From contig KV440964.1 in assembly GCA_001636495.1 (NCBI GenBank), positions 3,240,666 through 3,304,665 of the forward strand: a DNA stretch of 64,000 nt, in the 5' to 3' direction. Positions 1 to 64,000 of this stretch are shown here, in pieces. The number at the start of each line of letters is the position of its first letter. The stretch's first letter is position 1. The notes below the pieces were generated by a model, which did not search any database, had not been told where the DNA came from, and saw only the letters and a program-made list of their open reading frames with translations. Origin of the DNA: Sutcliffiella horikoshii (GTDB lineage: Bacteria; Bacillota; Bacilli; Bacillales; Bacillaceae_I). A program made the position numbers and the translations under genes.

Positions 1-3000
1 ATTATCCCCTTTAAATTCATAGGCAATGGCTGCACCCTTGTCTTCATCATTCACATAAATATTACCAAGTACCTCACTTGGATATTCTTTAAATGTGACA
101 TATGGACTCTGTTCAGCATGGATGACGATGAAACCTTCTTCGTCTGTTGAAATTCCATCATAAATTGGATGTCCCTGCTGAACTTCAAGCTTTACAGAGC
201 TCTCTTTGTACCCCTGTTGATCCAATAGCGGATAACCGTTAATTTTTGAATACAGTGGTATGGAACCATCGCCCCATGTACCAGTAAACACCAGACTCAC
301 TTCAAACTCATCAGCTTTCTCGAGCAAAGCAGCCATTTGTTCATCCGTTCCTTTAGATGTATTTACTACCACTAATTTGTAATGCTCCAAATCCTCCACT
401 ACTGTCCAATCTCTTGCTTCTGCAAATAATCCTTCTCCATAAAGTAAATTTGTTATTTCATCGTTCCAGTCACCTAATACTGCTACCTCAATCCGTGACA
501 ACTGGATGGTAATATCTTGATTCTCTCCTCCGAGAGTAACCATTTCTGCTGCATTCACATATCCGTCTTTGGTTACCGAAACTTCATATTCTCCATCCAA
601 TAGATCAGCAAAGACCGCCGATCCTTCTTCATTAGTAATTAATTCATCTTCTAGTTCTGAAGAATCCGAGGAAGTTAACCTTACCTTAGCGCCTTTCACC
701 ACTTCTCCTTCCTGATTAGTTACTCTTACAGTAATAGATGATCCTTCTATTTTTTCAAGTTCAAAGTCCGCTACAATTTCTTCTCCTAACTCAGATATCT
801 CAATCTCTTGTACTTGCTCCAGATAGCCTCTTGCACTCGCTTTAATTTCATACGTCCCGGTACCAACTCCAAGTTTATATTGTCCTGTTGCATTAGTTGT
901 CGCTTCCATTCCCAGCGACTCAATGACAACTTTTGCACTCGGGATAGCTTCACCATCAGCGGAGCGTACTGTTCCTGTCACCTCTCCAAGACTTGCAGAG
1001 ATTGCCCAATCTACTGCATTGAAGTACAATTCTTTAGCATCCTCTGTCCATTTTAAATCAGGATGACCATACGTTCCTGCATGAAGTCCTGACAACAATA
1101 CATGTACAGAGTTTGCGGTACGGTATTCATAGCCAATACCGCTACCTAGCAGTCCTCTTTCAGGATGATGCAGTGTCCCGATGGTTGTACCGCTGTATCC
1201 ATCATACACAGCATACTGAACGCTGCTGGTTCCATTTTGCAAAATGCTAATCATGTCAGACGTAAAGCCATTAAAGATTGGGTGACTTTGATCTACCTCT
1301 ACCTGCACTTCCCCAGGCACATAGTTTTGTACCACAGACTCTGGATTTCTGAAAACAGACGATAGTTCCCGGATGGTCCCATTACTCATCTGTGAAGGAA
1401 AAATCATGCTGACCTGATTAGCGTCCGCCAATTCAATAAAGGATCTGAATTGTTCATTGTTCATACTTGAATGCTTGTCATTGAAGATTATTAACGCATA
1501 GTCCGAAATATTATCAATTAAACTGTTCATCGAAGAGTTTATATGCAATTCCGTATCATAGCCTCTTTGTTCCAATAAGCTCACTATTCTTCCACCATTT
1601 ACTGCCGTCCCAACGACTCCTATTTTCTCGGATTCACCTAAATGGAAGGTAAGTTCGTTCACTCCATCCTCTTCCACAACAACATCGTCTTGAATGGCAG
1701 GTGCATAACCTGGTGCAGTCACCCTTACACTGTATAATCCAACTGGTACAACAGCTTCAAATATGCCTTGCGGATCTGTTGCTCCCTCAATTGGGGTTTC
1801 CAATACAGTAACTCTCGCTCCTTCTACAACAGCGCCTGTTTGATCATCCTTCACGCTCGCTTTGATTACCCCTGACTGGTCAGTCACTATGTCAAAAGTT
1901 TCTTCCAAATTCTCACCATTCACGAAAGTTAGAGGAAATTCTTTTGCAAGATGACCAAAAGCCTCCACCTTAAATTTGTACGTACCAGCAGGCAGCCCGA
2001 GGTAAAATTCACCCTGCTGATTAGTGGTGATGCTTTTCCCTGTTTCCACAACCGTTATTGTTGCTGGGACCTGCATATTTTTTTCATTTACCACTGTTCC
2101 GTTCAGTTCTCCCACTAACGGGTCTTTATTTTCTAAAATCCAGGTAATAGTGTTGTTGAAAATCTTCTCTCTATGCTCATCAAAAAATTGAGGAAGACCA
2201 GGGTGATACGGGTGCCCGAATGTAAAGTTTGCGAGTAATACTTCCACTGAATGATTGGTTCTTCCTTTGTAGCCGATCATCTCCCCGATCCTATCCCCTG
2301 AAGCTGTTGCGAGTTGGGCGATAGTTTCTCCATCATACTCATCAAAGGCATAGTAATAATTGGAGCCATTGGTTACTGGGAAAAGCTCATTGATTGGTAC
2401 ACCTTCGACAATGGGATGTTCCTCGTAAACCAGACCCTGAACGCCAACCTGACTTCCTCCAATAATAACACCTGGATTTCTCTCATAGGTGTTCATGAAA
2501 CGGATGCCACCTCTTCCGGCATGCTGGCCTGTCCATATAATGGATGTTTCAGTCCTGTCCAAAGCTTCTTGGAATGCTTTAAATTCACTTTCTGTCGGAA
2601 TCTTACTGTTATCATAATCGGAATTGGCAATTACCATATCCACATCTTCTAGGAGATTTAAATCTGTATAGTAAAGATTGATTACATTGTATCCTTTTCT
2701 TTCTAAATACTGTTTCATCGTTACTGATCCAGAAGAAGTCGAGTCCACGATGATTCCGATAGTAGGGGATGGTTTTAATTGGACCTTTAACTCCACTTCC
2801 CCTTGCTCCTCAATCTCAACTCTCATCTCTTTTTCAACAAATCCTTCTTTTGTTAGCAGAAGATCATAAGATCCAGGCAATAACCTGTTTATCCGGAAGG
2901 ATCCTTGTGTGTTGGAATATGCTTCTCTCGGGACATTAAGGACATCCACTTTCACTCCTTCCAATGCATTCCCATTCGACTCATTCTCCACCACTCCGTT

Positions 3001-6000
3001 AATCTCGCCTACAGTATCCACTACTTCTAAAAATAGACTTAGTGGTTCAGCATTTGAATCCACTATGACTGACCTTGTGATAGTTTCATAACCAAATGCC
3101 TCGAACTCCACTTCATATTCCCCATCTACCATGGCAATGCTAAATGCTCCGGTTTCGGGGTCTGTTACCGTAGTGAATGCTTCATCTTTTACCGAAACAG
3201 TCGCTAGGATCGGTTCCGCATCTTCATCTGTCAATGTTCCAGAAATCGTATTAAAATCTGCATACGCAGTCCAGAGTACGGCATTCACCAAGAAATCTTT
3301 CCCCTGCTGGGTATAGTGATCCTTATGTCGGAATGTGCCGAATCCATGACCACTTAATAAAAGCTCAACACTTCCTGAGGTTCTGGGCTTATACGCAACA
3401 CCCGTCCCGTGCACGCTCTCATTACCTTCATGTTTGATGGAGGCAATGGTGTAACCGGAATATCCGTCAAACGTTGCAATCCTTCCTCCTGCCGGCAATG
3501 TCATTTCGAGGAAATCGCCATTTTCCGCCCCTTTAAATAGTGGATGATCTTCAGCAACCACATAACCTGCTGACTTGGTTGTATCAGTAACGGTCCGCCT
3601 AGACGACGGATCTTCCCGCAATTCTACAAGTCTTGCAATAGCTGCACTACTTCCATTATTGTCGCCAAAAATAACGCTTGTTCCCGAAATGTCCGCTTGC
3701 TTCAACAACGGACCTAAAAGCGAAACTTCCGAGCTGCTTGCTTCATTAATAAATAAAACATCATAATTCTTGATTTCTTCTACTACATTCGTAAAAGTTA
3801 GCGGAGTAACCGGAATTCCTGCATCACCCATCAACGATTGGAAGTTGCGTGAACTAGTAGTATAGTCTTTAAGAACTGCAACCCTTGGAGTTGTAAAGAG
3901 TTCTACCGTTAGATTATCCCGCACTCTTCCAACTTCAATTGACTGGGTCGATTTAATGAAACCTTCTTTTTCCACTTGAAGTATATACGTACCATATTCT
4001 AACCCAGTAAATTCAAACCTTCCGTTAGCGGATGTCACGGTCTCTACCACTACCTCGTTGTCTTTTATCATCTTCACTACCGCTGCTGCTATCGGCTGTT
4101 TGCTCAACCCGTCGGTAACTTCACCTGACACCTTATCCCCATTAGAGGAGTTCAAGACAATGTCTATTTCCAAAGGATTACCGTGCTCAATGACTACTCT
4201 TTCTGTTTGTGTAGCATATCCACTTGCCCTTACTTCTATTGTGAATTCCCCTTGATCGTGGAATAACTCAAAACCTGCTTGTTCCCCTTTTGTTTTGGTT
4301 GAAATATTAGTTTCCACAATACCAACTTCTGCTTGTACAGGATTTCCTTCAAGGTCCACAACCATTCCAGTCACTTTTCCGAATTCCGTATCTTGAAGAT
4401 AATTTAAACCGTTAAATAGAACTGCCTGCATATCAGGTAGCCAGCCTTGTAGTGGTGAAATCCAAGGGGAAGCCCCATGGTTTGCCAGGAGTAGGTGTGC
4501 ACTATTTTCAGAGACTGCCTTATAAGAGACTCCTGTTCCCTTCATACCTTGAGTAGTACTGCCAATACTTGCAAGGTGTCGTCCTGAATGCTGGTTGAAC
4601 CATGCGAAATCTCCCGTTCTAGTAAACAGTGTGATCCTATCGCCTTTGTTGAATCCACTCAGGATTGGGTGCTCTTCCTCCACTTGCAAACGAACCTGAC
4701 CCATTCCATAATAGTGGGCAATCTGTTTTGGATCCTGATTATACTCTGTCAGCTGACGGATCGAACCATAGCCAGCACCCCATGAATCGGCAAACACCAG
4801 GTTCACTTCATGCTCTTCTGCTTTGTCTATCAGTGCATTGAACATGGTGGCATCTGGTCGCAAACCTCCCGTCCCATAAGCCCCATTCAGATAAATTGTT
4901 TCATAGCGGTTGATGTCATCTATAACGTCCCATTCCCTTTCTTCTGCTAAAAACCCATTTGCGTTTAAAAGAGTCGTGACTTCACCTTCCCAATCATTCA
5001 ATACAGCGATATCAAAAGGTTGCATGCTCACATCAAGCTTGAACACTTCACTTGGTTTGATTGAAATCATATCTGACCATTCTTTAAATCCGTTCATTTT
5101 AACTTCGACTTGATAACTGCCTTCAAACACATCTTCAAATTGTATACTGCCGTTATCCTCTGTAGTACCTGTTAAACCTGTATCTTGTATCAGCACTTCC
5201 ACACCGGCTAGATTTTCACCTGTCCGTTCATCTTTGACCGATACTTCCAGTCCGCCTGTATCCGCTTCTATCAGAGTAAAGTTTTTTTCTTGTTTATAGC
5301 CTGAAACAAATGTAATTTCCTCTGTAACTTGTTTTTTTCCATAGGAACTTACCTTTAATGTGTAATCTCCAGGCTGATGCCTGAAACGGTAGCTGCCATC
5401 GTCTGAAACCTCTCCATGGTTCTTCGTTTCCAAAACGGAGATTTTTGCATCAATAACCTCCCCATCTTCATCCATAATTGTCCCTTCTAATGTACCTGGT
5501 GACTGATAGCTAACTATGCCGTTACGGTGCGGCACTACTACGTTTCCTGGGAGCACTAGGCTACCGGAAGTGCTGTAATCCGGCAAGAGAAATTCCTTCA
5601 AAACAGTTCCGGAAAAGACATCAAGTGCATGCATCACTCCACTTGTTCCTGAGAAGAATAGGATTCCGTTTGCACTTACCGCACCATTATGAAGTGAAGA
5701 TCCGACAGTCCGATTGTTCCACACTTCTTCTCCTGTGCTTCTTTTGAAAGCACGTACTTGCTGTTGATTGGAAGACCCTACAATAACCAAATCTTCATAT
5801 ACAATCGGGGACCCTGCCTGTGAATCTCCAACCCCGGCAATCTGCCACAATATTTCGCCGGTATTCCCATCCATTGCAAGAAGGGACCCCGCACCATTGC
5901 TGAAGTTGGCCGTTTGCACGTAAACATTGCCTTCCTGATATACTGGTCTTGATGCAAAGCCTTCCAGTGAAAGCTGTTTGTTCCACATCTCTGTCCCATC

Positions 6001-8694
6001 TGATAGTTGTAATGCCCTGATCGTCCGGTTTTCATAGGAACCGATATAAACATACTGATCTCCTATCGCACCTCCGAAAAAGGAAGCCCCTCCTAGTTCA
6101 AATGACCACATAATACTTCCATTATTCGCATCCAACGCATATACACTTGCATTATTTGTGAGTCCAGAGCTCACAATAAGCGTGCCATTTTTATAAATAG
6201 GAGATTCATAGATGGCAGGCTGACCTATCGACCTGCTCCATTTTACATTTCCATTCTTTAAATGGAGAGCATAAATCGTGCCATCTTGGCCCCCGGAAAG
6301 ATAGATGGTATCATCCACTATCGTTGGAGTTGATCGATTGGTACTACCAAGCCTGATACTCCACCTTTCTTCCCCTGTTCGTGCGTCCAATGCCGTCACC
6401 CAACCTCTGTCGGTTGTGAACACCACATAATCTTTTGTAGCGGTTGGACTCGCAAAAAGTATTTGCCCTTTTGTTCCGTTCAAATAACTCCATTGCTCTT
6501 CCAATGCATTCACATCAATGGCATTAGCGGACACCGCATTCCTTTCATGATTGCTATTGGCAGTCGTCCACTCTTGAGAATGACTTGATGAATCCTGTTC
6601 CACTTCAATCGTAATTTCCAGATTTCCTTTCACTTCTACATGTTTCTTGACTCCATTAATACCTTCACCCGAGACAATCAGTTCATAATCCCCTTCTGGT
6701 ATATTCGGTAATCTAAAATTTCCTGATGCATCCACTCTAGAAGCAATAGGAGTGCCTTTCAGACTGATATAAGCATAAGGTACTTCCAGCTTTGAATCTT
6801 TGTCTATTACTCTACCTGTCACTTCATATCTCGTAGAAGCTTCTAATTTCCATGTAACAGTGGTGGCTTCGCCTTTCTTTATCACTATTTCCGCTTCCAG
6901 TGGCTTATATCCAAAAGCCTCAACCAGAACTTTATGTTTCCCTTCTCTGACAGATAATTCGATCTTTCCGTCGGTGATTTCCACACTGACTTCCTGTGAT
7001 GGGATAGATATAGTGATTGGCACGTTGTGTCCATCTTCTGTCTGAACGGTTCCGTTTAATTGACCTGCATATGCCGCTTCTGTAACAGCCTGGTAGATGT
7101 TAATGATCCCTTCTCCATAAAGGTCATTAGGCAAGGAACCCATATGCGGCTCCACTCTCGCAGTTCCAGACAACAGGTCCTTGATAGTCTGTATGGAAAG
7201 ATTAGGATTTGCTTGTAACAAAAGTGCAATCGCCCCGGCAACATGTGGGGTGGCCATCGATGTACCGCTTATTGTATGGTATTTACCTTGTCCTCTTACC
7301 CCCGGCCAAGCAGAATATACTTGATGCCCTGGGGCGGTCACGTTTGGCTTAAGGAGCCTTTGCTGATTTCCTTCCTCATCTATCCAATACACAGGTCCAC
7401 GACTTGAGAACGATGCAACCTGGTCGTTACTGTCAGTAGCTCCAATTGTAAAAGATTCTGGAAAACTTCCCGGCGATCCTACAGTTTGTGCACCAGGACC
7501 TTCATTACCGGCAGCAAAAAGCGGAAAAATCCCAGCGGCCACCCAAGCCTGAACATCTTCATAAAATTCCATATTGTACGTATTGGGATTTCCCCATGAA
7601 TTGTTTACGATATGAGGCGCTTTAGAGGGATCTCCTCCAGGAGCCATAAACCACTCAAATGCACGGTGTATGCCGGATATGGTGGCTGACCCTCCATCAG
7701 AGAAAATCTTGGCAGCAATCCATTCGGCTTCAGGCGCCACTCCGATAGGTTCGCCTTTTCCTCCACCTACAGCCGTCCCCGCTACATGTGTTCCATGTCC
7801 ATAACCATCTTGAGGTGTGGTGTAATTCTGTCCTGAAAAATCTATCCAGGAATATTGATGGTTTCCATCCCTTCCACGATAGTTATGAGCGAGGGCTTCG
7901 TGCGCACCATCTACACCGGAGTCCATGATTCCGATGACAATCCCTTCCCCTTTAAGTCCATATTCCCCCCATACATTTGTTGCTTTTATTTTTTCAAGCC
8001 CCCATTCAGGAAGTCTGGGCTTTGTTCCTTCCATTGTGATCCCAGGCGCATTTATTTCCCGGTCAAATGTTATTCTTTCAATATCATCCTGACCTTCCAA
8101 TTCTTTAAGTCCTTGTTCGTCCACAGTTAGAGATAGTCCATTTATGACCCATAATTGTTCAATATTTTCTGCCCTGCCCTTTTTCTCAAGCTCAGCAATG
8201 GCCGTTTGAATTCCTTTTTGACTTTCATTTGCATGCTTTTGAAGGTTCTCCGTCACCATTTCCACTCGTTCTTCATGCGACATTTTCCCTTGCGCATTCA
8301 TAAACATTTTGTCCAGTTCCAGCTTGTCCTTCAACCGAACAATAATATTTACCTTTTTATTTTCCTTTAGTTCTTCTATGACAGCCTCTTCTACTTTGTC
8401 TTCTTCCGAATATCCCCGCTCTTCTTCAAGTACCAGTTCAGGAGCCTCCCAGCCAAGGCCTGAAAGGATATCCAAAAATCCCCCATCCTCCAATACTATA
8501 TCCTCCGCTCTATTGGTCTCCTCATGGTATTCAGCTTCCCTCTCTTTTTTTAATTCGGCATCCTGACTTTGACTATCCTTAAAGGTTCCATCATTTGCTG
8601 AAGCAACATATGGCAACACACTACTAGACAATAAAATTAAAATAAACAGAATCGGAACAAAACGTTTCCAATTCCTTTTTTTCCCCCTTCGCAT
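1..8694 (-). CDS. Giant secreted subtilase (bacillopeptidase F-like) with beta-propeller and repeated surface modules; 3' end outside window
   Basis: The frame is open from an ATG at 8694 to the left edge, about 2,898 codons with no stop. Residues 1-36 form a signal peptide (basic start, hydrophobic core, small residues at VASA). An I9-like propeptide region follows, then an S8 domain with Asp258 (IMDSGVDG), His300 (GHGTHVAG), the NNSWG oxyanion motif and Ser479 (GTSMATPHVAG). After it come two carboxypeptidase-regulatory-like domains, a PQQ-type beta-propeller (about residues 705-1060, repeats of the VYALDANNG/W type), and then a recurring unit of one Rossmann-like (ThuA/glutamine-amidotransferase-like) domain plus two regulatory-like beta domains. 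Units begin near 5015, 3891, 2765, 1626 and 490. The protease part is closest to B. subtilis Bpr, a secreted protein of 1,433 residues, so this one is at least twice as long. The anchoring signal, if any, lies outside the window. Confidence 0.9.
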   Translation of the reverse strand, partial: MRRGKKRNWKRFVPILFILILLSSSVLPYVASANDGTFKDSQSQDAELKKEREAEYHEETNRAEDIVLEDGGFLDILSGLGWEAPELVLEEERGYSEEDKVEEAVIEELKENKKVNIIVRLKDKLELDKMFMNAQGKMSHEERVEMVTENLQKHANESQKGIQTAIAELEKKGRAENIEQLWVINGLSLTVDEQGLKELEGQDDIERITFDREINAPGITMEGTKPRLPEWGLEKIKATNVWGEYGLKGEGIVIGIMDSGVDGAHEALAHNYRGRDGNHQYSWIDFSGQNYTTPQDGYGHGTHVAGTAVGGGKGEPIGVAPEAEWIAAKIFSDGGSATISGIHRAFEWFMAPGGDPSKAPHIVNNSWGNPNTYNMEFYEDVQAWVAAGIFPLFAAGNEGPGAQTVGSPGSFPESFTIGATDSNDQVASFSSRGPVYWIDEEGNQQRLLKPNVTAPGHQVYSAWPGVRGQGKYHTISGTSMATPHVAGAIALLLQANPNLSIQTIKDLLSGTARVEPHMGSLPNDLYGEGIINIYQAVTEAAYAGQLNGTVQTEDGHNVPITISIPSQEVSVEITDGKIELSVREGKHKVLVEAFGYKPLEAEIVIKKGEATTVTWKLEASTRYEVTGRVIDKDSKLEVPYAYISLKGTPIASRVDASGNFRLPNIPEGDYELIVSGEGINGVKKHVEVKGNLEITIEVEQDSSSHSQEWTTANSNHERNAVSANAIDVNALEEQWSYLNGTKGQILFASPTATKDYVVFTTDRGWVTALDARTGEERWSIRLGSTNRSTPTIVDDTIYLSGGQDGTIYALHLKNGNVKWSRSIGQPAIYESPIYKNGTLIVSSGLTNNASVYALDANNGSIMWSFELGGASFFGGAIGDQYVYIGSYENRTIRALQLSDGTEMWNKQLSLEGFASRPVYQEGNVYVQTANFSNGAGSLLAMDGNTGEILWQIAGVGDSQAGSPIVYEDLVIVGSSNQQQVRAFKRSTGEEVWNNRTVGSSLHNGAVSANGILFFSGTSGVMHALDVFSGTVLKEFLLPDYSTSGSLVLPGNVVVPHRNGIVSYQSPGTLEGTIMDEDGEVIDAKISVLETKNHGEVSDDGSYRFRHQPGDYTLKVSSYGKKQVTEEITFVSGYKQEKNFTLIEADTGGLEVSVKDERTGENLAGVEVLIQDTGLTGTTEDNGSIQFEDVFEGSYQVEVKMNGFKEWSDMISIKPSEVFKLDVSMQPFDIAVLNDWEGEVTTLLNANGFLAEEREWDVIDDINRYETIYLNGAYGTGGLRPDATMFNALIDKAEEHEVNLVFADSWGAGYGSIRQLTEYNQDPKQIAHYYGMGQVRLQVEEEHPILSGFNKGDRITLFTRTGDFAWFNQHSGRHLASIGSTTQGMKGTGVSYKAVSENSAHLLLANHGASPWISPLQGWLPDMQAVLFNGLNYLQDTEFGKVTGMVVDLEGNPVQAEVGIVETNISTKTKGEQAGFELFHDQGEFTIEVRASGYATQTERVVIEHGNPLEIDIVLNSSNGDKVSGEVTDGLSKQPIAAAVVKMIKDNEVVVETVTSANGRFEFTGLEYGTYILQVEKEGFIKSTQSIEVGRVRDNLTVELFTTPRVAVLKDYTTSSRNFQSLMGDAGIPVTPLTFTNVVEEIKNYDVLFINEASSSEVSLLGPLLKQADISGTSVIFGDNNGSSAAIARLVELREDPSSRRTVTDTTKSAGYVVAEDHPLFKGAENGDFLEMTLPAGGRIATFDGYSGYTIASIKHEGNESVHGTGVAYKPRTSGSVELLLSGHGFGTFRHKDHYTQQGKDFLVNAVLWTAYADFNTISGTLTDEDAEPILATVSVKDEAFTTVTDPETGAFSIAMVDGEYEVEFEAFGYETITRSVIVDSNAEPLSLFLEVVDTVGEINGVVENESNGNALEGVKVDVLNVPREAYSNTQGSFRINRLLPGSYDLLLTKEGFVEKEMRVEIEEQGEVELKVQLKPSPTIGIIVDSTSSGSVTMKQYLERKGYNVINLYYTDLNLLEDVDMVIANSDYDNSKIPTESEFKAFQEALDRTETSIIWTGQHAGRGGIRFMNTYERNPGVIIGGSQVGVQGLVYEEHPIVEGVPINELFPVTNGSNYYYAFDEYDGETIAQLATASGDRIGEMIGYKGRTNHSVEVLLANFTFGHPYHPGLPQFFDEHREKIFNNTITWILENKDPLVGELNGTVVNEKNMQVPATITVVETGKSITTNQQGEFYLGLPAGTYKFKVEAFGHLAKEFPLTFVNGENLEETFDIVTDQSGVIKASVKDDQTGAVVEGARVTVLETPIEGATDPQGIFEAVVPVGLYSVRVTAPGYAPAIQDDVVVEEDGVNELTFHLGESEKIGVVGTAVNGGRIVSLLEQRGYDTELHINSSMNSLIDNISDYALIIFNDKHSSMNNEQFRSFIELADANQVSMIFPSQMSNGTIRELSSVFRNPESVVQNYVPGEVQVEVDQSHPIFNGFTSDMISILQNGTSSVQYAVYDGYSGTTIGTLHHPERGLLGSGIGYEYRTANSVHVLLSGLHAGTYGHPDLKWTEDAKELYFNAVDWAISASLGEVTGTVRSADGEAIPSAKVVIESLGMEATTNATGQYKLGVGTGTYEIKASARGYLEQVQEIEISELGEEIVADFELEKIEGSSITVRVTNQEGEVVKGAKVRLTSSDSSELEDELITNEEGSAVFADLLDGEYEVSVTKDGYVNAAEMVTLGGENQDITIQLSRIEVAVLGDWNDEITNLLYGEGLFAEARDWTVVEDLEHYKLVVVNTSKGTDEQMAALLEKADEFEVSLVFTGTWGDGSIPLYSKINGYPLLDQQGYKESSVKLEVQQGHPIYDGISTDEEGFIVIHAEQSPYVTFKEYPSEVLGNIYVNDEDKGAAIAYEFKGDN

Positions 8695-8953
8695 CCATAC
8701 ACCCCCATAATATAATTCGTTATACTAAATACACGAAAAATCGACTTATACCTGTTAATCATTTTACTTTTTTTACATTTTCGACTGATTTGATTAATTA
8801 GCCCTAACGTTATTGTCGAATCAATCTATCAATCTACTCAATGAAATATGTCGAAATATCCCCACTAGGTAGTTAGTAGTTAATTGGAAATCTATCACTC
8901 ACCTACTTGATATATGTTACAATTGCTTTATTCAAATAAAGGAGTCTTTAGAT
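8695..8953. promoter_or_regulatory. Divergent intergenic region with possible Spo0A boxes
   Basis: This region separates the giant subtilase (minus) from the AbrB-type membrane protein (plus), so it must hold both promoters, but no convincing -35/-10 pair was found. It contains TTGTCGAA at 8813-8820 and TGTCGAA at 8849-8855 on the plus strand, and AGTCGAAAA on the minus strand (8778-8786). TGTCGAA is the core of the Spo0A binding box. A short direct repeat ATCAATCT lies between the two plus-strand cores. Spo0A control is an inference from these matches only. Confidence 0.35.
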
Positions 8954-10015
8954 ATGCGAAATATACCTATGATTGGATTATTGGAAGCGTATTTAATCGG
9001 GGGACTAGGCGGATATGTATTTTATCTCGGCAACCTACCTTTGCCATGGGTACTTGGAGCTTTGACTTTTATCATGCTGAATCAAGGTATTTTCAAGCGC
9101 CCGATCTATTGTCCGGACCCATTGAAGCAAAGTGGTTTTTTAATTCTCGGCTTGTTTTTTGGGCTTTATTTTACAAAAGATACATTATTGACCGTGGCAC
9201 CATACATATTCCCTTATGTGCTTTCGACCATCGCATTGATTGCTGTAAGCATCATTAATAGTGTACTTGTTACGAAATGGATATCGGTTGACAAGATTAC
9301 TAGTGTGTTTGGTTCCATACCTGGTGGATTATCGGAGATGGTGATTGCCAGTGAGTCATTAAACGCCAGAAGTTCCTTAGTGGTTATTTTCCAAACTGTT
9401 CGCTTGTTGACTGTCCTGTTCATGGTACCTTTTGTTGTAGTGCATACTTTTTCAGGGAGCGGAAGTGTTCCTGCAGCTAACATAATCAGTAGCGCCTATG
9501 AATTCGGGGGCTGGCAATACATATGGTTCATCCCAGCAGTAATTGGCGGAATCTTACTTAGAAATAAAATTCCCGCAGGTATTGTCATTGTTCCACTTGC
9601 ATTAACTGCACTCTTAAATATTTCAGTTATTGAGATGGCTACTCTTCCACCTTTATTGTTGATTGCAGCACAAATAACAGTAGGTATCGGTATGGGTAAA
9701 GGCATTTCATTTGCGGATTTGAAAGTGGGAGGAAAATACTGCTTTGTTTATTTCGGCTTGACTGTCACGTTAATCCTTGTTTCCTTTGGACTTGGAACGA
9801 TTTTGGCAGCTATGACCAGCTTAAATTTGCCGACTGCCATCTTGAGTGTTGCACCTGGGGGACTTATTGAAATGGTGTTGACGGCAACTTCGGTTGGAGG
9901 GGATCCAGCAGTTGTGAGTTCGCTTCAATTGATACGGTTATTATTCATTATAATTGTGGTTCCTCCAGTCCTTAAATGGTATTTCGGACGGAAGCTTGAA
10001 GAGAAAACTGCATAA
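8954..10015 (+). CDS. AbrB-family integral membrane protein (AbrB/AmoA duplication family)
   Basis: A 353-residue polytopic membrane protein of the Pfam AbrB family, unrelated to the DNA-binding AbrB of B. subtilis despite the name; the family is poorly characterised and sometimes annotated as a putative ammonia monooxygenase or transporter. The internal duplication is visible: the first half has IPGGLSEMV followed by VVIFQTVRLLTVLF, the second half has APGGLIEMV followed by SSLQLIRLLFIII. About ten hydrophobic helices are spread over the length. The ATG at 8954 follows AAAGGAG with good spacing. It stands alone, divergent from the giant subtilase. A transport role is likely from its architecture, but the substrate is unknown. 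Confidence 0.8.
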   Translation: MRNIPMIGLLEAYLIGGLGGYVFYLGNLPLPWVLGALTFIMLNQGIFKRPIYCPDPLKQSGFLILGLFFGLYFTKDTLLTVAPYIFPYVLSTIALIAVSIINSVLVTKWISVDKITSVFGSIPGGLSEMVIASESLNARSSLVVIFQTVRLLTVLFMVPFVVVHTFSGSGSVPAANIISSAYEFGGWQYIWFIPAVIGGILLRNKIPAGIVIVPLALTALLNISVIEMATLPPLLLIAAQITVGIGMGKGISFADLKVGGKYCFVYFGLTVTLILVSFGLGTILAAMTSLNLPTAILSVAPGGLIEMVLTATSVGGDPAVVSSLQLIRLLFIIIVVPPVLKWYFGRKLEEKTA

Positions 10016-10126
10016 AATCCAGAGACGAAAAACACTTGCTGAAACGGACCTCAATGAAGAAAAAAGGATTATCCATATAAGATATAGAATTACCAAATAA
10101 GTAAAACTATTTCTGGAGGCCTACAT

Positions 10127-11158
10127 ATGAAAATATTAGTGATTGGCGGCACACGTTTTTTAGGCAGGTTTATCGTGGAAGAAGCGTTAAAGCAAGGTCA
10201 TGAAGTGACTCTGTTCAATCGTGGCAATCATTTGGATTTGTTTCCTCAAGTTGAATGTATTGTAGGAGACCGCAATAAGGACCTTTCGCTTCTTGAAACA
10301 GGAAAATGGGATGTAGCAATTGATACATGCGGTTTTACCCCTAAAGCTTTGTCAGAATCAACAAGGGTATTAGCGGATAAGGTGGACCATTATACCTTCA
10401 TTTCGAGCATTTCGGTTTACAAAGATTGGATTCCACACAACCTTACAGAAGACTACCCTGTGCATTCTTTGACAGACAAGGAAATAGAAGAAATAGGCTA
10501 TGGTACGCAAGAGCAGATTAATGCCCATTATGGCGCACTAAAGGCAGAAAGTGAACGAGCAGCAGAACAGAATATGCCTGACAAAGTCTTGCATGTCCGT
10601 TCCGGTCTGCTGGTAGGCCCATATGATTATTCCGACCGCTTTTCCTATTGGGTCAATCGTGTAGCTGAAGGCGGAGAGGTACTCGCACCTGGTCGAAAAG
10701 AAAGAAAGATACAATATATAGATGCAAGAGACATGGCTCTATGGATTCTTAAAATGGCAGACGAAAAAATAACAGGTACTTTTAATGTGACAGGTCCTAC
10801 AACACCGCTAACGATGGAGGATTTTTTGACAACGTGTAAGCATGTGACAAGTTCAGAAGCGGAATTCGTTTGGGCGGAAGAAAGCTTCTTATTGGAACAG
10901 CATGTCGCACCTTGGACGGAGATGCCACTTTGGATTCCGGAAGAACATCCACTTGTTGAGAACAGTGAACCATGGAGAGGTGCAAGTTCTATTAGTATCG
11001 AAAAGGCTCTGGAACACAGGCTGGAAACGCGTTCTGTGGAAGATACGATAAAAGATGTCCATAATTGGGAGACATCAAGAAGGGATGAAGAACGAAAGGC
11101 CGGCATTCATCGAGAAAAAGAAGAGAATGTGTTGGAAGCTTGGAAGACAAGAACATAA
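10127..11158 (+). CDS. NAD-dependent epimerase/dehydratase-like protein (extended SDR)
   Basis: A 343-residue cytoplasmic protein beginning with the Rossmann nucleotide-binding motif VIGGTRFLGRF and, near residue 32, the acidic/basic end of strand 2 (LFNRG). The catalytic Tyr-x-x-x-Lys is present as YGALK near residue 145, and a substrate-side segment VRSGLLVGPYD follows. This is the pattern of extended SDR sugar epimerases or reductases; the substrate cannot be read from sequence. The ATG has a GGAGG ribosome binding site at about 10114. The gene is followed directly by a strong terminator and seems to be monocistronic. The C-terminal 50 residues are rich in Arg and Glu and less conserved-looking. 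Confidence 0.85.
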   Translation: MKILVIGGTRFLGRFIVEEALKQGHEVTLFNRGNHLDLFPQVECIVGDRNKDLSLLETGKWDVAIDTCGFTPKALSESTRVLADKVDHYTFISSISVYKDWIPHNLTEDYPVHSLTDKEIEEIGYGTQEQINAHYGALKAESERAAEQNMPDKVLHVRSGLLVGPYDYSDRFSYWVNRVAEGGEVLAPGRKERKIQYIDARDMALWILKMADEKITGTFNVTGPTTPLTMEDFLTTCKHVTSSEAEFVWAEESFLLEQHVAPWTEMPLWIPEEHPLVENSEPWRGASSISIEKALEHRLETRSVEDTIKDVHNWETSRRDEERKAGIHREKEENVLEAWKTRT

Positions 11159-11171
11159 ATCAACTTATAGA

Positions 11172-11206
11172 GAACCTGTGATGAAGAAATTCACAGGTTC
11201 TTTTTT
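11172..11206 (+). terminator. Intrinsic terminator of the SDR gene
   Basis: GAACCTGTGA pairs with TCACAGGTTC across a short loop and is followed by TTTTTT. It lies 14 bases after the epimerase-like stop codon. Confidence 0.85.
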
Positions 11207-11322
11207 GTTCCCTACTTCCAAACGGAAAAATGGGCTTACCTCTTTTTCATGTACAAGCGACAAATTACAACTAACAACGTCAAATTAAGTGTAGACAAAA
11301 TAACTTCAATGGAGTGTTCAAC

Positions 11323-12000
11323 ATGAAAAAACAACAAAAAGCCGCTCTCGCACTTGCTTTGACTCTAGGGTTGTCGGCTACCCTTGGATTCTCTTCAAAT
11401 GACAGTGTTGTTGCTGCAAACAACGAAAATATCCAAATTATCATCCAGAAAGGAGATACGCTTTACAGCCTTTCCAAAAAGTATGATGTGTCCATTGTGG
11501 ACCTCAAAAAAATGAACAATCTTACATCATCCAAGATTATTGCTGGAGAGAAACTCATTATAAAAGAAGTAACAGACGTCATTGTGAAAAAGGGTGACAC
11601 TCTATACTCACTTGCCAAGACTCACGGAACTACTGTAAAAGAATTAAAAGAATGGAATCTGTTAACCTATGACAATATTTATACTGACCAGAAACTTTTA
11701 GTGAAGGCTCCTGTCATCATTCAAGTCCAGAAAGGAGACACTCTATTCTCTTTAGCCAAAAAAGCTAACACTTCGGTAGAGCAACTGAAGGACTGGAACA
11801 ACCTTACTACTGACACCATAAAAATCGGTCAACAACTCTACCTCTCCCCTTCTCCTGAAAGCTTCACGATTACTGTAATAAAAGGAGACACCATGTATTC
11901 ACTATCTAAAAAATACGGAACGACAGTTACAGCATTAAAAAAACTTAATAACCTTAGCTCCAACACCATTTATTCAGGACAAAAATTGAGACTAAACTAA
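11323..12000 (+). CDS. Secreted cell-wall-binding protein with four LysM domains
   Basis: A 225-residue protein with a signal peptide (MKKQQKAALALALTLGLS, cleavage near VVAAN) followed by four LysM modules of about 44 residues joined by very short linkers; each carries the KGDT(L/M)(Y/F)SL motif and ends in an (I)xxGQxLxL-type segment. LysM binds N-acetylglucosamine in peptidoglycan. No catalytic domain (NlpC/P60, lytic transglycosylase, SpoIID) is attached, so this is a pure binding protein or a partner of a separate hydrolase. I chose ATG 11323, which sits 8 bases after GGAG; a GTG at 11314 in the same frame overlaps the ribosome binding site. The downstream terminator is shared with the convergent ABC-F gene. 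Confidence 0.9.
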   Translation: MKKQQKAALALALTLGLSATLGFSSNDSVVAANNENIQIIIQKGDTLYSLSKKYDVSIVDLKKMNNLTSSKIIAGEKLIIKEVTDVIVKKGDTLYSLAKTHGTTVKELKEWNLLTYDNIYTDQKLLVKAPVIIQVQKGDTLFSLAKKANTSVEQLKDWNNLTTDTIKIGQQLYLSPSPESFTITVIKGDTMYSLSKKYGTTVTALKKLNNLSSNTIYSGQKLRLN

Positions 12001-12021
12001 TGAATTTATGAAACCGGAATA

Positions 12022-12080
12022 CGAAAAGAGGCTGACTTTAAGGTTTTTATTGAACCTAAAGTCAGCCCTTTTCATTTTTT
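12022..12080. terminator. Bidirectional terminator between LysM and ABC-F genes
   Basis: GGCTGACTTTAAGGTT pairs with AACCTAAAGTCAGCC (12030-12067), with AAAAG on the left and TTTTCATTTTTT on the right, so it can stop transcription from both convergent genes. Confidence 0.9.
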
Positions 12081-13804
12081 TAAGCCAATTCTCTTTTTAA
12101 TTGCATTAACTTGAGTAATTCATCATCCATATCGGAATACGCTTCACTTGCCCTATCCACCATGCTGATTTTCCCCAATAATTCCGTAATCCTTGCCTCC
12201 AATACTGCAACCTTTTCTCGTGTTTCTTTTACAGAAGATGACGCCTCTTTCATTTTACTCTCCTCATACTCTTGTAAGCCTGTTTCCACCCGTTTGATTC
12301 TTTTATTTTCAATTACAAGCAACTTATCGCATAGCTTCTCAATAAAATACCGGTCATGGGAAATGACGATTAGCGTCCCTGTGAAAGTAGACAAGGTAGC
12401 CTCCATCTGTTCTCTGCTTGGCAAATCGAGATGATTGGTCGGTTCGTCCAGAATTAAAACATCATATTCTCGCATAATAATGTGGACAAGCTTGACTCTT
12501 GTTTTCTCCCCAAGGCTCAGTGTCCTCATTGGTTTTGTTAGCTTTTCCTCTTTCATCCCCATATTCGCAAAAATGGTACGAGCTTTGGAAACACGTTCCC
12601 ATCCAATAAGATCTAAATATTCCATAGCAGTTTTATCCATTGGCAAGTCACTGACTTCCTGACTCAGATAGGCAATTTTCAAGGAAGCACTTTTCCATAG
12701 AGAACCTTTTGTTGTAGATTCTTGTTCCAATAGCATTTTTATAAAAGTTGTTTTTCCAGCTCCATTCTCACCAATCAACCCAATTCTTTCTCCATGTTTC
12801 ACATAAAAGTGACTTTTTTCAAATAGCAATCGCTCTCCATATTGTTTAGTTAGCCCTTTTGCTTCGAGAATTCGTTTACCTCTTTTTCCGTCCGTTTCAA
12901 AATCAAATTGAACCTGGACCTCTTCCTTCGGCTTTTCTACTTTATGTTTGGATAGTTCAAGCTCCAGTCTTTTGGTCTTTGATTTGATTTGGTTGTCCTT
13001 TTTCTTTGCTTTTACCCTTTCAAATTCCTTTAAGCCCATCTGTTTCCGTTCACCAGGGTTATCTCTTTTTCCTGCTTCTCTGTGCGCTTTTTCCGACCAC
13101 TGCTTCAAGTTGGCAACTTGATCTTCAATTAATTTTATTTTTCGTTGCTGCTTCCCATAATCACGCGTTTGTTGATCGAAACGACGCTGTTTTTCTTGGC
13201 GATAGCCTGAGTAATTCCCTTCATACTCCAATAGCTTGCAATCTTCTATCTCATATATTTGGGAGACAGTCTTATCTAAAAAGTATCTGTCATGAGAGAT
13301 AATGATTGCAGCACCGGTAAACTTGTGTAGTTCCGATACCAGCCAGTTAACACCTTTCATATCCATATGGTTGGTCGGCTCATCCAAAAGAAGGAGCTGC
13401 GGGGATTGCGTCCAGATTTTCGCCAACGCCAGCTTAAGTTTCTCACCACCACTCAAGGTGTCGGAGGAAGCTCCATCCCTTGTAATGGATTGAACCAATC
13501 CCAACTCACTTGCCGCACGAAAAAGCTCTTTGGCTTCCTCCATCATTTCTTGATCTGTATTTATGGTATAATCAGTGCTTTGAGGCAGATATCCGACCTT
13601 TAATGAAGCTGAAAGTTTAGTAATACTTCCCGAATCAGGCTCAATGGCCCCCATCAATAACTTCATCAATGTCGTCTTCCCTGCCCCGTTCCAACCGACC
13701 AACCCTATCTTTTCCCCATTTCTTATATCAAAAGAAATATCCTTTAAAATATCTCGTTCTCCAAAACTTATATTCACTTGCTTTACTTGTAAAATCATTG
13801 TCAT
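12080..13804 (-). CDS. ABC-F ribosome-protection ATPase, VmlR-like
   Basis: A 574-residue soluble protein with two ABC domains and no membrane segment: Walker A GWNGAGKT and GENGAGKT, signature LSGGEKLKLAL and LSLGEKTRVKL, Walker B with LLLLDEPTNHMD and VLILDEPTNHLD. The inter-domain linker contains the SEKAHREAGK and VKAKKKDNQIKSK segments typical of VmlR-type antibiotic-resistance ABC-Fs, and the C-terminus is a coiled-coil extension. Such proteins enter the ribosomal E site and dislodge lincosamides, streptogramin A and pleuromutilins. The ATG at 13804 is seven bases after GAGGTG; an upstream in-frame ATG (13819) overlaps that site. A strong promoter, leader reading frames and an attenuator precede it. 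The resistance spectrum is inferred from the family. Confidence 0.88.
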   Translation of the reverse strand: MTMILQVKQVNISFGERDILKDISFDIRNGEKIGLVGWNGAGKTTLMKLLMGAIEPDSGSITKLSASLKVGYLPQSTDYTINTDQEMMEEAKELFRAASELGLVQSITRDGASSDTLSGGEKLKLALAKIWTQSPQLLLLDEPTNHMDMKGVNWLVSELHKFTGAAIIISHDRYFLDKTVSQIYEIEDCKLLEYEGNYSGYRQEKQRRFDQQTRDYGKQQRKIKLIEDQVANLKQWSEKAHREAGKRDNPGERKQMGLKEFERVKAKKKDNQIKSKTKRLELELSKHKVEKPKEEVQVQFDFETDGKRGKRILEAKGLTKQYGERLLFEKSHFYVKHGERIGLIGENGAGKTTFIKMLLEQESTTKGSLWKSASLKIAYLSQEVSDLPMDKTAMEYLDLIGWERVSKARTIFANMGMKEEKLTKPMRTLSLGEKTRVKLVHIIMREYDVLILDEPTNHLDLPSREQMEATLSTFTGTLIVISHDRYFIEKLCDKLLVIENKRIKRVETGLQEYEESKMKEASSSVKETREKVAVLEARITELLGKISMVDRASEAYSDMDDELLKLMQLKRELA

Positions 13805-13865
13805 ACATATGCACCTCATTATTGTTTTTTTGATTATAAATGAGTAGCCATTGTATCAATCATCA

Positions 13866-13897
13866 CAAAAAACCTCCCCAGAATCCTGGAGAGGTTT
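13866..13897 (-). terminator. Leader attenuator upstream of the ABC-F gene
   Basis: On the minus strand AACCTCTCC pairs with GGGGAGGTT across an eight-base loop and is followed by TTTTT. It sits about 60 bases before the ABC-F start codon and about 240 bases after the leader promoter, so it should end transcription before the gene unless the leader RNA refolds. Attenuators of this kind control vmlR and other ABC-F genes in Bacillus. Confidence 0.8.
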
Positions 13898-13961
13898 GAA
13901 AGATAAGTCGATTGCATATGCAAACAACGCCTATTTTACAAGTAAGTATCACAAAATAACA

Positions 13962-14051
13962 CTATTCCAAAACGAATAGCGAAGCAACTAGACACCGATA
14001 CTTATGGCAGGTAAAAATGGGCAGACTAATCCAGTTCTCCAGGTTCCTCAT
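13962..14051 (-). CDS. Possible 29-residue leader peptide of the ABC-F gene
   Basis: This short frame starts MRNLENWISL and ends FVLE. It begins 14 bases after a start-stop pair (ATG-TGA, 14065-14060) that has its own AGGAG ribosome binding site seven bases away. The 29-residue frame itself has no good ribosome binding site and would need reinitiation. A drug-stalled ribosome on either reading frame could change folding of the downstream arms TAAGTATC and GATACTTA and thereby the attenuator. Which of the two frames is translated cannot be told from sequence. Confidence 0.4.
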   Translation of the reverse strand: MRNLENWISLPIFTCHKYRCLVASLFVLE

Positions 14052-14059
14052 TTTATCAA

Positions 14060-14077
14060 TCACATGAGTTCACTCCT
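14060..14077 (-). promoter_or_regulatory. Minimal start-stop leader ORF with ribosome binding site
   Basis: On the minus strand AGGAG is followed after seven bases by ATG and immediately TGA. The ribosome binding site is well placed, so an initiating ribosome would be positioned in the leader without making a peptide. Confidence 0.5.
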
Positions 14078-14141
14078 AAGAAATAGATTAATTCCACATC
14101 GCACCTTGTACCTTCCTTTTCTCGTATAGTCTTGCACTAAT

Positions 14142-14170
14142 AGTATATTTTCCCTTTTTAAATATGTCAA
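14142..14170 (-). promoter_or_regulatory. SigA promoter of the ABC-F leader
   Basis: TTGACA (14170-14165) and TATACT (14147-14142) on the minus strand are separated by exactly 17 bases. The promoter starts just after the NUDIX stop codon and drives a leader of roughly 330 bases before the ABC-F start. Confidence 0.85.
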
Positions 14171-14176
14171 TAATAT

Positions 14177-14641
14177 TTACAAACAATGCTTTTGGAAATA
14201 CTGCATGGTTTCCTCGTGAGATAATTTTCTAAGAACCTCCTCTTTCTTGAAAAAGCCGATGTCGCTCACCTCATCATCCAGAGGCTTCCAATCTGTTATA
14301 GTACCTTTATATTCAACAAGGAACATGGTTGTCTCTTGTGAATGGAACCCAATCCTTTTTGCTACTTCCTCTGGAAAATCAAACCTTATCTTCTCTTCGA
14401 ATTCTCTCTTGACGGAATACGAATCCATTCCAGTCTCTTCTTTTAGTTCCCTGAGGATGGCTTCTTGGAGTGAGGAATCGCTTTTCTCCACCCCACCTTT
14501 TATAAAATCCCATTCTCCAGCTATTTCTTTTTTTCCTTCTGTTGTATTAATTTTCGTTTTCAGTACTAGAGCATATTCTTCTCCCATTGCAACAATCGCA
14601 CCAACCGCTTGTCTGATCTTCATAACCTTCATCACTTCCAA
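14177..14641 (-). CDS. NUDIX hydrolase
   Basis: A protein of about 150 residues with a complete Nudix box, GG-x-E followed by REL-x-EETGM (residues about 49-72), the site that binds the metal and cleaves a nucleoside diphosphate linked to another moiety. The substrate is unknown. The N-terminal strand (VGAIVAMGEEYALVLK) and the segment EIAGEWDFIKGGVE are typical of the (di)nucleotide-type hydrolases. The start is uncertain: TTG at 14641, ATG at 14632 and ATG at 14623 are all in frame, with a GGAAG-type ribosome binding site close by. It is divergent from the small membrane protein that follows and upstream of the ABC-F leader promoter. Confidence 0.88.
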   Translation of the reverse strand: MEVMKVMKIRQAVGAIVAMGEEYALVLKTKINTTEGKKEIAGEWDFIKGGVEKSDSSLQEAILRELKEETGMDSYSVKREFEEKIRFDFPEEVAKRIGFHSQETTMFLVEYKGTITDWKPLDDEVSDIGFFKKEEVLRKLSHEETMQYFQKHCL

Positions 14642-14719
14642 ATTCCGAATCTTTTCTCATTTTTATGATATACTATACATAAAGAAACAGAAACCATCAT
14701 AACGGAGGTTATGCAAGAC

Positions 14720-15001
14720 ATGGAATATCTTTTTCCAATGATTGCGCTATTCTTGTTAGGTATGCTTGTTTTTTCAGGTGGCGGTTTAATGGCATACCTG
14801 AACAAAAAAGTTCATTTTGTCAGTGTCATTCTTACAATGGTCAGTTTTGGGGTCTTATATAGTCTAATTGCAAAATTAACCAACCTACTGCCCGCCATTA
14901 TTACGATGTCCACCATTCTCTCGTTATTAGGGATATGGGTTGTGAACAACTATCGTACTGTCAAAGTGCCTCCAAAGGAACTAGATAAACAAACTCCATA
15001 A
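14720..15001 (+). CDS. Small membrane protein of unknown function
   Basis: A protein of 93-96 residues with three hydrophobic helices (residues about 1-22, 32-52 and 58-76) and a short, polar, charged C-terminus. I do not recognise the family. GGAGG at 14704-14708 lies 11 bases before ATG 14720 and only two before the in-frame ATG 14711, so 14720 is preferred. The gene ends at a strong terminator and is probably monocistronic. Confidence 0.65.
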   Translation: MEYLFPMIALFLLGMLVFSGGGLMAYLNKKVHFVSVILTMVSFGVLYSLIAKLTNLLPAIITMSTILSLLGIWVVNNYRTVKVPPKELDKQTP

Positions 15002-15017
15002 AATAGTGTCACAACGG

Positions 15018-15048
15018 CACATAACTCCATCAGGTTATGTGTTTTTTT
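15018..15048 (+). terminator. Intrinsic terminator
   Basis: CACATAAC pairs with GTTATGTG across eight bases and is followed by TTTTTTT; it ends the small membrane protein gene. Confidence 0.88.
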
Positions 15049-15150
15049 CCGTCTAAAGTTGTATCAAATCTTCCCGCTTATTTAGGAGGTCACCTTTAAG
15101 AATTCCTACTATAATAAAAGTAGTTAATAAATTTCAGGAGGTAACTTTCA

Positions 15151-15606
15151 ATGAAAAACGCGGAGTTATATGAAACGCATGTGAAAACACTAAATTTGGA
15201 GTCGGCTGTAGCATTCTATAAAAGTCTTGGTTTGGAGCTTGCTTACTATCTAGAGGAGCGGAGAGTGGCATTTTTCTTTTTAGGTGATTCAGAAAAGAAA
15301 CAGCAGATGCTGGGTGTATGGGAGGTCAAAGAAGAGGAGTTTGTTCGCTCACATTTTGCTTTTAAGGTGACGCTTGAACAATTGAAGAGCGTACCAAAAT
15401 TTTTAAATGCAAAAGGAATCGCGCTTTCCTCGAGCTTTGGTCTGGACGCAAGCGAACCTGTTGTCCACTCATGGATGCCAGCTGCCTGCTATTATTTTGA
15501 TGATCCGGATGGCAATAGCCTGGAGTTTATTGCTCTAATCAATCAGAAACCCAAACCGGAATTAGGTGTACTACATTTGAGCGAGTGGGAAAAGGCCTTT
15601 CAGTAG
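15151..15606 (+). CDS. VOC-superfamily (glyoxalase/dioxygenase-fold) protein
   Basis: A 151-residue protein with the paired beta-alpha-beta-beta-beta layout of the VOC fold: an N-terminal THVKTLNLESAVAFYKSLGLE motif region and, near residue 120, the second-half signature YYFDDPDGNSLEFIAL with the Glu that usually binds metal. VOC proteins include glyoxalases, extradiol dioxygenases and antibiotic-binding or -modifying proteins; the substrate cannot be inferred. GGAGG lies eight bases before the ATG. The gene is alone, between the previous terminator and the repeat array that carries the insertion sequence. Confidence 0.82.
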   Translation: MKNAELYETHVKTLNLESAVAFYKSLGLELAYYLEERRVAFFFLGDSEKKQQMLGVWEVKEEEFVRSHFAFKVTLEQLKSVPKFLNAKGIALSSSFGLDASEPVVHSWMPAACYYFDDPDGNSLEFIALINQKPKPELGVLHLSEWEKAFQ

Positions 15607-15720
15607 AAGGAGACTTATTTTAACAATTGGTGTTGGCTCATGGTAGAAGAGGTTTGTGAATGGCTATACTAGGTGATTTTGGTGTTGGTTAATTGTTGTT
15701 TCTTTGATGTAAGTTCAAAT

Positions 15721-15769
15721 GTCCGAAAATTTTTGAAAGTTGACCGAAGATTTCTGATTCTTGACCGAA
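15721..15769. repeat. Left part of a ~21-bp GNCCGAA repeat array
   Basis: GTCCGAA at 15721, GACCGAA at 15742 and GACCGAA at 15763 are spaced exactly 21 bases apart, with A/T-rich filler between. The array continues on the other side of the insertion sequence (17229-17309). Confidence 0.6.
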
Positions 15770-15870
15770 CCTGGAGTTCTGTCAATAAAATAGACATCAA
15801 TACGTATAGGATTGGCGTATTTTTTTCTTCCGCGCTACGTAGTCACTTCGCTTGGACGCCTCTGTTTAAA

Positions 15871-15896
15871 GGAACAATTAAAAACCGAATTGTTCC
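15871..15896. repeat. Hairpin inside the IS element after orfB
   Basis: GGAACAATT pairs with AATTGTTCC right after the orfB stop codon. It could stop transcription leaving or entering the element. Confidence 0.5.
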
Positions 15897-15897
15897 T

Positions 15898-16764
15898 CTA
15901 AGCAGAGGTCAAATGAGTAGTATTGGCATGTTTGCGTTGTGCCTTATAATACGCCTTTTCGTACTCATTGGGAGTGGCGTACTCTAAGGTAGAATGGATT
16001 CTTTTCCTATTGTAAAACTCAACGTAAAGTTGCACAGCTCCCATTGCCTCTGCTTTAGTTTTGAATACAAATTTATTCAGATACTCCTTTTTCAATGATG
16101 CAAAAAACGACTCCGCACAGGCATTGTCATAGGGAGTAGCTTTCCTACTCATACTAATTTTTGCTTTTGCTTCTTTAAGCTCATCAATATAGTCATTGGA
16201 ACAGTACTGAGTTCCTTTATCCGAATGGTGTATCCAACCTTCTTTCGGTTGACGCAGCTTTATGGCTTCTTTTAAAGCTCGAAGAGGCAAGGAACGGTCC
16301 ATTTTATCAGCCACTGCATAACTAATAACCTTCCTGCCGAACAAGTCCAGGATTGGATTAAAATATAAGAAACCTTCATGAGTAGGAATATAAGTAATAT
16401 CTGTCACCCAAACTTTGTTGGGTGCGTCTGGGCTAAACTGACGATTCAACTTATTATTATACGTACGATTAGAATGATCAGAATCTGTAGTGACGGTATA
16501 TACTTTAGGCGGTGTGGCAAACAAACCTAACGCTCTCATGCGATTGGCAACCGTTTTAGAAGAAACATTTATTTTATCTTTTACCACTAACTTACGATGA
16601 ATTCTCACACTTCCATATGTTTCGAGGTTATCAGCGAAATGAAATAGGATACGTTCATCTATGAACTTTCTCCATTGTTCTCTTTCCGTTGCCTCACGGT
16701 CCAATCGCTTCACAAATAAATAATAGCCAGATGTAGACACACCAAGAACTCTGCACATCATCAC
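15898..16764 (-). CDS. IS150-type transposase OrfB (integrase catalytic part)
   Basis: This is the DDE integrase half of an IS3-family transposase. Visible are the N-terminal HTH_21-like region, the first Asp in VWVTDITYIPTHEGF, the second Asp region HHSDKGTQY and the Glu region NACAESFFASLKKEYL, so the DDE triad is intact. The listed start (MMCRV) is only the first ATG; the frame is open further upstream (back to about 16839) and is reached by a -1 frameshift from orfA at A-AAA-AAG (16845-16839), giving an OrfAB fusion. No frameshift or stop disrupts it, so the element may be active. Confidence 0.9.
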   Translation of the reverse strand: MMMCRVLGVSTSGYYLFVKRLDREATEREQWRKFIDERILFHFADNLETYGSVRIHRKLVVKDKINVSSKTVANRMRALGLFATPPKVYTVTTDSDHSNRTYNNKLNRQFSPDAPNKVWVTDITYIPTHEGFLYFNPILDLFGRKVISYAVADKMDRSLPLRALKEAIKLRQPKEGWIHHSDKGTQYCSNDYIDELKEAKAKISMSRKATPYDNACAESFFASLKKEYLNKFVFKTKAEAMGAVQLYVEFYNRKRIHSTLEYATPNEYEKAYYKAQRKHANTTHLTSA

Positions 16765-16805
16765 TACGGTGTGTTCATTCCGATGGGAATGAATGAATTC
16801 GAAAA

Positions 16806-17111
16806 TTACTTCTTTTCTTGCGTGAAGATGTGCATGGCCTTTTTTAAGATATCTATCTCTTCCTGTAACTCAAGCTTGCTTCTCTTTTCGGCTTCATACA
16901 TGTCCTTGTATTCAGAAGCTGTTAATAATTGATTTTGAGTTTCTTGAGCTTCTTCTTTCTGTCTCTTTTTAAAGCGATATACCCACTTTTGTAATGTATC
17001 ATAGGGGATATCTAGTTTTTGACTAACATCAACGATCTTATGCCCATCCAGTACGATTTGTTTCACCACATATTCCCTAAACTCTGGAGAGTAGCTTTTC
17101 TTTTTCGTCAT
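16806..17111 (-). CDS. IS150-type transposase OrfA (DNA-binding part)
   Basis: A 101-residue helix-turn-helix protein (MTKKKSYSPEFREYVVKQ, then DIPYDTLQKWVYRFKK) with a C-terminal leucine-zipper-like coiled coil (KLELQEEIDILKKAMHIF) that is usual in IS3-family OrfA. The chosen ATG at 17111 follows AAGGAC; a longer frame to 17216 would run over the IS terminus. The slippery heptamer A-AAA-AAG lies 33-39 bases before its stop and couples it to orfB. Confidence 0.9.
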   Translation of the reverse strand: MTKKKSYSPEFREYVVKQIVLDGHKIVDVSQKLDIPYDTLQKWVYRFKKRQKEEAQETQNQLLTASEYKDMYEAEKRSKLELQEEIDILKKAMHIFTQEKK

Positions 17112-17228
17112 GTTTAACACGTCCTTATATTGGTTAATTTTGATTAAAACATGACGCCAATCCCTGTGTCCACTTTCTATACTACCTCCAAACCTTAAAT
17201 TAAAATCTCCAAACACCCATTAAAAGTT

Positions 17229-17309
17229 GACCGAACCCCTCCAGTACTTTGTCCGAACCCCTTGAAATTCAAGCATTTTTTGTCCGAAGGTAGCGGATTT
17301 GTGGCCGAA
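17229..17309. repeat. Right part of the GNCCGAA repeat array
   Basis: GACCGAA at 17229, GTCCGAA at 17251, GTCCGAA at 17282 and GGCCGAA at 17303 continue the array seen left of the IS. Removing the IS and one target copy puts 15763 and 17229 about 43 bases apart, twice the 21-22-base period, so the element landed inside the array. Confidence 0.6.
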
Positions 17310-17401
17310 CCACATTTTCATCACAAAATATTAGGCATTTCCCTATACAATACAGGAAATTGCGGAAATTCCCCAACCTCCACTACTACTATAATTAAAA
17401 A

Positions 17402-17428
17402 GCCGCTCCTAAAAGTTAGGAGCGGTTT
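17402..17428. repeat. Hairpin, first of two near-identical copies
   Basis: CCGCTCCTAA pairs with TTAGGAGCGG and is followed by TTT on the plus strand. A near-identical copy lies at 17641-17668, on the other side of the GC-rich repeat element. Confidence 0.7.
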
Positions 17429-17465
17429 CAGTGTGTAGACAAAGTTCAAAAATGATAAAATCTCT

Positions 17466-17593
17466 AGTTGATCGCAGTGGAAGGAGCTGAGACTCCTGCG
17501 GGAGGAAGGGACAGGGAAGACCCCGCAAGGCGTAGCCTGAGGAGGCTTCCGGACCGCCCGCGGAAAGCGAAGCTCCTGCAACGAAGATCAACT
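17466..17593. repeat. GC-rich palindromic repeat element (Bacillaceae REP/MITE-like)
   Basis: This 128-bp stretch is bounded by inverted AGTTGATC and GATCAACT and is far more GC-rich than its surroundings. Inside are further inverted segments (GGAGCTGAGACTCC; GGAGGCTTCC; CCGCCCGCGG). I recognise the general type as a repeat scattered between genes in Bacillaceae genomes. Two short frames run through it but have no ribosome binding sites and look accidental. Confidence 0.65.
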
Positions 17594-17640
17594 GTTTCAA
17601 CGGTTAACCTAAATAATTTATAGTTTGTCAACAGTCTAAA

Positions 17641-17668
17641 GCCGCTCCTAAACGTTAGGAGCGGCTTT
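17641..17668. terminator. Hairpin/terminator, second copy
   Basis: GCCGCTCCTAA pairs with TTAGGAGCGGC, followed by TTTTC on the plus strand. It lies just past the acyltransferase stop codon and probably ends that gene on the minus strand, although the minus-strand T-tract is short. Confidence 0.6.
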
Positions 17669-17672
17669 TCTG

Positions 17673-18662
17673 CTAGCCATTTTTCAATGATAGGCTTTCC
17701 TTCAAATACCCAAATGGCGTCTGAATGGCTTTTACCACATATTTGTTACCGGTTATTACTGTCACCAATATACTCAATAACAAGAGGAGCATATAGCCTG
17801 CTGGCGAGTTAACCGCCTGGCCAAAGCTTGTCTCGAAGAACCATTTTATAATGAAGCCGTGTAAGATATACACATAAAACGATCTTCTTCCAATGCCAGT
17901 AAAGATATATTTATCTTTTGGAACCAATGCGAAAAATGCAATGGTTACAAGCATGCTTCCCGCATAGATGCCAAGTCGTATCAACATATCCGTCAGGGAT
18001 GAGAATGTGTAAGTTCCATACAGGATACTTGCTCCATCAATACCGCCCAACCAGATGTAAATTCCTGCAAACAACGCTACGAGAAAGCCTGTTGCATAAA
18101 CACGATATGCACCATTCTTCAGTCTTTCGAATAAGTCCGTTCTCGTTAGATAGTACCCAATCAGAAAGAACGGAAAGAAATAAAACGTTCTATCCAAGCT
18201 TAAGAACCTCTCCGGTATTTCAATAAAACCTATACCTACACCAAGTAAGATAGCCAAAGGAATACTATACCTTGCTTTTAATTTCCCGAACATAGGTAAC
18301 ATCAGTTTCCAGGCAATCATACTTAAAAGGAACCACATCGCCCATCGTGGCGTGAAATACTCCAAGGTCATGGATGAATCGGCATAAAGCCTGCTGTAAT
18401 ACAACGTATAGATAGTCTGAAGAATAAGATATGGAACCAGTAATCTTGTAATTATTTTTACATAATAGCCTTTTTTATGAAAGTTGGTACTGAAATGCCC
18501 TGCCAATAAGATAAAGGCCGGCATATGAAAAATAAAGATAAAATGATAGATGGATACAAGCCACTCATCGTTTGCACGATATGGTGAAATGATATGTCCG
18601 AATACAACAAGAAAAATTAAGATGAACTTCGCATTATCAAAGAAGGAATCGCGAGTTTTCAT
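17673..18662 (-). CDS. Membrane acyltransferase (acyltransferase-3 family)
   Basis: A 329-residue polytopic membrane protein starting DSFFDNAKFILIFLVVFGH, the typical first helix of acyltransferase-3 proteins with the catalytic-type His of the FGH motif. Further motifs are HFIFIFHMPAFILLAGHF and about ten helices. The family moves acetyl or other acyl groups onto extracellular polysaccharides, peptidoglycan or lipids; the short form without an SGNH domain resembles fucose O-acetylase-like proteins. ATG 18662 has a GGAGGAG site at good spacing, so the ATG at 18677 was rejected. The gene is alone between two terminators; its acceptor is unknown. Confidence 0.82.
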   Translation of the reverse strand: MKTRDSFFDNAKFILIFLVVFGHIISPYRANDEWLVSIYHFIFIFHMPAFILLAGHFSTNFHKKGYYVKIITRLLVPYLILQTIYTLYYSRLYADSSMTLEYFTPRWAMWFLLSMIAWKLMLPMFGKLKARYSIPLAILLGVGIGFIEIPERFLSLDRTFYFFPFFLIGYYLTRTDLFERLKNGAYRVYATGFLVALFAGIYIWLGGIDGASILYGTYTFSSLTDMLIRLGIYAGSMLVTIAFFALVPKDKYIFTGIGRRSFYVYILHGFIIKWFFETSFGQAVNSPAGYMLLLLLSILVTVITGNKYVVKAIQTPFGYLKESLSLKNG

Positions 18663-18856
18663 GGTGTTCTCCTCCATTTCTACTTATACGAAGGTATTTA
18701 CCCAAGTTTATTAGCATCATAAACATAGCACATATATTCATTCGATGAGTATAACATGAACCTGTCCGTTCCGTGAATGTAAAAATTTCCTTTCATTTGC
18801 GTTTGTAGAGATGGAAAGCTTGTCTAAATCGTTTCCATCACGTTTCTCCAACAACT

Positions 18857-18890
18857 AAAAAAGCAGATGGATCGCCACACATCCACCTGC
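18857..18890 (-). terminator. Intrinsic terminator of the abg-like operon
   Basis: On the minus strand GCAGGTGGAT pairs with ATCCATCTGC, followed by TTTTTT, directly after the HPr-like stop codon. Confidence 0.85.
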
Positions 18891-18895
18891 TTTCT

Positions 18896-19159
18896 TTAAT
18901 CCATTTCTTCACCTTTCAGAAAACGGGTTAGCCAATCTACCGCTTCTTTTTCATCCGCCCCTTCCGCTTTAACTGTCACAACATTACCTTTAGCAATTCC
19001 GAGCGATAAAAGTCCAAGGATGCTTTTTGCATCAATAATCCTGTTATGTCTGACTACTTGTATGTCTGCTATAAAACTATTTGCTTTTCCCACAAAATAT
19101 TGCGCAGCCTTGGAGTGCAGCCCATACTCCAGTGCCACGGTTATTTGTTTGGATACCAT
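18896..19159 (-). CDS. HPr-like phosphocarrier protein
   Basis: An 87-residue protein of the HPr family. His15 (YGLHSK), the phosphoenolpyruvate-dependent site, and Ser46 (DAKSILG), the HPr-kinase site, are both present. The usual Arg17 and Pro18 of the G-[LIV]-H-A-R-P motif are replaced by Lys and Ala (HSKA), so it is a paralogue rather than the main PtsH. B. subtilis Crh, by contrast, lacks His15. It follows the AbgT gene after 93 bases and precedes the operon terminator. A role in catabolite signalling linked to this operon is possible but unproven. Confidence 0.85.
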   Translation of the reverse strand: MVSKQITVALEYGLHSKAAQYFVGKANSFIADIQVVRHNRIIDAKSILGLLSLGIAKGNVVTVKAEGADEKEAVDWLTRFLKGEEMD

Positions 19160-19252
19160 AAAAATCCCCCCACATTACCACAAATTTATATATGGTATGT
19201 GAGGGGATATGGGTTCATGAATAATTTTCGTAAAATAGTTCTTTTGCCTACC

Positions 19253-20785
19253 CTATTTGATCATCATTTCCACTCCAGGTCCGAACGGAATACCTGCAAG
19301 TGCAAAAACGACCAGTAGAATAATCCAGACTCCAAGGAAAATGAGGCTATATGGGAGCATCAACGCAATCAGTGTACCAAGCCCCGCCTTTTTATCATAA
19401 TCTTTCATGAATGCTAACACCACGATGATATAAGGATTCAACGGTGTGATGATATTAGTTGATGAATCTGCAATACGGAATGCCGCTTGTATGAACGCAG
19501 GATGATAATCAAGCATCCAGAACATTGGAATGAAGATGGGAGCCATCAATGCCCATTGTGCAGAGCCGCTGAAAATAATCAAGTTCAACACGGCTGCAAG
19601 CAGAACGAAGCCGATGATACCCGGGATACCTGTAAGGTTCATGCTTTCGAGTAATCCAGCACCATTAACTGCAATCCAGATACCTAAATTGGACCAGTTA
19701 AAATATGCAATGAACTGTGCAGCGGCAAAGATTAGAACAATATATCCTGACATATCTTTCATCGATTCTGCCATCAATTTCGGTACATCACCAGTATTGG
19801 TGATTTTACCGACCGTTATGCCGTAGGCCACTCCGACAACAACAAAGAAGAATAATGTAATTGGTACAATAGCAGTCAGGAATAGAGATGGAACAAGTCC
19901 ACCATCTTCATTTCTCAGGATGGATTCTGGCCAAAACACCGCTATCGCCAGTAACACCAAGTAGACGAGTCCAGCTATTACAGCATTTCTTAATCCCTTG
20001 CTTTCCAGGGGATTGGGCTCTTCCAGTTCCTTATCTACCTTGCCATTATAGGTTCCAAGCCTCGGCTCTACAATTTTATCCGTGATCAAGGCCCCTACTA
20101 TAGAAAGGATGAATACTGAGACCACCATGAAATAATAATTGTCAACCGGCGTTACAATAAGCGTTTCATCAAAAGGCTTAATTGCTTCTGTCGCAATACC
20201 TGATAATAGCGCATCTGTTCCGGCAACGATAACATTTGCCGTAAAACCTGCACCTACCCCGGCAAACCCTGCTGCAAGTCCGGCAAGGGGATGTCTGCCG
20301 ATGGTATAAAAAATCATCGCAGCAAGAGGAGGTACAATAACAAATGCCGCATCAGAAGCAAGGTTTCCAAGAATGCCTGTTACCACTACTGCATAGGTAA
20401 TCAATGTTTTAGGGGCGTTTAGGATCGTTTTCTTGATTCCTGCTTCAATCAGTCCCACCTTATCCGCCAGACCGATACCTAGCATCATTGCCAATACCAG
20501 TCCCAAAGGAGCAAACCCGGTAAAGTTCGTCAGCATCGAGGTCAAGATAAACTCTATCCCTTCACCGGATAGGAGGCTTTTGATTGCCAACTCCTCCCCT
20601 GTACCCGGATGCTCTACCGTTACACCAAATTGATTGACCGCCCACGATACCCCGATAATAAAAAGAGATAAATAGACAAATAGCATAAAGGGATCGGGCA
20701 ACTTATTACCAATTCTTTCAACGCCTCCTAGGAATCTATCAAGCATGGAGGATGATTTTTGCTGTTGTGTTTGTAATTGGCTCAA
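19253..20785 (-). CDS. abgT: AbgT-family transporter (p-aminobenzoyl-glutamate type)
   Basis: A 510-residue polytopic membrane protein, the same size as E. coli AbgT (508). It begins with the family segment LDRFLGGVERIGNKLPDPF and contains SDAAFVIVPPLAA and SADSSTNIITPLNPY-like segments (here RIADSSTNIITPLNPY) that line the substrate and ion pathway in the known structures. The family imports p-aminobenzoyl-glutamate or exports sulfonamides. The start is TTG at 20785 after AAAGGAG. It sits between the regulator and the HPr paralogue and downstream of AbgA, supporting a function in uptake of aminobenzoyl-glutamate or related acyl-amino acids. Confidence 0.9.
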   Translation of the reverse strand: MSQLQTQQQKSSSMLDRFLGGVERIGNKLPDPFMLFVYLSLFIIGVSWAVNQFGVTVEHPGTGEELAIKSLLSGEGIEFILTSMLTNFTGFAPLGLVLAMMLGIGLADKVGLIEAGIKKTILNAPKTLITYAVVVTGILGNLASDAAFVIVPPLAAMIFYTIGRHPLAGLAAGFAGVGAGFTANVIVAGTDALLSGIATEAIKPFDETLIVTPVDNYYFMVVSVFILSIVGALITDKIVEPRLGTYNGKVDKELEEPNPLESKGLRNAVIAGLVYLVLLAIAVFWPESILRNEDGGLVPSLFLTAIVPITLFFFVVVGVAYGITVGKITNTGDVPKLMAESMKDMSGYIVLIFAAAQFIAYFNWSNLGIWIAVNGAGLLESMNLTGIPGIIGFVLLAAVLNLIIFSGSAQWALMAPIFIPMFWMLDYHPAFIQAAFRIADSSTNIITPLNPYIIVVLAFMKDYDKKAGLGTLIALMLPYSLIFLGVWIILLVVFALAGIPFGPGVEMMIK

Positions 20786-20840
20786 TTTTCACTCACTCCT
20801 TTTAGGTATAGTTCCTTTTTTGTTCCGATTTCCCAGATGT

Positions 20841-22151
20841 TCACAAAAACGATAACGTATAGATTTTTCTTGGCCTACCGCGGTGCCCTGACTGTTCCTC
20901 TCCGGAAACCTTCACCAGTCCAGAGCGTTCAAGCTCGGTTAGAATGCGACGGGCATTTCTTTCGGTGCTCTTTAACCAGCCGGCCAAGTCTTGTGAAGTG
21001 ATTACTTCTTTTTGATAATATTGTGCAAGAGATTTTATTTTAGAAACTATGGTCGGGCTGATATTGACATCTTTCAATTTCCCTTCCCATTCCTGGCCCA
21101 TGGAACGTGATGGAAAGGATAATTTATCGGCTACATTATAAAACTCGGTTACATCCCTGTCTTCGTTCACGCAAACAAGCGTGGATGATTTCTGCTCCCG
21201 CGCATGATGAAAAGCCTGCCTTACATTTTCTTCCGCTGCAAGTACGGTGTCACCAAATCCAAGTCCTAGCCTTACTTTTAACCCACTTTGTATGTTGATA
21301 TCTTCGATCAGCTGTAGCAGCGAATCCCCTTGAATATGCAATTCAAGCTCCCCTCTTGTCGTAAAAAGTAGAAACAGTCCATCCCCAAACTGTACAAATG
21401 AACCATTGACTTCTTCCGCAAAGCTGAGCATCAACCTCTTCAATTCCAGCTCCTTGATTTTCATTTTGTGGGAGTAATGCATCTCCTCCAGGGAAGCTGT
21501 TGTATGGATGACCTCTATACCAAGTATGGCTATTTGTGATTTTCGATAGCGGAAGGAATGCGCCCTTTCAATAAGCACTTCTAGTGTCGATAAGATGGCA
21601 AGATCCGATGGAATGACACGATAGCATGGAATCCCCATTTCCTTTAGCTTAATAGATACGGATTGAATACAGGTAAAAGCCACCTCCATTTTCCCTTCTT
21701 CATACAATTCTTGGTGAAACTTTACAAGTTCTTCTGTCGACACAAACCCTTCATATGCATAGGAATGGAAATTGATTGATTGCAGAGAGAAAAATTCCCT
21801 GTTCATCTCAATTCTGCTCTGTTTGATGGTATCTAGGCTGATGGCTTCAAAGATTTTCTTTTCTTTTACCTGTGCTTCAAGGAGCGTTCCTAGAAAACTA
21901 GAGCCGTAAAGCTCAGCAAAGCCTCCTTCATTTTTTCCCAAAAGTTCTTTGGATAGTGCATAAGAGAATGGCACTTGTCCAGAAAACATCCATTGATCGA
22001 CTGCCCCTTTGTTCGTAATTATTATGTCATCGATTTCCTCCAATGAAGAATAGGAAAAGGAGAGCATGTCCACATTCTCAAATTCTTTTCCTACATACTT
22101 GATTCGTTCGATGGAATCAGTTGGTCCGATAATGCCTATTTTAACTTTCAC
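20841..22151 (-). CDS. Transcriptional regulator with GGDEF-like middle and winged-helix C-terminus
   Basis: A 436-residue protein. The C-terminal ~85 residues form a winged-helix DNA-binding domain (QDLAGWLKSTERNARRILTELERSGLVKVSGEE, then RGRPRKIY). The middle (about 230-345) resembles a degenerate nucleotide-cyclase/GGDEF fold, with VRLGLGFGDTVLAAEENVRQAF, but lacks a GGDEF signature. The N-terminal ~200 residues (KIGIIGPTDSIERIKYVG) look like a Rossmann-type sensor domain. It is encoded inside the operon, 32 bases after abgA and 55 before abgT, so it very likely regulates these genes in response to a substrate. I do not know a named homologue. Confidence 0.7.
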   Translation of the reverse strand: MKVKIGIIGPTDSIERIKYVGKEFENVDMLSFSYSSLEEIDDIIITNKGAVDQWMFSGQVPFSYALSKELLGKNEGGFAELYGSSFLGTLLEAQVKEKKIFEAISLDTIKQSRIEMNREFFSLQSINFHSYAYEGFVSTEELVKFHQELYEEGKMEVAFTCIQSVSIKLKEMGIPCYRVIPSDLAILSTLEVLIERAHSFRYRKSQIAILGIEVIHTTASLEEMHYSHKMKIKELELKRLMLSFAEEVNGSFVQFGDGLFLLFTTRGELELHIQGDSLLQLIEDINIQSGLKVRLGLGFGDTVLAAEENVRQAFHHAREQKSSTLVCVNEDRDVTEFYNVADKLSFPSRSMGQEWEGKLKDVNISPTIVSKIKSLAQYYQKEVITSQDLAGWLKSTERNARRILTELERSGLVKVSGEEQSGHRGRPRKIYTLSFL

Positions 22152-22183
22152 TTTTTCACCTCATATAAGTATAGAATATTGGA

Positions 22184-23494
22184 TTATTCTTCATCTAAAA
22201 GCAAAGATAGAATAGAGGAGGCATATATGTTAACCGCAACTTCCAATACCTTTTCATCATAATCAAATAATGGGTGATGATGACCTGCTGCAAGGGGAGT
22301 ACCGAAGATAAAATAGGTCGCCTTCCCCCCGCGCTCCCTTACATGATTCAGCATATAGGCAACATCCTCTGAGGCTTTCAGCGGGAGGCTTCCACGCACC
22401 TTCACGACTCTGTCGTTATATGCAGTGGCCTCTTGGAGAAACTCTTGCCAACCAGGCTCATCCGTTGCCTCCACACCTTTCCCCACTATTTGAATGGCTG
22501 CTTGGACCCCATGGAGGAGTGCTGAGCTCTGTATAATTCGAACAGCTTCATCCTCCATATACTGATTGAGTTCGGACGTTTCTCCCCGCGTTTCAAGTGA
22601 CATAGCAGCATGGTCCGGTATCACGTTTCTTCCACTACCTGCATGTAGGGTACCTACATTAATTCTTGTTTCTCCACCTGAGTGCCTAGGGATGGCATGG
22701 AGATGCAAGGAGGCGGCCGCCGCTGCTAGCAAGGCATTTTTCCCTTCTTGCGGTTCCACCCCCGCATGCGCTGATCTGCCGGTGAAGGTCACGTCAAGCT
22801 TAGATGTTGCAAGAAAGCCTTTAGCTGACGCTACCACCTCTCCCACTTGCATGGGTGAAATGCCAATGTGACCGCTAAGAAAGACATCTGCATCATCCAG
22901 CCATCCCTTTTCCACCATCGATTTTGCTCCTCTGCTTCCTTCTTCTGCTGGTTGGAACAGCAAAGTGAAAGAGCCGGTGAGCGCTCCTTGATGTGCAGAT
23001 AGAAAGGTAGCCACGCCAAGCCCTATTGCTGCATGTCCATCATGCCCACATGCATGCATCACATTTGGATAGTGGGATTGAAATCCTTGCTTTGTTGGAA
23101 AATGACTAGCTAGTCCCTCTTTATTTTCTGCTATGGGAAGAGCGTCAATGTCAAATCTAATCGCGATGTGTTTTCCCGGTCTTCCCGTGTCAAGCTTAGC
23201 CACAAGACCAGTATGACCACCTTTCATTTTCTCAAGCCACTCTTCTGGGACTCCCTGATTGCGAGCCTTCGTTTCCGCAGATTGCAGGGTTTCTTCGACT
23301 GGAACCCCCATACGTTCCTCTGTCACCAGTGCTTCTTTGCCAAGATACAACTCATATCCAAGCTCCTCCAGCTCAGAACCAATAAGGTAGGTAGTTTCGT
23401 ATTCTGTCCATCCAAGTTCAGGAAACTGGTGAAACCTTCTTCGCCAAGAAGTAAGATCGTCACCTATACTGGTCACGAACTCTGAAACATTCAT
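22184..23494 (-). CDS. abgA: AbgA-like M20 amidohydrolase (aminobenzoyl-glutamate hydrolase subunit)
   Basis: A 436-residue metallopeptidase, the same length as E. coli AbgA, with close segments throughout: WRRRFHQFPELGWTEYE, ALVTEERMGVP, MHACGHDGHAAIGLG (zinc ligands), LLFQPAEEGSRGAKSMV and NVGTLHAGSGRNV(I)P. AbgA acts with AbgB to cleave p-aminobenzoyl-glutamate, a folate breakdown product. Here the partner could be the adjacent M20 enzyme. The ATG at 23494 follows AAAGGAGGGG; the longer frame to 23527 overlaps the neighbour and was rejected. It lies 16 bases after the first M20 gene. Confidence 0.85.
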   Translation of the reverse strand: MNVSEFVTSIGDDLTSWRRRFHQFPELGWTEYETTYLIGSELEELGYELYLGKEALVTEERMGVPVEETLQSAETKARNQGVPEEWLEKMKGGHTGLVAKLDTGRPGKHIAIRFDIDALPIAENKEGLASHFPTKQGFQSHYPNVMHACGHDGHAAIGLGVATFLSAHQGALTGSFTLLFQPAEEGSRGAKSMVEKGWLDDADVFLSGHIGISPMQVGEVVASAKGFLATSKLDVTFTGRSAHAGVEPQEGKNALLAAAAASLHLHAIPRHSGGETRINVGTLHAGSGRNVIPDHAAMSLETRGETSELNQYMEDEAVRIIQSSALLHGVQAAIQIVGKGVEATDEPGWQEFLQEATAYNDRVVKVRGSLPLKASEDVAYMLNHVRERGGKATYFIFGTPLAAGHHHPLFDYDEKVLEVAVNIYASSILSLLLDEE

Positions 23495-23510
23495 TACGGC
23501 AACCCCTCCT

Positions 23511-24713
23511 TTATTTTTTCCATTCAAGTTTTTCCAAAGCTTTTAAAGTTACGTTAACAAGCATGGTTACTCCAATGGGGAGAGCCTTTTCATTGAATTC
23601 GAAATTTGGATCATGAAGCGGCTTTTGAATTTCTCTTCCTTCCATTCCTGAACCAAGCCAGAAAAACGCACCAGGATATTGGTGGAGGAACCTCGAAAAA
23701 TCTTCTCCACCTAATGAAGGATCCACTTCAGGTGTTGCATCTCTTGAATTTAGTACATGTTGAGCACAGTTTCTCACAACCTCCGCCCACTCTGGTGTAT
23801 TTATGGTTGCTTCATATCCATCTATATATTCAATGTCAGCCGTCGATCCCATTGCTTTTGCTGCATGATTGACCACTTCATGAAATCTTTTTTTGACCAC
23901 TTCTTTTACCTGTTTTTTGTATGTACGAATGGACCCCTCTAATGTGACACTGTCGGCAATAACATTATAGCGGTATCCCCCTTCAATCTTTCCAATCGTA
24001 ACAACTGCAGCATCAACCGGATTGACATTACGGCTTACAATCGTTTGCAGCATGGTGACAACATGGTTTGCGGCTATGATCGCATCATTGGTTTGGTGCG
24101 GCATGCTGGCATGTCCACCAGATCCATTGATGACCACCTTGAAGCGATCCGTTGCACCCATCATTTCCTTGTCCCGAATTCCGATCTGACCGACAGGAAG
24201 GTCCGGCCATACATGTTGACCGAAAATAACATCCGGTTTATATTCTGCAAAGACCCCTTCGTCCAACATCGGTTGAGCACCACCTGCTGGAGAGGCTTCT
24301 TCAGCAGGTTGGAAGACCAAAAGCACGGTTCCGGAAATTTCGGATTTTCTCTCATTTAATAAGCTACCTGCACCAAGAAGCATCGTGGTATGGGCATCAT
24401 GTCCGCACGCATGCATCGATCCCTCTCTTTTGGAGGCGAATGCCAGATTTGTTTTTTCTGTAATAGGCAGAGCATCCATATCTGCTCTTAAGGCAACGGT
24501 CGGACCTGGCTTCCCGCCTTCGATAATCCCAAGAACTCCCGTTTTGGCAAAGCCAGTCTTGAAAGGAATTCCATATTGGGTTAACTTAGCCTGAATTTTA
24601 CGAGAGGTTTCGTATTCCTCTCCACTTACTTCCGGATGCTCATGTAAGTCCCGTCTGAAATCTATTAGCTGTTCTTGTAATTCTTTACCTATGGTTGGCA
24701 ATGATATGGTCAT
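23511..24713 (-). CDS. M20 amidohydrolase (N-acyl-amino acid/hippurate hydrolase family)
   Basis: A 400-residue zinc-dependent hydrolase: FRRDLHEHPEVSGEEYET, ALRADMDALPITE, MHACGHDAHTTMLLG, LVFQPAEEASPAGGA and the C-terminal GGEDFSRF. The dimerisation ('lid') domain segment GSGGHASMPHQTNDAI is also present. Family members hydrolyse N-acyl amino acids, hippurate or auxin conjugates. It is the first gene of the operon with AbgA, a regulator, AbgT and an HPr paralogue, so it may process acyl-glutamate compounds imported by AbgT. It is clearly a second, divergent M20 type rather than E. coli AbgB. The ribosome binding site GGGAG lies 12 bases before the ATG, a rather long spacing. Confidence 0.88.
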   Translation of the reverse strand: MTISLPTIGKELQEQLIDFRRDLHEHPEVSGEEYETSRKIQAKLTQYGIPFKTGFAKTGVLGIIEGGKPGPTVALRADMDALPITEKTNLAFASKREGSMHACGHDAHTTMLLGAGSLLNERKSEISGTVLLVFQPAEEASPAGGAQPMLDEGVFAEYKPDVIFGQHVWPDLPVGQIGIRDKEMMGATDRFKVVINGSGGHASMPHQTNDAIIAANHVVTMLQTIVSRNVNPVDAAVVTIGKIEGGYRYNVIADSVTLEGSIRTYKKQVKEVVKKRFHEVVNHAAKAMGSTADIEYIDGYEATINTPEWAEVVRNCAQHVLNSRDATPEVDPSLGGEDFSRFLHQYPGAFFWLGSGMEGREIQKPLHDPNFEFNEKALPIGVTMLVNVTLKALEKLEWKK

Positions 24714-24932
24714 TGTTATGTAACACTCCCTTTCACGTTGTAGATAAGACCTTAAATCTCATTAAAGGAAATATTCCTTTTTAATACCGTAATTACATGT
24801 TAACATATTGAATTTGTATTTCAATGAACTTTTTTTATTTTCAGTTAATTTGACGGTGTTTTCACGTTCTTCTATAGTTAGGAATACGTTACATAAAAGG
24901 ATTTTGAATTTGTACGGATTGGGGGTTTCAAT

Positions 24933-25178
24933 ATGCCTGTTTCTATCATCTTCAATCAGATTAATGTCAACAGCATCAGTCAGAGTTCCACCATAGCTAC
25001 TGGACAAAACAATCAGCCTGACTGGTCGACACAAGGAAAAATAAACATGGGGAATGGAATAGAAATTGGAGTGGTTGCGGTCACTAATGTATGTAATGTT
25101 GTATTTGATGCGGATGGAGTAGATACTTCCATTGCCAACCCGGAAATTAACAATCCACAGCCGACAGCTCAGTTCTAA
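24933..25178 (+). CDS. GerP-family (GerPA/GerPF-like) spore protein
   Basis: An 81-residue protein starting MPVSIIFNQINVNSISQSS and carrying a core W-S-x-x-x-K-x-N-x-G-x-G that recurs in three neighbouring small proteins. GerPA and GerPF relatives are small, Asn/Gly-rich spore-coat proteins needed for germinants to pass the coat. A GGGGG-type ribosome binding site precedes the ATG. It is followed after 13 bases by a second gene of the same type. The assignment rests on the shared core, the N-terminal beta-type pattern and the context; sequence identity to B. subtilis GerPA is low. Confidence 0.65.
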   Translation: MPVSIIFNQINVNSISQSSTIATGQNNQPDWSTQGKINMGNGIEIGVVAVTNVCNVVFDADGVDTSIANPEINNPQPTAQF

Positions 25179-25191
25179 TGAGGGGGAACCT

Positions 25192-25434
25192 ATGAAAAAG
25201 AAACAGTCATCCCATGTCCATATTTTGCTTGACCGGATTGAAATTACATCAATCATGAACTGTTCTGGGGTTTTCACAGGGGAAAATATACAGGCCAACT
25301 GGAGCACCTATCAAAAAACAAATATGGGATTCGGACTGGTGGCAGGGACGGATAACCATTCCGATTCGAACATGAATGTTGTCCACGATCCAGATGTGAT
25401 GGATATGCCGGTTAAATCAACCTCCAGCAATTAG
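25192..25434 (+). CDS. GerP-family-like small protein
   Basis: An 80-residue protein (HVHILLDRIEITSIMNCSG at the N-terminus, then ANWSTYQKTNMGFGLVAG) with the same core as its neighbours. ATG 25192 has AGGGGGA upstream; the longer frame from 25132 overlaps the preceding gene and was rejected. Its stop codon overlaps, in antiparallel, the stop of the converging minus-strand gene. No membrane segment or signal peptide. A spore-coat location is inferred from the family. Confidence 0.6.
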   Translation: MKKKQSSHVHILLDRIEITSIMNCSGVFTGENIQANWSTYQKTNMGFGLVAGTDNHSDSNMNVVHDPDVMDMPVKSTSSN

Positions 25435-25730
25435 TTAGAATGATCCGGTTCATTTATGGCATCTTTTTCTTTCATCATATCCTGCAACCATTCCGGCAAT
25501 TCTTTATTTTCCGTTTGGTTCAGAATATCTATTAATGAAGAGTCGCTAACCTGGCTCTTTGTGCCGTGAATATCATTTTCATCTCCACTGATGTTTCCAA
25601 CGCCCTGATTATGCTTCTTTTGACTGTGAAACTGGGAAGGGTAATTGTTCCCCATATTGATACATGAGGCACTTTCAACCACCCCGATGCGTATACTACC
25701 TATAAAAAAGTTGGGGGAATAGTGACTCAT
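25431..25730 (-). CDS. GerP-family-like small protein with acidic C-terminal extension
   Basis: A 99-residue protein. Residues 8-55 have the GerP-like pattern (FFIGSIRIGVVESASCINMGNN, then K-x-x-N-Q-G-V-G-N-I-S-G-D-x-N). The last 35 residues are acidic (LPEWLQDMMKEKDAINEPD) and unlike the paralogues. It is the last gene of the minus-strand set and abuts the GerPC-like gene by one base, suggesting translational coupling. Confidence 0.6.
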   Translation of the reverse strand: MSHYSPNFFIGSIRIGVVESASCINMGNNYPSQFHSQKKHNQGVGNISGDENDIHGTKSQVSDSSLIDILNQTENKELPEWLQDMMKEKDAINEPDHSN

Positions 25731-26165
25731 TCATTTTTCCTCCTTTTGGTTTAGCGCTATCGAAAACCCTCTTTTACGTTCTGTCACTTTCAATTGATTG
25801 GAGTCTTGTGCATTTTTCCTCTTTTTTGTGAATTGGCTATGATATGGTGGAGTGGGTTGAGTTTTGTGGAAATTTTTTGATGTAAACTCCTCTTCTTTAC
25901 TCATGGATGGAAGGATGGAATCTGCTCCCTTCTCCTTATTAAAGTTATTACCGATGTTAAGAGTTCCACTTAGCTGCTCAATACCTATACTATCCAAATG
26001 ATAATCCATCTTTTCTATTTGAGCAGATTGGATTTCGAGGTGTTTGATATGGTAATGGACAACCTTATTCTCTTTTTGATGCATGTTTGAAAGGAAGGTG
26101 GTCAAATGATTTATTTTCGTTTCTAAGTCCTCTATTCTCTTTTCCAATTCTTCATGATTTGTCAT
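25731..26165 (-). CDS. GerPC-like coiled-coil spore protein
   Basis: A 144-residue protein. Residues 1-35 are a coiled coil (HEELEKRIEDLETKINHLTTFL), and residues 50-75 contain KMDYHLDSIGIEQLSGTLNIGNN, which matches the conserved segment KIEYKFDQLKVERLEGTLNIG of GerPC as I recall it. The C-terminal half is basic and apparently disordered. GerPC is a scaffold-like component needed for germinant access in Bacillus spores. B. subtilis GerPC is longer (about 205 residues), so this is a shortened paralogue. It lies between two GerPA/F-like genes. Confidence 0.65.
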   Translation of the reverse strand: MTNHEELEKRIEDLETKINHLTTFLSNMHQKENKVVHYHIKHLEIQSAQIEKMDYHLDSIGIEQLSGTLNIGNNFNKEKGADSILPSMSKEEEFTSKNFHKTQPTPPYHSQFTKKRKNAQDSNQLKVTERKRGFSIALNQKEEK

Positions 26166-26182
26166 GGATCATCACAACCAAT

Positions 26183-26389
26183 TTATAAGGATGTATCCTC
26201 GTCCGATTTACTTTCGCTTCGCACGGAATTGTTTGAATGACTGATGGAATTCCCTTCCCCTGCCAATATTCCAAAACCTTGATTCTCCTTTTTTGTAGCT
26301 TTAGCATTCCAACTGACATTTTTACCTTTGTTTAAAGAGGAAGAATTCATGATCATATCCACTTTGAATGACTTAATCTCAAATTGCAT
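26183..26389 (-). CDS. GerP-family-like small protein
   Basis: A 68-residue protein, MQFEIKSFKVDMIMNSSSL, then WNAKATKKENQGFGILAG, with the same W-x-x-K-x-x-x-N-x-G-x-G core as the other three. GGAGAAG lies just before the ATG. Cotranscribed with the sHsp-like gene upstream and the GerPC-like gene downstream (gap 17). Confidence 0.6.
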   Translation of the reverse strand: MQFEIKSFKVDMIMNSSSLNKGKNVSWNAKATKKENQGFGILAGEGNSISHSNNSVRSESKSDEDTSL

Positions 26390-26422
26390 CCCTTCTCCTC
26401 CTTTTTGGCATTCATAAGTATG

Positions 26423-26851
26423 TTAATCCACAAAGTCTATTTCAACCGAAACATCCTGTTCACTTTTCTGAAAAATGAGCAGCAACACCCCTTGTTTATA
26501 TTGGGCAACAAGGTTTTGAGGTGCAAACGAAAAGGGTATTTGAACGAGCCGTTGAAATTCACCGAAGAACCTTTCCCCTTGTAGGAGATTTTCTTTTGGA
26601 ATGGGATACGGGTAAGGGATACTTCCCTTTATAAATAATTGATTGTTTTTCACTTTAAGTTGTACATCTTCGGTAGACCTTAGTCCGGGAAGCTCAAGAG
26701 CGATGATACCTTCGTTCTCTGTTTCAAGAATGTCTATATGTGGCACACGCCTTGGCATGACAGGTAGCATGTCTTTCCAAAACTTTTCTCCCAGAACTTC
26801 ATCTATTTTCCCATTCATCGTTTCCCATGGGTTTACATGCTTTTTCTTCAT
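26423..26851 (-). CDS. Small heat-shock-like (Hsp20/alpha-crystallin fold) protein
   Basis: A 142-residue protein whose middle and C-terminus follow the alpha-crystallin layout: PHIDILETENEGIIALELPGL at the first strands, then VQLKVKNNQLFIKG, then FGEFQRLVQIPFSF and a last strand YKQGVLLLIFQK. In B. subtilis related proteins (CotM, CotP) belong to the spore coat. The first position in a cluster of GerP-like proteins supports a spore-coat role here, but this is inference. GGAGGAGG precedes the ATG. Confidence 0.7.
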   Translation of the reverse strand: MKKKHVNPWETMNGKIDEVLGEKFWKDMLPVMPRRVPHIDILETENEGIIALELPGLRSTEDVQLKVKNNQLFIKGSIPYPYPIPKENLLQGERFFGEFQRLVQIPFSFAPQNLVAQYKQGVLLLIFQKSEQDVSVEIDFVD

Positions 26852-26942
26852 GCGCCTCCTCCCCAGAAAGATAAGGTTATATCATATATATGAGCAAGGA
26901 AGCCCTATTTATTCAGTTAATTCGGTTCACTATTGGAAAACG

Positions 26943-26972
26943 AAAAAAAGAAACGGGGGAGCTACCCGTTTC
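26943..26972 (-). terminator. Intrinsic terminator of ykuV
   Basis: On the minus strand GAAACGGG pairs with CCCGTTTC, followed by TTTTTTT. Confidence 0.88.
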
Positions 26973-26986
26973 TCTTAGAACAGTTT

Positions 26987-27433
26987 TTACTTTTCTTCGA
27001 CACCCAATACGCGGTTAAGGCGCTTTTTCAACATTTTCATACCGCTTCCACCTGCTTGGAAGTGACGAAGATTTCCTTCCTCGTCAAAAACATAATATGC
27101 TGGTACGTATTTGTTTTCAAACGCTTCCGTTAATTTGTGTTCACTGTCCACAAAAATAGGTTGTGTAATATCATGTCCCATCGCCATGGAACGAATAACA
27201 CCGATATCCAAGTCGTCCTCAGAACGCGGCATATGAACCGCAACAACATTCAAGTCATCATCATACTCATCACGTAATTCGTTGATTTCCGGCATCGCTT
27301 CTTTACATAAGTGGCAGCTTACGGACCAAAAATGGATAAGCGTCGCTTTACCTAATAATTCATCTTTTGATACTTCCTCATTGATCCATTCTGTAGCCCC
27401 TGTCAATTCAGGCATCTGTTCTCTTAATTTCAT
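26987..27433 (-). CDS. ykuV: YkuV-like thiol-disulfide oxidoreductase
   Basis: A 148-residue cytoplasmic protein with a thioredoxin fold and no signal peptide. It matches B. subtilis YkuV nearly segment by segment (MKLREQMPELTGA; TLIHFWSVSCHLCKEAMP; VVAVHMPRSEDDLD; VPAYYVFDEEGNLRHFQAG) and is the same length. The redox site is CHLC, with the cis-Pro in VPAYY. YkuV is a cytosolic reductant. A consensus promoter and a Fur/PerR-type operator precede the gene, consistent with control by metal or peroxide. Confidence 0.93.
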   Translation of the reverse strand: MKLREQMPELTGATEWINEEVSKDELLGKATLIHFWSVSCHLCKEAMPEINELRDEYDDDLNVVAVHMPRSEDDLDIGVIRSMAMGHDITQPIFVDSEHKLTEAFENKYVPAYYVFDEEGNLRHFQAGGSGMKMLKKRLNRVLGVEEK

Positions 27434-27474
27434 TAAAACCCTCTCCCTCTCAACAATTTATAATAGTTATTTTT

Positions 27475-27489
27475 TTATAATTATTATCA
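27475..27489 (-). promoter_or_regulatory. Fur/PerR-type 7-1-7 operator before ykuV
   Basis: Plus-strand TTATAAT-T-ATTATCA. The left half equals the PerR half-site, the right half equals the Fur half-site, so it is one base away from each consensus. It lies between the promoter and the start codon, where a bound repressor would block transcription. Confidence 0.6.
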
Positions 27490-27504
27490 TCTGATACATT
27501 ATAT

Positions 27505-27533
27505 ATTATATTAATAACACATTTACATGTCAA
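27505..27533 (-). promoter_or_regulatory. SigA promoter of ykuV
   Basis: On the minus strand TTGACA (27533-27528) and TATAAT (27510-27505) are perfect hexamers with a 17-base spacer. Confidence 0.9.
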
Positions 27534-27582
27534 TATAGATTATACTAATTATAAATAAATAATTAAAATAAAATGCTCCTTT

Positions 27583-27597
27583 AGGGGTCTGACCCCT
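27583..27597. repeat. Palindrome AGGGGTC-T-GACCCCT, copy 1 of 3
   Basis: A perfect 15-base palindrome between ykuV and the MFS gene. Related palindromes lie at 50872-50884 and 55827-55843. Confidence 0.7.
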
Positions 27598-27619
27598 TTT
27601 CGTTCGTCAATTTCCGACA

Positions 27620-27652
27620 AACAAAATAGAAGCTGCCTTTGGCAGCTTCTTG
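27620..27652 (-). terminator. Intrinsic terminator of the MFS gene
   Basis: GAAGCTGCC pairs with GGCAGCTTC over a three-base loop; the minus-strand tail is TATTTTG. Confidence 0.8.
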
Positions 27653-27681
27653 ATTTTATCTTTGATTCAAGGGTGTTTGTA

Positions 27682-29010
27682 TTAAGCTTCTTTTTTATAT
27701 GGGACTTTCAGGGTGACGAGAAGTCCGATGAAAGCAAGGATGATCAGGGAACCTAGGGCGGTTCTGCTGGCAAGGTTCCCATATCCTGCCAGCACTAATG
27801 TGATAGTACCATACAATAATGGCCCGACGATGGATGACACCTTCCCAGAGAAAGCGAATAGCCCGAAGAATTGTCCCCTTTTGCCTTCGGGTGTTAATTC
27901 CACGATGAATGTCCGGGAAGTGACCCATGTAGCACCTAGCGACACCCCGAACAAACTACCTGCGACCCAAAGCATCCAAGGAGCAATGGCAAAAACCGCA
28001 AAACATAGCGCAACGATCAGAAGACCGGCTACGGATGCGACCGCAAGTTTAGAACCGATGTTTCTTGCAATGTATCCATATACAAAGGAACCGATGATGC
28101 TTGAAATGGTTGAAACAAGATAAAGCAGGATAAATTCTGAGGCACTGAAGCCTCCAATCGCCCTGGCATAGATCGCCATCATGGCAATGGCTGTGGCAAT
28201 CGCGTCATTTATGAAGAAATAGGCAATCATGAAAAGGAAGACAGGTCGATACAATCGCATTTCTTTAAATGTCTGATAAATTTCTTTGTAGCCACTGAAG
28301 AAGGATTTTTTCTCCTTGACCTCTTTTGGCTTTTCCTTGAAAAAGAAAAAGAGCGGAAGCGAGAAAAGCAAGAATAATATACCACTTGGAATGAATGCTT
28401 TATGAAAACCGCTGTCCCCAACATATAGGTAAACGGTCAATCCCAATAGCGTTCCCATGTATCCTACCGCTATCCCAAAGCCAGAAATCAAAGGTAACTC
28501 TTTTTTGGTTCCTAGATCCGGGAGCATGGTGTCGTAGAAAATAAGGGACGAATGGAAGAAGAACTTTGCTACCACAAACAGTAAAAGAACGAGCACAAAG
28601 CTCGCCGGCAAACCAAATATCATTTGCGAGGTTTGTATGGAGGCAAACACTCCCATGAAAATGGTGGACAGGACCGCAATTAATGTAAAGGGGATGATAA
28701 ACCCCTTTCTCTTGCCTGTCCTGTCAATCAGAACACCGAACAAAGGGGAAAACAATACAAGAAAGAAGCTGGCCGTTGCATTTGCATACGATAGAAATGT
28801 ACTTGCAATCTGATCCATTCTTTCGTTCGTTCCGATTACCTCCTGCAAATAGAAAGGGAAGAAAATTGTAATAATGTTGGATGAAAAAATAGTATTGGCA
28901 AAATCATAAAGGGCCCAAGATAGGATCGGCAAAGAAAAATAGAGTGCCAATGGAGATCTGGGCTTTTCATTTCTGGTATCATGTACGACTTTGTTTTCCA
29001 AATTAGCCAT
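27682..29010 (-). CDS. MFS transporter of the UMF1/Atg22-like group
   Basis: A 442-residue polytopic membrane protein with about 12 helices. It starts with the group-specific segment LSWALYDFANTIFSSNI, and has the MFS loop 2-3 motif FGVLIDRTGKRKG and a matching loop in the second half (RNIGSKLAVA). Members of this group are thought to export amino acids or small metabolites; the substrate is unknown. ATG 29010 has TTGGAGGA upstream; the ATG at 29025 was rejected because it overlaps that site. The gene is monocistronic. Confidence 0.85.
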   Translation of the reverse strand: MANLENKVVHDTRNEKPRSPLALYFSLPILSWALYDFANTIFSSNIITIFFPFYLQEVIGTNERMDQIASTFLSYANATASFFLVLFSPLFGVLIDRTGKRKGFIIPFTLIAVLSTIFMGVFASIQTSQMIFGLPASFVLVLLLFVVAKFFFHSSLIFYDTMLPDLGTKKELPLISGFGIAVGYMGTLLGLTVYLYVGDSGFHKAFIPSGILFLLFSLPLFFFFKEKPKEVKEKKSFFSGYKEIYQTFKEMRLYRPVFLFMIAYFFINDAIATAIAMMAIYARAIGGFSASEFILLYLVSTISSIIGSFVYGYIARNIGSKLAVASVAGLLIVALCFAVFAIAPWMLWVAGSLFGVSLGATWVTSRTFIVELTPEGKRGQFFGLFAFSGKVSSIVGPLLYGTITLVLAGYGNLASRTALGSLIILAFIGLLVTLKVPYKKEA

Positions 29011-29227
29011 GAGTGCTTCCTCCAATTATTTGTGTTGTAAGAAGACTATTCTCTAACAGCACCTCCACTCCCTGCTTTTTCCTGTCACAATTTACTCAAA
29101 CTTTACACTTCATCAGACTATATTCATTTATATGTATGGTTTGACAAAGAAAAGTCCATCCTGCATGAAAACATCCCTGCTATTTCATACTAACTAGTAC
29201 TACATCAAGATAGGAGGTGGACATCCA

Positions 29228-29641
29228 TTGTCAAAAAAAGTTCTGGGACTTCTTATTATGGTGATCATTATAGGAGGCTGCAGTAACCAAAACAACATGG
29301 AGAACACAAAAGGTCCGTCCATCATGGAAGCAAGAAAGGATCCTGGTAGGCTGTCTAATGATGAATTGATCAGGGACGCGCGTAATGAAGCTATGATACA
29401 AGTGGAAAATCCTAAAGCGGGGAAGATCTCATCAAAAGAAGAAGCAAAACTAAAAGTGATGGATCATTTGAACCTTACTGAGCACGACAGTACATCTGTA
29501 TCCTTTGAAGGAATGCAAGGTAAATATTATGTATTTCACGCACACGACCTTGTTCATTTCAACAATCATCCTGAAAAGCTGTCTCGTGGGTGGTATAAAG
29601 TGAACCGTAATACTGGCGAAGTTTCGTCTTGGAAAAAATAA
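29228..29641 (+). CDS. Small lipoprotein, PepSY-like
   Basis: A 137-residue lipoprotein starting at TTG 29228, seven bases after GGAGGTGG. The lipobox IIIGGC ends at Cys18. The mature part (about 120 residues) includes KISSKEEAKLKVMDHLNL and ends RGWYKVNRNTGEVSSWKK, reminiscent of PepSY/YpmB-type domains where a helix is followed by a 'vdxxTGev' strand. Function unknown. Monocistronic, followed by a strong terminator. Confidence 0.78.
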   Translation: MSKKVLGLLIMVIIIGGCSNQNNMENTKGPSIMEARKDPGRLSNDELIRDARNEAMIQVENPKAGKISSKEEAKLKVMDHLNLTEHDSTSVSFEGMQGKYYVFHAHDLVHFNNHPEKLSRGWYKVNRNTGEVSSWKK

Positions 29642-29647
29642 TAAAAT

Positions 29648-29690
29648 AGGACTGGCTTTGACGTTCTGTCAGAACCCAGTCCTTTCTTAA
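29648..29690 (+). terminator. Intrinsic terminator
   Basis: AGGACTGG pairs with CCAGTCCT, with an inner GTTCTGTCAGAAC stem, followed by TTCTTAATTT. Confidence 0.8.
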
Positions 29691-29726
29691 TTTACATACC
29701 TAAAGATTATTCCATGAATTAGAGTA

Positions 29727-30989
29727 TCAACATTCGTTCCTTACAGTTGGCAAGATGACCGTTACTTTTGTTCCTGTGTGGACTTTGCTCTCATATTGGA
29801 TTTTCCCCTTCATTTCATGGATGAGACGATTGGTAATCATACTACCCAATCCGGTACCTTTTGTTTTTGTTGTATAATAAGGCAGGCCGATTTTTTCCAA
29901 CTGTTCATCAGTCATGCCAATTCCATTATCAACAAATGTAATCATAATGGTTCCCTTTTCTTCACCGGGTTGTTTGTGGATTTTTACATATCCCCCTTGT
30001 TCCTCTTCTACCGCCTCAATCCCATTTTTTATAATGTTCATTAAAGCCTGCTTCAGATGATGTTCATCACTGTAGATGAAGTGGTCTCCTTCAAGCTCAA
30101 GTTCAATGGTTACATTCCGGTAAGAACCGAAAGGCCTGATCAGTTCTACCGAGTCCTGAAGAACCTTGTTAACATCAATGTAATCTAAGGAGAAATTACT
30201 TGGACGTGCTACTGTCAAATAATTGGTGATGATTTTGTTTGTGCGATCTAGTTCGTCCAGTATCAGAGGGGCGAACTGCTTCAGGTTTTCATCTTTCGTA
30301 TCGTTATTAATATACTGAATAAAACCTCTGACAGTTGTTATCGGATTTCTTATTTCATGCGCAAAGGCTGCGGCCATTTGTCCAACAGTGGAAAGCTTGT
30401 CCAAATACAACGTTTCGTCAAACTGTTGGTTAGCAATAATCAACCTCTCCACTGTGTAAATCAACGCCATAAAAGTAATTCCGAATGCAAGGAAATACAC
30501 GATATAAAAGTTTATATCTAAGAACGATACCGTGCTGAACAAGATGAAAATGTAGCCGAGATAATAAAAGGAAATAACCACGATTCCATACAGTATTTTT
30601 TTGGTGCTTTTTAGGAAAACTTTTCGGAACAGAAGTCCGATTCCCAGAGCAAGAATGGAAACAGCGATTCCCACATAAACATACTCCCCACCGATGAAAT
30701 AACGGATTATCACCACAATCACCGTACAGAGCAGTCCTGGATACCAGCCTGCATACAAGGTGACTAAAAGGATTGGAATCATCCTAAAATCGAAATTAGT
30801 ATCTTCCAGCCTTTCGATTGGATATAGCATACATAGCTTTGCGGAAAAAGCACTGAAAAGACCGAAGATGGTCTGTTGTTTGAAAGTAAGAGGTTTCCTT
30901 TTACTGAAAGGGAAAAATAAATTCGCATTGAACATCAACGAGAATATAATCGTTATATTAACAATTAACGGTTTTATTAGGTAAATCAT
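29727..30989 (-). CDS. KinB-like membrane histidine kinase
   Basis: A 420-residue protein with six or so N-terminal helices (residues about 1-185), in the LytS-like 5TM arrangement also used by KinB. The phosphoacceptor is in FAHEIRNPITTVRGF. N box NIIKNGIEAV, G1 DNGIGM and G2 GTGLGSMITN complete the catalytic domain. B. subtilis KinB is 428 residues and feeds phosphate into the Spo0F-Spo0B-Spo0A relay. There is no partner response regulator next door, which fits a phosphorelay kinase. GGAGG lies 11 bases before the ATG. Assignment as KinB proper is less certain than KinB-like. Confidence 0.85.
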   Translation of the reverse strand: MIYLIKPLIVNITIIFSLMFNANLFFPFSKRKPLTFKQQTIFGLFSAFSAKLCMLYPIERLEDTNFDFRMIPILLVTLYAGWYPGLLCTVIVVIIRYFIGGEYVYVGIAVSILALGIGLLFRKVFLKSTKKILYGIVVISFYYLGYIFILFSTVSFLDINFYIVYFLAFGITFMALIYTVERLIIANQQFDETLYLDKLSTVGQMAAAFAHEIRNPITTVRGFIQYINNDTKDENLKQFAPLILDELDRTNKIITNYLTVARPSNFSLDYIDVNKVLQDSVELIRPFGSYRNVTIELELEGDHFIYSDEHHLKQALMNIIKNGIEAVEEEQGGYVKIHKQPGEEKGTIMITFVDNGIGMTDEQLEKIGLPYYTTKTKGTGLGSMITNRLIHEMKGKIQYESKVHTGTKVTVILPTVRNEC

Positions 30990-31145
30990 TCACAACTGAT
31001 CCTCCAATTAATAACAACATTACTTATAATAACCTAAGTTGTACGATATGATGGTTGTATCTAGAAATTTAGACAAAAATTACACTCTACCTATTATAGG
31101 CGTCTTGTGTATCTTCGTCTAGGATATATGGTATTGTTAACTAGA

Positions 31146-31172
31146 AAAAGCTGACCTGAATAGTCAGCTTTT
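31146..31172 (-). terminator. Intrinsic terminator of the lectin-like gene
   Basis: AAAAGCTGAC pairs with GTCAGCTTTT; the minus-strand copy is followed by TTTTTCTAG. Confidence 0.8.
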
Positions 31173-31178
31173 CGTCCA

Positions 31179-32429
31179 TTAGCTTCTCCAGAGGTGGAGA
31201 AGTTCATTGTTCTCTCCTCTTGCAAAAACATCTATCCGGTTTTTCCCCCAGGATACAGCGGACGGCTCAGAAGTCAATTGTCCCCCTACCACATTCCAAT
31301 CGCTCCATCTGCCACCATCCCAATATTTATGAATCAGCTCAAAGTTATTTCCACGGGCAAACACATCCAGGCGATTCGGTCCCCATGAGGAAGCGGTAGG
31401 ACTTGAACTTAAACGACCTCCTAAGCTCTCCCACTCACTCCAATTACGGCCATCCCAATATTTATGGATGAGTTGCTGCTGCTCTCCTCTTGAAAATACA
31501 TCTATACGATTTGGTCCCCAGGATACAGCTCCAGGGGCAGAAGTCAGATTGCCACCTAGTCTGTTCCAATCGCTCCATCTACTACCATCCCAGTATTTTT
31601 GATACAAAGCTCGGTCCGTTCCCCGAACAAACACATCCAGCCTATTTTCTCCCCACGAGCTGACCGCGGGAGAAGAGGTCAAGACTCCACCAAGGTTTTC
31701 CCACTCATTCCAACGTGAACCGTCCCACCACTTATGAAGTAATTCCTGGTTCTCTCCTCTGGCAAAAACGTCAATACGATTTGCTCCCCATGAAACAGCT
31801 GCAGGGGATGAAGCAATCACACCACCAAGGTTTTCCCACTCACTCCATTTGGTACCATCCCACCACATATGGATGAGATTACGATTTGTACCTCTGGCAA
31901 AAACATCGAGACGGTTGGATACCCATGAAGAAGAAGCAGGACCTGATGTTAACCTTCCGCCGAGACTTTCCCACCCATTCCAATCCTTATCCGGAGAAAA
32001 ATCAATATTCTCGAGTGTAAGAGTAAACACTCTTCTGACAAGCCTCTCCACTTCCTGTCGTGGAATCCTGTAGGCTGCCAATAAACCCATCACCCATACA
32101 CTATCACGTTGAAATAAGCTCCAAAGTTGATTTACCTTCTGGGTGTTTGAACCTGATACTTTACTCGTATTTTGCATGGCAAAAATGACGAACTGCTGAA
32201 CAAAGAATCGTGCAGTAGCTCTATTCATATTGAATTCCATCAGCTTTTCATAGACTGGCTCCAATTCCTTTTGCATGACTCCCCATACTTTCTGGAAATC
32301 AGGGTCTAACTGCCTTTTCCCATGTTTTGACGGTGCGTAAAAATGATGTTGAGTTGGAACAGTCCGATAATATTGGTTTTGATAATATGGATAATACCCA
32401 TAATAATGAGGATACGTGTAATAACCCAT
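31179..32429 (-). CDS. Six-bladed PLL/DUF346-type propeller protein with Tyr-rich N-terminus
   Basis: A 416-residue protein without signal peptide. The first 30 residues are Tyr-rich (MGYYTYPHYYGYYPYYQNQ), as in several spore-coat proteins. A helical region (about 35-150) follows, then six repeats of 45 residues, each with W-x-x-x-GG-x-x-x-S-x-P, (N)R(I/L)DVF-x-RG and the closing W-DG-x-x-W. This repeat is that of the PLL-type fucose-binding lectins of Photorhabdus. ATG 32429 lies eight bases after GGAGG; the longer frame to 32612 includes unlikely sequence. A surface lectin or spore-surface role is inference. Confidence 0.8.
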   Translation of the reverse strand: MGYYTYPHYYGYYPYYQNQYYRTVPTQHHFYAPSKHGKRQLDPDFQKVWGVMQKELEPVYEKLMEFNMNRATARFFVQQFVIFAMQNTSKVSGSNTQKVNQLWSLFQRDSVWVMGLLAAYRIPRQEVERLVRRVFTLTLENIDFSPDKDWNGWESLGGRLTSGPASSSWVSNRLDVFARGTNRNLIHMWWDGTKWSEWENLGGVIASSPAAVSWGANRIDVFARGENQELLHKWWDGSRWNEWENLGGVLTSSPAVSSWGENRLDVFVRGTDRALYQKYWDGSRWSDWNRLGGNLTSAPGAVSWGPNRIDVFSRGEQQQLIHKYWDGRNWSEWESLGGRLSSSPTASSWGPNRLDVFARGNNFELIHKYWDGGRWSDWNVVGGQLTSEPSAVSWGKNRIDVFARGENNELLHLWRS

Positions 32430-32639
32430 CACATTAACCTCCTTTACAAAGAATGATACATACATGCAAATGCTAACCTGTACATTATGCCGGGATAAAA
32501 TCCCCCCATAATACCCTATGTCACTACCATAAAGAATCATGACACAATATTCTTTCAACCCATAATAAATGTCCGTATTCCTTCCTTTCCTATATAATAA
32601 GAAACAAACCACTCTTTCTAGACAAAGGTGTGAACGAAA

Positions 32640-33215
32640 ATGGCAATGAAGCTAGTAATACTTGGCCTGCTGATGGAAGGTGACAAGCATCCTTACGAAA
32701 TCCAGCAGGTTATGCATGAACGGAATATGGAACAATATATAAAAATGGCGAAGGGCTCCTTATACTATGCAGTGGAGCAGCTTCTCAACAAGGAACTTAT
32801 CGAAGTAAAGAAAGTCGTCACAGATCAGACCCGGCCCGATAAGACCATATATAGCATTACTCCAAATGGCAAGGAAGCTTTTCAACAATTGCTAAAAAAG
32901 CAAATCCAAACAGAAAGCACTCACTTTCACCCAATGTACACAGCGCTTGCTTTTATTCACCACGGGGAGGAAGATGTGATTTGTGAAGCATTATCCGAAC
33001 GCATTTCCCATACAAGAATGCAACTTGACATGCTGGAGAGGGTATACAATCTTTACGGGGTTCATGCCCCAAAAGGCTCCAAGGCAATCATGGAAAATGC
33101 AAATGAGCTATGCAAGGTGGAATTGAAATGGCTGACAAAACTGCAAGAAGATGCAGAAGAAGGTTTGTTTTATCAAGGCCGACAATCCAACAAAAAAGCG
33201 CGTCCCCTAGACTAG
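32640..33215 (+). CDS. PadR-family transcriptional regulator
   Basis: A 191-residue regulator: winged-helix N-terminus (VILGLLMEGDKHPYEIQQVM; KGSLYYAVEQLLNKELIE) and the Vir-type alpha C-terminal dimerisation helices (about 95-175). The family senses phenolic acids or drugs and usually represses a neighbouring efflux gene. Here it is divergent from the lectin-like gene and convergent with the purine permease, so its target is unclear. The ribosome binding site is AAAGGTG. Confidence 0.88.
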   Translation: MAMKLVILGLLMEGDKHPYEIQQVMHERNMEQYIKMAKGSLYYAVEQLLNKELIEVKKVVTDQTRPDKTIYSITPNGKEAFQQLLKKQIQTESTHFHPMYTALAFIHHGEEDVICEALSERISHTRMQLDMLERVYNLYGVHAPKGSKAIMENANELCKVELKWLTKLQEDAEEGLFYQGRQSNKKARPLD

Positions 33216-33232
33216 CATTGGGACGCGCTTTT
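33196..33232. terminator. Terminator overlapping the padR stop codon
   Basis: AAGCGCGTCCC pairs with GGGACGCGCTT, with A-tract on the left and TTTTCC on the right; it can serve both converging genes. The padR stop codon lies in the loop. Confidence 0.88.
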
Positions 33233-33249
33233 CCTATTTAAACAATGAA

Positions 33250-34548
33250 TTAATGTGCAGGGAAAAATATCATTTGAATCAAAAAGATGACCGCAAACAG
33301 ATAAATCAACGGATGAACTTCCTTCCACTTTCCAGTCACAGCTTTCATCACCGGATACGTAATGAAACCTACCGCAATCCCTGTTGCAATGCTTGAGGTT
33401 AAAGGCATCGTAAGAATGATTGCAAATGCCGGGAAGGCCTCATCAAAGTTCTTCCATTCAATCTTCGCCAACCCTTCCATCATAAAGCAGCCGACAATGA
33501 TCAATATCGGTGCTGTGATCGCAGGTAATCCTGCAATGACAGATATAGCGGGTGAGAAGAACATCGATAACAAAAATAATCCTGCTACCACAATAGATGT
33601 CAATCCGGTTCTTCCTCCTGCTGCAACTCCTGCAGAAGATTCAATATAAGCACATGATGGACTTGTTCCAAGTGCAGCACCTGCTGTCGTGGCAAAAGCA
33701 TCAGAAAGTGTTGCCGGTTTCGTACGAGGCAACTTCCCATTCTTCATGAATCCACCTTGCTCCGATACTCCTACAAGCGTTCCTGTAGAATCAAAGATAG
33801 TAACGAGAATAAATGCAAATACGACAGTATATAAACCATTCGTTACCACACCGCTAAGCGCCTCTCCAATATGAATGAACTGTGGTGCTGGCGGCAAATC
33901 CACAATTCCATTGAAATTCAGCATATTAAAAAAGTAGCCTGCGACCGCAGTAATCAACATTCCATAAAACAAAGCACCGGATACACGCCTTGCCATAAGG
34001 ATAAGCGTAATGAATAACCCTCCAAGAGCGAGCGCGGTAACAGGGCTTGTGAGATCCCCTAAAGTAATCATCGTGGCTTCACTTGGCACAACAATGCCTG
34101 CCATCTTCAAACCGATAAAGGCAATGAAAAGACCAATTCCAGCTGTAATACCATACTTTAGCGGTGCAGGAATCGCTTCAATCAGTGCTTTTCTTAAATT
34201 GGTCAAACTTAGTAAAATGATAACAAGACCAGCAAGGAAAACTGTACCCAATACAGCCTGATAGGTTAGGCCCTGTGTAGCTACCACACTTGTGAAATAT
34301 GCATTCAGCCCCATACCCGGAGCAACCGCAATCGGATATTTCGCAACTATCCCCATCGTTAAAGTCCCGATGACCGCAGCAATGATTGTCGCCATAAATA
34401 CCTGTTCAAACGGAATTCCCGCTGCAGATAGGATGGCAGGGTTTACGAATATTATATAGACCATTGTCAGGAAGGTTGTAATTCCTGCCAAAACCTCTTG
34501 TTTGATGCTTGTACCATATTTCTTCATTTCAAAATAATTTTCAAACAC
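33250..34548 (-). CDS. NCS2-family purine permease (PbuG/PbuO-like)
   Basis: A 432-residue polytopic membrane protein of the AzgA-type NCS2 branch: IKQEVLAGITTFLTMVYIIF at the start, APGMGLNAYF, and the internal TSPSCAYIESSAGVAAGGRTGLTS motif. B. subtilis PbuG and PbuO of this type import hypoxanthine and guanine. The start is GTG at 34548 after GGGGGA (an ATG at 34527 is possible). A CGAA/TTCG palindrome of PurR-box type lies immediately upstream. No guanine riboswitch was seen. Confidence 0.9.
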   Translation of the reverse strand: MFENYFEMKKYGTSIKQEVLAGITTFLTMVYIIFVNPAILSAAGIPFEQVFMATIIAAVIGTLTMGIVAKYPIAVAPGMGLNAYFTSVVATQGLTYQAVLGTVFLAGLVIILLSLTNLRKALIEAIPAPLKYGITAGIGLFIAFIGLKMAGIVVPSEATMITLGDLTSPVTALALGGLFITLILMARRVSGALFYGMLITAVAGYFFNMLNFNGIVDLPPAPQFIHIGEALSGVVTNGLYTVVFAFILVTIFDSTGTLVGVSEQGGFMKNGKLPRTKPATLSDAFATTAGAALGTSPSCAYIESSAGVAAGGRTGLTSIVVAGLFLLSMFFSPAISVIAGLPAITAPILIIVGCFMMEGLAKIEWKNFDEAFPAFAIILTMPLTSSIATGIAVGFITYPVMKAVTGKWKEVHPLIYLFAVIFLIQMIFFPAH

Positions 34549-34559
34549 AAAAAATCCCC

Positions 34560-34603
34560 CAAAAACGAATGTATTATTAAAACCTTTCTAATAATATTCG
34601 TTT
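34560..34603 (-). promoter_or_regulatory. Palindrome resembling paired PurR boxes
   Basis: Two AAAACGAAT-type boxes in inverted orientation, CGAA at 34565-34568 and TTCG at 34596-34599, with flanking A- and T-tracts and complementary ATTATTA/TAATAAT arms. PurR of B. subtilis binds inverted boxes with CCGAA cores before purine genes; here one C is missing and the spacing is a little longer. An RNA hairpin is an alternative reading. Confidence 0.5.
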
Positions 34604-34978
34604 TTCTAGGATAATTCAAGGGGAAGAGAAAAAAAAGTACGCATTACTTAAATGTATTTCCGAATCTGTTTTATTTACAGGAAAGTCCTTTTCACTTCTA
34701 TTGGAATAATTAATACCAAATACTCCGGACGTTGTTTTCTTCCATCATCTTTTGGGTATATTTAAAAATAAGTAACCAATATAACAAATCCATTGTCACT
34801 CATTGACAGAAATACCACTATTTTTTCTGATATATCTAAATTTTCTAAAAACAACACTTCACAAACCGGACAAAATATCAGATAATAGGAAAAAGGATGA
34901 GCCGATTCTTTCATTTTATCCTTTTCATGATTCACCCATTAACACGTATTTCAAAATCTTGCACAGGGGGTAGAAATT
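34604..34978. other. Intergenic stretch with no recognised gene
   Basis: This A/T-rich stretch between the divergent purine permease and the IDEAL-domain gene must hold both promoters. A TTGACA at about 34802 has no well-spaced -10. No riboswitch, RNA gene or credible small ORF was recognised. Confidence 0.5.
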
Positions 34979-35215
34979 ATGAATAAGCATTTTTCTTTTC
35001 AACCTGAACAATCTGTTTCCACTTTCAAAAGCTTCGAAATGACCAGAGAGGAGAAAGTCGCTCAAATCATTGTCGACTCTTCTGTCTTCCAATTTCATAA
35101 AAATAGGCTAATGAACGAAATAGATCGAGCTTTAGGTGATGGTAACCGTCAAAAATTCCTAAATCTATCAAGTGAATATAATGACTTATTAGAGCAATTT
35201 TCTCACATAAAGTAA
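34979..35215 (+). CDS. Small IDEAL-domain protein
   Basis: A 78-residue cytoplasmic protein with one C-terminal IDEAL domain: RLMNEIDRALGDGNRQKFLNLSSEYNDLL, where the conserved I-D-x-A-L becomes IDRAL. The domain is found in small Firmicutes proteins and is thought to mediate protein interaction; the function of this one is unknown. AGGGGG precedes the ATG. It ends in a terminator shared with the converging small membrane gene. Confidence 0.72.
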   Translation: MNKHFSFQPEQSVSTFKSFEMTREEKVAQIIVDSSVFQFHKNRLMNEIDRALGDGNRQKFLNLSSEYNDLLEQFSHIK

Positions 35216-35250
35216 AAAAGGAAGCGGAAATCATTCCGCTTCTTCTTTCG
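35214..35250. terminator. Bidirectional terminator
   Basis: GAAGCGGAA pairs with TTCCGCTTC around 35221-35243, with AAAAAAG on the left and TTCTTTCG on the right. The minus-strand stop codon of the next gene lies inside it. Confidence 0.82.
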
Positions 35251-35452
35251 TTTCGGGCTGCTTTTTCTCTTCTGTTTTCGCTACTGCTTCACAGCAGGTA
35301 CATTTTCTCTTTGTCTCTTTTTCCTGCTTGTACAGATAAGCGAGCACCCCAATAATCAAAAATGAAAAGACCCCTGATGATGAATCCTGAAAAAACAAAT
35401 CCTCTGCATACCTTTCCAAAAGCCTTAACCAGATCTGCAATACAATATCCAT
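35231..35452 (-). CDS. Small single-pass membrane protein with Cys motif
   Basis: A 73-residue protein: an amphipathic N-terminus (MDIVLQIWLRLLERYAEDLF), one helix (GVFSFLIIGVLAYLYK), then a charged cytoplasmic-type tail with KCTCCEAV and many Glu/Lys. I do not recognise it. ATG 35452 is eight bases after AAAGGGG; the longer frame to 35491 was rejected. A perfect PerR-box sequence lies 120 bases upstream, and the CxCC-like motif could bind metal or be redox-active; that link is inference. Confidence 0.6.
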   Translation of the reverse strand: MDIVLQIWLRLLERYAEDLFFQDSSSGVFSFLIIGVLAYLYKQEKETKRKCTCCEAVAKTEEKKQPETKEEAE

Positions 35453-35571
35453 TACACAATCCCCTTTCAGGCGGAATCCAACAGACACCAAATCCCAGTA
35501 ATCCTAAGGTGAAAGGAGTGCATTCAAACAGGCAATGGAAACAGAGTAATAATTATGTGAATATTCTGTGT

Positions 35572-35586
35572 TTATAATTATTATAA
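35572..35586. promoter_or_regulatory. PerR-box match
   Basis: TTATAATTATTATAA is a perfect match to TTATAATNATTATAA, the consensus for the peroxide regulator PerR. The only gene reading away from it nearby is the small Cys-containing membrane protein on the minus strand. A possible minus-strand promoter (TTACAT-17-TAAACA) would overlap it, but the hexamers are weak. Otherwise the 35453-35756 gap shows no gene. Confidence 0.55.
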
Positions 35587-35756
35587 TCGTTATGTAAGTT
35601 TTTTCCTATCCTACTAGCTTCTCATTTTTATAGGACTTCCCTAGTATGCACAAAGGCAAACAGACGTTTCCCTAATCATTCTAGGTATCTTGAAACCCCT
35701 CTTCATACCTATTTATAGGGATTACAGGATTGATATTACGCATGTCCGATAAGTCT

Positions 35757-36215
35757 CTATTTTACGGCTATAGTCCCTCGATAAATAAAAAGTAATGCTA
35801 TAAGCATAAGAGCAACCCCTATGATCCTTTGACTATTCACTGCAATCTTCGTTGCGCCGAACAATCCAAAATGATCAATGACAAGACTAATTATCATTTG
35901 GCCAACAATAACTGAGATTATTGTCAAAGCCACCCCAATTTTTGGAACTGCAATGATAACAAATGTCACAAAGCATGCACCAAGGAATCCGCCTACAAGC
36001 TGCCATTTTGGGACACTTGTAACCTGCAGAAGATTCCCCCTACCGAAGAAAGTCGAAAGTAATAATAGAAACACAGTCCCCAAAAAGAAAGATACAAAAG
36101 AAGCCTCCAGACTCCCTATCTTCCTTCCCAATTGACTATTGATTGGAGCCTGGATTCCGCCGAGTATTCCTCCAAACAACGCCATAAGTACAAACCAGAT
36201 TTTTATCATACCCAT
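35757..36215 (-). CDS. DMT-family small transporter (YdcZ/DUF606)
   Basis: A protein of about 150 residues with five hydrophobic helices, starting IWFVLMALFGGILGGIQAPINSQLG. This N-terminal GG-x-x-x-x-x-N motif is typical of the DUF606/YdcZ group of the drug/metabolite transporter superfamily, which act as dimers. Substrate unknown. The ATG could be 36215 or 36209; AAAGGGTGA fits the second better. Confidence 0.82.
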   Translation of the reverse strand: MGMIKIWFVLMALFGGILGGIQAPINSQLGRKIGSLEASFVSFFLGTVFLLLLSTFFGRGNLLQVTSVPKWQLVGGFLGACFVTFVIIAVPKIGVALTIISVIVGQMIISLVIDHFGLFGATKIAVNSQRIIGVALMLIALLFIYRGTIAVK

Positions 36216-36340
36216 TCACCCTTTCATCCTATCTGCCTGTACTAACATATACTACATACTTCTCCATTCTCCTTTGGACAAGGATAAAAAAGTCGGGTAA
36301 ACTAGCTTAAAAAGCATGTACATAAAAAGGAGTAATTCTT

Positions 36341-37495
36341 ATGGAGCATCTGATTAATCCAAATGTGCGAGATATCGAAATATCAGGTATCCGCAAGTTT
36401 TTCAATTTAGTAGCAAAATATGAAGATGTCATCTCGCTGACAATAGGACAACCGGATTTCCCCACTCCGACACACGTAAAAGATGCAGGTAAAGAGGCGA
36501 TAGAGTCCAACAGAACTGTTTACACCCCCAACGCAGGGATCTTGGAACTCCGGAATGCAGCAGCCGACTTCGTCGGTAAAAAGTACAGTTTATCCTATGA
36601 CCCAGAGTCCGAAATAATCGTCTCCGTCGGTGCAAGCCAAGGAATTGATATCGCGTTTCGAACCATCTTAGTGCCTGAGACAGAAGTAATTCTTCCTGGG
36701 CCTGTCTACCCTGGATACGAACCACTTATCAAGTTATGCGGAGCTACACCTATCCACATTGATACGAGAGAGACAGGATTTCAATTAACGGCAGAGCTTA
36801 TAGAGAAAAGCTTGTCGGAAAGAACACGTTGCATCATCCTACCTTACCCTTCCAATCCTACTGGTGCTGCATTGCCGGAAAAGGAACTGGAAAAGATAGC
36901 TGCATTGCTGAAAGACAAAGATGTTTTCATCTTATCGGATGAAATTTATAGCGAACTTGTTTTCGAAGACAAGCACCGGTCAATTGCCAACCTGCCAGGC
37001 ATGCGGGAGAAAACCATTGTCATAAATGGTGTATCCAAATCCCACTCTATGACAGGATGGCGTATCGGTCTTGTATTCGGTCCGGAATATGTGATGAAGC
37101 AGATGTTGAAGGTGCATCAGTACAACGTTTCCTGTGCCAGCTCCGTCTCGCAATATGCCGCATTGGAAGCATTAACGGTAGGGATTGATGACGCAAAGGA
37201 AATGAAGGTACAGTATAAAGCCAGAATGGAGTATGTGTATGGTCGCCTTTTGGAAATGGGACTTGATGTCGTGAAGCCGAATGGGGCGTTCTACCTGTTC
37301 CCTTCCATTGAAAAGTACAAAATTAAATCCTTCGATTTCGCCTTGAAGCTTGTCGAGGAAGCCGGCGTAGCAGTGGTTCCCGGGAGTGCTTTCTCAGAAC
37401 TTGGTGAAGGATATGTGCGACTCTCCTACGCCTATGACATGGCAACACTTCAAAAAGCGATGGATCGATTGGAAGACTTTTTGCGAAAACTTTAG
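36341..37495 (+). CDS. patA: Aminotransferase A (PatA-like)
   Basis: A 384-residue PLP-dependent class I aminotransferase that follows B. subtilis PatA segment by segment (MEHLINPNVRDIEISGIRKF; ISLTIGQPDFPTP; PYPSNPTGA; NGVSKSHSMTGWRIG). Lys233 in SKSHS binds PLP. PatA acts on N-acetyl-L,L-diaminopimelate-type or aromatic substrates in the lysine/diaminopimelate route of B. subtilis. AAGGAG precedes the ATG. The gene is monocistronic with a strong terminator. Confidence 0.93.
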   Translation: MEHLINPNVRDIEISGIRKFFNLVAKYEDVISLTIGQPDFPTPTHVKDAGKEAIESNRTVYTPNAGILELRNAAADFVGKKYSLSYDPESEIIVSVGASQGIDIAFRTILVPETEVILPGPVYPGYEPLIKLCGATPIHIDTRETGFQLTAELIEKSLSERTRCIILPYPSNPTGAALPEKELEKIAALLKDKDVFILSDEIYSELVFEDKHRSIANLPGMREKTIVINGVSKSHSMTGWRIGLVFGPEYVMKQMLKVHQYNVSCASSVSQYAALEALTVGIDDAKEMKVQYKARMEYVYGRLLEMGLDVVKPNGAFYLFPSIEKYKIKSFDFALKLVEEAGVAVVPGSAFSELGEGYVRLSYAYDMATLQKAMDRLEDFLRKL

Positions 37496-37505
37496 AGATG
37501 ACCGA

Positions 37506-37548
37506 AAGAAGGGACGCTCCGTCATTAGCAGGCGTTCCTTCTTTATTT
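37506..37548 (+). terminator. Intrinsic terminator of patA
   Basis: AAGAAGG-ACGC pairs with GCGT-CCTTCTT, followed by TATTTC. Confidence 0.82.
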
Positions 37549-37565
37549 CATTTTCTAAAGGAGCA

Positions 37566-37603
37566 AAAATAAATGCCCGCCCCCACACAAGGGACAGGCA
37601 TTG
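37566..37603 (-). terminator. Likely terminator of the first subtilisin gene
   Basis: On the minus strand AATGCC...TCCC pairs imperfectly with GGG...GGCATT, followed by TATTTTTGC. Confidence 0.6.
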
Positions 37604-37625
37604 ATTGGTATGTGATTTTTCTGGT

Positions 37626-38765
37626 CTATTGAAGTGCCGCTTCCAAATTTATGACGCCATGGCCATAGTTGAAGGCAGATCCCAAATTGGTTGCCGTATC
37701 TCTTAATCTTTCACGAACCTGCACGTTTGTCAGATTCGGGTTTTGCGCAAGTAACAATGCTGCCGCTCCTGCCACGTGAGGAGAAGCCATGGAAGTTCCA
37801 TTCAATTCACCATATTGGTTTCCAGGTAAAGTACTGTTGATAGCAACACCTGGTGCCATCACTTCCAATTGACTTCCTACACTTGAGAAGGATGCACGGT
37901 TGTTATTGGAATCTACCGCACCTACCGCAATAACGGAATCGTATCTTGCCGGATAGCCGATCGTATTAACCAGTCCTAGCACGGAACCACTGTTTCCTGC
38001 TGCCGCTACCACTACAATCCCACTGTTATAGGCATTGTCACTCGCCTGCTTCAACGTCGTGGAACCAGTACTGCCACCCAGACTCATATTAATGACATCC
38101 ATGTTGTTGTCGATTGCCCATTCAATTCCTTGGGCAATTCCTGCAAGCGTTCCACTGCCACCAGCACTTAGTACTTTTACTGCATAAAGATCTACATCGT
38201 AGGAAACACCTAACACTCCCACATTATTATTCAATGCAGCAATTGTTCCAGCCACATGTGTGCCGTGCCCATTGCCATCCGTCAAAGCATCAGGCTCTTC
38301 GGAAACGAAGCTTGCACCGCCTACTACACGAAGGTCTTCATGGCTTGCATCAATGCCTGTATCCAGTACAGCCACTTTCACACCAGATCCCGTCACATTT
38401 TGTGCATGTGCTACATCCGCTTTGATATGAGGTACTCCATATGGAATCGTTTGAGCGGTCGTTTGCATTTCAACGTTTTCTTCCACATACTCCACTAGAG
38501 GATTTTTCTCAAGTGCTGCTGCTGCAACTTCCGGAAGAGTGATATGTAAGACATTCATGTGCTTGAATTCATGTTCCACCGTTCCACCAAGAGTGGACAC
38601 CATTGTGTCTGCCTTGGCTATGGAAGGACCCGTTTTTAAACCGATCAGGTATTCCTTCATCAATGGTTTTCCATTTGCACTTGCATCAGATGGCATAAAG
38701 GAGAAAGATAACACCATTACTACCGCCAATAAGACGGTGAATATTTTTCTTAATGACTTGTTCAT
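37626..38765 (-). CDS. Extracellular subtilisin-type serine protease (copy 1)
   Basis: A 379-residue preproprotein: signal peptide 1-30, I9 propeptide to about residue 103, mature enzyme starting [13 protein letters not shown] (about 276 residues). Triad Asp135 ([10 protein letters not shown]), His167 ([10 protein letters not shown]) and Ser325 ([12 protein letters not shown]), with the AAAGNSG oxyanion Asn. It is a classic subtilisin of the AprE/Carlsberg class. The neighbour downstream in coordinates (39053-40198) is a close paralogue, so the pair arose by duplication. AAGGAG lies 12 bases before the ATG. An upstream inverted-repeat element (38849-38910) is shared with the paralogue. Confidence 0.94.
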
Positions 38766-38848
38766 ATGTAATTCACGCTCCTTCTTTTTTCTAAATAATC
38801 AAATTATTTAGTTAACTATAATACTAGCATAACAATATAGAAATTGTT

Positions 38849-38910
38849 ATTGGGAAAGCGGTCTGGATATGGCGGCCTAATCCGGAGATTCTACACCCGA
38901 ATTTCCCAAT
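38849..38910 (-). promoter_or_regulatory. Inverted-repeat element upstream of subtilisin copy 1
   Basis: ATTGGGAAA (38849-38857) and TTTCCCAAT (38902-38910) form a 9-base inverted repeat with 44 bases between. The same element, with the same spacing and nearly the same distance to the start codon (84 versus 88 bases), precedes subtilisin copy 2. Confidence 0.6.
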
Positions 38911-38979
38911 GGTGCATCATGGTAATAACTTCAAAAATAAGTCATTAGTGCTAAAAAATTCTTATTCTATTATAAGAAT

Positions 38980-39026
38980 AAAAAAAACACCAGATTCGCT
39001 CGAAAACAGAGAGCGAATTCTGGTGC
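38980..39026 (-). terminator. Intrinsic terminator of subtilisin copy 2
   Basis: On the minus strand CACCAGAATTCGCTC pairs with GAGCGAATCTGGTG, followed by eight T. Very strong. Confidence 0.9.
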
Positions 39027-39052
39027 ATCTATTAGAGGGGGGGATAAACTTA

Positions 39053-40198
39053 TTATTGTAAAGCACTTTCCACATTGATGACACCTTTTCCGTAGAAGAA
39101 AGGATCACCTAAATTTGTAGCCGTATTTTTCAGACGTTCACGAATTTGAACATTTGTCATGCTTGGGTATTTCGCCTTGATTAATGCAGCAGCTCCTGCA
39201 ACGTGCGGAGATGCCATGGACGTACCATTGAAAGAAGCATAGTTATTACCAGGAGTCGTGCTTAAAATATTCACTCCAGGAGCCATTACTTCCAGTTCAT
39301 TCCCAACACTGGAGAAAGAGGCACGGTTGTTACTGGAATCCACCGCTCCTACTGCGATAACAGAACTGTATCTAGCAGGATACCCCATTGTGTTTTGCTT
39401 TCCTCTTGAACCAGAGTTCCCAGCTGCGGCAATTACTACAACTCCTCTAGCATAAGCATTATCACAAGCTTGTTGTAAAGCTGAAGATCCAGAGCTTCCA
39501 CCAAGACTCATATTGATGACATCCATTCCGTTAGCAACGGACCACTCAATACCTTGCGCAATGCCACTTAATGTTCCACTACCTGAAGCACTAAGTACTT
39601 TTACTGCATATAGGTCAGCATTGTAAGCTACACCAAGTACACCAGTTGTGTTATTCAAAGCAGCAACTGTTCCAGCTACGTGTGTTCCATGGCCGTTACC
39701 GTCTTGAAGAGCATTCGGCTCACCAGAAACAAAGCTTGCTCCGCCTTTTACGTTAAGATCGGCATGGTTTGCGTCAATTCCTGTATCCAGGATGGCAACC
39801 TTCACACCGCTTCCAGTCACTCCAGCAGCATGCGCTTTGTCAGCTTTGATATGAGGGATGCCCCAAGGAACTGTTTGAGCAGTAGCCATCATTTCGACGT
39901 TTTCCTCAACGAAAGCAATGTTAGGATTCTTCATTAATGCTTCTGCAGCTTTTACAGGCAACGATACTTCCACAACATCCATGTACTGGAATGTATGTTG
40001 TATGTCCCCACCAGCAGCGGTAATCAAATTTTTAGAAGACTGGGCATTTGCTTTATTACCTTTTGCAAATCCAACTAAGTATTCTTTCTTTGCACTAGCA
40101 TTCGGATTTGATGCTTCTGCCTGAGCAGTTCCGAAGGCTAACGAGAAAGCCAATATTGCGATAAGTATGACCGAAAAACCTTTCATCCACTTTTTCAA
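39053..40198 (-). CDS. Extracellular subtilisin-type serine protease (copy 2)
   Basis: A 381-residue preproprotein of the same length as AprE. Signal peptide 1-27 (ending AQA), I9 propeptide to about 106, mature enzyme of 275 residues starting [13 protein letters not shown]. Triad Asp138, His170 and Ser327. I chose TTG 40198, eight bases after AAGGAG; the GTG at 40207 overlaps that site. The mature part has a single Cys (LQQACDNAY), unusual for Bacillus subtilisins, where copy 1 has Ser. The element at 40286-40347 lies upstream. Confidence 0.93.
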
Positions 40199-40285
40199 TA
40201 GATTCACTCCTTGAATAAGAATTTTAATAATTCTAACTATTAAGAACTATTAACGAAAGTTTACCATCAGTCACGAGAAATTCAT

Positions 40286-40347
40286 ATTGGGAAAACAGAG
40301 AAAAAATAGGGAGATTATATGCCTAATAGACCACCAAGTTTCCCAAT
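40286..40347 (-). promoter_or_regulatory. Inverted-repeat element upstream of subtilisin copy 2
   Basis: ATTGGGAAA (40286-40294) and TTTCCCAAT (40339-40347), 44 bases apart, exactly the geometry found before copy 1. Outside the arms the two elements are mostly different, so the arms look conserved by selection. Confidence 0.6.
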
Positions 40348-40428
40348 AGGAAAATCTGTAATAGTTTCCTTGATTATCCTATAGAATGGAATTGGTGTGG
40401 ATTTTTCACATGAACCCATCTATAAATC

Positions 40429-40457
40429 AAAAAAGAAGCTGAGTCTATACAGCTTCT
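40429..40457 (-). terminator. Intrinsic terminator of the SLH subtilase gene
   Basis: On the minus strand AGAAGCTG pairs with CAGCTTCT, followed by TTTTTT. Confidence 0.85.
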
Positions 40458-40500
40458 CTCCTACCCCAACTATTAAAAATCTGTTTTTTTAACAATGGTC

Positions 40501-42957
40501 TCAATTAAAAAACACGTTAAAATATCTTGTAAATGCCACTGCAAAATCTCCCCTTGTAATCTCCTCGTTACCGTGGAAAGTAGCCTCGATCTTTGGTTTC
40601 AAGTCATACCTTCCCTGTGTGACGGAGAAATTCGCATTCAGAATATTTAAGTTTAAAGCCAATTGTACATATCCTTTTAAGTGTTCTGGAATATCTCCTT
40701 GATCCTTTAACACTACGAGTTCATCTTTATACATCACTTTTATATCACCTTTATGGGCTAACGCCTCTTCTTGTAATCCAAGACTCTGAACCAAGGAGTA
40801 TGCCAGTTCCCCTTTCGTTACCGCTCCTTTAGGTAAAAACTTTCCATCTTTCCCAGGTAACATGACTCCATTATTTTGGTGGAATTGGTCACGGAATGCA
40901 CTTCCTTTAGCAACAACAGCTTCAGCAAAAGCCGATTCACCACCTGTAATATCTCCAAAGGTTGGTTGAGCTGGAATGCTTTGGCGAATTTCTGCCCCCA
41001 TCATCAAAGACTTGGCAAGATCCAGTCTGGTAAGTTTAGCATCCGGTTTAAATGAGCCATTTTTGTAGCCATCAAATAATCTCTCACTTACACCGTGCTG
41101 GATGGCAGCTTCTGCTGGATGACCACTTATATCATTTAAGCCCGTAAACCCATCAATTCTAGTAAAAGCGAATGATCCTTGTACCTTTTCAGGTAGGGCA
41201 ATTCCAATGGGATTGAGGTCGGCTCCTCTAAGTCCTCTGATTTCTGCTTTCCATGTACCAGGCTGTGGGTAGTCTACCAATACAATACGGTCTGTATATA
41301 AGGGGAATAGCAGACTGACACCTGAACTGTATTCTGTTCCATCCGGCGCTGTCAGGACTAGGTTAATTGGATTTCCCGTAGCTTCCATCATCCCTTTTCC
41401 GTCCACTCTTGCAAGAAGATTGGTCAATCCTTGTTCAATAGAAAATTCATAAGCACCCCCGGTAAGCGTGGAATAGTTTATTTCAAATTCTTCCCTTGTT
41501 GTTGACGTATCAACGTTTGAGTAGAAGGTTTGGTTCATAATGGACGTCGATCCATACGTTTTATCCTGATGAAGAGAGGCATCCACAGCAGCATACGCGT
41601 TTACATAACCTGCTCCTACTTCCCATGCTTCATATCCCGGCATATTGGTAGCTGTATGTTGAATGATCTCTTTGACCTGATCTGGTGATAATGTTGGATC
41701 AGCCTCTAGCATTAACGCCACAATTCCAGCCACATGTGGTGTTGCCATTGACGTTCCACTCATAGTTGTATAGTAAGGGAGGTGTTGAGGTTCAATTAAT
41801 TCTGCATCTTTTTCAGCCGCCAGTGCGGAAAGTGGGGCCAGCACTCTTGTTGATACGATATCCACTCCAGGCGCAGTTATGGTTGGTCTATCTTCCCATG
41901 TCCATTCCATCCCGTCCATGCTGAATGTTCCTCCAACCCCTTTCGTGCCACGAGAGGAGAAATCAGCCAAGGTGCCATCCTTGACACCTGCCGCAACTGA
42001 AATGACCCAAGGTGCTTTGGCATACGGGTTATGTGTGTTTTCCGAAGGTCCTTCATTTCCTGCTGCAAATAGAACGACGATTCCTCGATCATATGCTTTT
42101 TTACTTGCTACATTTATAGGGTGGTTCGGGTCAAAGTCTCCACTCGATCCCCATGAGTTTGTAATTACCCGAATGTCATATTCCTGCTGATGGGTGATGG
42201 CATAATCAAAGCCCCCGATTCCATCCAGGATGAAAAGTGCTCCTCCAGAACCATACCCAATCAGGTCTGCACCTGGTGCCGCTCCCTCATACTTCCCTCC
42301 TGACATTGCTCCTGTTCCGCCAACAGTTCCTGCCACATGTGTTCCATGCCCGGAGTTTGTATCTGTGTTTGGTACATTTTCCGTGTATGTGATCGGTAAG
42401 ATTCCCGTTATTCCTTGAAGGTTGGTGGAGCCAAGTACGTTTTGAACAAGATTCCTTCCGAACTCATGATCTTTATGTGTACCGTCCACTCCACTGTCAT
42501 TCACTACCACTCCTATCCCATTTCCCGAGATAGGCATTCCCCCATTCCCCTTGGTCATTTCCTTGTCCGTTCTGACTTTGTTCACTCCTGTAATATCCGT
42601 TGATTCTGCGTTATAGTACGTTACTTCTTCATTGAGATAAATCGATCTTACTTCCGGTGATTCTGCCAATGCTTCGACTTGCTTCTTCGTTGCCAGAGCC
42701 CCAGCAATCGGTAACTCGTTCATGGTTACTGCTGTATTGATTCCTAGCTCTTTTAACAACTTGAGCTGTGTGGCTGTGGGTTTATGTTCTCCATTGAAGG
42801 TAATGATAATCTGAGCAGTAGTTGTAGCATCCTTCAAAACGGACCATACTTTTTCTTGCACAACGGAGGAAACGGTATCTTCTCCCTCCGCTTTCACACT
42901 ATATAATGGAGTCAGCATCAACAATAACGCACATACAGCAGCAAACCATCTTTTCAT
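40501..42957 (-). CDS. Cell-surface subtilase with C-terminal SLH-type repeats
   Basis: An 818-residue secreted protease: signal peptide 1-23, propeptide-like region to about 120, S8 domain with Asp154 (VNDSGVDGTH), His204 (SGHGTHVAG), NSWG and Ser403 (SGTSMATPHVAG). A beta-rich segment (about 465-600) follows, then three SLH-like repeats (about 605-815; the first with GVSERLFDGYKNGSFKPDAK). SLH repeats bind pyruvylated wall polymers, so the enzyme is expected on the cell surface. ATG 42957 is six bases after AGAGGG; 42975 was rejected. It is cotranscribed with the shorter paralogue upstream (gap 27). Confidence 0.9.
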   Translation of the reverse strand: MKRWFAAVCALLLMLTPLYSVKAEGEDTVSSVVQEKVWSVLKDATTTAQIIITFNGEHKPTATQLKLLKELGINTAVTMNELPIAGALATKKQVEALAESPEVRSIYLNEEVTYYNAESTDITGVNKVRTDKEMTKGNGGMPISGNGIGVVVNDSGVDGTHKDHEFGRNLVQNVLGSTNLQGITGILPITYTENVPNTDTNSGHGTHVAGTVGGTGAMSGGKYEGAAPGADLIGYGSGGALFILDGIGGFDYAITHQQEYDIRVITNSWGSSGDFDPNHPINVASKKAYDRGIVVLFAAGNEGPSENTHNPYAKAPWVISVAAGVKDGTLADFSSRGTKGVGGTFSMDGMEWTWEDRPTITAPGVDIVSTRVLAPLSALAAEKDAELIEPQHLPYYTTMSGTSMATPHVAGIVALMLEADPTLSPDQVKEIIQHTATNMPGYEAWEVGAGYVNAYAAVDASLHQDKTYGSTSIMNQTFYSNVDTSTTREEFEINYSTLTGGAYEFSIEQGLTNLLARVDGKGMMEATGNPINLVLTAPDGTEYSSGVSLLFPLYTDRIVLVDYPQPGTWKAEIRGLRGADLNPIGIALPEKVQGSFAFTRIDGFTGLNDISGHPAEAAIQHGVSERLFDGYKNGSFKPDAKLTRLDLAKSLMMGAEIRQSIPAQPTFGDITGGESAFAEAVVAKGSAFRDQFHQNNGVMLPGKDGKFLPKGAVTKGELAYSLVQSLGLQEEALAHKGDIKVMYKDELVVLKDQGDIPEHLKGYVQLALNLNILNANFSVTQGRYDLKPKIEATFHGNEEITRGDFAVAFTRYFNVFFN

Positions 42958-42984
42958 TAAATTCCCTCTTTTCATATGAATTGT

Positions 42985-44418
42985 TTATTGAATAGCTTTC
43001 GTAACCGCTTCATAGGCATCAACATAGCCAGCACCAGTTTCCCATATTGCATATCCTTCCATCGGTATGGCCGTGCCTTCGAGTATCTCTTTTATTTCCA
43101 ATGCATCCAGGGTTGGATTTACTTCCAACATCAACGCAATGATTCCTGCGACATGCGGGGCCGCCATGGAGGTTCCGCTGAATGTGGTGTAGTAAGGCAG
43201 ATGGGCAGGTGAGATATATTCCAAGTCTTTCTGTGCACTCAACGCAGATAAAGGAGTAAACACTCTTGCAGACACAATGTCAACGCCAGGCGCAGTGACG
43301 GTAGGGCGGTCTTCCCAACTATATTCCTTCCCATCCACTATCACGGACCCTCCATTTCCTTGAACTCCTCTGGAGGAGAAATCGGCCAGATCCCCTTCAA
43401 TAGACCCAGCTGCTACCGTTATGACCCAAGGCGCTTTTTTGTAGTTACCGGAAATCGTCGCTTCCCCAGGACCAGAGTTTCCAGCAGAAAAAACGGTAAT
43501 AATTCCACGATCATACAGTTTTTTGGTTGCAATATTGATTGGATCGTTGGGATCAAAGTCCGTACCTGCATCGCTCGTTGCACCCCAGGAATTCGTGATG
43601 ATGCGGATGTTGTATTCCTGCTGATGTGTCAGGGCATAGTCAAATCCGCCAAGCGTATCGAGCATTGCTACAACCGCCCCGGAACCGTACCCAATCAAAT
43701 TTGCTCCAGGGGCAACCCCTTCATACTTCCCTCCTGACATCGCTCCTGTACCTCCAACCGTACCAGCCACATGTGTTCCATGCCCGGAGCTTGAATCCGT
43801 ATTGGGAACATTTTCGACGTAAGTGATTGGTAGAATCCCTGTCATAGCATTCAGGTTGGTACTGCCAAGGACATTCTGGACAAGATTGTTACCAAACTTT
43901 ATGTCATTGTGTGTTCCATCCACACCACTATCATTTATGACGATTCCGATGCCATTCCCACTCACTGGCATCCCGCCATTCATTCTACGGAAACTTTCAT
44001 CTTTACGAACTCGGTCCACACCAGTATAAGCTGTGGCATCATCGTTCTCATATTGAAGTTCCTGGTTGTAAAAAACGGAAATTACGTTATCCCACTCGAG
44101 GATTTGATCGACTTGTTCCTTTGTTGCCAAAGCTCCTACAAAGGGTAAATGATTAAATGTGATGGCTTGCTGTATTCCTATCTCTTCCAAAAGATCTGTA
44201 TGATGGGACTTAACTCCACTATCGGTATCATAAGAAATGATTACTTCAACTGGCCCTTCCCTCGTTTTAAAAATCTCCCTCAGTGACTCATCGAGAATGC
44301 CTGCTCCCATTTGGACATTATTGGCATTAACCTGCTGAGAACCGTTCATCCAAACTGATTGTACGAATAAACTCAGTATAAGAACCCCAATAGATAAAAA
44401 AGAAACCTTTGTTCTCAT
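42985..44418 (-). CDS. Secreted subtilase, paralogue without wall anchor
   Basis: A 477-residue protein, closely related to the first 470 residues of its neighbour (shared NNGGMPVSGNGIG-type, LVQNVLGSTNL and TGILPITY segments). Signal peptide 1-33, triad Asp163, His213 and Ser417, NSWG oxyanion motif. It ends right after the catalytic domain, without SLH repeats, so it is probably released. ATG 44418 is seven bases after AAAGGGG; GTG 44421 is in frame. The first gene of a two-gene operon. Confidence 0.9.
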   Translation of the reverse strand: MRTKVSFLSIGVLILSLFVQSVWMNGSQQVNANNVQMGAGILDESLREIFKTREGPVEVIISYDTDSGVKSHHTDLLEEIGIQQAITFNHLPFVGALATKEQVDQILEWDNVISVFYNQELQYENDDATAYTGVDRVRKDESFRRMNGGMPVSGNGIGIVINDSGVDGTHNDIKFGNNLVQNVLGSTNLNAMTGILPITYVENVPNTDSSSGHGTHVAGTVGGTGAMSGGKYEGVAPGANLIGYGSGAVVAMLDTLGGFDYALTHQQEYNIRIITNSWGATSDAGTDFDPNDPINIATKKLYDRGIITVFSAGNSGPGEATISGNYKKAPWVITVAAGSIEGDLADFSSRGVQGNGGSVIVDGKEYSWEDRPTVTAPGVDIVSARVFTPLSALSAQKDLEYISPAHLPYYTTFSGTSMAAPHVAGIIALMLEVNPTLDALEIKEILEGTAIPMEGYAIWETGAGYVDAYEAVTKAIQ

Positions 44419-44576
44419 CACATAACCCCTTTCGAAATTTTTTAAATTGTAAGATTATTATTTGTATTTTCTCATACCCATCCCATCCCAACTATTAGTC
44501 ATACGTTGTAAAAAACAGAGTATCTGTACTATCTTGCTTACTACTTTGGTAGTAACAATCATATTTTCCGCACACA

Positions 44577-44611
44577 AAAAAACGCCGAGCAAGAGTGCCC
44601 GACGTTTTTTC
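44577..44611 (-). terminator. Intrinsic terminator of the NSS transporter gene
   Basis: On the minus strand AACGTCGGGC pairs with GCTCGGCGTT (one mismatch), followed by TTTTTTTT. Confidence 0.85.
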
Positions 44612-44619
44612 GCAACAAT

Positions 44620-45963
44620 TTAAAAAATTCCTAAGGATTGTAGAAATACTAAGAGAATCGCAAACGGTATTACATATCTAATCAATGAATACCACACTTG
44701 GAACAAGCCTTTCTTAACAGATGACCCTTGGAAAAATTCATCCTCTAAAATGTCCTTAGGTACCCTGTGGCCGACAAAGAACGAGATCAATAGTGCACCA
44801 AGAGGAAGGGCAATGTTACTTACAAGAAAGTCAGCTGCATCGAAAATCAGAAGACCCCCAATGGTTATATCAGATAGTAAGCCAAATGATAATGCAGATG
44901 GAATTCCCAGTACGAAAATGATTAAACCGCCAATGACTGCAATTTTTCTTCTCTTTTCCTGATTGTCTTTTACAATAACTGCAACAATAATCTCCAAAAT
45001 GGAAAAAGCAGAGGTCAAGGTTGCGAATAAAAGCAGGATCAGGAACATGGTCAAGAACAGTCCGCCAAGCGGAAGTTGATCGAATACTGCTGGTAAAACG
45101 ACAAAGACTAACCCAGGCCCTTCATCCGGTTGCAATCCCAATGCGAAAACCGCAGGGAAAATGACTAGTCCCGATAATAAAGAAATGATAATGTTGAGTC
45201 CGACTACCGATCCTGCCGAACGTACCAGGTTCTCCCCTTTTTCCAGGTAAGAACTGTAAGTGACCATAATAGAGATACCTACACTTAAAGAAAATAGAGC
45301 CATTCCTAAGGCCATTAAGAATGTATTTGGTGTAATGAGGGAAGCATCCGGTTGTAAAAAGAAGCGAACGCCTTCCATAGCACCTTCGAGAGTGAGAGAT
45401 CTAACCAGCAACACAATAAAAATGATGAATAATAAAGGCATTAAAATCTTGCTGGCTTTTTCAATTCCACTTTGAACCCCGGCTTGGACAACCCAAATAG
45501 TAATACCAAGGAAAATGAATTGAGCAATCAGTACCTGGATGGGATTGGCTATCGTCTGTTCGAATAGTGCTCCATATTGCTCCAGCGAAAATTGAGATAA
45601 ACCGCCCGAGATACTTTTTCCTAAGTAGGTTACAATCCATCCACCTACCACACTGTAAAAGGATAAGAGGATAAACGAAGCTGCCACTCCAAGAATACCG
45701 ATATAATACCATTTCTTTTTCGGTGCCAACACCTTATATGCCGTTATGGCATCCTTTTGTGTAGACCTTCCGATAATAAACTCAGCCAAAATCATTGGGG
45801 CTCCGATTAAGAGGGTAAAAAGGATAAACAATAGAAAAAATATTCCTCCACCATTTGTACCAGCCATATACGGGAATTTCCATATGGCTCCTAGCCCGAT
45901 TGCGGACCCTGCTGCTGCTAAAATAAATCCGATTTTTGATGTCCATTGCTCATGCTGTTTCAT
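44620..45963 (-). CDS. Sodium-dependent amino-acid transporter (NSS/SNF family)
   Basis: A 447-residue polytopic membrane protein with the LeuT-type layout. The first helix carries [20 protein letters not shown] (Na+ and substrate binding), followed by [10 protein letters not shown]. Helix 6 has the unwound segment [24 protein letters not shown], where the conserved SLxxG is seen. Eleven helices are expected, as in the bacterial short forms such as MhsT. The substrate is probably an amino acid. Monocistronic. Placed next to protease genes it may take up liberated amino acids, which is speculation. Confidence 0.9.
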
Positions 45964-46069
45964 TGTCTATAACTCCTATTTCAAAGATTAGTCTACTATA
46001 ATACTACCCTTTAGAAAAAATGTATAGGGAATTTTCTGTAAAGTCCACAGAAGGTTTTGCCAGGGCTTG

Positions 46070-46708
46070 CTATGGAAGCGGGACCATCTTATGCTGTACC
46101 GCATAAATGACCACTTGCGAGCGGCTTTTCACATCTAGCTTTTTAAAAATTTTGCTTACATGAATTTTCACTGTCTTATCGCTGATGAAGAGGCGTTGCG
46201 CTATTTCTTTATTAGACAGTCCCTCTACCAGACAAACGAGCACCTCTTTCTCTCTTTCTGTCAAGGTGGTATCCTCGGCCTGCTGCACCCCCTGTTGATG
46301 ATAGTTGATCAGCTTTTTGGTCATCGCAGGATGAATGATGGATTCTCCTTTAAAGACAGTTCGAATCGCATCAACCACCTGGTCGGATGGAGAATCTTTC
46401 AGAAGGTATCCATCAGCCCCTTCTTTTATAGCAGACATGAAATATTCATCATGTTTATACATTGTAAGGATTAGCACTTTTATCTCTGGATATTCCTTTT
46501 TCACTATTTTTGTCAGTTCGATACCATCCTGTTCCGGCATATTGATATCCATGACAATAACATGTGGGCGGTTTTTTTCCAGCAATGCTACCATTTCTCT
46601 TCCGCCTGTTGCCTCTCCCATAACCTTCATATCAGTTTCCAAGGATATAATGGTTTTTAGACCGTCCCGTAAAATGGCATGATCATCCACAAGCATGACA
46701 TTAATCAT
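46070..46708 (-). CDS. LuxR/NarL-type response regulator
   Basis: A 212-residue regulator: receiver domain with DD near residue 8-9, phosphoacceptor Asp in VIVMDINMP (about 54), and Lys in LLKDSPSD; LuxR-type helix-turn-helix with LTEREKEVLVCLVEGLSNKEIA and VKIHVSKIFKKLDV. The gene overlaps the preceding histidine kinase by eight bases, so the two form a two-component system. Targets unknown. Confidence 0.92.
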   Translation of the reverse strand: MINVMLVDDHAILRDGLKTIISLETDMKVMGEATGGREMVALLEKNRPHVIVMDINMPEQDGIELTKIVKKEYPEIKVLILTMYKHDEYFMSAIKEGADGYLLKDSPSDQVVDAIRTVFKGESIIHPAMTKKLINYHQQGVQQAEDTTLTEREKEVLVCLVEGLSNKEIAQRLFISDKTVKIHVSKIFKKLDVKSRSQVVIYAVQHKMVPLP

Positions 46709-48548
46709 TTTTGTTCGCCCCTTCTAATCCGAGTTTTGGAACTGTCAATATTATCTCCGTACCCTCATTCGGCCTACTTTCAATCTGTAAGGCCGCACCG
46801 ATTTTTTCTGCTGCTTCATTCATCTGCAGTATTCCATAGTGGGGTTCATTCATAGCTTTGATCATAGCATGATACAAAGAAAACCCAACACCGTTATCCG
46901 TCATTTTCAATAATATATGGTCCCGCTTATAGCTCACCAAAATATGGAGGTCGGTTGCTTTCGAATGCTTAATACAGTTCTGTACACTTTCCTGGAAAAC
47001 ATCGAACATGATTTTTTCCGTCATCGGGCTGATAGGTCCTCTTTCCCCTCTGATTTCCAGTTCAATATTTAGCGCCAATGACTGGTCTTTTTTCAGTTCG
47101 GATATTTTCTTTTCAATAGCAGGATGAAAACCAAGTTGCTCTGTCGGATAGGGTTTCAAGGCATAGATGGAATCTCTAACATCCTTCAAACTTTCCCTCA
47201 ACCTATTATTGCTGTCTGTAATCAACTGTCTGGCTTCCACAGGACTCGAGTCCCATTTCTTCAAGGAAGTATCCAGCTTCATGACGGCACCCGCAAGTGA
47301 CTGCGCAATCCCATCATGGATATCATGTGCAATTCGATTTCGTTCTTCGAGGATCACTCTCCGCTCCTGTTCTTTCACAAGCTGTTTCGTCTTGAAAAAA
47401 CCAGCCAATTGATTGGTAATGGTCGCTACCGCCCTCGTGTCTTCTATTGTGAAACTTTTCGTTCGAGCTTTGGTCACCACAAAACAACCAATCACTTCAT
47501 TTTCAAAAATTAAAGGTGCATAAAGTGCGGATCTTGATTGAGGTCGGAAATAAGATGTCAGCGGCCCTTTATTCAGGTCTCGTCTATCGAACACCATCAT
47601 TTTCTCTAACGCTTCCATGCGGAAGAACACTTCATTTTCAATTGAATTGGATTTCAACTTTCCATTCAACACAGTCAATTCCCACTGCCCATGATCGTTC
47701 CGAAGAAATAGCAGGCAATCTTCATATATCATGATATCATTCATCAACTTTTTAATAAGTTCCCCCCAACTTTGGGACGGAAGTGATTTATTTAATTCGG
47801 ATGAAAAATCAAACAGTGCTTTTATACGATTCTTTTCTACCTTCAACCTTGCAATGATGGAGCTGAGCAATGATAGTCCAACAAGAGGAGAGAAAAAGAA
47901 AAAATAAGAAAAACTGTCCACTTCTCCTCGGTTTTGACTTCCTAAATAGTGAATCAGACAACCGTAAACAAAGGCGATCGCATAACTGATTGCCTCCCCT
48001 TGCGTTTTCCCTAACCAAAACCTAAATGGATATCTTTCTGGACGTAACCATAAGACAATGTCGACAATAAAATTATTGATGATATAAAAAAAAGTAATAA
48101 TGATAAAGAAGCCCAAAATTTCTTTACTCAATGGGGAGAATCCCGCCACAGCCACCTTTTCCATGGAAAAACTGTGTATGAGATGTGCCAAATAAAAGCT
48201 AATGACCAACTGTGCAGGGTTAAAAAGCAGTATCCTTAAAGGTCGGCGGTGAATCAAATTGATACCTAAAACCGTCAGACCATAAACAATCACCACAAAA
48301 TCAATGCCAAAAACGACATACATCATGTAAATAATCGGGAAGGTCAACGTTGTTTGTCCTCTTGGCATCGGCATTGGATAATACTCACATACCACAAGGA
48401 ATAGCACTAAAAGCAACAAGGTCAGTGACCAACTAATTGCTTCAAATGTGACGAGGTGATAAGTAAACATCACAAGCCCCACCAAGGAAATAAAGGCCAT
48501 ATATATTTGGGAAATGTGATAGTTCCTCCACTGTAGTTCCATTGTCAT
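46701..48548 (-). CDS. NarL-type membrane histidine kinase with GAF domain
   Basis: A 615-residue sensor. About eight helices cover the first 260 residues, then a GAF domain (about 300-410), then the HisKA_3 motif RNRIAHDIHDGIAQSL with the phosphoacceptor His, and an HATPase_c domain with N box QESVQNCIKHSKA and G box DNGVGF. It pairs with the overlapping response regulator. ATG 48548 follows AGGATGG; the longer frame to 48689 runs through a 12-base inverted repeat and has no ribosome binding site, so it was rejected. Confidence 0.88.
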   Translation of the reverse strand: MTMELQWRNYHISQIYMAFISLVGLVMFTYHLVTFEAISWSLTLLLLVLFLVVCEYYPMPMPRGQTTLTFPIIYMMYVVFGIDFVVIVYGLTVLGINLIHRRPLRILLFNPAQLVISFYLAHLIHSFSMEKVAVAGFSPLSKEILGFFIIITFFYIINNFIVDIVLWLRPERYPFRFWLGKTQGEAISYAIAFVYGCLIHYLGSQNRGEVDSFSYFFFFSPLVGLSLLSSIIARLKVEKNRIKALFDFSSELNKSLPSQSWGELIKKLMNDIMIYEDCLLFLRNDHGQWELTVLNGKLKSNSIENEVFFRMEALEKMMVFDRRDLNKGPLTSYFRPQSRSALYAPLIFENEVIGCFVVTKARTKSFTIEDTRAVATITNQLAGFFKTKQLVKEQERRVILEERNRIAHDIHDGIAQSLAGAVMKLDTSLKKWDSSPVEARQLITDSNNRLRESLKDVRDSIYALKPYPTEQLGFHPAIEKKISELKKDQSLALNIELEIRGERGPISPMTEKIMFDVFQESVQNCIKHSKATDLHILVSYKRDHILLKMTDNGVGFSLYHAMIKAMNEPHYGILQMNEAAEKIGAALQIESRPNEGTEIILTVPKLGLEGANKND

Positions 48549-48610
48549 CAACCATCCTGATTCATTTATTCTAATAGAAGGCATACCTTCCAGATTGCGA
48601 TACAATGCAA

Positions 48611-48660
48611 GAAGAACTCCAGCTGGCATAATGTTAAACACTTCCCAACTGGAGTTCTTC
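48611..48660. repeat. 12-base perfect inverted repeat upstream of the kinase
   Basis: GAAGAACTCCAG and CTGGAGTTCTTC are 26 bases apart. It may end the upstream PAS-kinase transcript, although the T-tract is poor, or act as an operator for the two-component genes. Confidence 0.5.
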
Positions 48661-48762
48661 GTACCCGAAATGGAGTACAATTCCATCATAAGAAAAACTT
48701 CGACCCAATACTATTAGGTAAAAGAAATAAATGACTAGTACGAAAGTATTATTCTAGTTGCT

Positions 48763-50628
48763 TTACGCCCTCTGAAAGCGGACCTCAATGGTCGTCCCTT
48801 TATTTACTTCGCTATCAACATGTACTTTACCATCGTGATTTTTAATAATATTGAATGTAATCATCAGCCCCAAGCCCGTCCCAATCGTTTTGGTTGTAAA
48901 AAACGGTTCTCCAAGTCTGGCCATGATAGCTTCTGGAATGCCAGTGCCCTCATCACGAAGTCTGATGACCACTTCATCCCCTTCATCTTCTGTATCAATG
49001 AAAATAGTACCACCGTTTGGCATCGCTTCAATTCCATTTTTTATCAGGTTTATAAACACCTGCTTCATCTGGTTTTCGTCACATTTGAACGTTGGAGCAT
49101 TCGCATTCAATCTTAAATCAAACCATACATTATTCATGATCGCTTGGGTTTCCAGCAGCGTTGTCACATCTCGTAACAAGGAATGAACGGAAACCTGATG
49201 TATATAGACCTGATGCGGTTTCGCTAGCAGTAGAAGTTCACTTAAGATGAGTTCTATCCTGCTTAGTTCCGATTCAATGATATGGAAATACTCCTTTTTC
49301 TCCTCCATCTCCCGTTCCAGGAGTTTGAAAAACCCCTTGATAGCGGTTAACGGATTTCGAATTTCGTGGGCAATACCGGCAGCCAATTGACCCGCAACCG
49401 ACAGTTTCTCCGATTGCAGCATCAATGCCTCGGCCTGTTTCCGTTCCGTAATATCCCGAATGATGACCTGAAGCGCATCTTTCCCAAGATAAGTGGTAGG
49501 TATCCCGACAAATTCTGTATAGATCCTATTGCCTTTCATTGTCCTCCACTCTTGCATGATTGTCGGAAGCTTTGTTCCATTATGCAGTTCATGAACCTCT
49601 TTCCATATCCTTTGAAAGTCCTCTTTTGCAATAAACTCATAAATACTTTGACCAAAAATCTCTCCATAGTTATCCACTTCAAACATCTTTAATCCCGATT
49701 CATTGATAAAAGTCCACTTTTCATCACAAATTACCGCAATCGTGTCAATGGAGTTTTGTACTAATTTACGAAAACGTTCTCTACTATTTTGGAGGATTTT
49801 ATGAAAATTCTTTCTATGTGAAATATCAACCAGCATAACAAAGGACGCAGATTCTCCCTTAAATGTGGTGTAGTTAGAGATAATCTCCACATCGATAGCC
49901 CTGCCGTCAAATCGCTTCCACCTCTGCTCCATCTGCCCGACCCGAAAGCCTTGTTGGACGGCTTTGATCCGTTTTTCCACGATCTCATGGTAATTTTCTT
50001 CTATGTATTCAAAAACAGAGGTTTCCAATATCTGTTCCTTTTTACAGGCACCAAGCATGGTTGTGCCTGCTTCATTGACATATTTAATAATCCCATCCAC
50101 AAAGATGAACACTCCGTTAGGCAAGTATTCAATCAGGTCATAGGCCGAATAATCCTCCTTATCTATATCTGTCTCTATGTCCTGGTTCTGTTGTCCCAGC
50201 TTTTGGCGCGAACTCGGAATCTCCGTGGAGCTTCCCATTTCTTCTCTAATCGGATTCTCAAATTCCGAAGTTCGGGAAAGCTGCAGAACTATCTCTTTCT
50301 CCCTCCCCATCGGTGAGTTCACTTCCGTAAGGACTGCCTCCATCCATACAAGTGAACCATCTTTCTTTTTCATCCGAAAGTAGCAATGAGTTTGATGCGA
50401 AGGTTGATAGATCAAGCTCTCTATTAAATATAAGTCTTCTGAATTGATCCATTTTTCCAGGTTGGTATCTATCCATTCTTTCCTGTCATAGCCTAATAAA
50501 GCTTCACAAGTGGATGATACATATTGGATCGTTCCGGTTTCCGATACCACAATGATCATATGGACCTTTGTGATAGATTCAACAGATTGCTTCTTCTCTT
50601 TTTTCAATAAAGAGTCGGGGGTACTCAC
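48763..50628 (-). CDS. Cytoplasmic PAS-domain histidine kinase (KinA/KinE-like)
   Basis: A 621-residue soluble kinase with three PAS domains (about 20-120, 165-275, 280-395), then a HisKA domain with GIAHEIRNPLTAIKGFFKLL, N box NLIKNGIEAM, G1 DEGTGI and G2 GTGLGLMITF. The phosphoacceptor region is of the sporulation-kinase type that donates phosphate to Spo0F. There are no membrane helices and no adjacent response regulator. The start is GTG at 50628, eight bases after GGGAGG. A promoter candidate lies about 80 bases upstream. Confidence 0.88.
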   Translation of the reverse strand: MSTPDSLLKKEKKQSVESITKVHMIIVVSETGTIQYVSSTCEALLGYDRKEWIDTNLEKWINSEDLYLIESLIYQPSHQTHCYFRMKKKDGSLVWMEAVLTEVNSPMGREKEIVLQLSRTSEFENPIREEMGSSTEIPSSRQKLGQQNQDIETDIDKEDYSAYDLIEYLPNGVFIFVDGIIKYVNEAGTTMLGACKKEQILETSVFEYIEENYHEIVEKRIKAVQQGFRVGQMEQRWKRFDGRAIDVEIISNYTTFKGESASFVMLVDISHRKNFHKILQNSRERFRKLVQNSIDTIAVICDEKWTFINESGLKMFEVDNYGEIFGQSIYEFIAKEDFQRIWKEVHELHNGTKLPTIMQEWRTMKGNRIYTEFVGIPTTYLGKDALQVIIRDITERKQAEALMLQSEKLSVAGQLAAGIAHEIRNPLTAIKGFFKLLEREMEEKKEYFHIIESELSRIELILSELLLLAKPHQVYIHQVSVHSLLRDVTTLLETQAIMNNVWFDLRLNANAPTFKCDENQMKQVFINLIKNGIEAMPNGGTIFIDTEDEGDEVVIRLRDEGTGIPEAIMARLGEPFFTTKTIGTGLGLMITFNIIKNHDGKVHVDSEVNKGTTIEVRFQRA

Positions 50629-50705
50629 TATATTTTCCTCCCTTCTTAATCTATCGTCTTACACGTTTCACTTCATCCGCTCTGTCCCTATTTCCATTAT
50701 TCCCT

Positions 50706-50735
50706 ATTATACTACAAATTTCTTTATTTTTCTAA
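50706..50735 (-). promoter_or_regulatory. Possible SigA promoter of the PAS kinase
   Basis: TTAGAA (50735-50730) and a perfect TATAAT (50711-50706) on the minus strand, 18 bases apart. The -35 is weak. Confidence 0.4.
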
Positions 50736-50871
50736 ATATTATAACTAATTATCCTAGTCCTTTCTACACTTTTACATATATCCCAGATACATCTTTCTAC
50801 TAACCTACCAGACACCAAGCGAAAACTGTATAATGGGAGAATGGGAAAAAAGAAGAAAAAAAAGTTAAAAA

Positions 50872-50884
50872 GGGGTCAGACCCC
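50872..50884. repeat. Palindrome GGGGTC-A-GACCCC, copy 2 of 3, next to a ribosome binding site
   Basis: The palindrome ends one base before the AGGAGG of the YkwC-like gene. As RNA it would form a short GC hairpin next to the ribosome binding site. Confidence 0.7.
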
Positions 50885-50899
50885 AGGAGGTATTTGCTT

Positions 50900-51787
50900 A
50901 TGAATAACGAATTACATAAAGTTGCATTTATTGGTACGGGTGTGATGGGGAGTAGTATGGCGGGGCATTTGTTGGAGCGTGGTTATGAGGTGAGTGTGTT
51001 TACTCGTTCAAGGGAGAAGGCTCTTGGGTTGATTGAGCGTGGTGCGGCTTGGAAGGCTAGTCCTGGGGAGGCTGCCGCTGGTGCGGATGTGGTGATCACG
51101 ATGGTCGGTTATCCAAAGGATGTGGAGGATGTTTATTTGGGAGCGAATGGAATCTTGGAGCATGCCAACAAAGGCGCCTATCTTATTGACATGACTACAT
51201 CCACTCCGACGCTTGCCAAGCAAATCTATCTGAAAGCAAAGAACCGAGGACTTCACAGCCTGGATGCCCCCGTATCTGGGGGAGATATAGGCGCTAGGGA
51301 AGGTCGCCTTACGGTAATGGTCGGTGGAGACGAGATGGCTTTTAATGCCTGCTTGCCGATCTTCCAGAGTTTTGGTGCGAACATTATCCATCAAGGAGAG
51401 GCAGGAGCCGGCCAGCACACGAAAATGTGTAATCAAATTGCCATTGCCACTAATATGATTGGTGTGTGCGAGGCATTGGCCTATGCAGAAGCGGCAGGCC
51501 TTGATCCTGAGAGTGTACTTAAAAGTATTTCAAGCGGGGCTGCAGGAAGCTGGTCCTTATCCAACCTTGCCCCTCGTATCATTGCAGGAAACTATGAACC
51601 TGGATTTTTCGTCAAACATTTTATCAAGGACATGGAAATTGCTCTAGATGAAGCGGACCGAATGGGTCTTGATGTTCCAGGGCTTACACTTGCACGGGAA
51701 ATGTATGTAAAGCTTTCCTCACAAGGAGAGGCGGAGAGCGGAACACAGGCACTTTACAAACTTTTCAAAAATACAACGTTACATTAA
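50900..51787 (+). CDS. ykwC: YkwC-like NAD(P)-dependent 3-hydroxyisobutyrate-dehydrogenase-family protein
   Basis: A 295-residue beta-hydroxyacid dehydrogenase. Rossmann motif FIGTGVMGSSMAGHLL, substrate motif DAPVSGGDIGAREG, catalytic Lys in GAGQHTKMCNQIA, and the C-terminal FVKHFIKDMEIALDEA. It closely follows B. subtilis YkwC in length and motifs. The physiological substrate is unknown. ATG 50900 is nine bases after AGGAGG. The first ~230 bases of the gene are strikingly G-rich and C-poor compared with the rest. Confidence 0.88.
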   Translation: MNNELHKVAFIGTGVMGSSMAGHLLERGYEVSVFTRSREKALGLIERGAAWKASPGEAAAGADVVITMVGYPKDVEDVYLGANGILEHANKGAYLIDMTTSTPTLAKQIYLKAKNRGLHSLDAPVSGGDIGAREGRLTVMVGGDEMAFNACLPIFQSFGANIIHQGEAGAGQHTKMCNQIAIATNMIGVCEALAYAEAAGLDPESVLKSISSGAAGSWSLSNLAPRIIAGNYEPGFFVKHFIKDMEIALDEADRMGLDVPGLTLAREMYVKLSSQGEAESGTQALYKLFKNTTLH

Positions 51788-51795
51788 ATAGAAGC

Positions 51796-51826
51796 GGGGA
51801 CTGTAGGTATTCAGCAGTCCCCATTT
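51796..51826. terminator. Terminator between ykwC and hutG
   Basis: GGGGACTG pairs with CAGTCCCC; the plus-strand tail is ATTTCTAT. It lies between converging genes. Confidence 0.65.
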
Positions 51827-51834
51827 CTATATAT

Positions 51835-52800
51835 CTATCGTTTCGCATATCTCCCCCGTAAAAATTCCAACAGACAATGAACAGCCACTCTGCTGGTCAT
51901 GTCCCGAAAGTCAATGGTAGGATCGATTTCTACAATGTCCAGTCCGCACACCGTTTCTTCCATTCCCAATAAATAGATTGCTTCAAGAAGCTGATCACTA
52001 GTCATCCCACCTGGACCGATGGCAGGACAGCCTGGTGCATATGCCTGGTCGAGCACATCGATATCGATGGTTAGATAAATATGCTCCACTTTCCCTTGAA
52101 GGTGCTCCACAGATTCCCTTATCACATCAGTAATTCCCCTCTTTTTCACATCACCCATCGTGAAAACCTTAACTCCATTTTCTTTCGCATAACGATGGTA
52201 ATAAGAACTGTTGGAATAATTTCTGATTCCAATCTGCACTAGATGGTCGCCTTCCAACACCCCAGCTTCGAGCAGTCTACGAAATGGGGTACCGTTTGTA
52301 GGACCACCATCTTCTGTGTTTCTGAGATCGTGATGGGCATCAAATTGAATGACTCCAATTTTTCCTGTTTTCACTTCATTCATTCCTGATAAGGTTGAAA
52401 AAGTGATGGAATGATCACCCCCAATGAATATTGGGATACAATCTTTATTTTTCCCTAGTAGGGAAGTCACCGACTCTGCAATCCTTCGATAAGATTCCTT
52501 TATGTCGGTAGCATGCATATGGATATCTCCTGCATCCATCAGCTTGGAGGATTCCCGCAGGTCCACCTCCCCCTCCACTGCATAGGTGGAATAGGACTGA
52601 AGCAATTTTCTTACCACGCCTGGTGTAAAACTAGCACCCGAATGGCTGATGGAAGGCTTGGAGAGGGGGACGCCTATAACGGTCGTCCCTGTCAGCTCCC
52701 CTTTTCCATCCCATGCTTGTAAAAGTTCTGCTGCTTTCGGATAATGGCGATCAACGAATGGTGGAGCCCCTGCCGTTTGTAAAAAAGCCGGTCTACTCAA
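51835..52800 (-). CDS. hutG: Formimidoylglutamase
   Basis: A 321-residue binuclear manganese hydrolase of the arginase/ureohydrolase family. Metal motifs [16 protein letters not shown] and [14 protein letters not shown] are present. It converts N-formimidoyl-glutamate to glutamate and formamide, the last step of histidine breakdown. The start is TTG 52800, six bases after AAAGGGGGG; it overlaps the hutI stop by eight bases, and B. subtilis HutG (319 residues) fits this length. The TTG at 52821 was rejected. Confidence 0.93.
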
Positions 52801-54052
52801 GGAACGCCCCCCCTTTTGCAACTTCCTTCCCTTTTAAAAACACAGTATTCACATGGTTCACACCATAATGGTATGGAACATACTGATAGTTTGGTGCATT
52901 CCAGATCACAACATCGGCACGGCGGCCAACTTGAAGCCTGCCGGCCATCTTATCCTTATGGATTGCTTTTGCAGCATTGACCGTTACGGCATTCCATATC
53001 TCCTCACAGGTCATCTTAAGCTTCAACATCGCAAGGTTCATGATGAACTGGATATTCTCTGTTGGGGAGCTTCCAGGATTAAAATCGGTCGCAAGTGCAA
53101 CCGCTCCTCCCGCATTAATCATCCCCCGTGCTTTGGCATACGAATCTTTATTGAGATAAAAAGTTGTTCCAGGCAAAAGCACCGCAACCGTATTCGAAAT
53201 ACCGAACCTCTCCACCGCTTCGTCCGACGCTGCAATCAGATGATCCGCTGAAGCAGCATCCAATTCAATTGCAAGTTCTGTTCCTCCTAAAGAAACAATT
53301 TCATCCGCATGGATCTTGACCGAAAAACCAGCCTCTTTCGCTTTTGTTAAGTACTGCTTTGATTGTTCGATCGAGAAAACACCTTCTTCGCAAAAGATGT
53401 CCACAAACTCTGCTAGCTGCTCTTCTTTTATGGTCGAAAATAATGCTGTCATCTCTTCGAGGAAGCTTTCCGGGTCATGTTCAAAGTTCTTAGGAATCGC
53501 GTGTGCTCCTAGGAATGTAGAAGCGATTGTTATAGGATGTTTGCGCTGAAGCTCTTTTACTACTTTAAGTTGCTTCAGTTCAGTTTCTCTGTCTAGTCCA
53601 TAGCCGCTTTTTGCTTCAACTGCCGTAGTTCCATAACTAAGAAGTCGTTTTAGATGAAAGTCTGCCTTTTCCACCAATTCTTCAAAACTTGCCTCTTGAG
53701 TCGCCTTGACCGTCGAATGGATTCCCCCGCCTTTTTTTAAAATCTCTAGGTAAGGAACCCCCTGTTGCTTGAGTGCAATCTCATGCTCCCTCGATCCTCC
53801 GAACACCAAATGCGTATGGGGATCCACAAGCCCTGGGGTTACTAGCTTTCCTTGACAATCTATGACATTATCACTCTTCCATTCACTTGCTTCCTCGGTC
53901 GTCCCGATGAACTCAATCACGCCATCCTTCCAGCCGATTGCGCCGTTTTCAATGTGAGGGAGAACATTCATCTGTTCCCCTTTTACCATATCTGTTTCAT
54001 GATCCATTGTCAGAAGTTGGCCACAGTTGATTAGTAGGGTATCTAGTTGCAT
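52793..54052 (-). CDS. hutI: Imidazolonepropionase
   Basis: A 419-residue metal-dependent amidohydrolase: metal site [44 protein letters not shown] and [12 protein letters not shown]. It opens the imidazolone ring in the third step of histidine catabolism. Start ATG 54052 (TTG 54055 also possible) after AAGGAG; the gene abuts hutU. Length agrees with B. subtilis HutI (421). Confidence 0.93.
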
Positions 54053-54055
54053 CAA

Positions 54056-55726
54056 TCATTCACTCTCCTTCAGTAATGGGATGTGTACGCCTTTTTCTTT
54101 TGCCACTTTTTTAGCTAGATCGTATCCTGCGTCTGCATGCCTCACCACACCCATGCCTGGGTCGGATGTCAGAACACGTTCCAACCTTTTTCCAGCAGCT
54201 TCCGTTCCATCCGCCACAATGACCATTCCGGCATGAAGGGAATAACCCATCCCAACCCCTCCACCATGGTGGACAGAAACCCAACTTGCTCCATTGACAC
54301 CGTTGATAAGGGCATTCAATATCGGCCAATCTGCTACTGCATCACTGCCATCAAGCATCGATTCTGTCTCCCTGTTCGGGGATGCCACAGATCCGCAGTC
54401 AAGATGGTCACGGCCGATTACAATCGGTGCAGATAGCTCCCCACTCGCAACCATCTCATTGATTATTTTTCCGAAGCGGGCACGTTCCCCATATCCAAGC
54501 CAGCAGATTCTCGACGGGAGACCTTGGAATGCCACTTTTTCACGAGCCATCTTGATCCAGTTACACAGATGCTCGTTGTAAGAGAATTCTCTTAAAATGA
54601 CTTCGTCTGTTTTGTAGATATCTTCCGGGTCACCAGAGAGCGCTACCCATCGGAATGGCCCTTTTCCTTCGCAGAATTGCGGACGGATAAATGCCGGAAC
54701 GAATCCAGGGAAGTCAAACGCATTCTGAACGCCTTCATCAAGCGCTACCTGGCGGATGTTGTTGCCGTAGTCAAAAGTGATGGCCCCCTTTTGTTGCAAG
54801 GCAAGCATCGCCAAAACATGCTCGGCCATGCTCTCTTTTGAAAGTTTTACATACTGAGCAGGCTCTGCCTTTCTTAGTTTCGCTGCTTCGTCGAGCGTCA
54901 TACCGATCGGAATATATCCGTTTAGCGGGTCATGGGCAGATGTCTGGTCAGTTAGTAAGTCTGGAGTGAAGCCTCTTTCCACTAATTGCGGAAGGATTTC
55001 CGCTGCGTTTCCTAGCAGTCCGATAGATAGCGGTTTTCCAAGTTTCTTATATTCCTCGGCTTTCTGGATGGCTTCGTCCACCGTTTTGACTTTCACATCG
55101 CAGTATCTTGTTTCAATGCGGCGGTCAATGCGATGTTCATCCACTTCGATGGCGATACACACCCCACCGTTCATCGTGACGGCAAGCGGCTGTGCACCAC
55201 CCATACCACCTAGTCCGGCTGTTACAGTGATTGTACCTTTTAGCGTATCGTTAAAAGATTGCTTGGCCGCTTCTGCAAATGTTTCATAGGTTCCTTGCAA
55301 AATTCCCTGTGTCCCGATGTAGATCCATGATCCGGCAGTCATCTGGCCATACATCATGAGCCCTTTCTGATCAAGCTCATGGAAATGGTCCCAATTTGCC
55401 CATTTTGGTACAAGATTAGAATTGGCCAACAGTACTCGTGGCGCATCTGCGTGGCTCCGGAAAACAGCAACAGGCTTCCCTGATTGGACTAAAAGCGTTT
55501 CGTCCTCTTCCAGGTTTTTAAGTGATTCTACAATGGCATCAAAGCTCTCCCAGTTACGCGCCGCTTTTCCGATTCCACCATATACGACTAGCTCTTCTGG
55601 AATTTCAGCTACTTCCGGATCCAGGTTGTTCATCAACATGCGCAGTGCAGCCTCCTGCACCCACCCCTTCGTATTTAACTCTCTTCCCCTTGGCGCACGA
55701 ATAACCTTCACAGTTTCCTTTTCCAT
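54056..55726 (-). CDS. hutU: Urocanate hydratase (urocanase)
   Basis: A 556-residue NAD+-dependent enzyme that hydrates urocanate. It begins with [12 protein letters not shown] and has the NAD-binding glycine stretch [29 protein letters not shown] and [16 protein letters not shown], all diagnostic of urocanase. It is complete. Preceded by AAGGGGATGAAG and separated from hutH by 125 bases that contain the third GGGGTCAGACCCC palindrome. Confidence 0.95.
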
Positions 55727-55826
55727 ATCTCTTCATCCCCTTTGATAGATTAATTGATTTCAATTGATTTGATTGTAAGGCTTTGGTTATGTTACAGGTT
55801 TGTTGCGGTGATATTAAATCTCTGAG

Positions 55827-55843
55827 GGGGGGTCAGACCCCCC
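55827..55843. repeat. Palindrome GGGGGGTC-A-GACCCCCC, copy 3 of 3, between hutH and hutU
   Basis: A 17-base perfect palindrome with the same core as the ones at 27584 and 50872. It lies inside the hut operon, so an RNA hairpin here could protect the hutPH transcript or reduce read-through. Confidence 0.7.
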
Positions 55844-55851
55844 TAGGAATT

Positions 55852-57351
55852 TCACGCTCTGCACAGAACGCTTCCCTCATCCTTCATCCACGCCGTGAGT
55901 GCTTCGATGTCTTTGGAGAAGATGCGGTCTTCGGTGATGCTTGGGACGATTGTGCGGCCTTCTTGGTACCATTTTTGCATGAGTGGTGCGGATAGGAAGA
56001 CTCCCCTAAATTCGAGGGCTTGCATCGCACACATCCATTCGATGGCGAGAACTCTTCGCACATTTGCGATAATCTGGTACGCATGCCTTGCCCCGATGGT
56101 GCCCATGCTTACATGGTCCTCTTGGTTTGCTGAAGAAGGAATGGAATCCACACTTGCCGGATGTGCCAACGTCTTATTCTCCGACACGAGTGAGGCGGCA
56201 CAGTATTGCATGATCATCGCCCCTGACTGAAGTCCAGGTTTCGGACTTAAGAAAGGAGGAAGGTCATTCAATTGCGGGTTAACTAATCTTTCAATCCTTC
56301 GCTCAGATATATTCGCAAGCTCCGCCATTCCAAGTTTCAGGAAATCCATCGCAAATGCGATTGGCTGACCATGGAAGTTCCCGCCTGAAATCACCTTTCC
56401 ACCATCATTGAATATCAGCGGATTATCTGTTGCTGCATTGATTTCAATCTCCAGTTTTTCCTTTACATAGCCCAGCACCTGCCAAGATGCGCCATGCACC
56501 TGCGGAATGCAACGTAGCGAATAGGCATCCTGCACACGCTTTTCCCCTTGCCTTGTTACAAGCTTGCTTCCATCCAGAAGCGTACGGAAACGTTCTGCCA
56601 CATCCACCTGTTCCTGATAACCTCGAACCCTATGGACATCATGATCTAAAGCATCCACGATCCCCTCCAGCCCTTCGAAGGTCATCGCTGCAATAGACTC
56701 CGATTGATAAGCTAATTTCTCTGACTCCAAGTATGCCACCACGCCTACCGCTGTCATTGCCTGAGTACCATTAATCAGCGCTAGCCCTTCTTTGGCTTTC
56801 AGTTCAATAGGTGTGATTCCTTTTTCAGCTAGAACACCTGCCGTGTCCCGCCTTTCTCCTTGGTAGTAGACCTCTCCTTCGCCTAGCAAGGTCAAAACTA
56901 AATGGGAGAGTGGTGCAAGATCTCCGCTTGCTCCAAGTGACCCTTGTTGCGGCACAACGGGATGTATCCCCTCATTCACATACTGTAAAAGACGCTCAAT
57001 AACTATTGGCCGAACACCGGAAAAACCTTTTAAAAGGGCATTTGCACGAAGAACCAACATCGCACGTCCTATAACCTCGGCAAACGGATCACCCACTCCG
57101 CATGCATGGGAATGAATCAGATTCCGTTGCAAATCCGCTGTTTCTTCAAATGGAATCAGAACATCGCTGAATTTACCAAAACCAGTGGTAATCCCATAAA
57201 CCACTTTTCCTTCATGCACGATGTTCTCCACAGCAGCCCGACTAGCCACCACCTTAACCATCGCGTCCTTACATGCCTGCACCTGATCCCCTTCAAATAA
57301 AATTCTATTCAACTTTTCAAGCGTCAACGATTCTCCGTTCAACGTAATCAT
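55852..57351 (-). CDS. hutH: Histidine ammonia-lyase
   Basis: A 499-residue lyase that deaminates histidine to urocanate. The self-forming MIO cofactor arises from Ala-Ser-Gly in [27 protein letters not shown] and [12 protein letters not shown] are also present. ATG 57351 follows AAAGGGAGAG at good spacing. The longer frame to 57471 covers the leader terminator and was rejected. The first structural gene of the operon. Confidence 0.95.
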
Positions 57352-57407
57352 CGCAACTCTCCCTTTCTCCCTTTGTTTCTCCACCTTCATATCCTCCTTT
57401 TTCCACA

Positions 57408-57457
57408 CAAAAAGAGGCCATACTTCAACCATGTAACATGTGTCAAAGTACAGCCCC
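57408..57457 (-). terminator. HutP-controlled terminator between hutP and hutH
   Basis: On the minus strand GGGGCTGTACTTTGAC pairs along its full length, with some G-T pairs, with GTTGAAGTATGGCCTC and is followed by TTTTT. It lies in the hutP-hutH gap, the position where B. subtilis HutP prevents termination when histidine is present. Confidence 0.82.
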
Positions 57458-57486
57458 CTATTAATCAGCAACTATGGGCAAAATAT

Positions 57487-57927
57487 TTAAATGTGATTGA
57501 TTCCTAGACCGATCGTTTCATGCTCCGAACCTCTGACTGGAGCGCCGATGGTCCCATAGAGTGCAACCGCAATCCAGTCGCCTTCCTCTACATCCTCATA
57601 TGGATTTCCCCGCACTACGGCAAAGCGCAATCCCACCGTCCGCATGACAGAGCCAAGCTGGACCTGGCCACGTGTGACGCCGCTAAGGGCATCCATGATG
57701 GCATGATATAGTGCATGTGTTTCCCGGTATCCATCCGATTTGATGATACCCTCTCGTTTGGCAGCTGTTTCAATCGCTGCCACGACTTTTTGTGAATCCA
57801 TGGAACCGACTTTTCCCATGCAACTCCTCCAGTGTGGCGGAGATGCAACCGGAAGGTCCTCCTGGTCCCCGTTCATCGCCAGAAGTATTGCATATTTTCC
57901 AATTCGTCGATCTATAGCTAGTACCAT
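57487..57927 (-). CDS. hutP: Antiterminator HutP
   Basis: A 146-residue RNA-binding antiterminator. It keeps the B. subtilis pattern: [56 protein letters not shown] with the metal/histidine-binding His residues, and the C-terminal [11 protein letters not shown]. It binds L-histidine and Mg2+ and then the hut leader RNA. ATG 57927 aligns with the B. subtilis start and lies nine bases after GAGG. Confidence 0.95.
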
Positions 57928-57978
57928 ATGCATTTTCCTCAATACTAAAAATTTTCTAATAACTAATGTCTACATCAA

Positions 57979-58008
57979 GTGTAAATTTGTTCGAGCATTC
58001 CTGTCAAG
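57979..58008 (-). promoter_or_regulatory. SigA promoter of the hut operon
   Basis: TTGACA (58008-58003) and TACACT (57984-57979) on the minus strand, 18 bases apart, about 50 bases before the hutP start. Confidence 0.75.
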
Positions 58009-58020
58009 GAGTTTCTTTAC

Positions 58021-58635
58021 CTAAACGTCTTGAAACTCCTTGGATATCATAAAATATTGAAGGCCTTTCGTGGACTCGAGTGCCTGTTTTTTCTTTTCAT
58101 TCGCAAGTGTATAGTTTTTCTGGTTCAGTGCCATCTCTGTCTCTATGGCGTATTTCATCCACTCTTTTTTCAGTTGGCTTTTCAGTTCATCCGCCTTTTT
58201 ATAGTCTTTTTCACCAGCAGCAATTCCCGCAAGAACGTACGTCTTAATATCAACTTGATCGATTCGTGCCACTTTCTCTTTCGCTTGGGCATAGTTGCCG
58301 ACTCTTAAATAATATTGCGCCCAAAATACCGCCGTCTTTTTGCCCTTCCATTTCCGCTCAAGCTCTTCCAGCTCTTTTTTAGCAGCAGGAAGATTTCCGT
58401 TTGCAAGCTCCAAAATGAAACCATAATACGGCTCATGGCGCTTTTTCTCCAGATACTTTTCTATCTTTTTTTCATCTCTGGAAAGGAACATATAGCGGAC
58501 ATCCCGATAGGATAAGGCGATGAACGCTAAAATCAGGACGACGACAAACACCCAGAAGTCAAATTGCACATTCAATACTCCCAGAATGATACCTATTGCA
58601 AAGCCTCCAACTATTAATAACAGCAAATTCTTCAT
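58021..58635 (-). CDS. Membrane protein with TPR-like cytoplasmic part
   Basis: A 204-residue protein: two helices at the N-terminus (about 1-23 and 27-43), then a helical, Lys/Glu-rich region with repeated A/Y-rich helix pairs (WAQYYLRVGNYAQAKEKVARI; TYVLAGIAAGEKDYKKADEL), the pattern of tetratricopeptide repeats. I do not recognise a named homologue. It ends 13 bases before the hut promoter and is preceded by the SDR gene after 48 bases, so the two may be cotranscribed. Confidence 0.65.
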   Translation of the reverse strand: MKNLLLLIVGGFAIGIILGVLNVQFDFWVFVVVLILAFIALSYRDVRYMFLSRDEKKIEKYLEKKRHEPYYGFILELANGNLPAAKKELEELERKWKGKKTAVFWAQYYLRVGNYAQAKEKVARIDQVDIKTYVLAGIAAGEKDYKKADELKSQLKKEWMKYAIETEMALNQKNYTLANEKKKQALESTKGLQYFMISKEFQDV

Positions 58636-58683
58636 AACTCCTAGCTTCCCTTCTCTCTATCTAACAGATTGCCAGTTTTCGGA

Positions 58684-59469
58684 TCAGATTGATTTGACCA
58701 TGCCGCCATCAACAAGGAACGAGCTGCCAGTCATATAGCTGTTTGCATCCGACACCAAAAATGTCACCACTTTAGCAAATTCCTCCGGTTCGCCGTAGCG
58801 TCCAAGCGGAATCCCCGCCTTCACCTTTTCTTCCATATGTGCCTTGGTGATGCCCTGCTTTTCCGCATTCACCTCATCAAGGAAAGCCACACGATCTGTT
58901 GCAATCCTTCCCGGAGCAACCGTGTTGATCAGAATGTTATCTTGTGCAAGCTCACTTGCAAGTGTCTTTGTCAAACCAACAATCCCAGTCCGGAATGTAT
59001 TGGATAACAACAGGCCAGGTATAGGTTCTTTTATTGAAGAGGAGGCGATATTGATAATCTTCCCGCCGTTTTTCTTGAGGTGCGGCAACGCCTCCCTGAT
59101 AGTTCTGATATAGCTTAAGAGATTTAATTCAAACGCCTGTTGCCACTGTTCGTCCGTAATCTGCTCAAATGACCCTGCAGGTGGCCCGCCAGCGTTGTTC
59201 ACCAAAATATCTAATTGTCCATATGTATCTATTGCATGTTGAACGGCCTGCTTGATCTGGATAGGATCTGTTATATCCGTCTGGATAAAAGAAACCCGTC
59301 CGGCATCCATGCTACTAAGCTCCTTTTGAACACCACTCAATTTTTCTTCGTTTCTGCTGGCAAGAACAACATTGACTCCCTCTTGAACAAAAGATGCAGC
59401 AATAGCTTTTCCAAGCCCTTGACTTGAGGCCAAAACAAGTGCTGTTTTTCCTTTTAAATTTAATTCCAT
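58684..59469 (-). CDS. SDR-family protein with altered catalytic motif
   Basis: A 261-residue classical SDR. The cofactor motif is ASSQGLGKAI and the structural NNAGG is present. The active-site Ser lies in NIASSS, but the usual Tyr-x-x-x-Lys is replaced: the aligned segment reads LLLSNTFRTG, with Ser for Tyr and Arg for Lys. Relatives with this change are annotated as 3-oxoacyl reductase-like, but their activity is not clear. The C-terminus (GSSFLVDGGMVKSI) is normal. Probably transcribed with the TPR-like gene. Confidence 0.82.
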   Translation of the reverse strand: MELNLKGKTALVLASSQGLGKAIAASFVQEGVNVVLASRNEEKLSGVQKELSSMDAGRVSFIQTDITDPIQIKQAVQHAIDTYGQLDILVNNAGGPPAGSFEQITDEQWQQAFELNLLSYIRTIREALPHLKKNGGKIINIASSSIKEPIPGLLLSNTFRTGIVGLTKTLASELAQDNILINTVAPGRIATDRVAFLDEVNAEKQGITKAHMEEKVKAGIPLGRYGEPEEFAKVVTFLVSDANSYMTGSSFLVDGGMVKSI

Positions 59470-59557
59470 TTAAATACACGCCCTTTCCATCTTAATAGCT
59501 TTATTATAACGCTTACTTTTTAACTTGTAACGGCAGAAGGAATGGTTTCTATAAGAA

Positions 59558-59588
59558 TTAAAAAACAGCCACATCCAATGGCTGTTTT
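59558..59588 (-). terminator. Intrinsic terminator of the ArsR-type gene
   Basis: On the minus strand AACAGCCA pairs with TGGCTGTT, followed by TTTTAATT. Confidence 0.85.
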
Positions 59589-59596
59589 CTGCAAAA

Positions 59597-59899
59597 CTAT
59601 AAACATTCCTGCTCAACAATCTCTATTAAGCTCTTCAGCTTGGCAACAGATGTGTCAAGACTCAAGGAATAGATCCGCTGTGTCCCCTTTTGTTCTATCT
59701 CCACCAATTTATTGTCTCGCAATATTTTCAAATGATGGGAAATAGCAGGCCTTGAAAGACGTGATGCATCCGCAATCTCTGTAACAGTCAATGCTTCTTT
59801 TTCTGCCAAAAGGAGAATGATATCCTGTCTTGCTTCATCCGCAAGCACTTGAAATAACGGGATGCAGTCCCTAAAGGTTTGAATCGCTTTTTCATTCAT
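59597..59899 (-). CDS. ArsR-type winged-helix regulator
   Basis: A 100-residue helix-turn-helix regulator: LADEARQDIILLLAEKEALTVTEIADAS, recognition helix LSRPAISHHLKILRDNKLVE and a wing (GTQRIYSLSL). No metal-binding CxC motif is seen in helix 3, so it is probably not an arsenic sensor. ATG 59899 is nine bases after AAGGAG; the longer frame to 59929 was rejected. Its target may be the SDR gene next to it. Confidence 0.85.
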   Translation of the reverse strand: MNEKAIQTFRDCIPLFQVLADEARQDIILLLAEKEALTVTEIADASRLSRPAISHHLKILRDNKLVEIEQKGTQRIYSLSLDTSVAKLKSLIEIVEQECL

Positions 59900-59992
59900 A
59901 TGACAGTACTCCTTCATCGTCCAGTACAACTATTTTCTATTATAGCAGGATATCTTTCGAATTGGGACATGTTACTTTTTAAGGCAAAACCT

Positions 59993-62068
59993 CTACTCTA
60001 ACGGAATCCTGTATTCTTTTTCTCTAAAAATATAATCATTGAAAATCTCTACAGCCTGTATCATTAAATGTGTGACATCAGATTTGACATTAACATTGAT
60101 CATTTCTATCTCAGGGTTTTCTTCTTGGTCAAACCAATCATACCCGCTTCTATTATGAATATCCAATCGTTGCCCGTTTTCATCTGAAAAGACCCAAGAA
60201 AAGTTACGCACTTTGTGATTTTGCGTTCTATTCCCTGTGAGGAGGACCTTGGTAGTAAGTCCTTCCTTCCTGGTCACTGATAGCTTGTTAAGTGTATAAC
60301 CATCCAGGTCAATGTTTAACGATTCATCAGTCGATTTTTCTATCGGGACCGTCATGGAATAGAACCCGGGTTCTTGATAATTCGCTGTCCTTATTTCAGC
60401 GGAATATTTACCACTTTCTGTTTCATTTCCTTTGACTTCCATATAGTTCTTATCCGTGTACAGCTTGGAGAAATCGATTTGAAACGGCGCTTTTTGCATG
60501 TAGTTATACATGGAGGGATACTCGATAGGAACCATGTATTCCTCCTCGTTGTTCACCAGCACTACCCCCGCAAAAACATTATGGTGACTCATTGAAAAAT
60601 GAGAATCATATTTTTGATCCGTCTTCTTCAAGTTGGTTTCAATACGCTGGATTTCTTCTTCCTTCAATCTGACATCATATGTCAACCTGCTACCGTACTT
60701 CCCTTTTTCCAGACTAATAATCTCCACTTCTATTTTGTCATCAATGACTTCTACCTGATTCAGCTCCAAGACTTCTACATCTTCCACAACTTTTTCATAG
60801 TGGATAGGTACGACTATTTTCCAGTCCCCACCCCATCCTTTTACACGTTGAAAATGAAAATGCAAGTTGAATTCACCAGGTAAGCTTTCTTCGTTCAGAG
60901 CCTTTACATAAAGACTCCGATCATCTGAACTCTCCGGGATCTTACTACTAGACAACATCTCACCAATCAAGACTGGCTTGGCGGTTTCCATCGGATATGT
61001 ATTACCTTCCTCATCCATGGCATGAACGGAAAAAAGATCATTCTCACCAAGATAATCTATATCTTTATTGTCACTAGAAACTTTGTAATGGACAAGCATT
61101 TGCAAGGGATCAACATCCACAGAAGTAATTTCGACTGAAATATCATTGCTTGTTGCCGTATAAGTTCCATCTGCCCACACATTATAAAAGCTGCCATGAT
61201 TTAAATAGTTGGAAACCATCTTCGTCCACGGGGCAATGGTAGGAATGATCACAAATCCGATCAAAAGCAGAGCCACCATCCCTCCAACAACTCCAAGTTG
61301 ATACTTCCATGAACGTATGCTGGTTGTTGGTTGTTCATACGGAGACAGTTGCTTGAGCACTTCTTCATTAAATCCCGCATCAAGCTTAGGCATTTGCAAA
61401 ACGCGCCCTAACACTAGCTCTTCCCGTTCTATCACCTCGAGGATTTCCCTGCATGCTGGGCAGAATTCCAAATGGTCCTCCACCCTTGCTCTTTGTTGGT
61501 ACAGGTCCCCGTTATGATATTGAATCAGTTCCTCTTTTTTGAGGCAACCAGCCTTTTGTTCGTGTTCTGACGTCTCCAGGACATTCATCCGCAACGACAT
61601 TCTCGCAGAAAATAAGGAATTATGGTAATCTTCCATGCTCATGTCCAAAATATCTGCAGCTTGTCTGTCATCCAACTGTGTAGATAGATAGTTTACGAGC
61701 AGGGGGAGTCTTGTTTTCAAAGGCAAAGAAAGAATTGACTCTTTCACCTTCTCGTGATGTGGATGATTAAACAGCCCCTCCTCCTTGAAGGCGCCTTCCT
61801 CCGCCTCCGATTTCACTGGTACTCCTTCTAATTCCTTCAAGATTTCCCGACAAAACCAGACAGAAAAAAACTCCGTATCTTGATAAGTATTAAGCTTCCT
61901 ATAAACATGAACAAAGCATTCTTGCGTCACTCTTTCGGCTTGCAATGAATCCCCGAACCACCATAAGGCGAGGCAATAGACCTTGTTTTTATACTTTTCG
62001 ATAATCGGTTCAAAAGCCAGAGGGTTTCCTCCCAAGACAGCAATGATATTTCCCCTCACGTCCATCAT
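59993..62068 (-). CDS. Single-chain ECF-sigma-like / zinc-finger anti-sigma / DUF4179-like membrane protein
   Basis: A 691-residue protein. Residues 18-80 resemble sigma region 2 (FEPIIEKYKNKVYCLALWWF; VTQECFVHVYRKLNTY; FFSVWFCREIL). Residues 105-162 resemble region 4 (SLPLKTRLPLLVNYLS; AADILDMSMEDY; ARMSLRMNV). Then a zinc-finger anti-sigma motif with His199, Cys203 and Cys206 (EDHLEFCPACREIL), one helix at 257-278, and about 410 outer residues of DUF4179/DUF5643 character. In most Bacillus loci these are two separate genes. Region 4 looks degenerate, so DNA binding is uncertain. The start overlaps the stop of the paralogue before it, suggesting coupled translation. Confidence 0.75.
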   Translation of the reverse strand: MMDVRGNIIAVLGGNPLAFEPIIEKYKNKVYCLALWWFGDSLQAERVTQECFVHVYRKLNTYQDTEFFSVWFCREILKELEGVPVKSEAEEGAFKEEGLFNHPHHEKVKESILSLPLKTRLPLLVNYLSTQLDDRQAADILDMSMEDYHNSLFSARMSLRMNVLETSEHEQKAGCLKKEELIQYHNGDLYQQRARVEDHLEFCPACREILEVIEREELVLGRVLQMPKLDAGFNEEVLKQLSPYEQPTTSIRSWKYQLGVVGGMVALLLIGFVIIPTIAPWTKMVSNYLNHGSFYNVWADGTYTATSNDISVEITSVDVDPLQMLVHYKVSSDNKDIDYLGENDLFSVHAMDEEGNTYPMETAKPVLIGEMLSSSKIPESSDDRSLYVKALNEESLPGEFNLHFHFQRVKGWGGDWKIVVPIHYEKVVEDVEVLELNQVEVIDDKIEVEIISLEKGKYGSRLTYDVRLKEEEIQRIETNLKKTDQKYDSHFSMSHHNVFAGVVLVNNEEEYMVPIEYPSMYNYMQKAPFQIDFSKLYTDKNYMEVKGNETESGKYSAEIRTANYQEPGFYSMTVPIEKSTDESLNIDLDGYTLNKLSVTRKEGLTTKVLLTGNRTQNHKVRNFSWVFSDENGQRLDIHNRSGYDWFDQEENPEIEMINVNVKSDVTHLMIQAVEIFNDYIFREKEYRIPLE

Positions 62069-64000
62069 TCCGATCCGCCTTCTGCTTTTTTCTCTTCTTT
62101 AAATAATGGATACTTTTCTCCCTCAAAGTCCGTGAACTGTGTAAATATGTTATCTGCTTTAATGACCAATGTTTCAGGAAAGGCAGCTTGTCCTTGTCCG
62201 TATCTTTGTCCTATGTCCACATGAAGCAATTTCTTTATTCCTTCCTTATCCCGCTCATCATAATGATACCACCCCTCAGATTGGACATATTCATCGTTTT
62301 CATCCATGAGGGTCCAGCCTATCTCGCCGCTTCGAGTATCACTTTTCCCATTGATAATCAGCTCATACTTGCTGACATCACCATAACGGTCCTTTGTTGC
62401 GACAATACTGTAATCTGTTAGTTCATAACCGTTGATATCGCCTTTCAACTCTGTACTTTCTGTTTCTTCAAGAGGAATTTCCAAAGAAAAGAATGCAGGT
62501 TCTTGGTAATAAGCTCCCATTATTTGTGCATAAAGCTCCTCCATTGGATTTTCTAGCTTCCCAGACACTTCATAATATTGATTATCCATATAATAATGGG
62601 AAAAGTGCATTTCAATCGGTTCATTTGAATCGTACATCTGCATGTTGTGAAAATAAATCGGCATTAAATAGTTTCCCTCTTTCGTTATGCCATTTAACCC
62701 AACCTGATGCCATAATTCAAACTCCTGCATTCTGTATTCCTGGTCGTGCTCTTTGAGTAGTGCCAGCAATTTATCCCTTTCTTCATCAGTACGTTTGATG
62801 TTATACCTGAATCTACTGACGTTTGTACTATAAGTAACATCCATAAATTCAATAATTATTTTATCCTCAATGTTTATTTCTTCATTCAATGCAACTGTCA
62901 CTGAAGTATCTACTACCTTGTCATATCTTATTGGGATATCGAATTTCCATGATCCAAACTTTGATTGCAGTTTAGTTATGTTTATTTTAATGTCAAATTG
63001 GTCTGGCAGGCTCTCCTTATCGTTGATATGCACTAAAAAGAAAGGCCGGTACTCCCCTTCTTTCTCCAATACCTTCCGACCGCTACGAAGATACTCCGGT
63101 GCTGTCACTTGTATCGGGTGCTCCTTACCTGTTTCATCCACTATTTTAACGGGTGTATAAGAATAGAAATCAATATCTTCATTAGAAAAATAACTGGCTT
63201 CTTCTTCCCCTTCTTTTCTGACATCATAATAGATGTACATGTAGAGGGAGTCCATCTCCACACTTGTCACTTCAAATGTTAGCTCTTTATCTGTTGCCAC
63301 ATACGTGCCTTCCAACCAAACGTTATAGATCGTGCCATGTTCCATATAGGTACTCACCATGCCCGCAATTGGCTTCAAGCTAGGCAAAATAAATACACTG
63401 AATAGAAAAATGGCACCGAGAATCCCAAGGACACTAAGCTGATATTTCCAAGTGCGGTGCTTTGGCTTCTTTGGAGTAAAGGGGATAAGTTCGTTCAGTA
63501 CTTTCTTGTTGAAAGATTCATCCAATTTAGGAAGCTCCAGGACAAAATCAAGGGAAGCTTCTTCCCTTTTAAGTCCTTCTAACACCCCCCGGCATTCAGG
63601 ACAAAATTCCAGATGGTCTTTAATTTCAACTTGTTCCTTTTCTACAAGCTTACCGTCATAGAAATCGGTCAATTCAAGCATGCTATGGCACTCGCTTTTT
63701 TTCTGATAGCTTTCGATTAGAGTGAACTGGCGGATCTGTATCCACGATTCCTTGTATCTGCCTTCAAGATCCTCTAAACTTGTTTCCAATAGATTGGAAA
63801 GGTGCTCAGAAGAAAAATGGAGAACCCTTATGAGCAGAAACTCCAACTTGGCTTTCTCAGGCAGAGAATGGAGTGCTTCCTCCATTTTAATGTAATGGGG
63901 ATTATGCATTGGCAGGTGGGTAGCAGTGGGGCCTCTTGATTCCCCTTGCTTCTGGAAAAGTGGTAGAAACTGTTCATACAACCACTCCGTAAAAAATGAT
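62065..64000 (-). CDS. Second sigma-like/anti-sigma/DUF4179-like protein, 5' end outside window
   Basis: A paralogue of the downstream protein. The frame stays open to the right edge: after the TTG at 63981 the upstream codons still read SFFTEWLYEQF, matching FFSVWFCREIL of the paralogue's region 2. So the gene starts beyond the window. Visible are the end of region 2, a region-4-like part (SLPEKAKLEFLLIRVLHFS), the zinc finger KDHLEFCPECRGVL, one membrane helix (LSVLGILGAIFLFSVFILP) and a long outer domain. It ends KKAEGGSE and overlaps the next start by four bases. Confidence 0.72.
   Translation of the reverse strand, partial: SFFTEWLYEQFLPLFQKQGESRGPTATHLPMHNPHYIKMEEALHSLPEKAKLEFLLIRVLHFSSEHLSNLLETSLEDLEGRYKESWIQIRQFTLIESYQKKSECHSMLELTDFYDGKLVEKEQVEIKDHLEFCPECRGVLEGLKREEASLDFVLELPKLDESFNKKVLNELIPFTPKKPKHRTWKYQLSVLGILGAIFLFSVFILPSLKPIAGMVSTYMEHGTIYNVWLEGTYVATDKELTFEVTSVEMDSLYMYIYYDVRKEGEEEASYFSNEDIDFYSYTPVKIVDETGKEHPIQVTAPEYLRSGRKVLEKEGEYRPFFLVHINDKESLPDQFDIKINITKLQSKFGSWKFDIPIRYDKVVDTSVTVALNEEINIEDKIIIEFMDVTYSTNVSRFRYNIKRTDEERDKLLALLKEHDQEYRMQEFELWHQVGLNGITKEGNYLMPIYFHNMQMYDSNEPIEMHFSHYYMDNQYYEVSGKLENPMEELYAQIMGAYYQEPAFFSLEIPLEETESTELKGDINGYELTDYSIVATKDRYGDVSKYELIINGKSDTRSGEIGWTLMDENDEYVQSEGWYHYDERDKEGIKKLLHVDIGQRYGQGQAAFPETLVIKADNIFTQFTDFEGEKYPLFKEEKKAEGGSE

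Follow-up and report, generated by a model that had tools for sequence, protein, structure and literature searches.

Tandem single-chain proteins of Sutcliffiella horikoshii join a degenerate ECF sigma domain to an anti-sigma zinc domain and a DUF4179-like outer domain

The right-hand end of a 64,000-nucleotide stretch of Sutcliffiella horikoshii DNA (hereafter the window) carries two tandem genes whose products, P0001 and P0002, each combine in one chain sigma-2 and sigma-4 domains, a zinc domain of anti-sigma type with an HxxxCxxC motif, a single membrane helix and an outer domain resembling DUF4179. The features are as follows.

59993..62068, reverse strand: downstream fused pseudo-sigma/anti-sigma protein P0001, 691 aa (ORF, profile matches, orthologues)
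61826..62059, reverse strand: P0001 sigma-2-like domain, residues 4-81 (Pfam Sigma70_r2 and SigW matches; AF2 helices)
61811..61873, reverse strand: P0001 region 2.3/2.4 equivalent, residues 66-86, with W71 kept and the promoter-melting residues gone (alignment)
61574..61762, reverse strand: P0001 sigma-4-like domain, residues 103-165, recognition-helix residues gone (profile, AF2, Foldseek, alignment)
61352..61546, reverse strand: P0001 zinc anti-sigma (ZAS-like) domain, residues 175-239 (ligands C175, H199, C203, C206; profiles; AF2)
61223..61309, reverse strand: P0001 single membrane helix, about residues 254-282 (AF2 helix 254-291; hydrophobic segment in alignment)
59996..61222, reverse strand: P0001 outer domain, residues 283-691, mostly beta, DUF4179/DUF5643-like (profiles; Foldseek best match 3fbq)
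62065..64000, continuing to about 64257 in window numbering, reverse strand: upstream fused paralogue P0002, 730 aa from the first ATG (ORF, genome sequence)
63592..63690, reverse strand: P0002 zinc-finger core, residues 190-222, first to last Cys (zf-HC2 match; alignment)
63349..63435, reverse strand: P0002 membrane helix, approximate (alignment)
62068..63348, reverse strand: P0002 outer domain, approximate (DUF4179 match below cut-off; alignment)

The two genes overlap by four bases (62065-62068). P0002 is truncated by the window edge, and of its region 2 just the final part falls inside; the remainder was read to the right of position 64000 in the genome (L002), which gave the complete protein of 730 aa. 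As a likely -10 element follows its first ATG, translation probably begins about 20 codons downstream of that codon. The reading frames, strand, domain order and overlap are as described in the original prediction, which was made from the sequence alone, and the domain content that it gave to both proteins was recovered by profiles, alignment and an AF2 model.

P0001 matches Pfam Sigma70_r2 at E 1.7e-5 (25.0 bits, exceeding the cut-off of 24) and the NCBIfam SigW model at 3.3e-15, far below the equivalog cut-off of that model. Its matches to DUF5643 (2.9e-6), DUF4179 (2.1e-4) and zf-HC2 (1.7e-3) fall below the Pfam cut-offs. For P0002 the zf-HC2 match is above the cut-off (E 3.5e-5, 24.3 bits) and the DUF4179 match (E 0.019) below it, whilst in the whole genome the region-2 parts of both proteins exceed the Pfam cut-off (37.1 and 29.0 bits). 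Moreover, a profile built from fused proteins only matches SigW at 1.9e-19 and RsiW at 1.2e-3, the RsiW zinc domain being the sole anti-sigma among its matches. These results bear out the sigma-factor profile matches expected by the original prediction. No receiver domain was found among Pfam matches up to E 5. The zinc domain is that of class I anti-sigma factors (Cys/His-His-x3-Cys-x2-Cys); a Cys-His-x3-Cys-x2-Cys pattern is present in 40/40 fused proteins, and in the 28 of 40 that were aligned the ligands C175, H199, C203 and C206 and the HLEFCP-x-CR core are invariant. The separate cognate sigma gene of that class was not found adjacent to the pair in the window genome. In one of the 40 copies (L089) phmmer gives no match at 1e-3 between the N-terminal part and the sigma parts of P0001 or P0002.

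The fusion occurs in 18/18 family genomes examined (Sutcliffiella and two further genera), at 40 loci that, judging by their sequences, probably go back to a single fusion origin. Every one of these genomes has an uninterrupted fused frame, and 39/40 copies are uninterrupted; one copy in genome G009 is broken by a stop, and genome G012 has a single fused copy at the locus. Because the frame is uninterrupted in all 18 genomes and the fused-only profile matches SigW and RsiW, the fused reading frame is not a product of chance. At the level of sequence, the fusion and its maintenance across the family can be regarded as established. In the wider class, where two candidates were scored in each of 398 genomes, no uninterrupted fusion was seen outside the family among the matches listed. 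The original prediction had held that sigma factor and DUF4179 anti-sigma factor are normally encoded by separate genes. This two-gene form is indeed found in the same genus, in 10/18 of the fusion-bearing genomes, and in one of them (L079) it lies directly upstream of a fused gene. The split pair runs in the same order as the fused chain, namely sigma, zinc domain, membrane helix and outer domain, and the four split anti-sigmas examined start at the same zinc Cys as the fused zinc domain. The nearest two-gene pair is absent from 8/18 genomes, where fused copies persist; in the window genome, a search with the nearest split anti-sigma returned at 1e-8 the two fused genes only.

We compared the sigma domains of 12 two-gene sigmas with those of the 40 fused proteins (RpoE numbering). 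The promoter-melting Asn at 80, the Asp at 84 and the Arg at 176 of the -35 recognition helix are each present in 12/12 two-gene sigmas and in 0/40 fused proteins. Asp at 48 and Gln at 51, which we take to be the core-binding signature of region 2.2, are likewise found in 12/12 two-gene sigmas, compared with 1/40 and 2/40 fused proteins respectively. The split consensus residue is kept in the fused proteins at W73 (36/40), F54 (37/40) and Y58 (34/40). Positions 76-88 are close to the lowest in similarity of any 13-residue stretch (2/123 as low, itself counted). In sigma-H, the promoter-melting and -10 residues of region 2.3/2.4 are described as N88, I85 and W81 (PMC6411747); in our alignment the W81 equivalent is kept in 36/40 fused proteins and that of N88 in 0/40, whilst the I85-equivalent position is V or L in 12/12 split sigmas and E, R, Q, T, N or H in at least 36/40 fused ones. 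Region 2.2, for its part, is described as binding the RNA polymerase clamp (PMC7406223). The alignments establish that, of what characterises a functional ECF sigma, the promoter-melting and -10 residues, the -35 helix and the region 2.2 core-binding signature have been lost from chains that keep their sigma profile matches.

Several other signatures were examined in the same region. A first impression of a deletion at region 2.4 was abandoned, as alignments show substituted residues followed by a shorter linker and no clean deletion. A narrow regular expression for region 2.4 matches 12/12 split sigmas, 0/40 fused proteins and 2/9 other ECF sigmas of the genome; it is unfit as a general test because it misses RpoE and 7 of those 9. 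Retention of the sigma-2 residues that contact anti-sigma factors is no better than the regional background (1495/10000 random draws as high), and retained contacts were therefore dropped as support for a cap; Gln51 and position 47, both listed as anti-sigma contacts (PMC7406223 Table 2), are changed in the fused proteins.

The promoters differ in the same sense. A strict ECF self-promoter pattern precedes 11/12 two-gene loci compared with 1/28 fused genes (two of 28 with a loose pattern), whereas an extended -10 element of housekeeping type is present at 20/28 fused genes and 0/12 two-gene loci. By this pattern, nearly all fused genes have clearly lost the autoregulated promoter that is usual, if not universal, for ECF sigma factors.

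Estimates of dN/dS indicate that the sigma domain of the fused proteins is under purifying selection. Values are 0.16-0.20 in three window pairs for the upstream, P0002-type domain, and selection is weaker on the downstream copy (0.33 and 0.45, with 0.61 in one pair of relatives), whose N-terminal half diverges faster. Region 2.4 is the most conserved region measured in two-gene sigmas (pN 0.027), yet in both fused proteins (pN 0.25) its conservation does not exceed that of the remaining sigma domain. Across the same five genomes, constraint on the cytoplasmic parts is looser in the fused proteins than in the two-gene form, but on the outer domain it is not. Mean pN of the zinc domain is 0.23-0.29 in fused proteins versus 0.085 in the two-gene form. 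As pN/pS, the fused values are about 3.6-4.5 times higher for sigma and 1.6-2.1 times higher for the zinc domain, the two-gene sigma and zinc domains being also lower in synonymous difference, so that the contrast shrinks on dividing by pS; in the upstream copy the zinc and outer parts are about equal. Pairwise distances of the sigma and zinc parts co-vary given the outer parts, in a set of 39/40 fused proteins that left out the interrupted copy (partial correlation 0.45, n = 39; 0.61, n = 27), and sigma-2 against sigma-4 gave similar values (0.37 and 0.63); this is supportive but weak, because neighbouring stretches share history.

Profiles, AF2 and Foldseek agree on sigma-2 and sigma-4 domains with the sequence and fold of an ECF sigma factor. 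The original prediction had asked whether the zinc finger packs on regions 2 and 4, and the AF2 model of P0001 residues 1-300 (pLDDT 88.8, pTM 0.77) predicts that it does, in a closed arrangement like that of SigW-RsiW. Foldseek TM, scaled by target, is 0.81-0.84 to SigW-RsiW and 0.81 to CnrH-CnrY, compared with 0.69 to RpoE-NepR, 0.49 to BldN-RsbN, 0.42-0.47 to RpoE-RseA, 0.43-0.46 to AlgU-MucA, 0.44 to SigK-RskA and 0.30-0.40 to ECF sigmas bound to RNA polymerase (15 among the best 50 matches listed). Since other ECF sigmas bound to anti-sigma factors match poorly, the predicted fold resembles the SigW/CnrH arrangement specifically, and not anti-sigma binding in general. The closed arrangement may be an echo of SigW-RsiW training data. 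The original prediction had made its sigma assignment depend on the -10-binding residues and the fold; the former are lost, whilst a sigma-type fold is still predicted and the profile matches are kept. SigW-RsiW of Bacillus subtilis is the closest solved sigma by both sequence and fold, although there the two are separate proteins and the sigma is active. The best Foldseek match of the outer-domain model is 3fbq (E 3.3e-5), from BAS1627, a protein described as having its DUF4179 outer part in common with RsiV (PMC6066255). Compared with the two-gene ECF sigma/DUF4179 pair, the fused form shares the domain order and, as predicted, an outer domain that folds like 3fbq; it differs in its single chain, degenerate sigma, other promoter class and relaxed cytoplasmic half.

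Our preferred reading, put forward tentatively at a probability of about 0.46, is that each protein is an ECF sigma (SigW-like, of the kind partnered by DUF4179 anti-sigmas) fused to its own anti-sigma and now reduced to a pseudo-sigma, that is, a retired and self-capped pair. The pseudo-sigma would clasp its own zinc domain, closed as in SigW bound to RsiW. The cytoplasmic half would be transcriptionally silent, pseudo-sigma and anti-sigma keeping each other folded and unavailable, and selection would chiefly keep the outer sensor-type domain, which may act as a receptor, as a sink for ligands or as a protein of the envelope, present in constant amount at the cell surface.

Single-chain sigma/anti-sigma fusions are already known, and the version with a dead sigma domain is new. 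IutY of Pseudomonas putida, ECF48, ECF52 and ECF53 are described as carrying sigma and membrane anti-sigma in one polypeptide, the last three with a zinc finger plus one or two helices in the membrane (PMC8999054); they belong to other bacteria and have a different outer domain. IutY yields a functional sigma once it has been proteolysed, and the same is expected of the other groups. The fused proteins have the single membrane chain and the domain order of such fusions (PMC8999054, PMC5411451), and the original prediction had offered a membrane-tethered sigma freed by proteolysis as one possibility. However, the two-gene residue is gone at the promoter-melting Asn and the -35 Arg (40/40 each) and at the core signature (39/40 and 38/40), the strict self-promoter is missing in 27/28 fused genes and region 2.4 is no longer specially conserved. 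A working sigma of IutY or ECF52 type, freed by regulated proteolysis, is thus very improbable, and we reject an active tethered sigma on the residue losses and promoter patterns. The open-access literature searched yielded no description of a DUF4179 anti-sigma to which a degenerate sigma is fused. We also doubt, if less strongly, that the cytoplasmic half is a decaying relic that only anchors the outer domain and is otherwise eroding. The faster divergence of the downstream N-terminal half, the stop in G009 and the lone copy in G012 would suit such decay; against it stand dN/dS below 1 in the pairs measured, 39/40 uninterrupted copies and invariant zinc ligands.

The original prediction had alternatively proposed a degenerate decoy, and here the degeneration (Asn and Arg positions in 40/40) and the kept fold stood, whilst a decoy acting in trans became one of several possible uses. 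In such a scheme, akin to PhyR, an outside signal would lead to cleavage in or near the membrane and the freed pseudo-sigma would bind the anti-sigma of a separate ECF system, releasing its true sigma. For alphaproteobacterial PhyR, too, the sigma-like domain is described as keeping the ECF fold while its promoter- and core-contacting regions have degenerated (PMC8103513). The fold search lists PhyR structures, none of them better than E 0.14, and in L079 the fused gene sits directly downstream of a two-gene pair. PhyR, however, has a receiver domain and a separate target, NepR, whereas the fused proteins carry the anti-sigma in the same membrane-bound chain and lack a receiver match. Moreover, pseudo-sigma and zinc domain vary more between genomes than their two-gene counterparts, which is not what a surface constrained by a conserved partner would show, and 8/18 genomes are without the nearest two-gene pair. 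The relaxed constraint therefore speaks somewhat against a conserved outside partner, although it does not prove that a trans partner is absent. We consider this decoy possible but unlikely. A bolder version, which we hold to be unlikely speculation, would make these proteins a Gram-positive, membrane-bound counterpart of PhyR, in which the pseudo-sigma sleeps on its own anti-sigma until an envelope signal frees it to strip anti-sigmas from several true ECF sigmas simultaneously, each genome having between 1 and 5 paralogues adapted to different outside ligands. Finally, the pseudo-sigma might be a removable lid, opened by a signal so that the zinc domain can capture a true sigma. The invariant ligands and HLEFCP-x-CR core, the RsiW profile match and the predicted closed arrangement would fit, but the zinc domain is relaxed in mean pN and the window genome has no sigma gene adjoining the pair, making this conditional anti-sigma improbable.

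If read correctly from the sequences, the retired pair is a natural case in which a sigma/anti-sigma pair was fused and lost its transcription function by its residues, yet was kept and multiplied across a family. The two-gene pairs of the same genomes can serve as controls, which makes it possible to test how a sigma factor comes to be retired, whether mimicry of sigma factors has evolved outside PhyR and what DUF4179 outer domains do if sigma release no longer occurs. Labelling the fused proteins automatically as sigma factors would be misleading. A plasmid search returned one weak match (30% coverage), to the two-gene form.

At the end of the window, two minus-strand genes each join sigma regions 2 and 4, a zinc anti-sigma domain, a membrane helix and a DUF4179-like outer domain in one chain:

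59993-62068, minus strand, downstream fused gene, 691 aa
cut by the window edge at 64000, minus strand, upstream fused gene, 730 aa from the first ATG (read in the genome)

The four-base overlap of the original prediction was borne out, 62065-62068 being common to both genes, and the sequence retrieved right of 64000 completed the upstream gene at this length. Since its first ATG precedes a likely -10 element, translation probably starts ~20 codons later. In Pfam, the downstream protein matched Sigma70_r2 above the cut-off (E 1.7e-5) and zf-HC2, DUF4179 and DUF5643 below it, while the upstream fragment in the window matched zf-HC2 above the cut-off (E 3.5e-5) and DUF4179 and sigma region 4 weakly. 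The proposed likeness to sigma region 2 held for both proteins, whose region-2 parts are above the Pfam cut-off, among 25 Sigma70_r2 places genome-wide. Moreover, the NCBIfam SigW model matched the downstream protein at 3.3e-15, the best solved-structure match of residues 1-300 was SigW (4.1e-8), and a profile built from 28 of the 40 fused proteins found matched both SigW (1.9e-19) and the anti-sigma RsiW (1.2e-3).

Judged by alignment, the sigma part of the fused proteins is degenerate but kept. We aligned the 40 fused parts with nine further ECF sigmas from the window's genome, E. coli RpoE (whose numbering is used) and 12 split sigmas, in which sigma and anti-sigma are separate genes (10 from the family, i.e. 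Sutcliffiella and two further genera, and 2 from two genomes elsewhere in the order; the G006 pair was found and left out). Position 84 is Asp in 12/12 split and 0/40 fused proteins, and position 176, in the -35 helix, is Arg in 12/12 and 0/40. Region 2.2 carries a core signature at positions 48 and 51, where all 12 split sigmas have Asp and Gln, compared with one and two of the 40 fused proteins respectively. Gln51 is also an anti-sigma contact (PMC7406223 Table 2). Asn80 is present in 12/12 split and 0/40 fused proteins; by alignment it is equivalent to N88 of sigma-H, which wedges open promoter DNA according to PMC6411747. Similarity at positions 76-88 is nearly the lowest of all windows (2/123 as low, itself included). 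The fold residues W73 (36/40), F54 (37/40) and Y58 (34/40) are kept.

An AlphaFold2 model of residues 1-300, from 31 rows (23 fused proteins, the window's included, four split sigmas and four split anti-sigma starts), reached pLDDT 88.8 and pTM 0.77 and predicts closed packing of the degenerate pseudo-sigma with the zinc domain. Its best Foldseek matches were SigW bound to RsiW (TM by target 0.81-0.84), with CnrH bound to CnrY at 0.81, whereas RNAP-bound ECF sigmas scored 0.30-0.40 (15 among the best 50 rows). The two sigma lobes are therefore predicted in an anti-sigma-bound arrangement of the SigW/CnrH type specifically, since other anti-sigma-bound sigmas matched poorly (RpoE-RseA 0.42-0.47, AlgU-MucA 0.43-0.46, SigK-RskA 0.44, BldN-RsbN 0.49; RpoE-NepR 0.69); training on SigW-RsiW may colour this prediction. 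The outer part (422 residues, pLDDT 78.4, pTM 0.76) was modelled as mostly beta, and its best match was 3fbq (E 3.3e-5, TM by target 0.51), which according to PMC6066255 is the outer part of BAS1627, a DUF4179 anti-sigma.

Constraint was compared in the same five genomes for split and fused forms.

Mean pN, with pN divided by pS in brackets (10 genome pairs, not independent)
Split form: sigma 0.049 (0.11), zinc 0.085 (0.21), outer 0.245 (0.35)
Downstream fused protein: sigma 0.32 (0.48), zinc 0.29 (0.43), outer 0.21 (0.32)
Upstream fused protein: sigma 0.24 (0.39), zinc 0.23 (0.34), outer 0.22 (0.33)

Division by pS was made because pS is lower for the split cytoplasmic parts (0.46 and 0.41 vs 0.63-0.67); the shift holds after it, but is smaller, and pS is near saturation. 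The zinc domain exceeded the outer domain in 10/10 pairs for the downstream copy, 6/10 for the upstream copy and 1/10 for the split form, so that on these comparisons the order of constraint is turned round in the downstream copy and evened out in the upstream copy. Such a pattern is to be expected if the pseudo-sigma and the zinc domain are now constrained by each other alone. In the split sigma, none of the measured regions is as well conserved as region 2.4 (mean pN 0.027; 21 pairs of 7 sigmas); at 0.25 in both fused proteins, it is no better conserved than their remaining sigma domain.

The promoters have also changed. TGAAAT-spacer-CGTTA lies upstream of 11/12 split loci (the twelfth being a near match by eye), but of only one of 28 fused genes, second genes of overlapping pairs excluded; a looser pattern occurs in 2/28. 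The single match, in locus L083, has an extended -10 inside it. This element, TG[GT]TATA[AC]T within 160 bases, was found in 20/28 fused genes vs 0/12 split loci, with about 0.01 per gene expected by shuffles. The window's own copy is among the 8/28 without it only because its called start precedes the element. Right of the window (L002 9016-9132, minus strand), a conserved 38-aa ORF starting MLTLLFGSKKE, present in 13/15 loci checked, lies upstream of the fused pair and is followed by a possible hairpin (by eye) and a T-run. The upstream intergenic region (L002 about 9370-9640) holds a repeat-like sequence, with versions of GGAAAGCGAAGC running in either orientation, which is also seen upstream of a split sigma in L095 (both by eye).

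The best-supported reading is that the cytoplasmic head would be self-capped and silent, carried on a surface-exposed domain and produced steadily, not by its own sigma; the fusion, degeneration, profile match, promoter change and persistence are shown by the data, the closed packing is predicted, and we infer both the silence and the surface role. Single-chain sigma/anti-sigma proteins are known in IutY, ECF48, ECF52 and ECF53 (PMC8999054 and PMC5411451), as is a degenerate sigma domain in PhyR (PMC8103513), and the fused proteins here resemble the former in their single chain and the latter in their degeneracy. A PhyR-like decoy is the leading rival; PhyR entries come lower in the Foldseek list (E 0.14 and above). 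Less probable is a conditional anti-sigma. A decaying relic ranks third. By codon comparison, the upstream-copy sigma domain has dN/dS of 0.16, 0.17 and 0.20 against three relatives and 0.22-0.31 among those relatives, the downstream copy 0.33 and 0.45 against two (a third comparison being saturated), and one close pair of relatives 0.61; therefore the fused sigma domain is not free of selection. An active tethered sigma comes last and, given the residues lost, appears strongly disfavoured. Of the combination of a fused degenerate sigma, DUF4179-type outer domain, promoter switch and family-wide retention, we found no account in the open-access papers searched.

The fused proteins persist in 16/16 genus and 18/18 family genomes examined, at 40 loci altogether; in one (L089) phmmer does not match the N-terminal part to the sigma parts of the window at 1e-3. 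Relatives of the window in a contig scan (18 loci) belong to Sutcliffiella species or to strains filed under Bacillus, and the same neighbouring gene families are found at 12 to 16 of the 16 compared loci. No fused frame was found outside the family at 1e-20 in 397 order genomes, and in 398 class genomes the non-family matches, among those listed, cross a stop codon or span no more than the sigma part (both scans scored two candidates per genome). A search for the unfused form located it in 10/18 family genomes; in nine, the end of a sigma gene of 186-201 aa overlaps an anti-sigma of 473-504 aa, and in four examined the anti-sigma starts at the zinc Cys. One genome (L079) has a split pair directly upstream of a fused gene. 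In a tree of the anti-sigma part, made by a quick method and carrying a long-branch warning, one branch (SH-aLRT 89) separates all 40 fused proteins from the rest, and a single fusion followed by duplication is therefore likely. Copy arrangements vary: G016, of a related genus, carries three consecutive fused genes (L083 5554-12025) and two more elsewhere, and two split pairs adjoin in G011 (L092 5003-9232). In G009 a stop codon splits the downstream copy into 590 aa and a separate 87 aa piece (L081 7983-10034), its upstream partner being uninterrupted, and in the otherwise syntenic locus of G012 (L082) the sole fused gene is of the upstream type.
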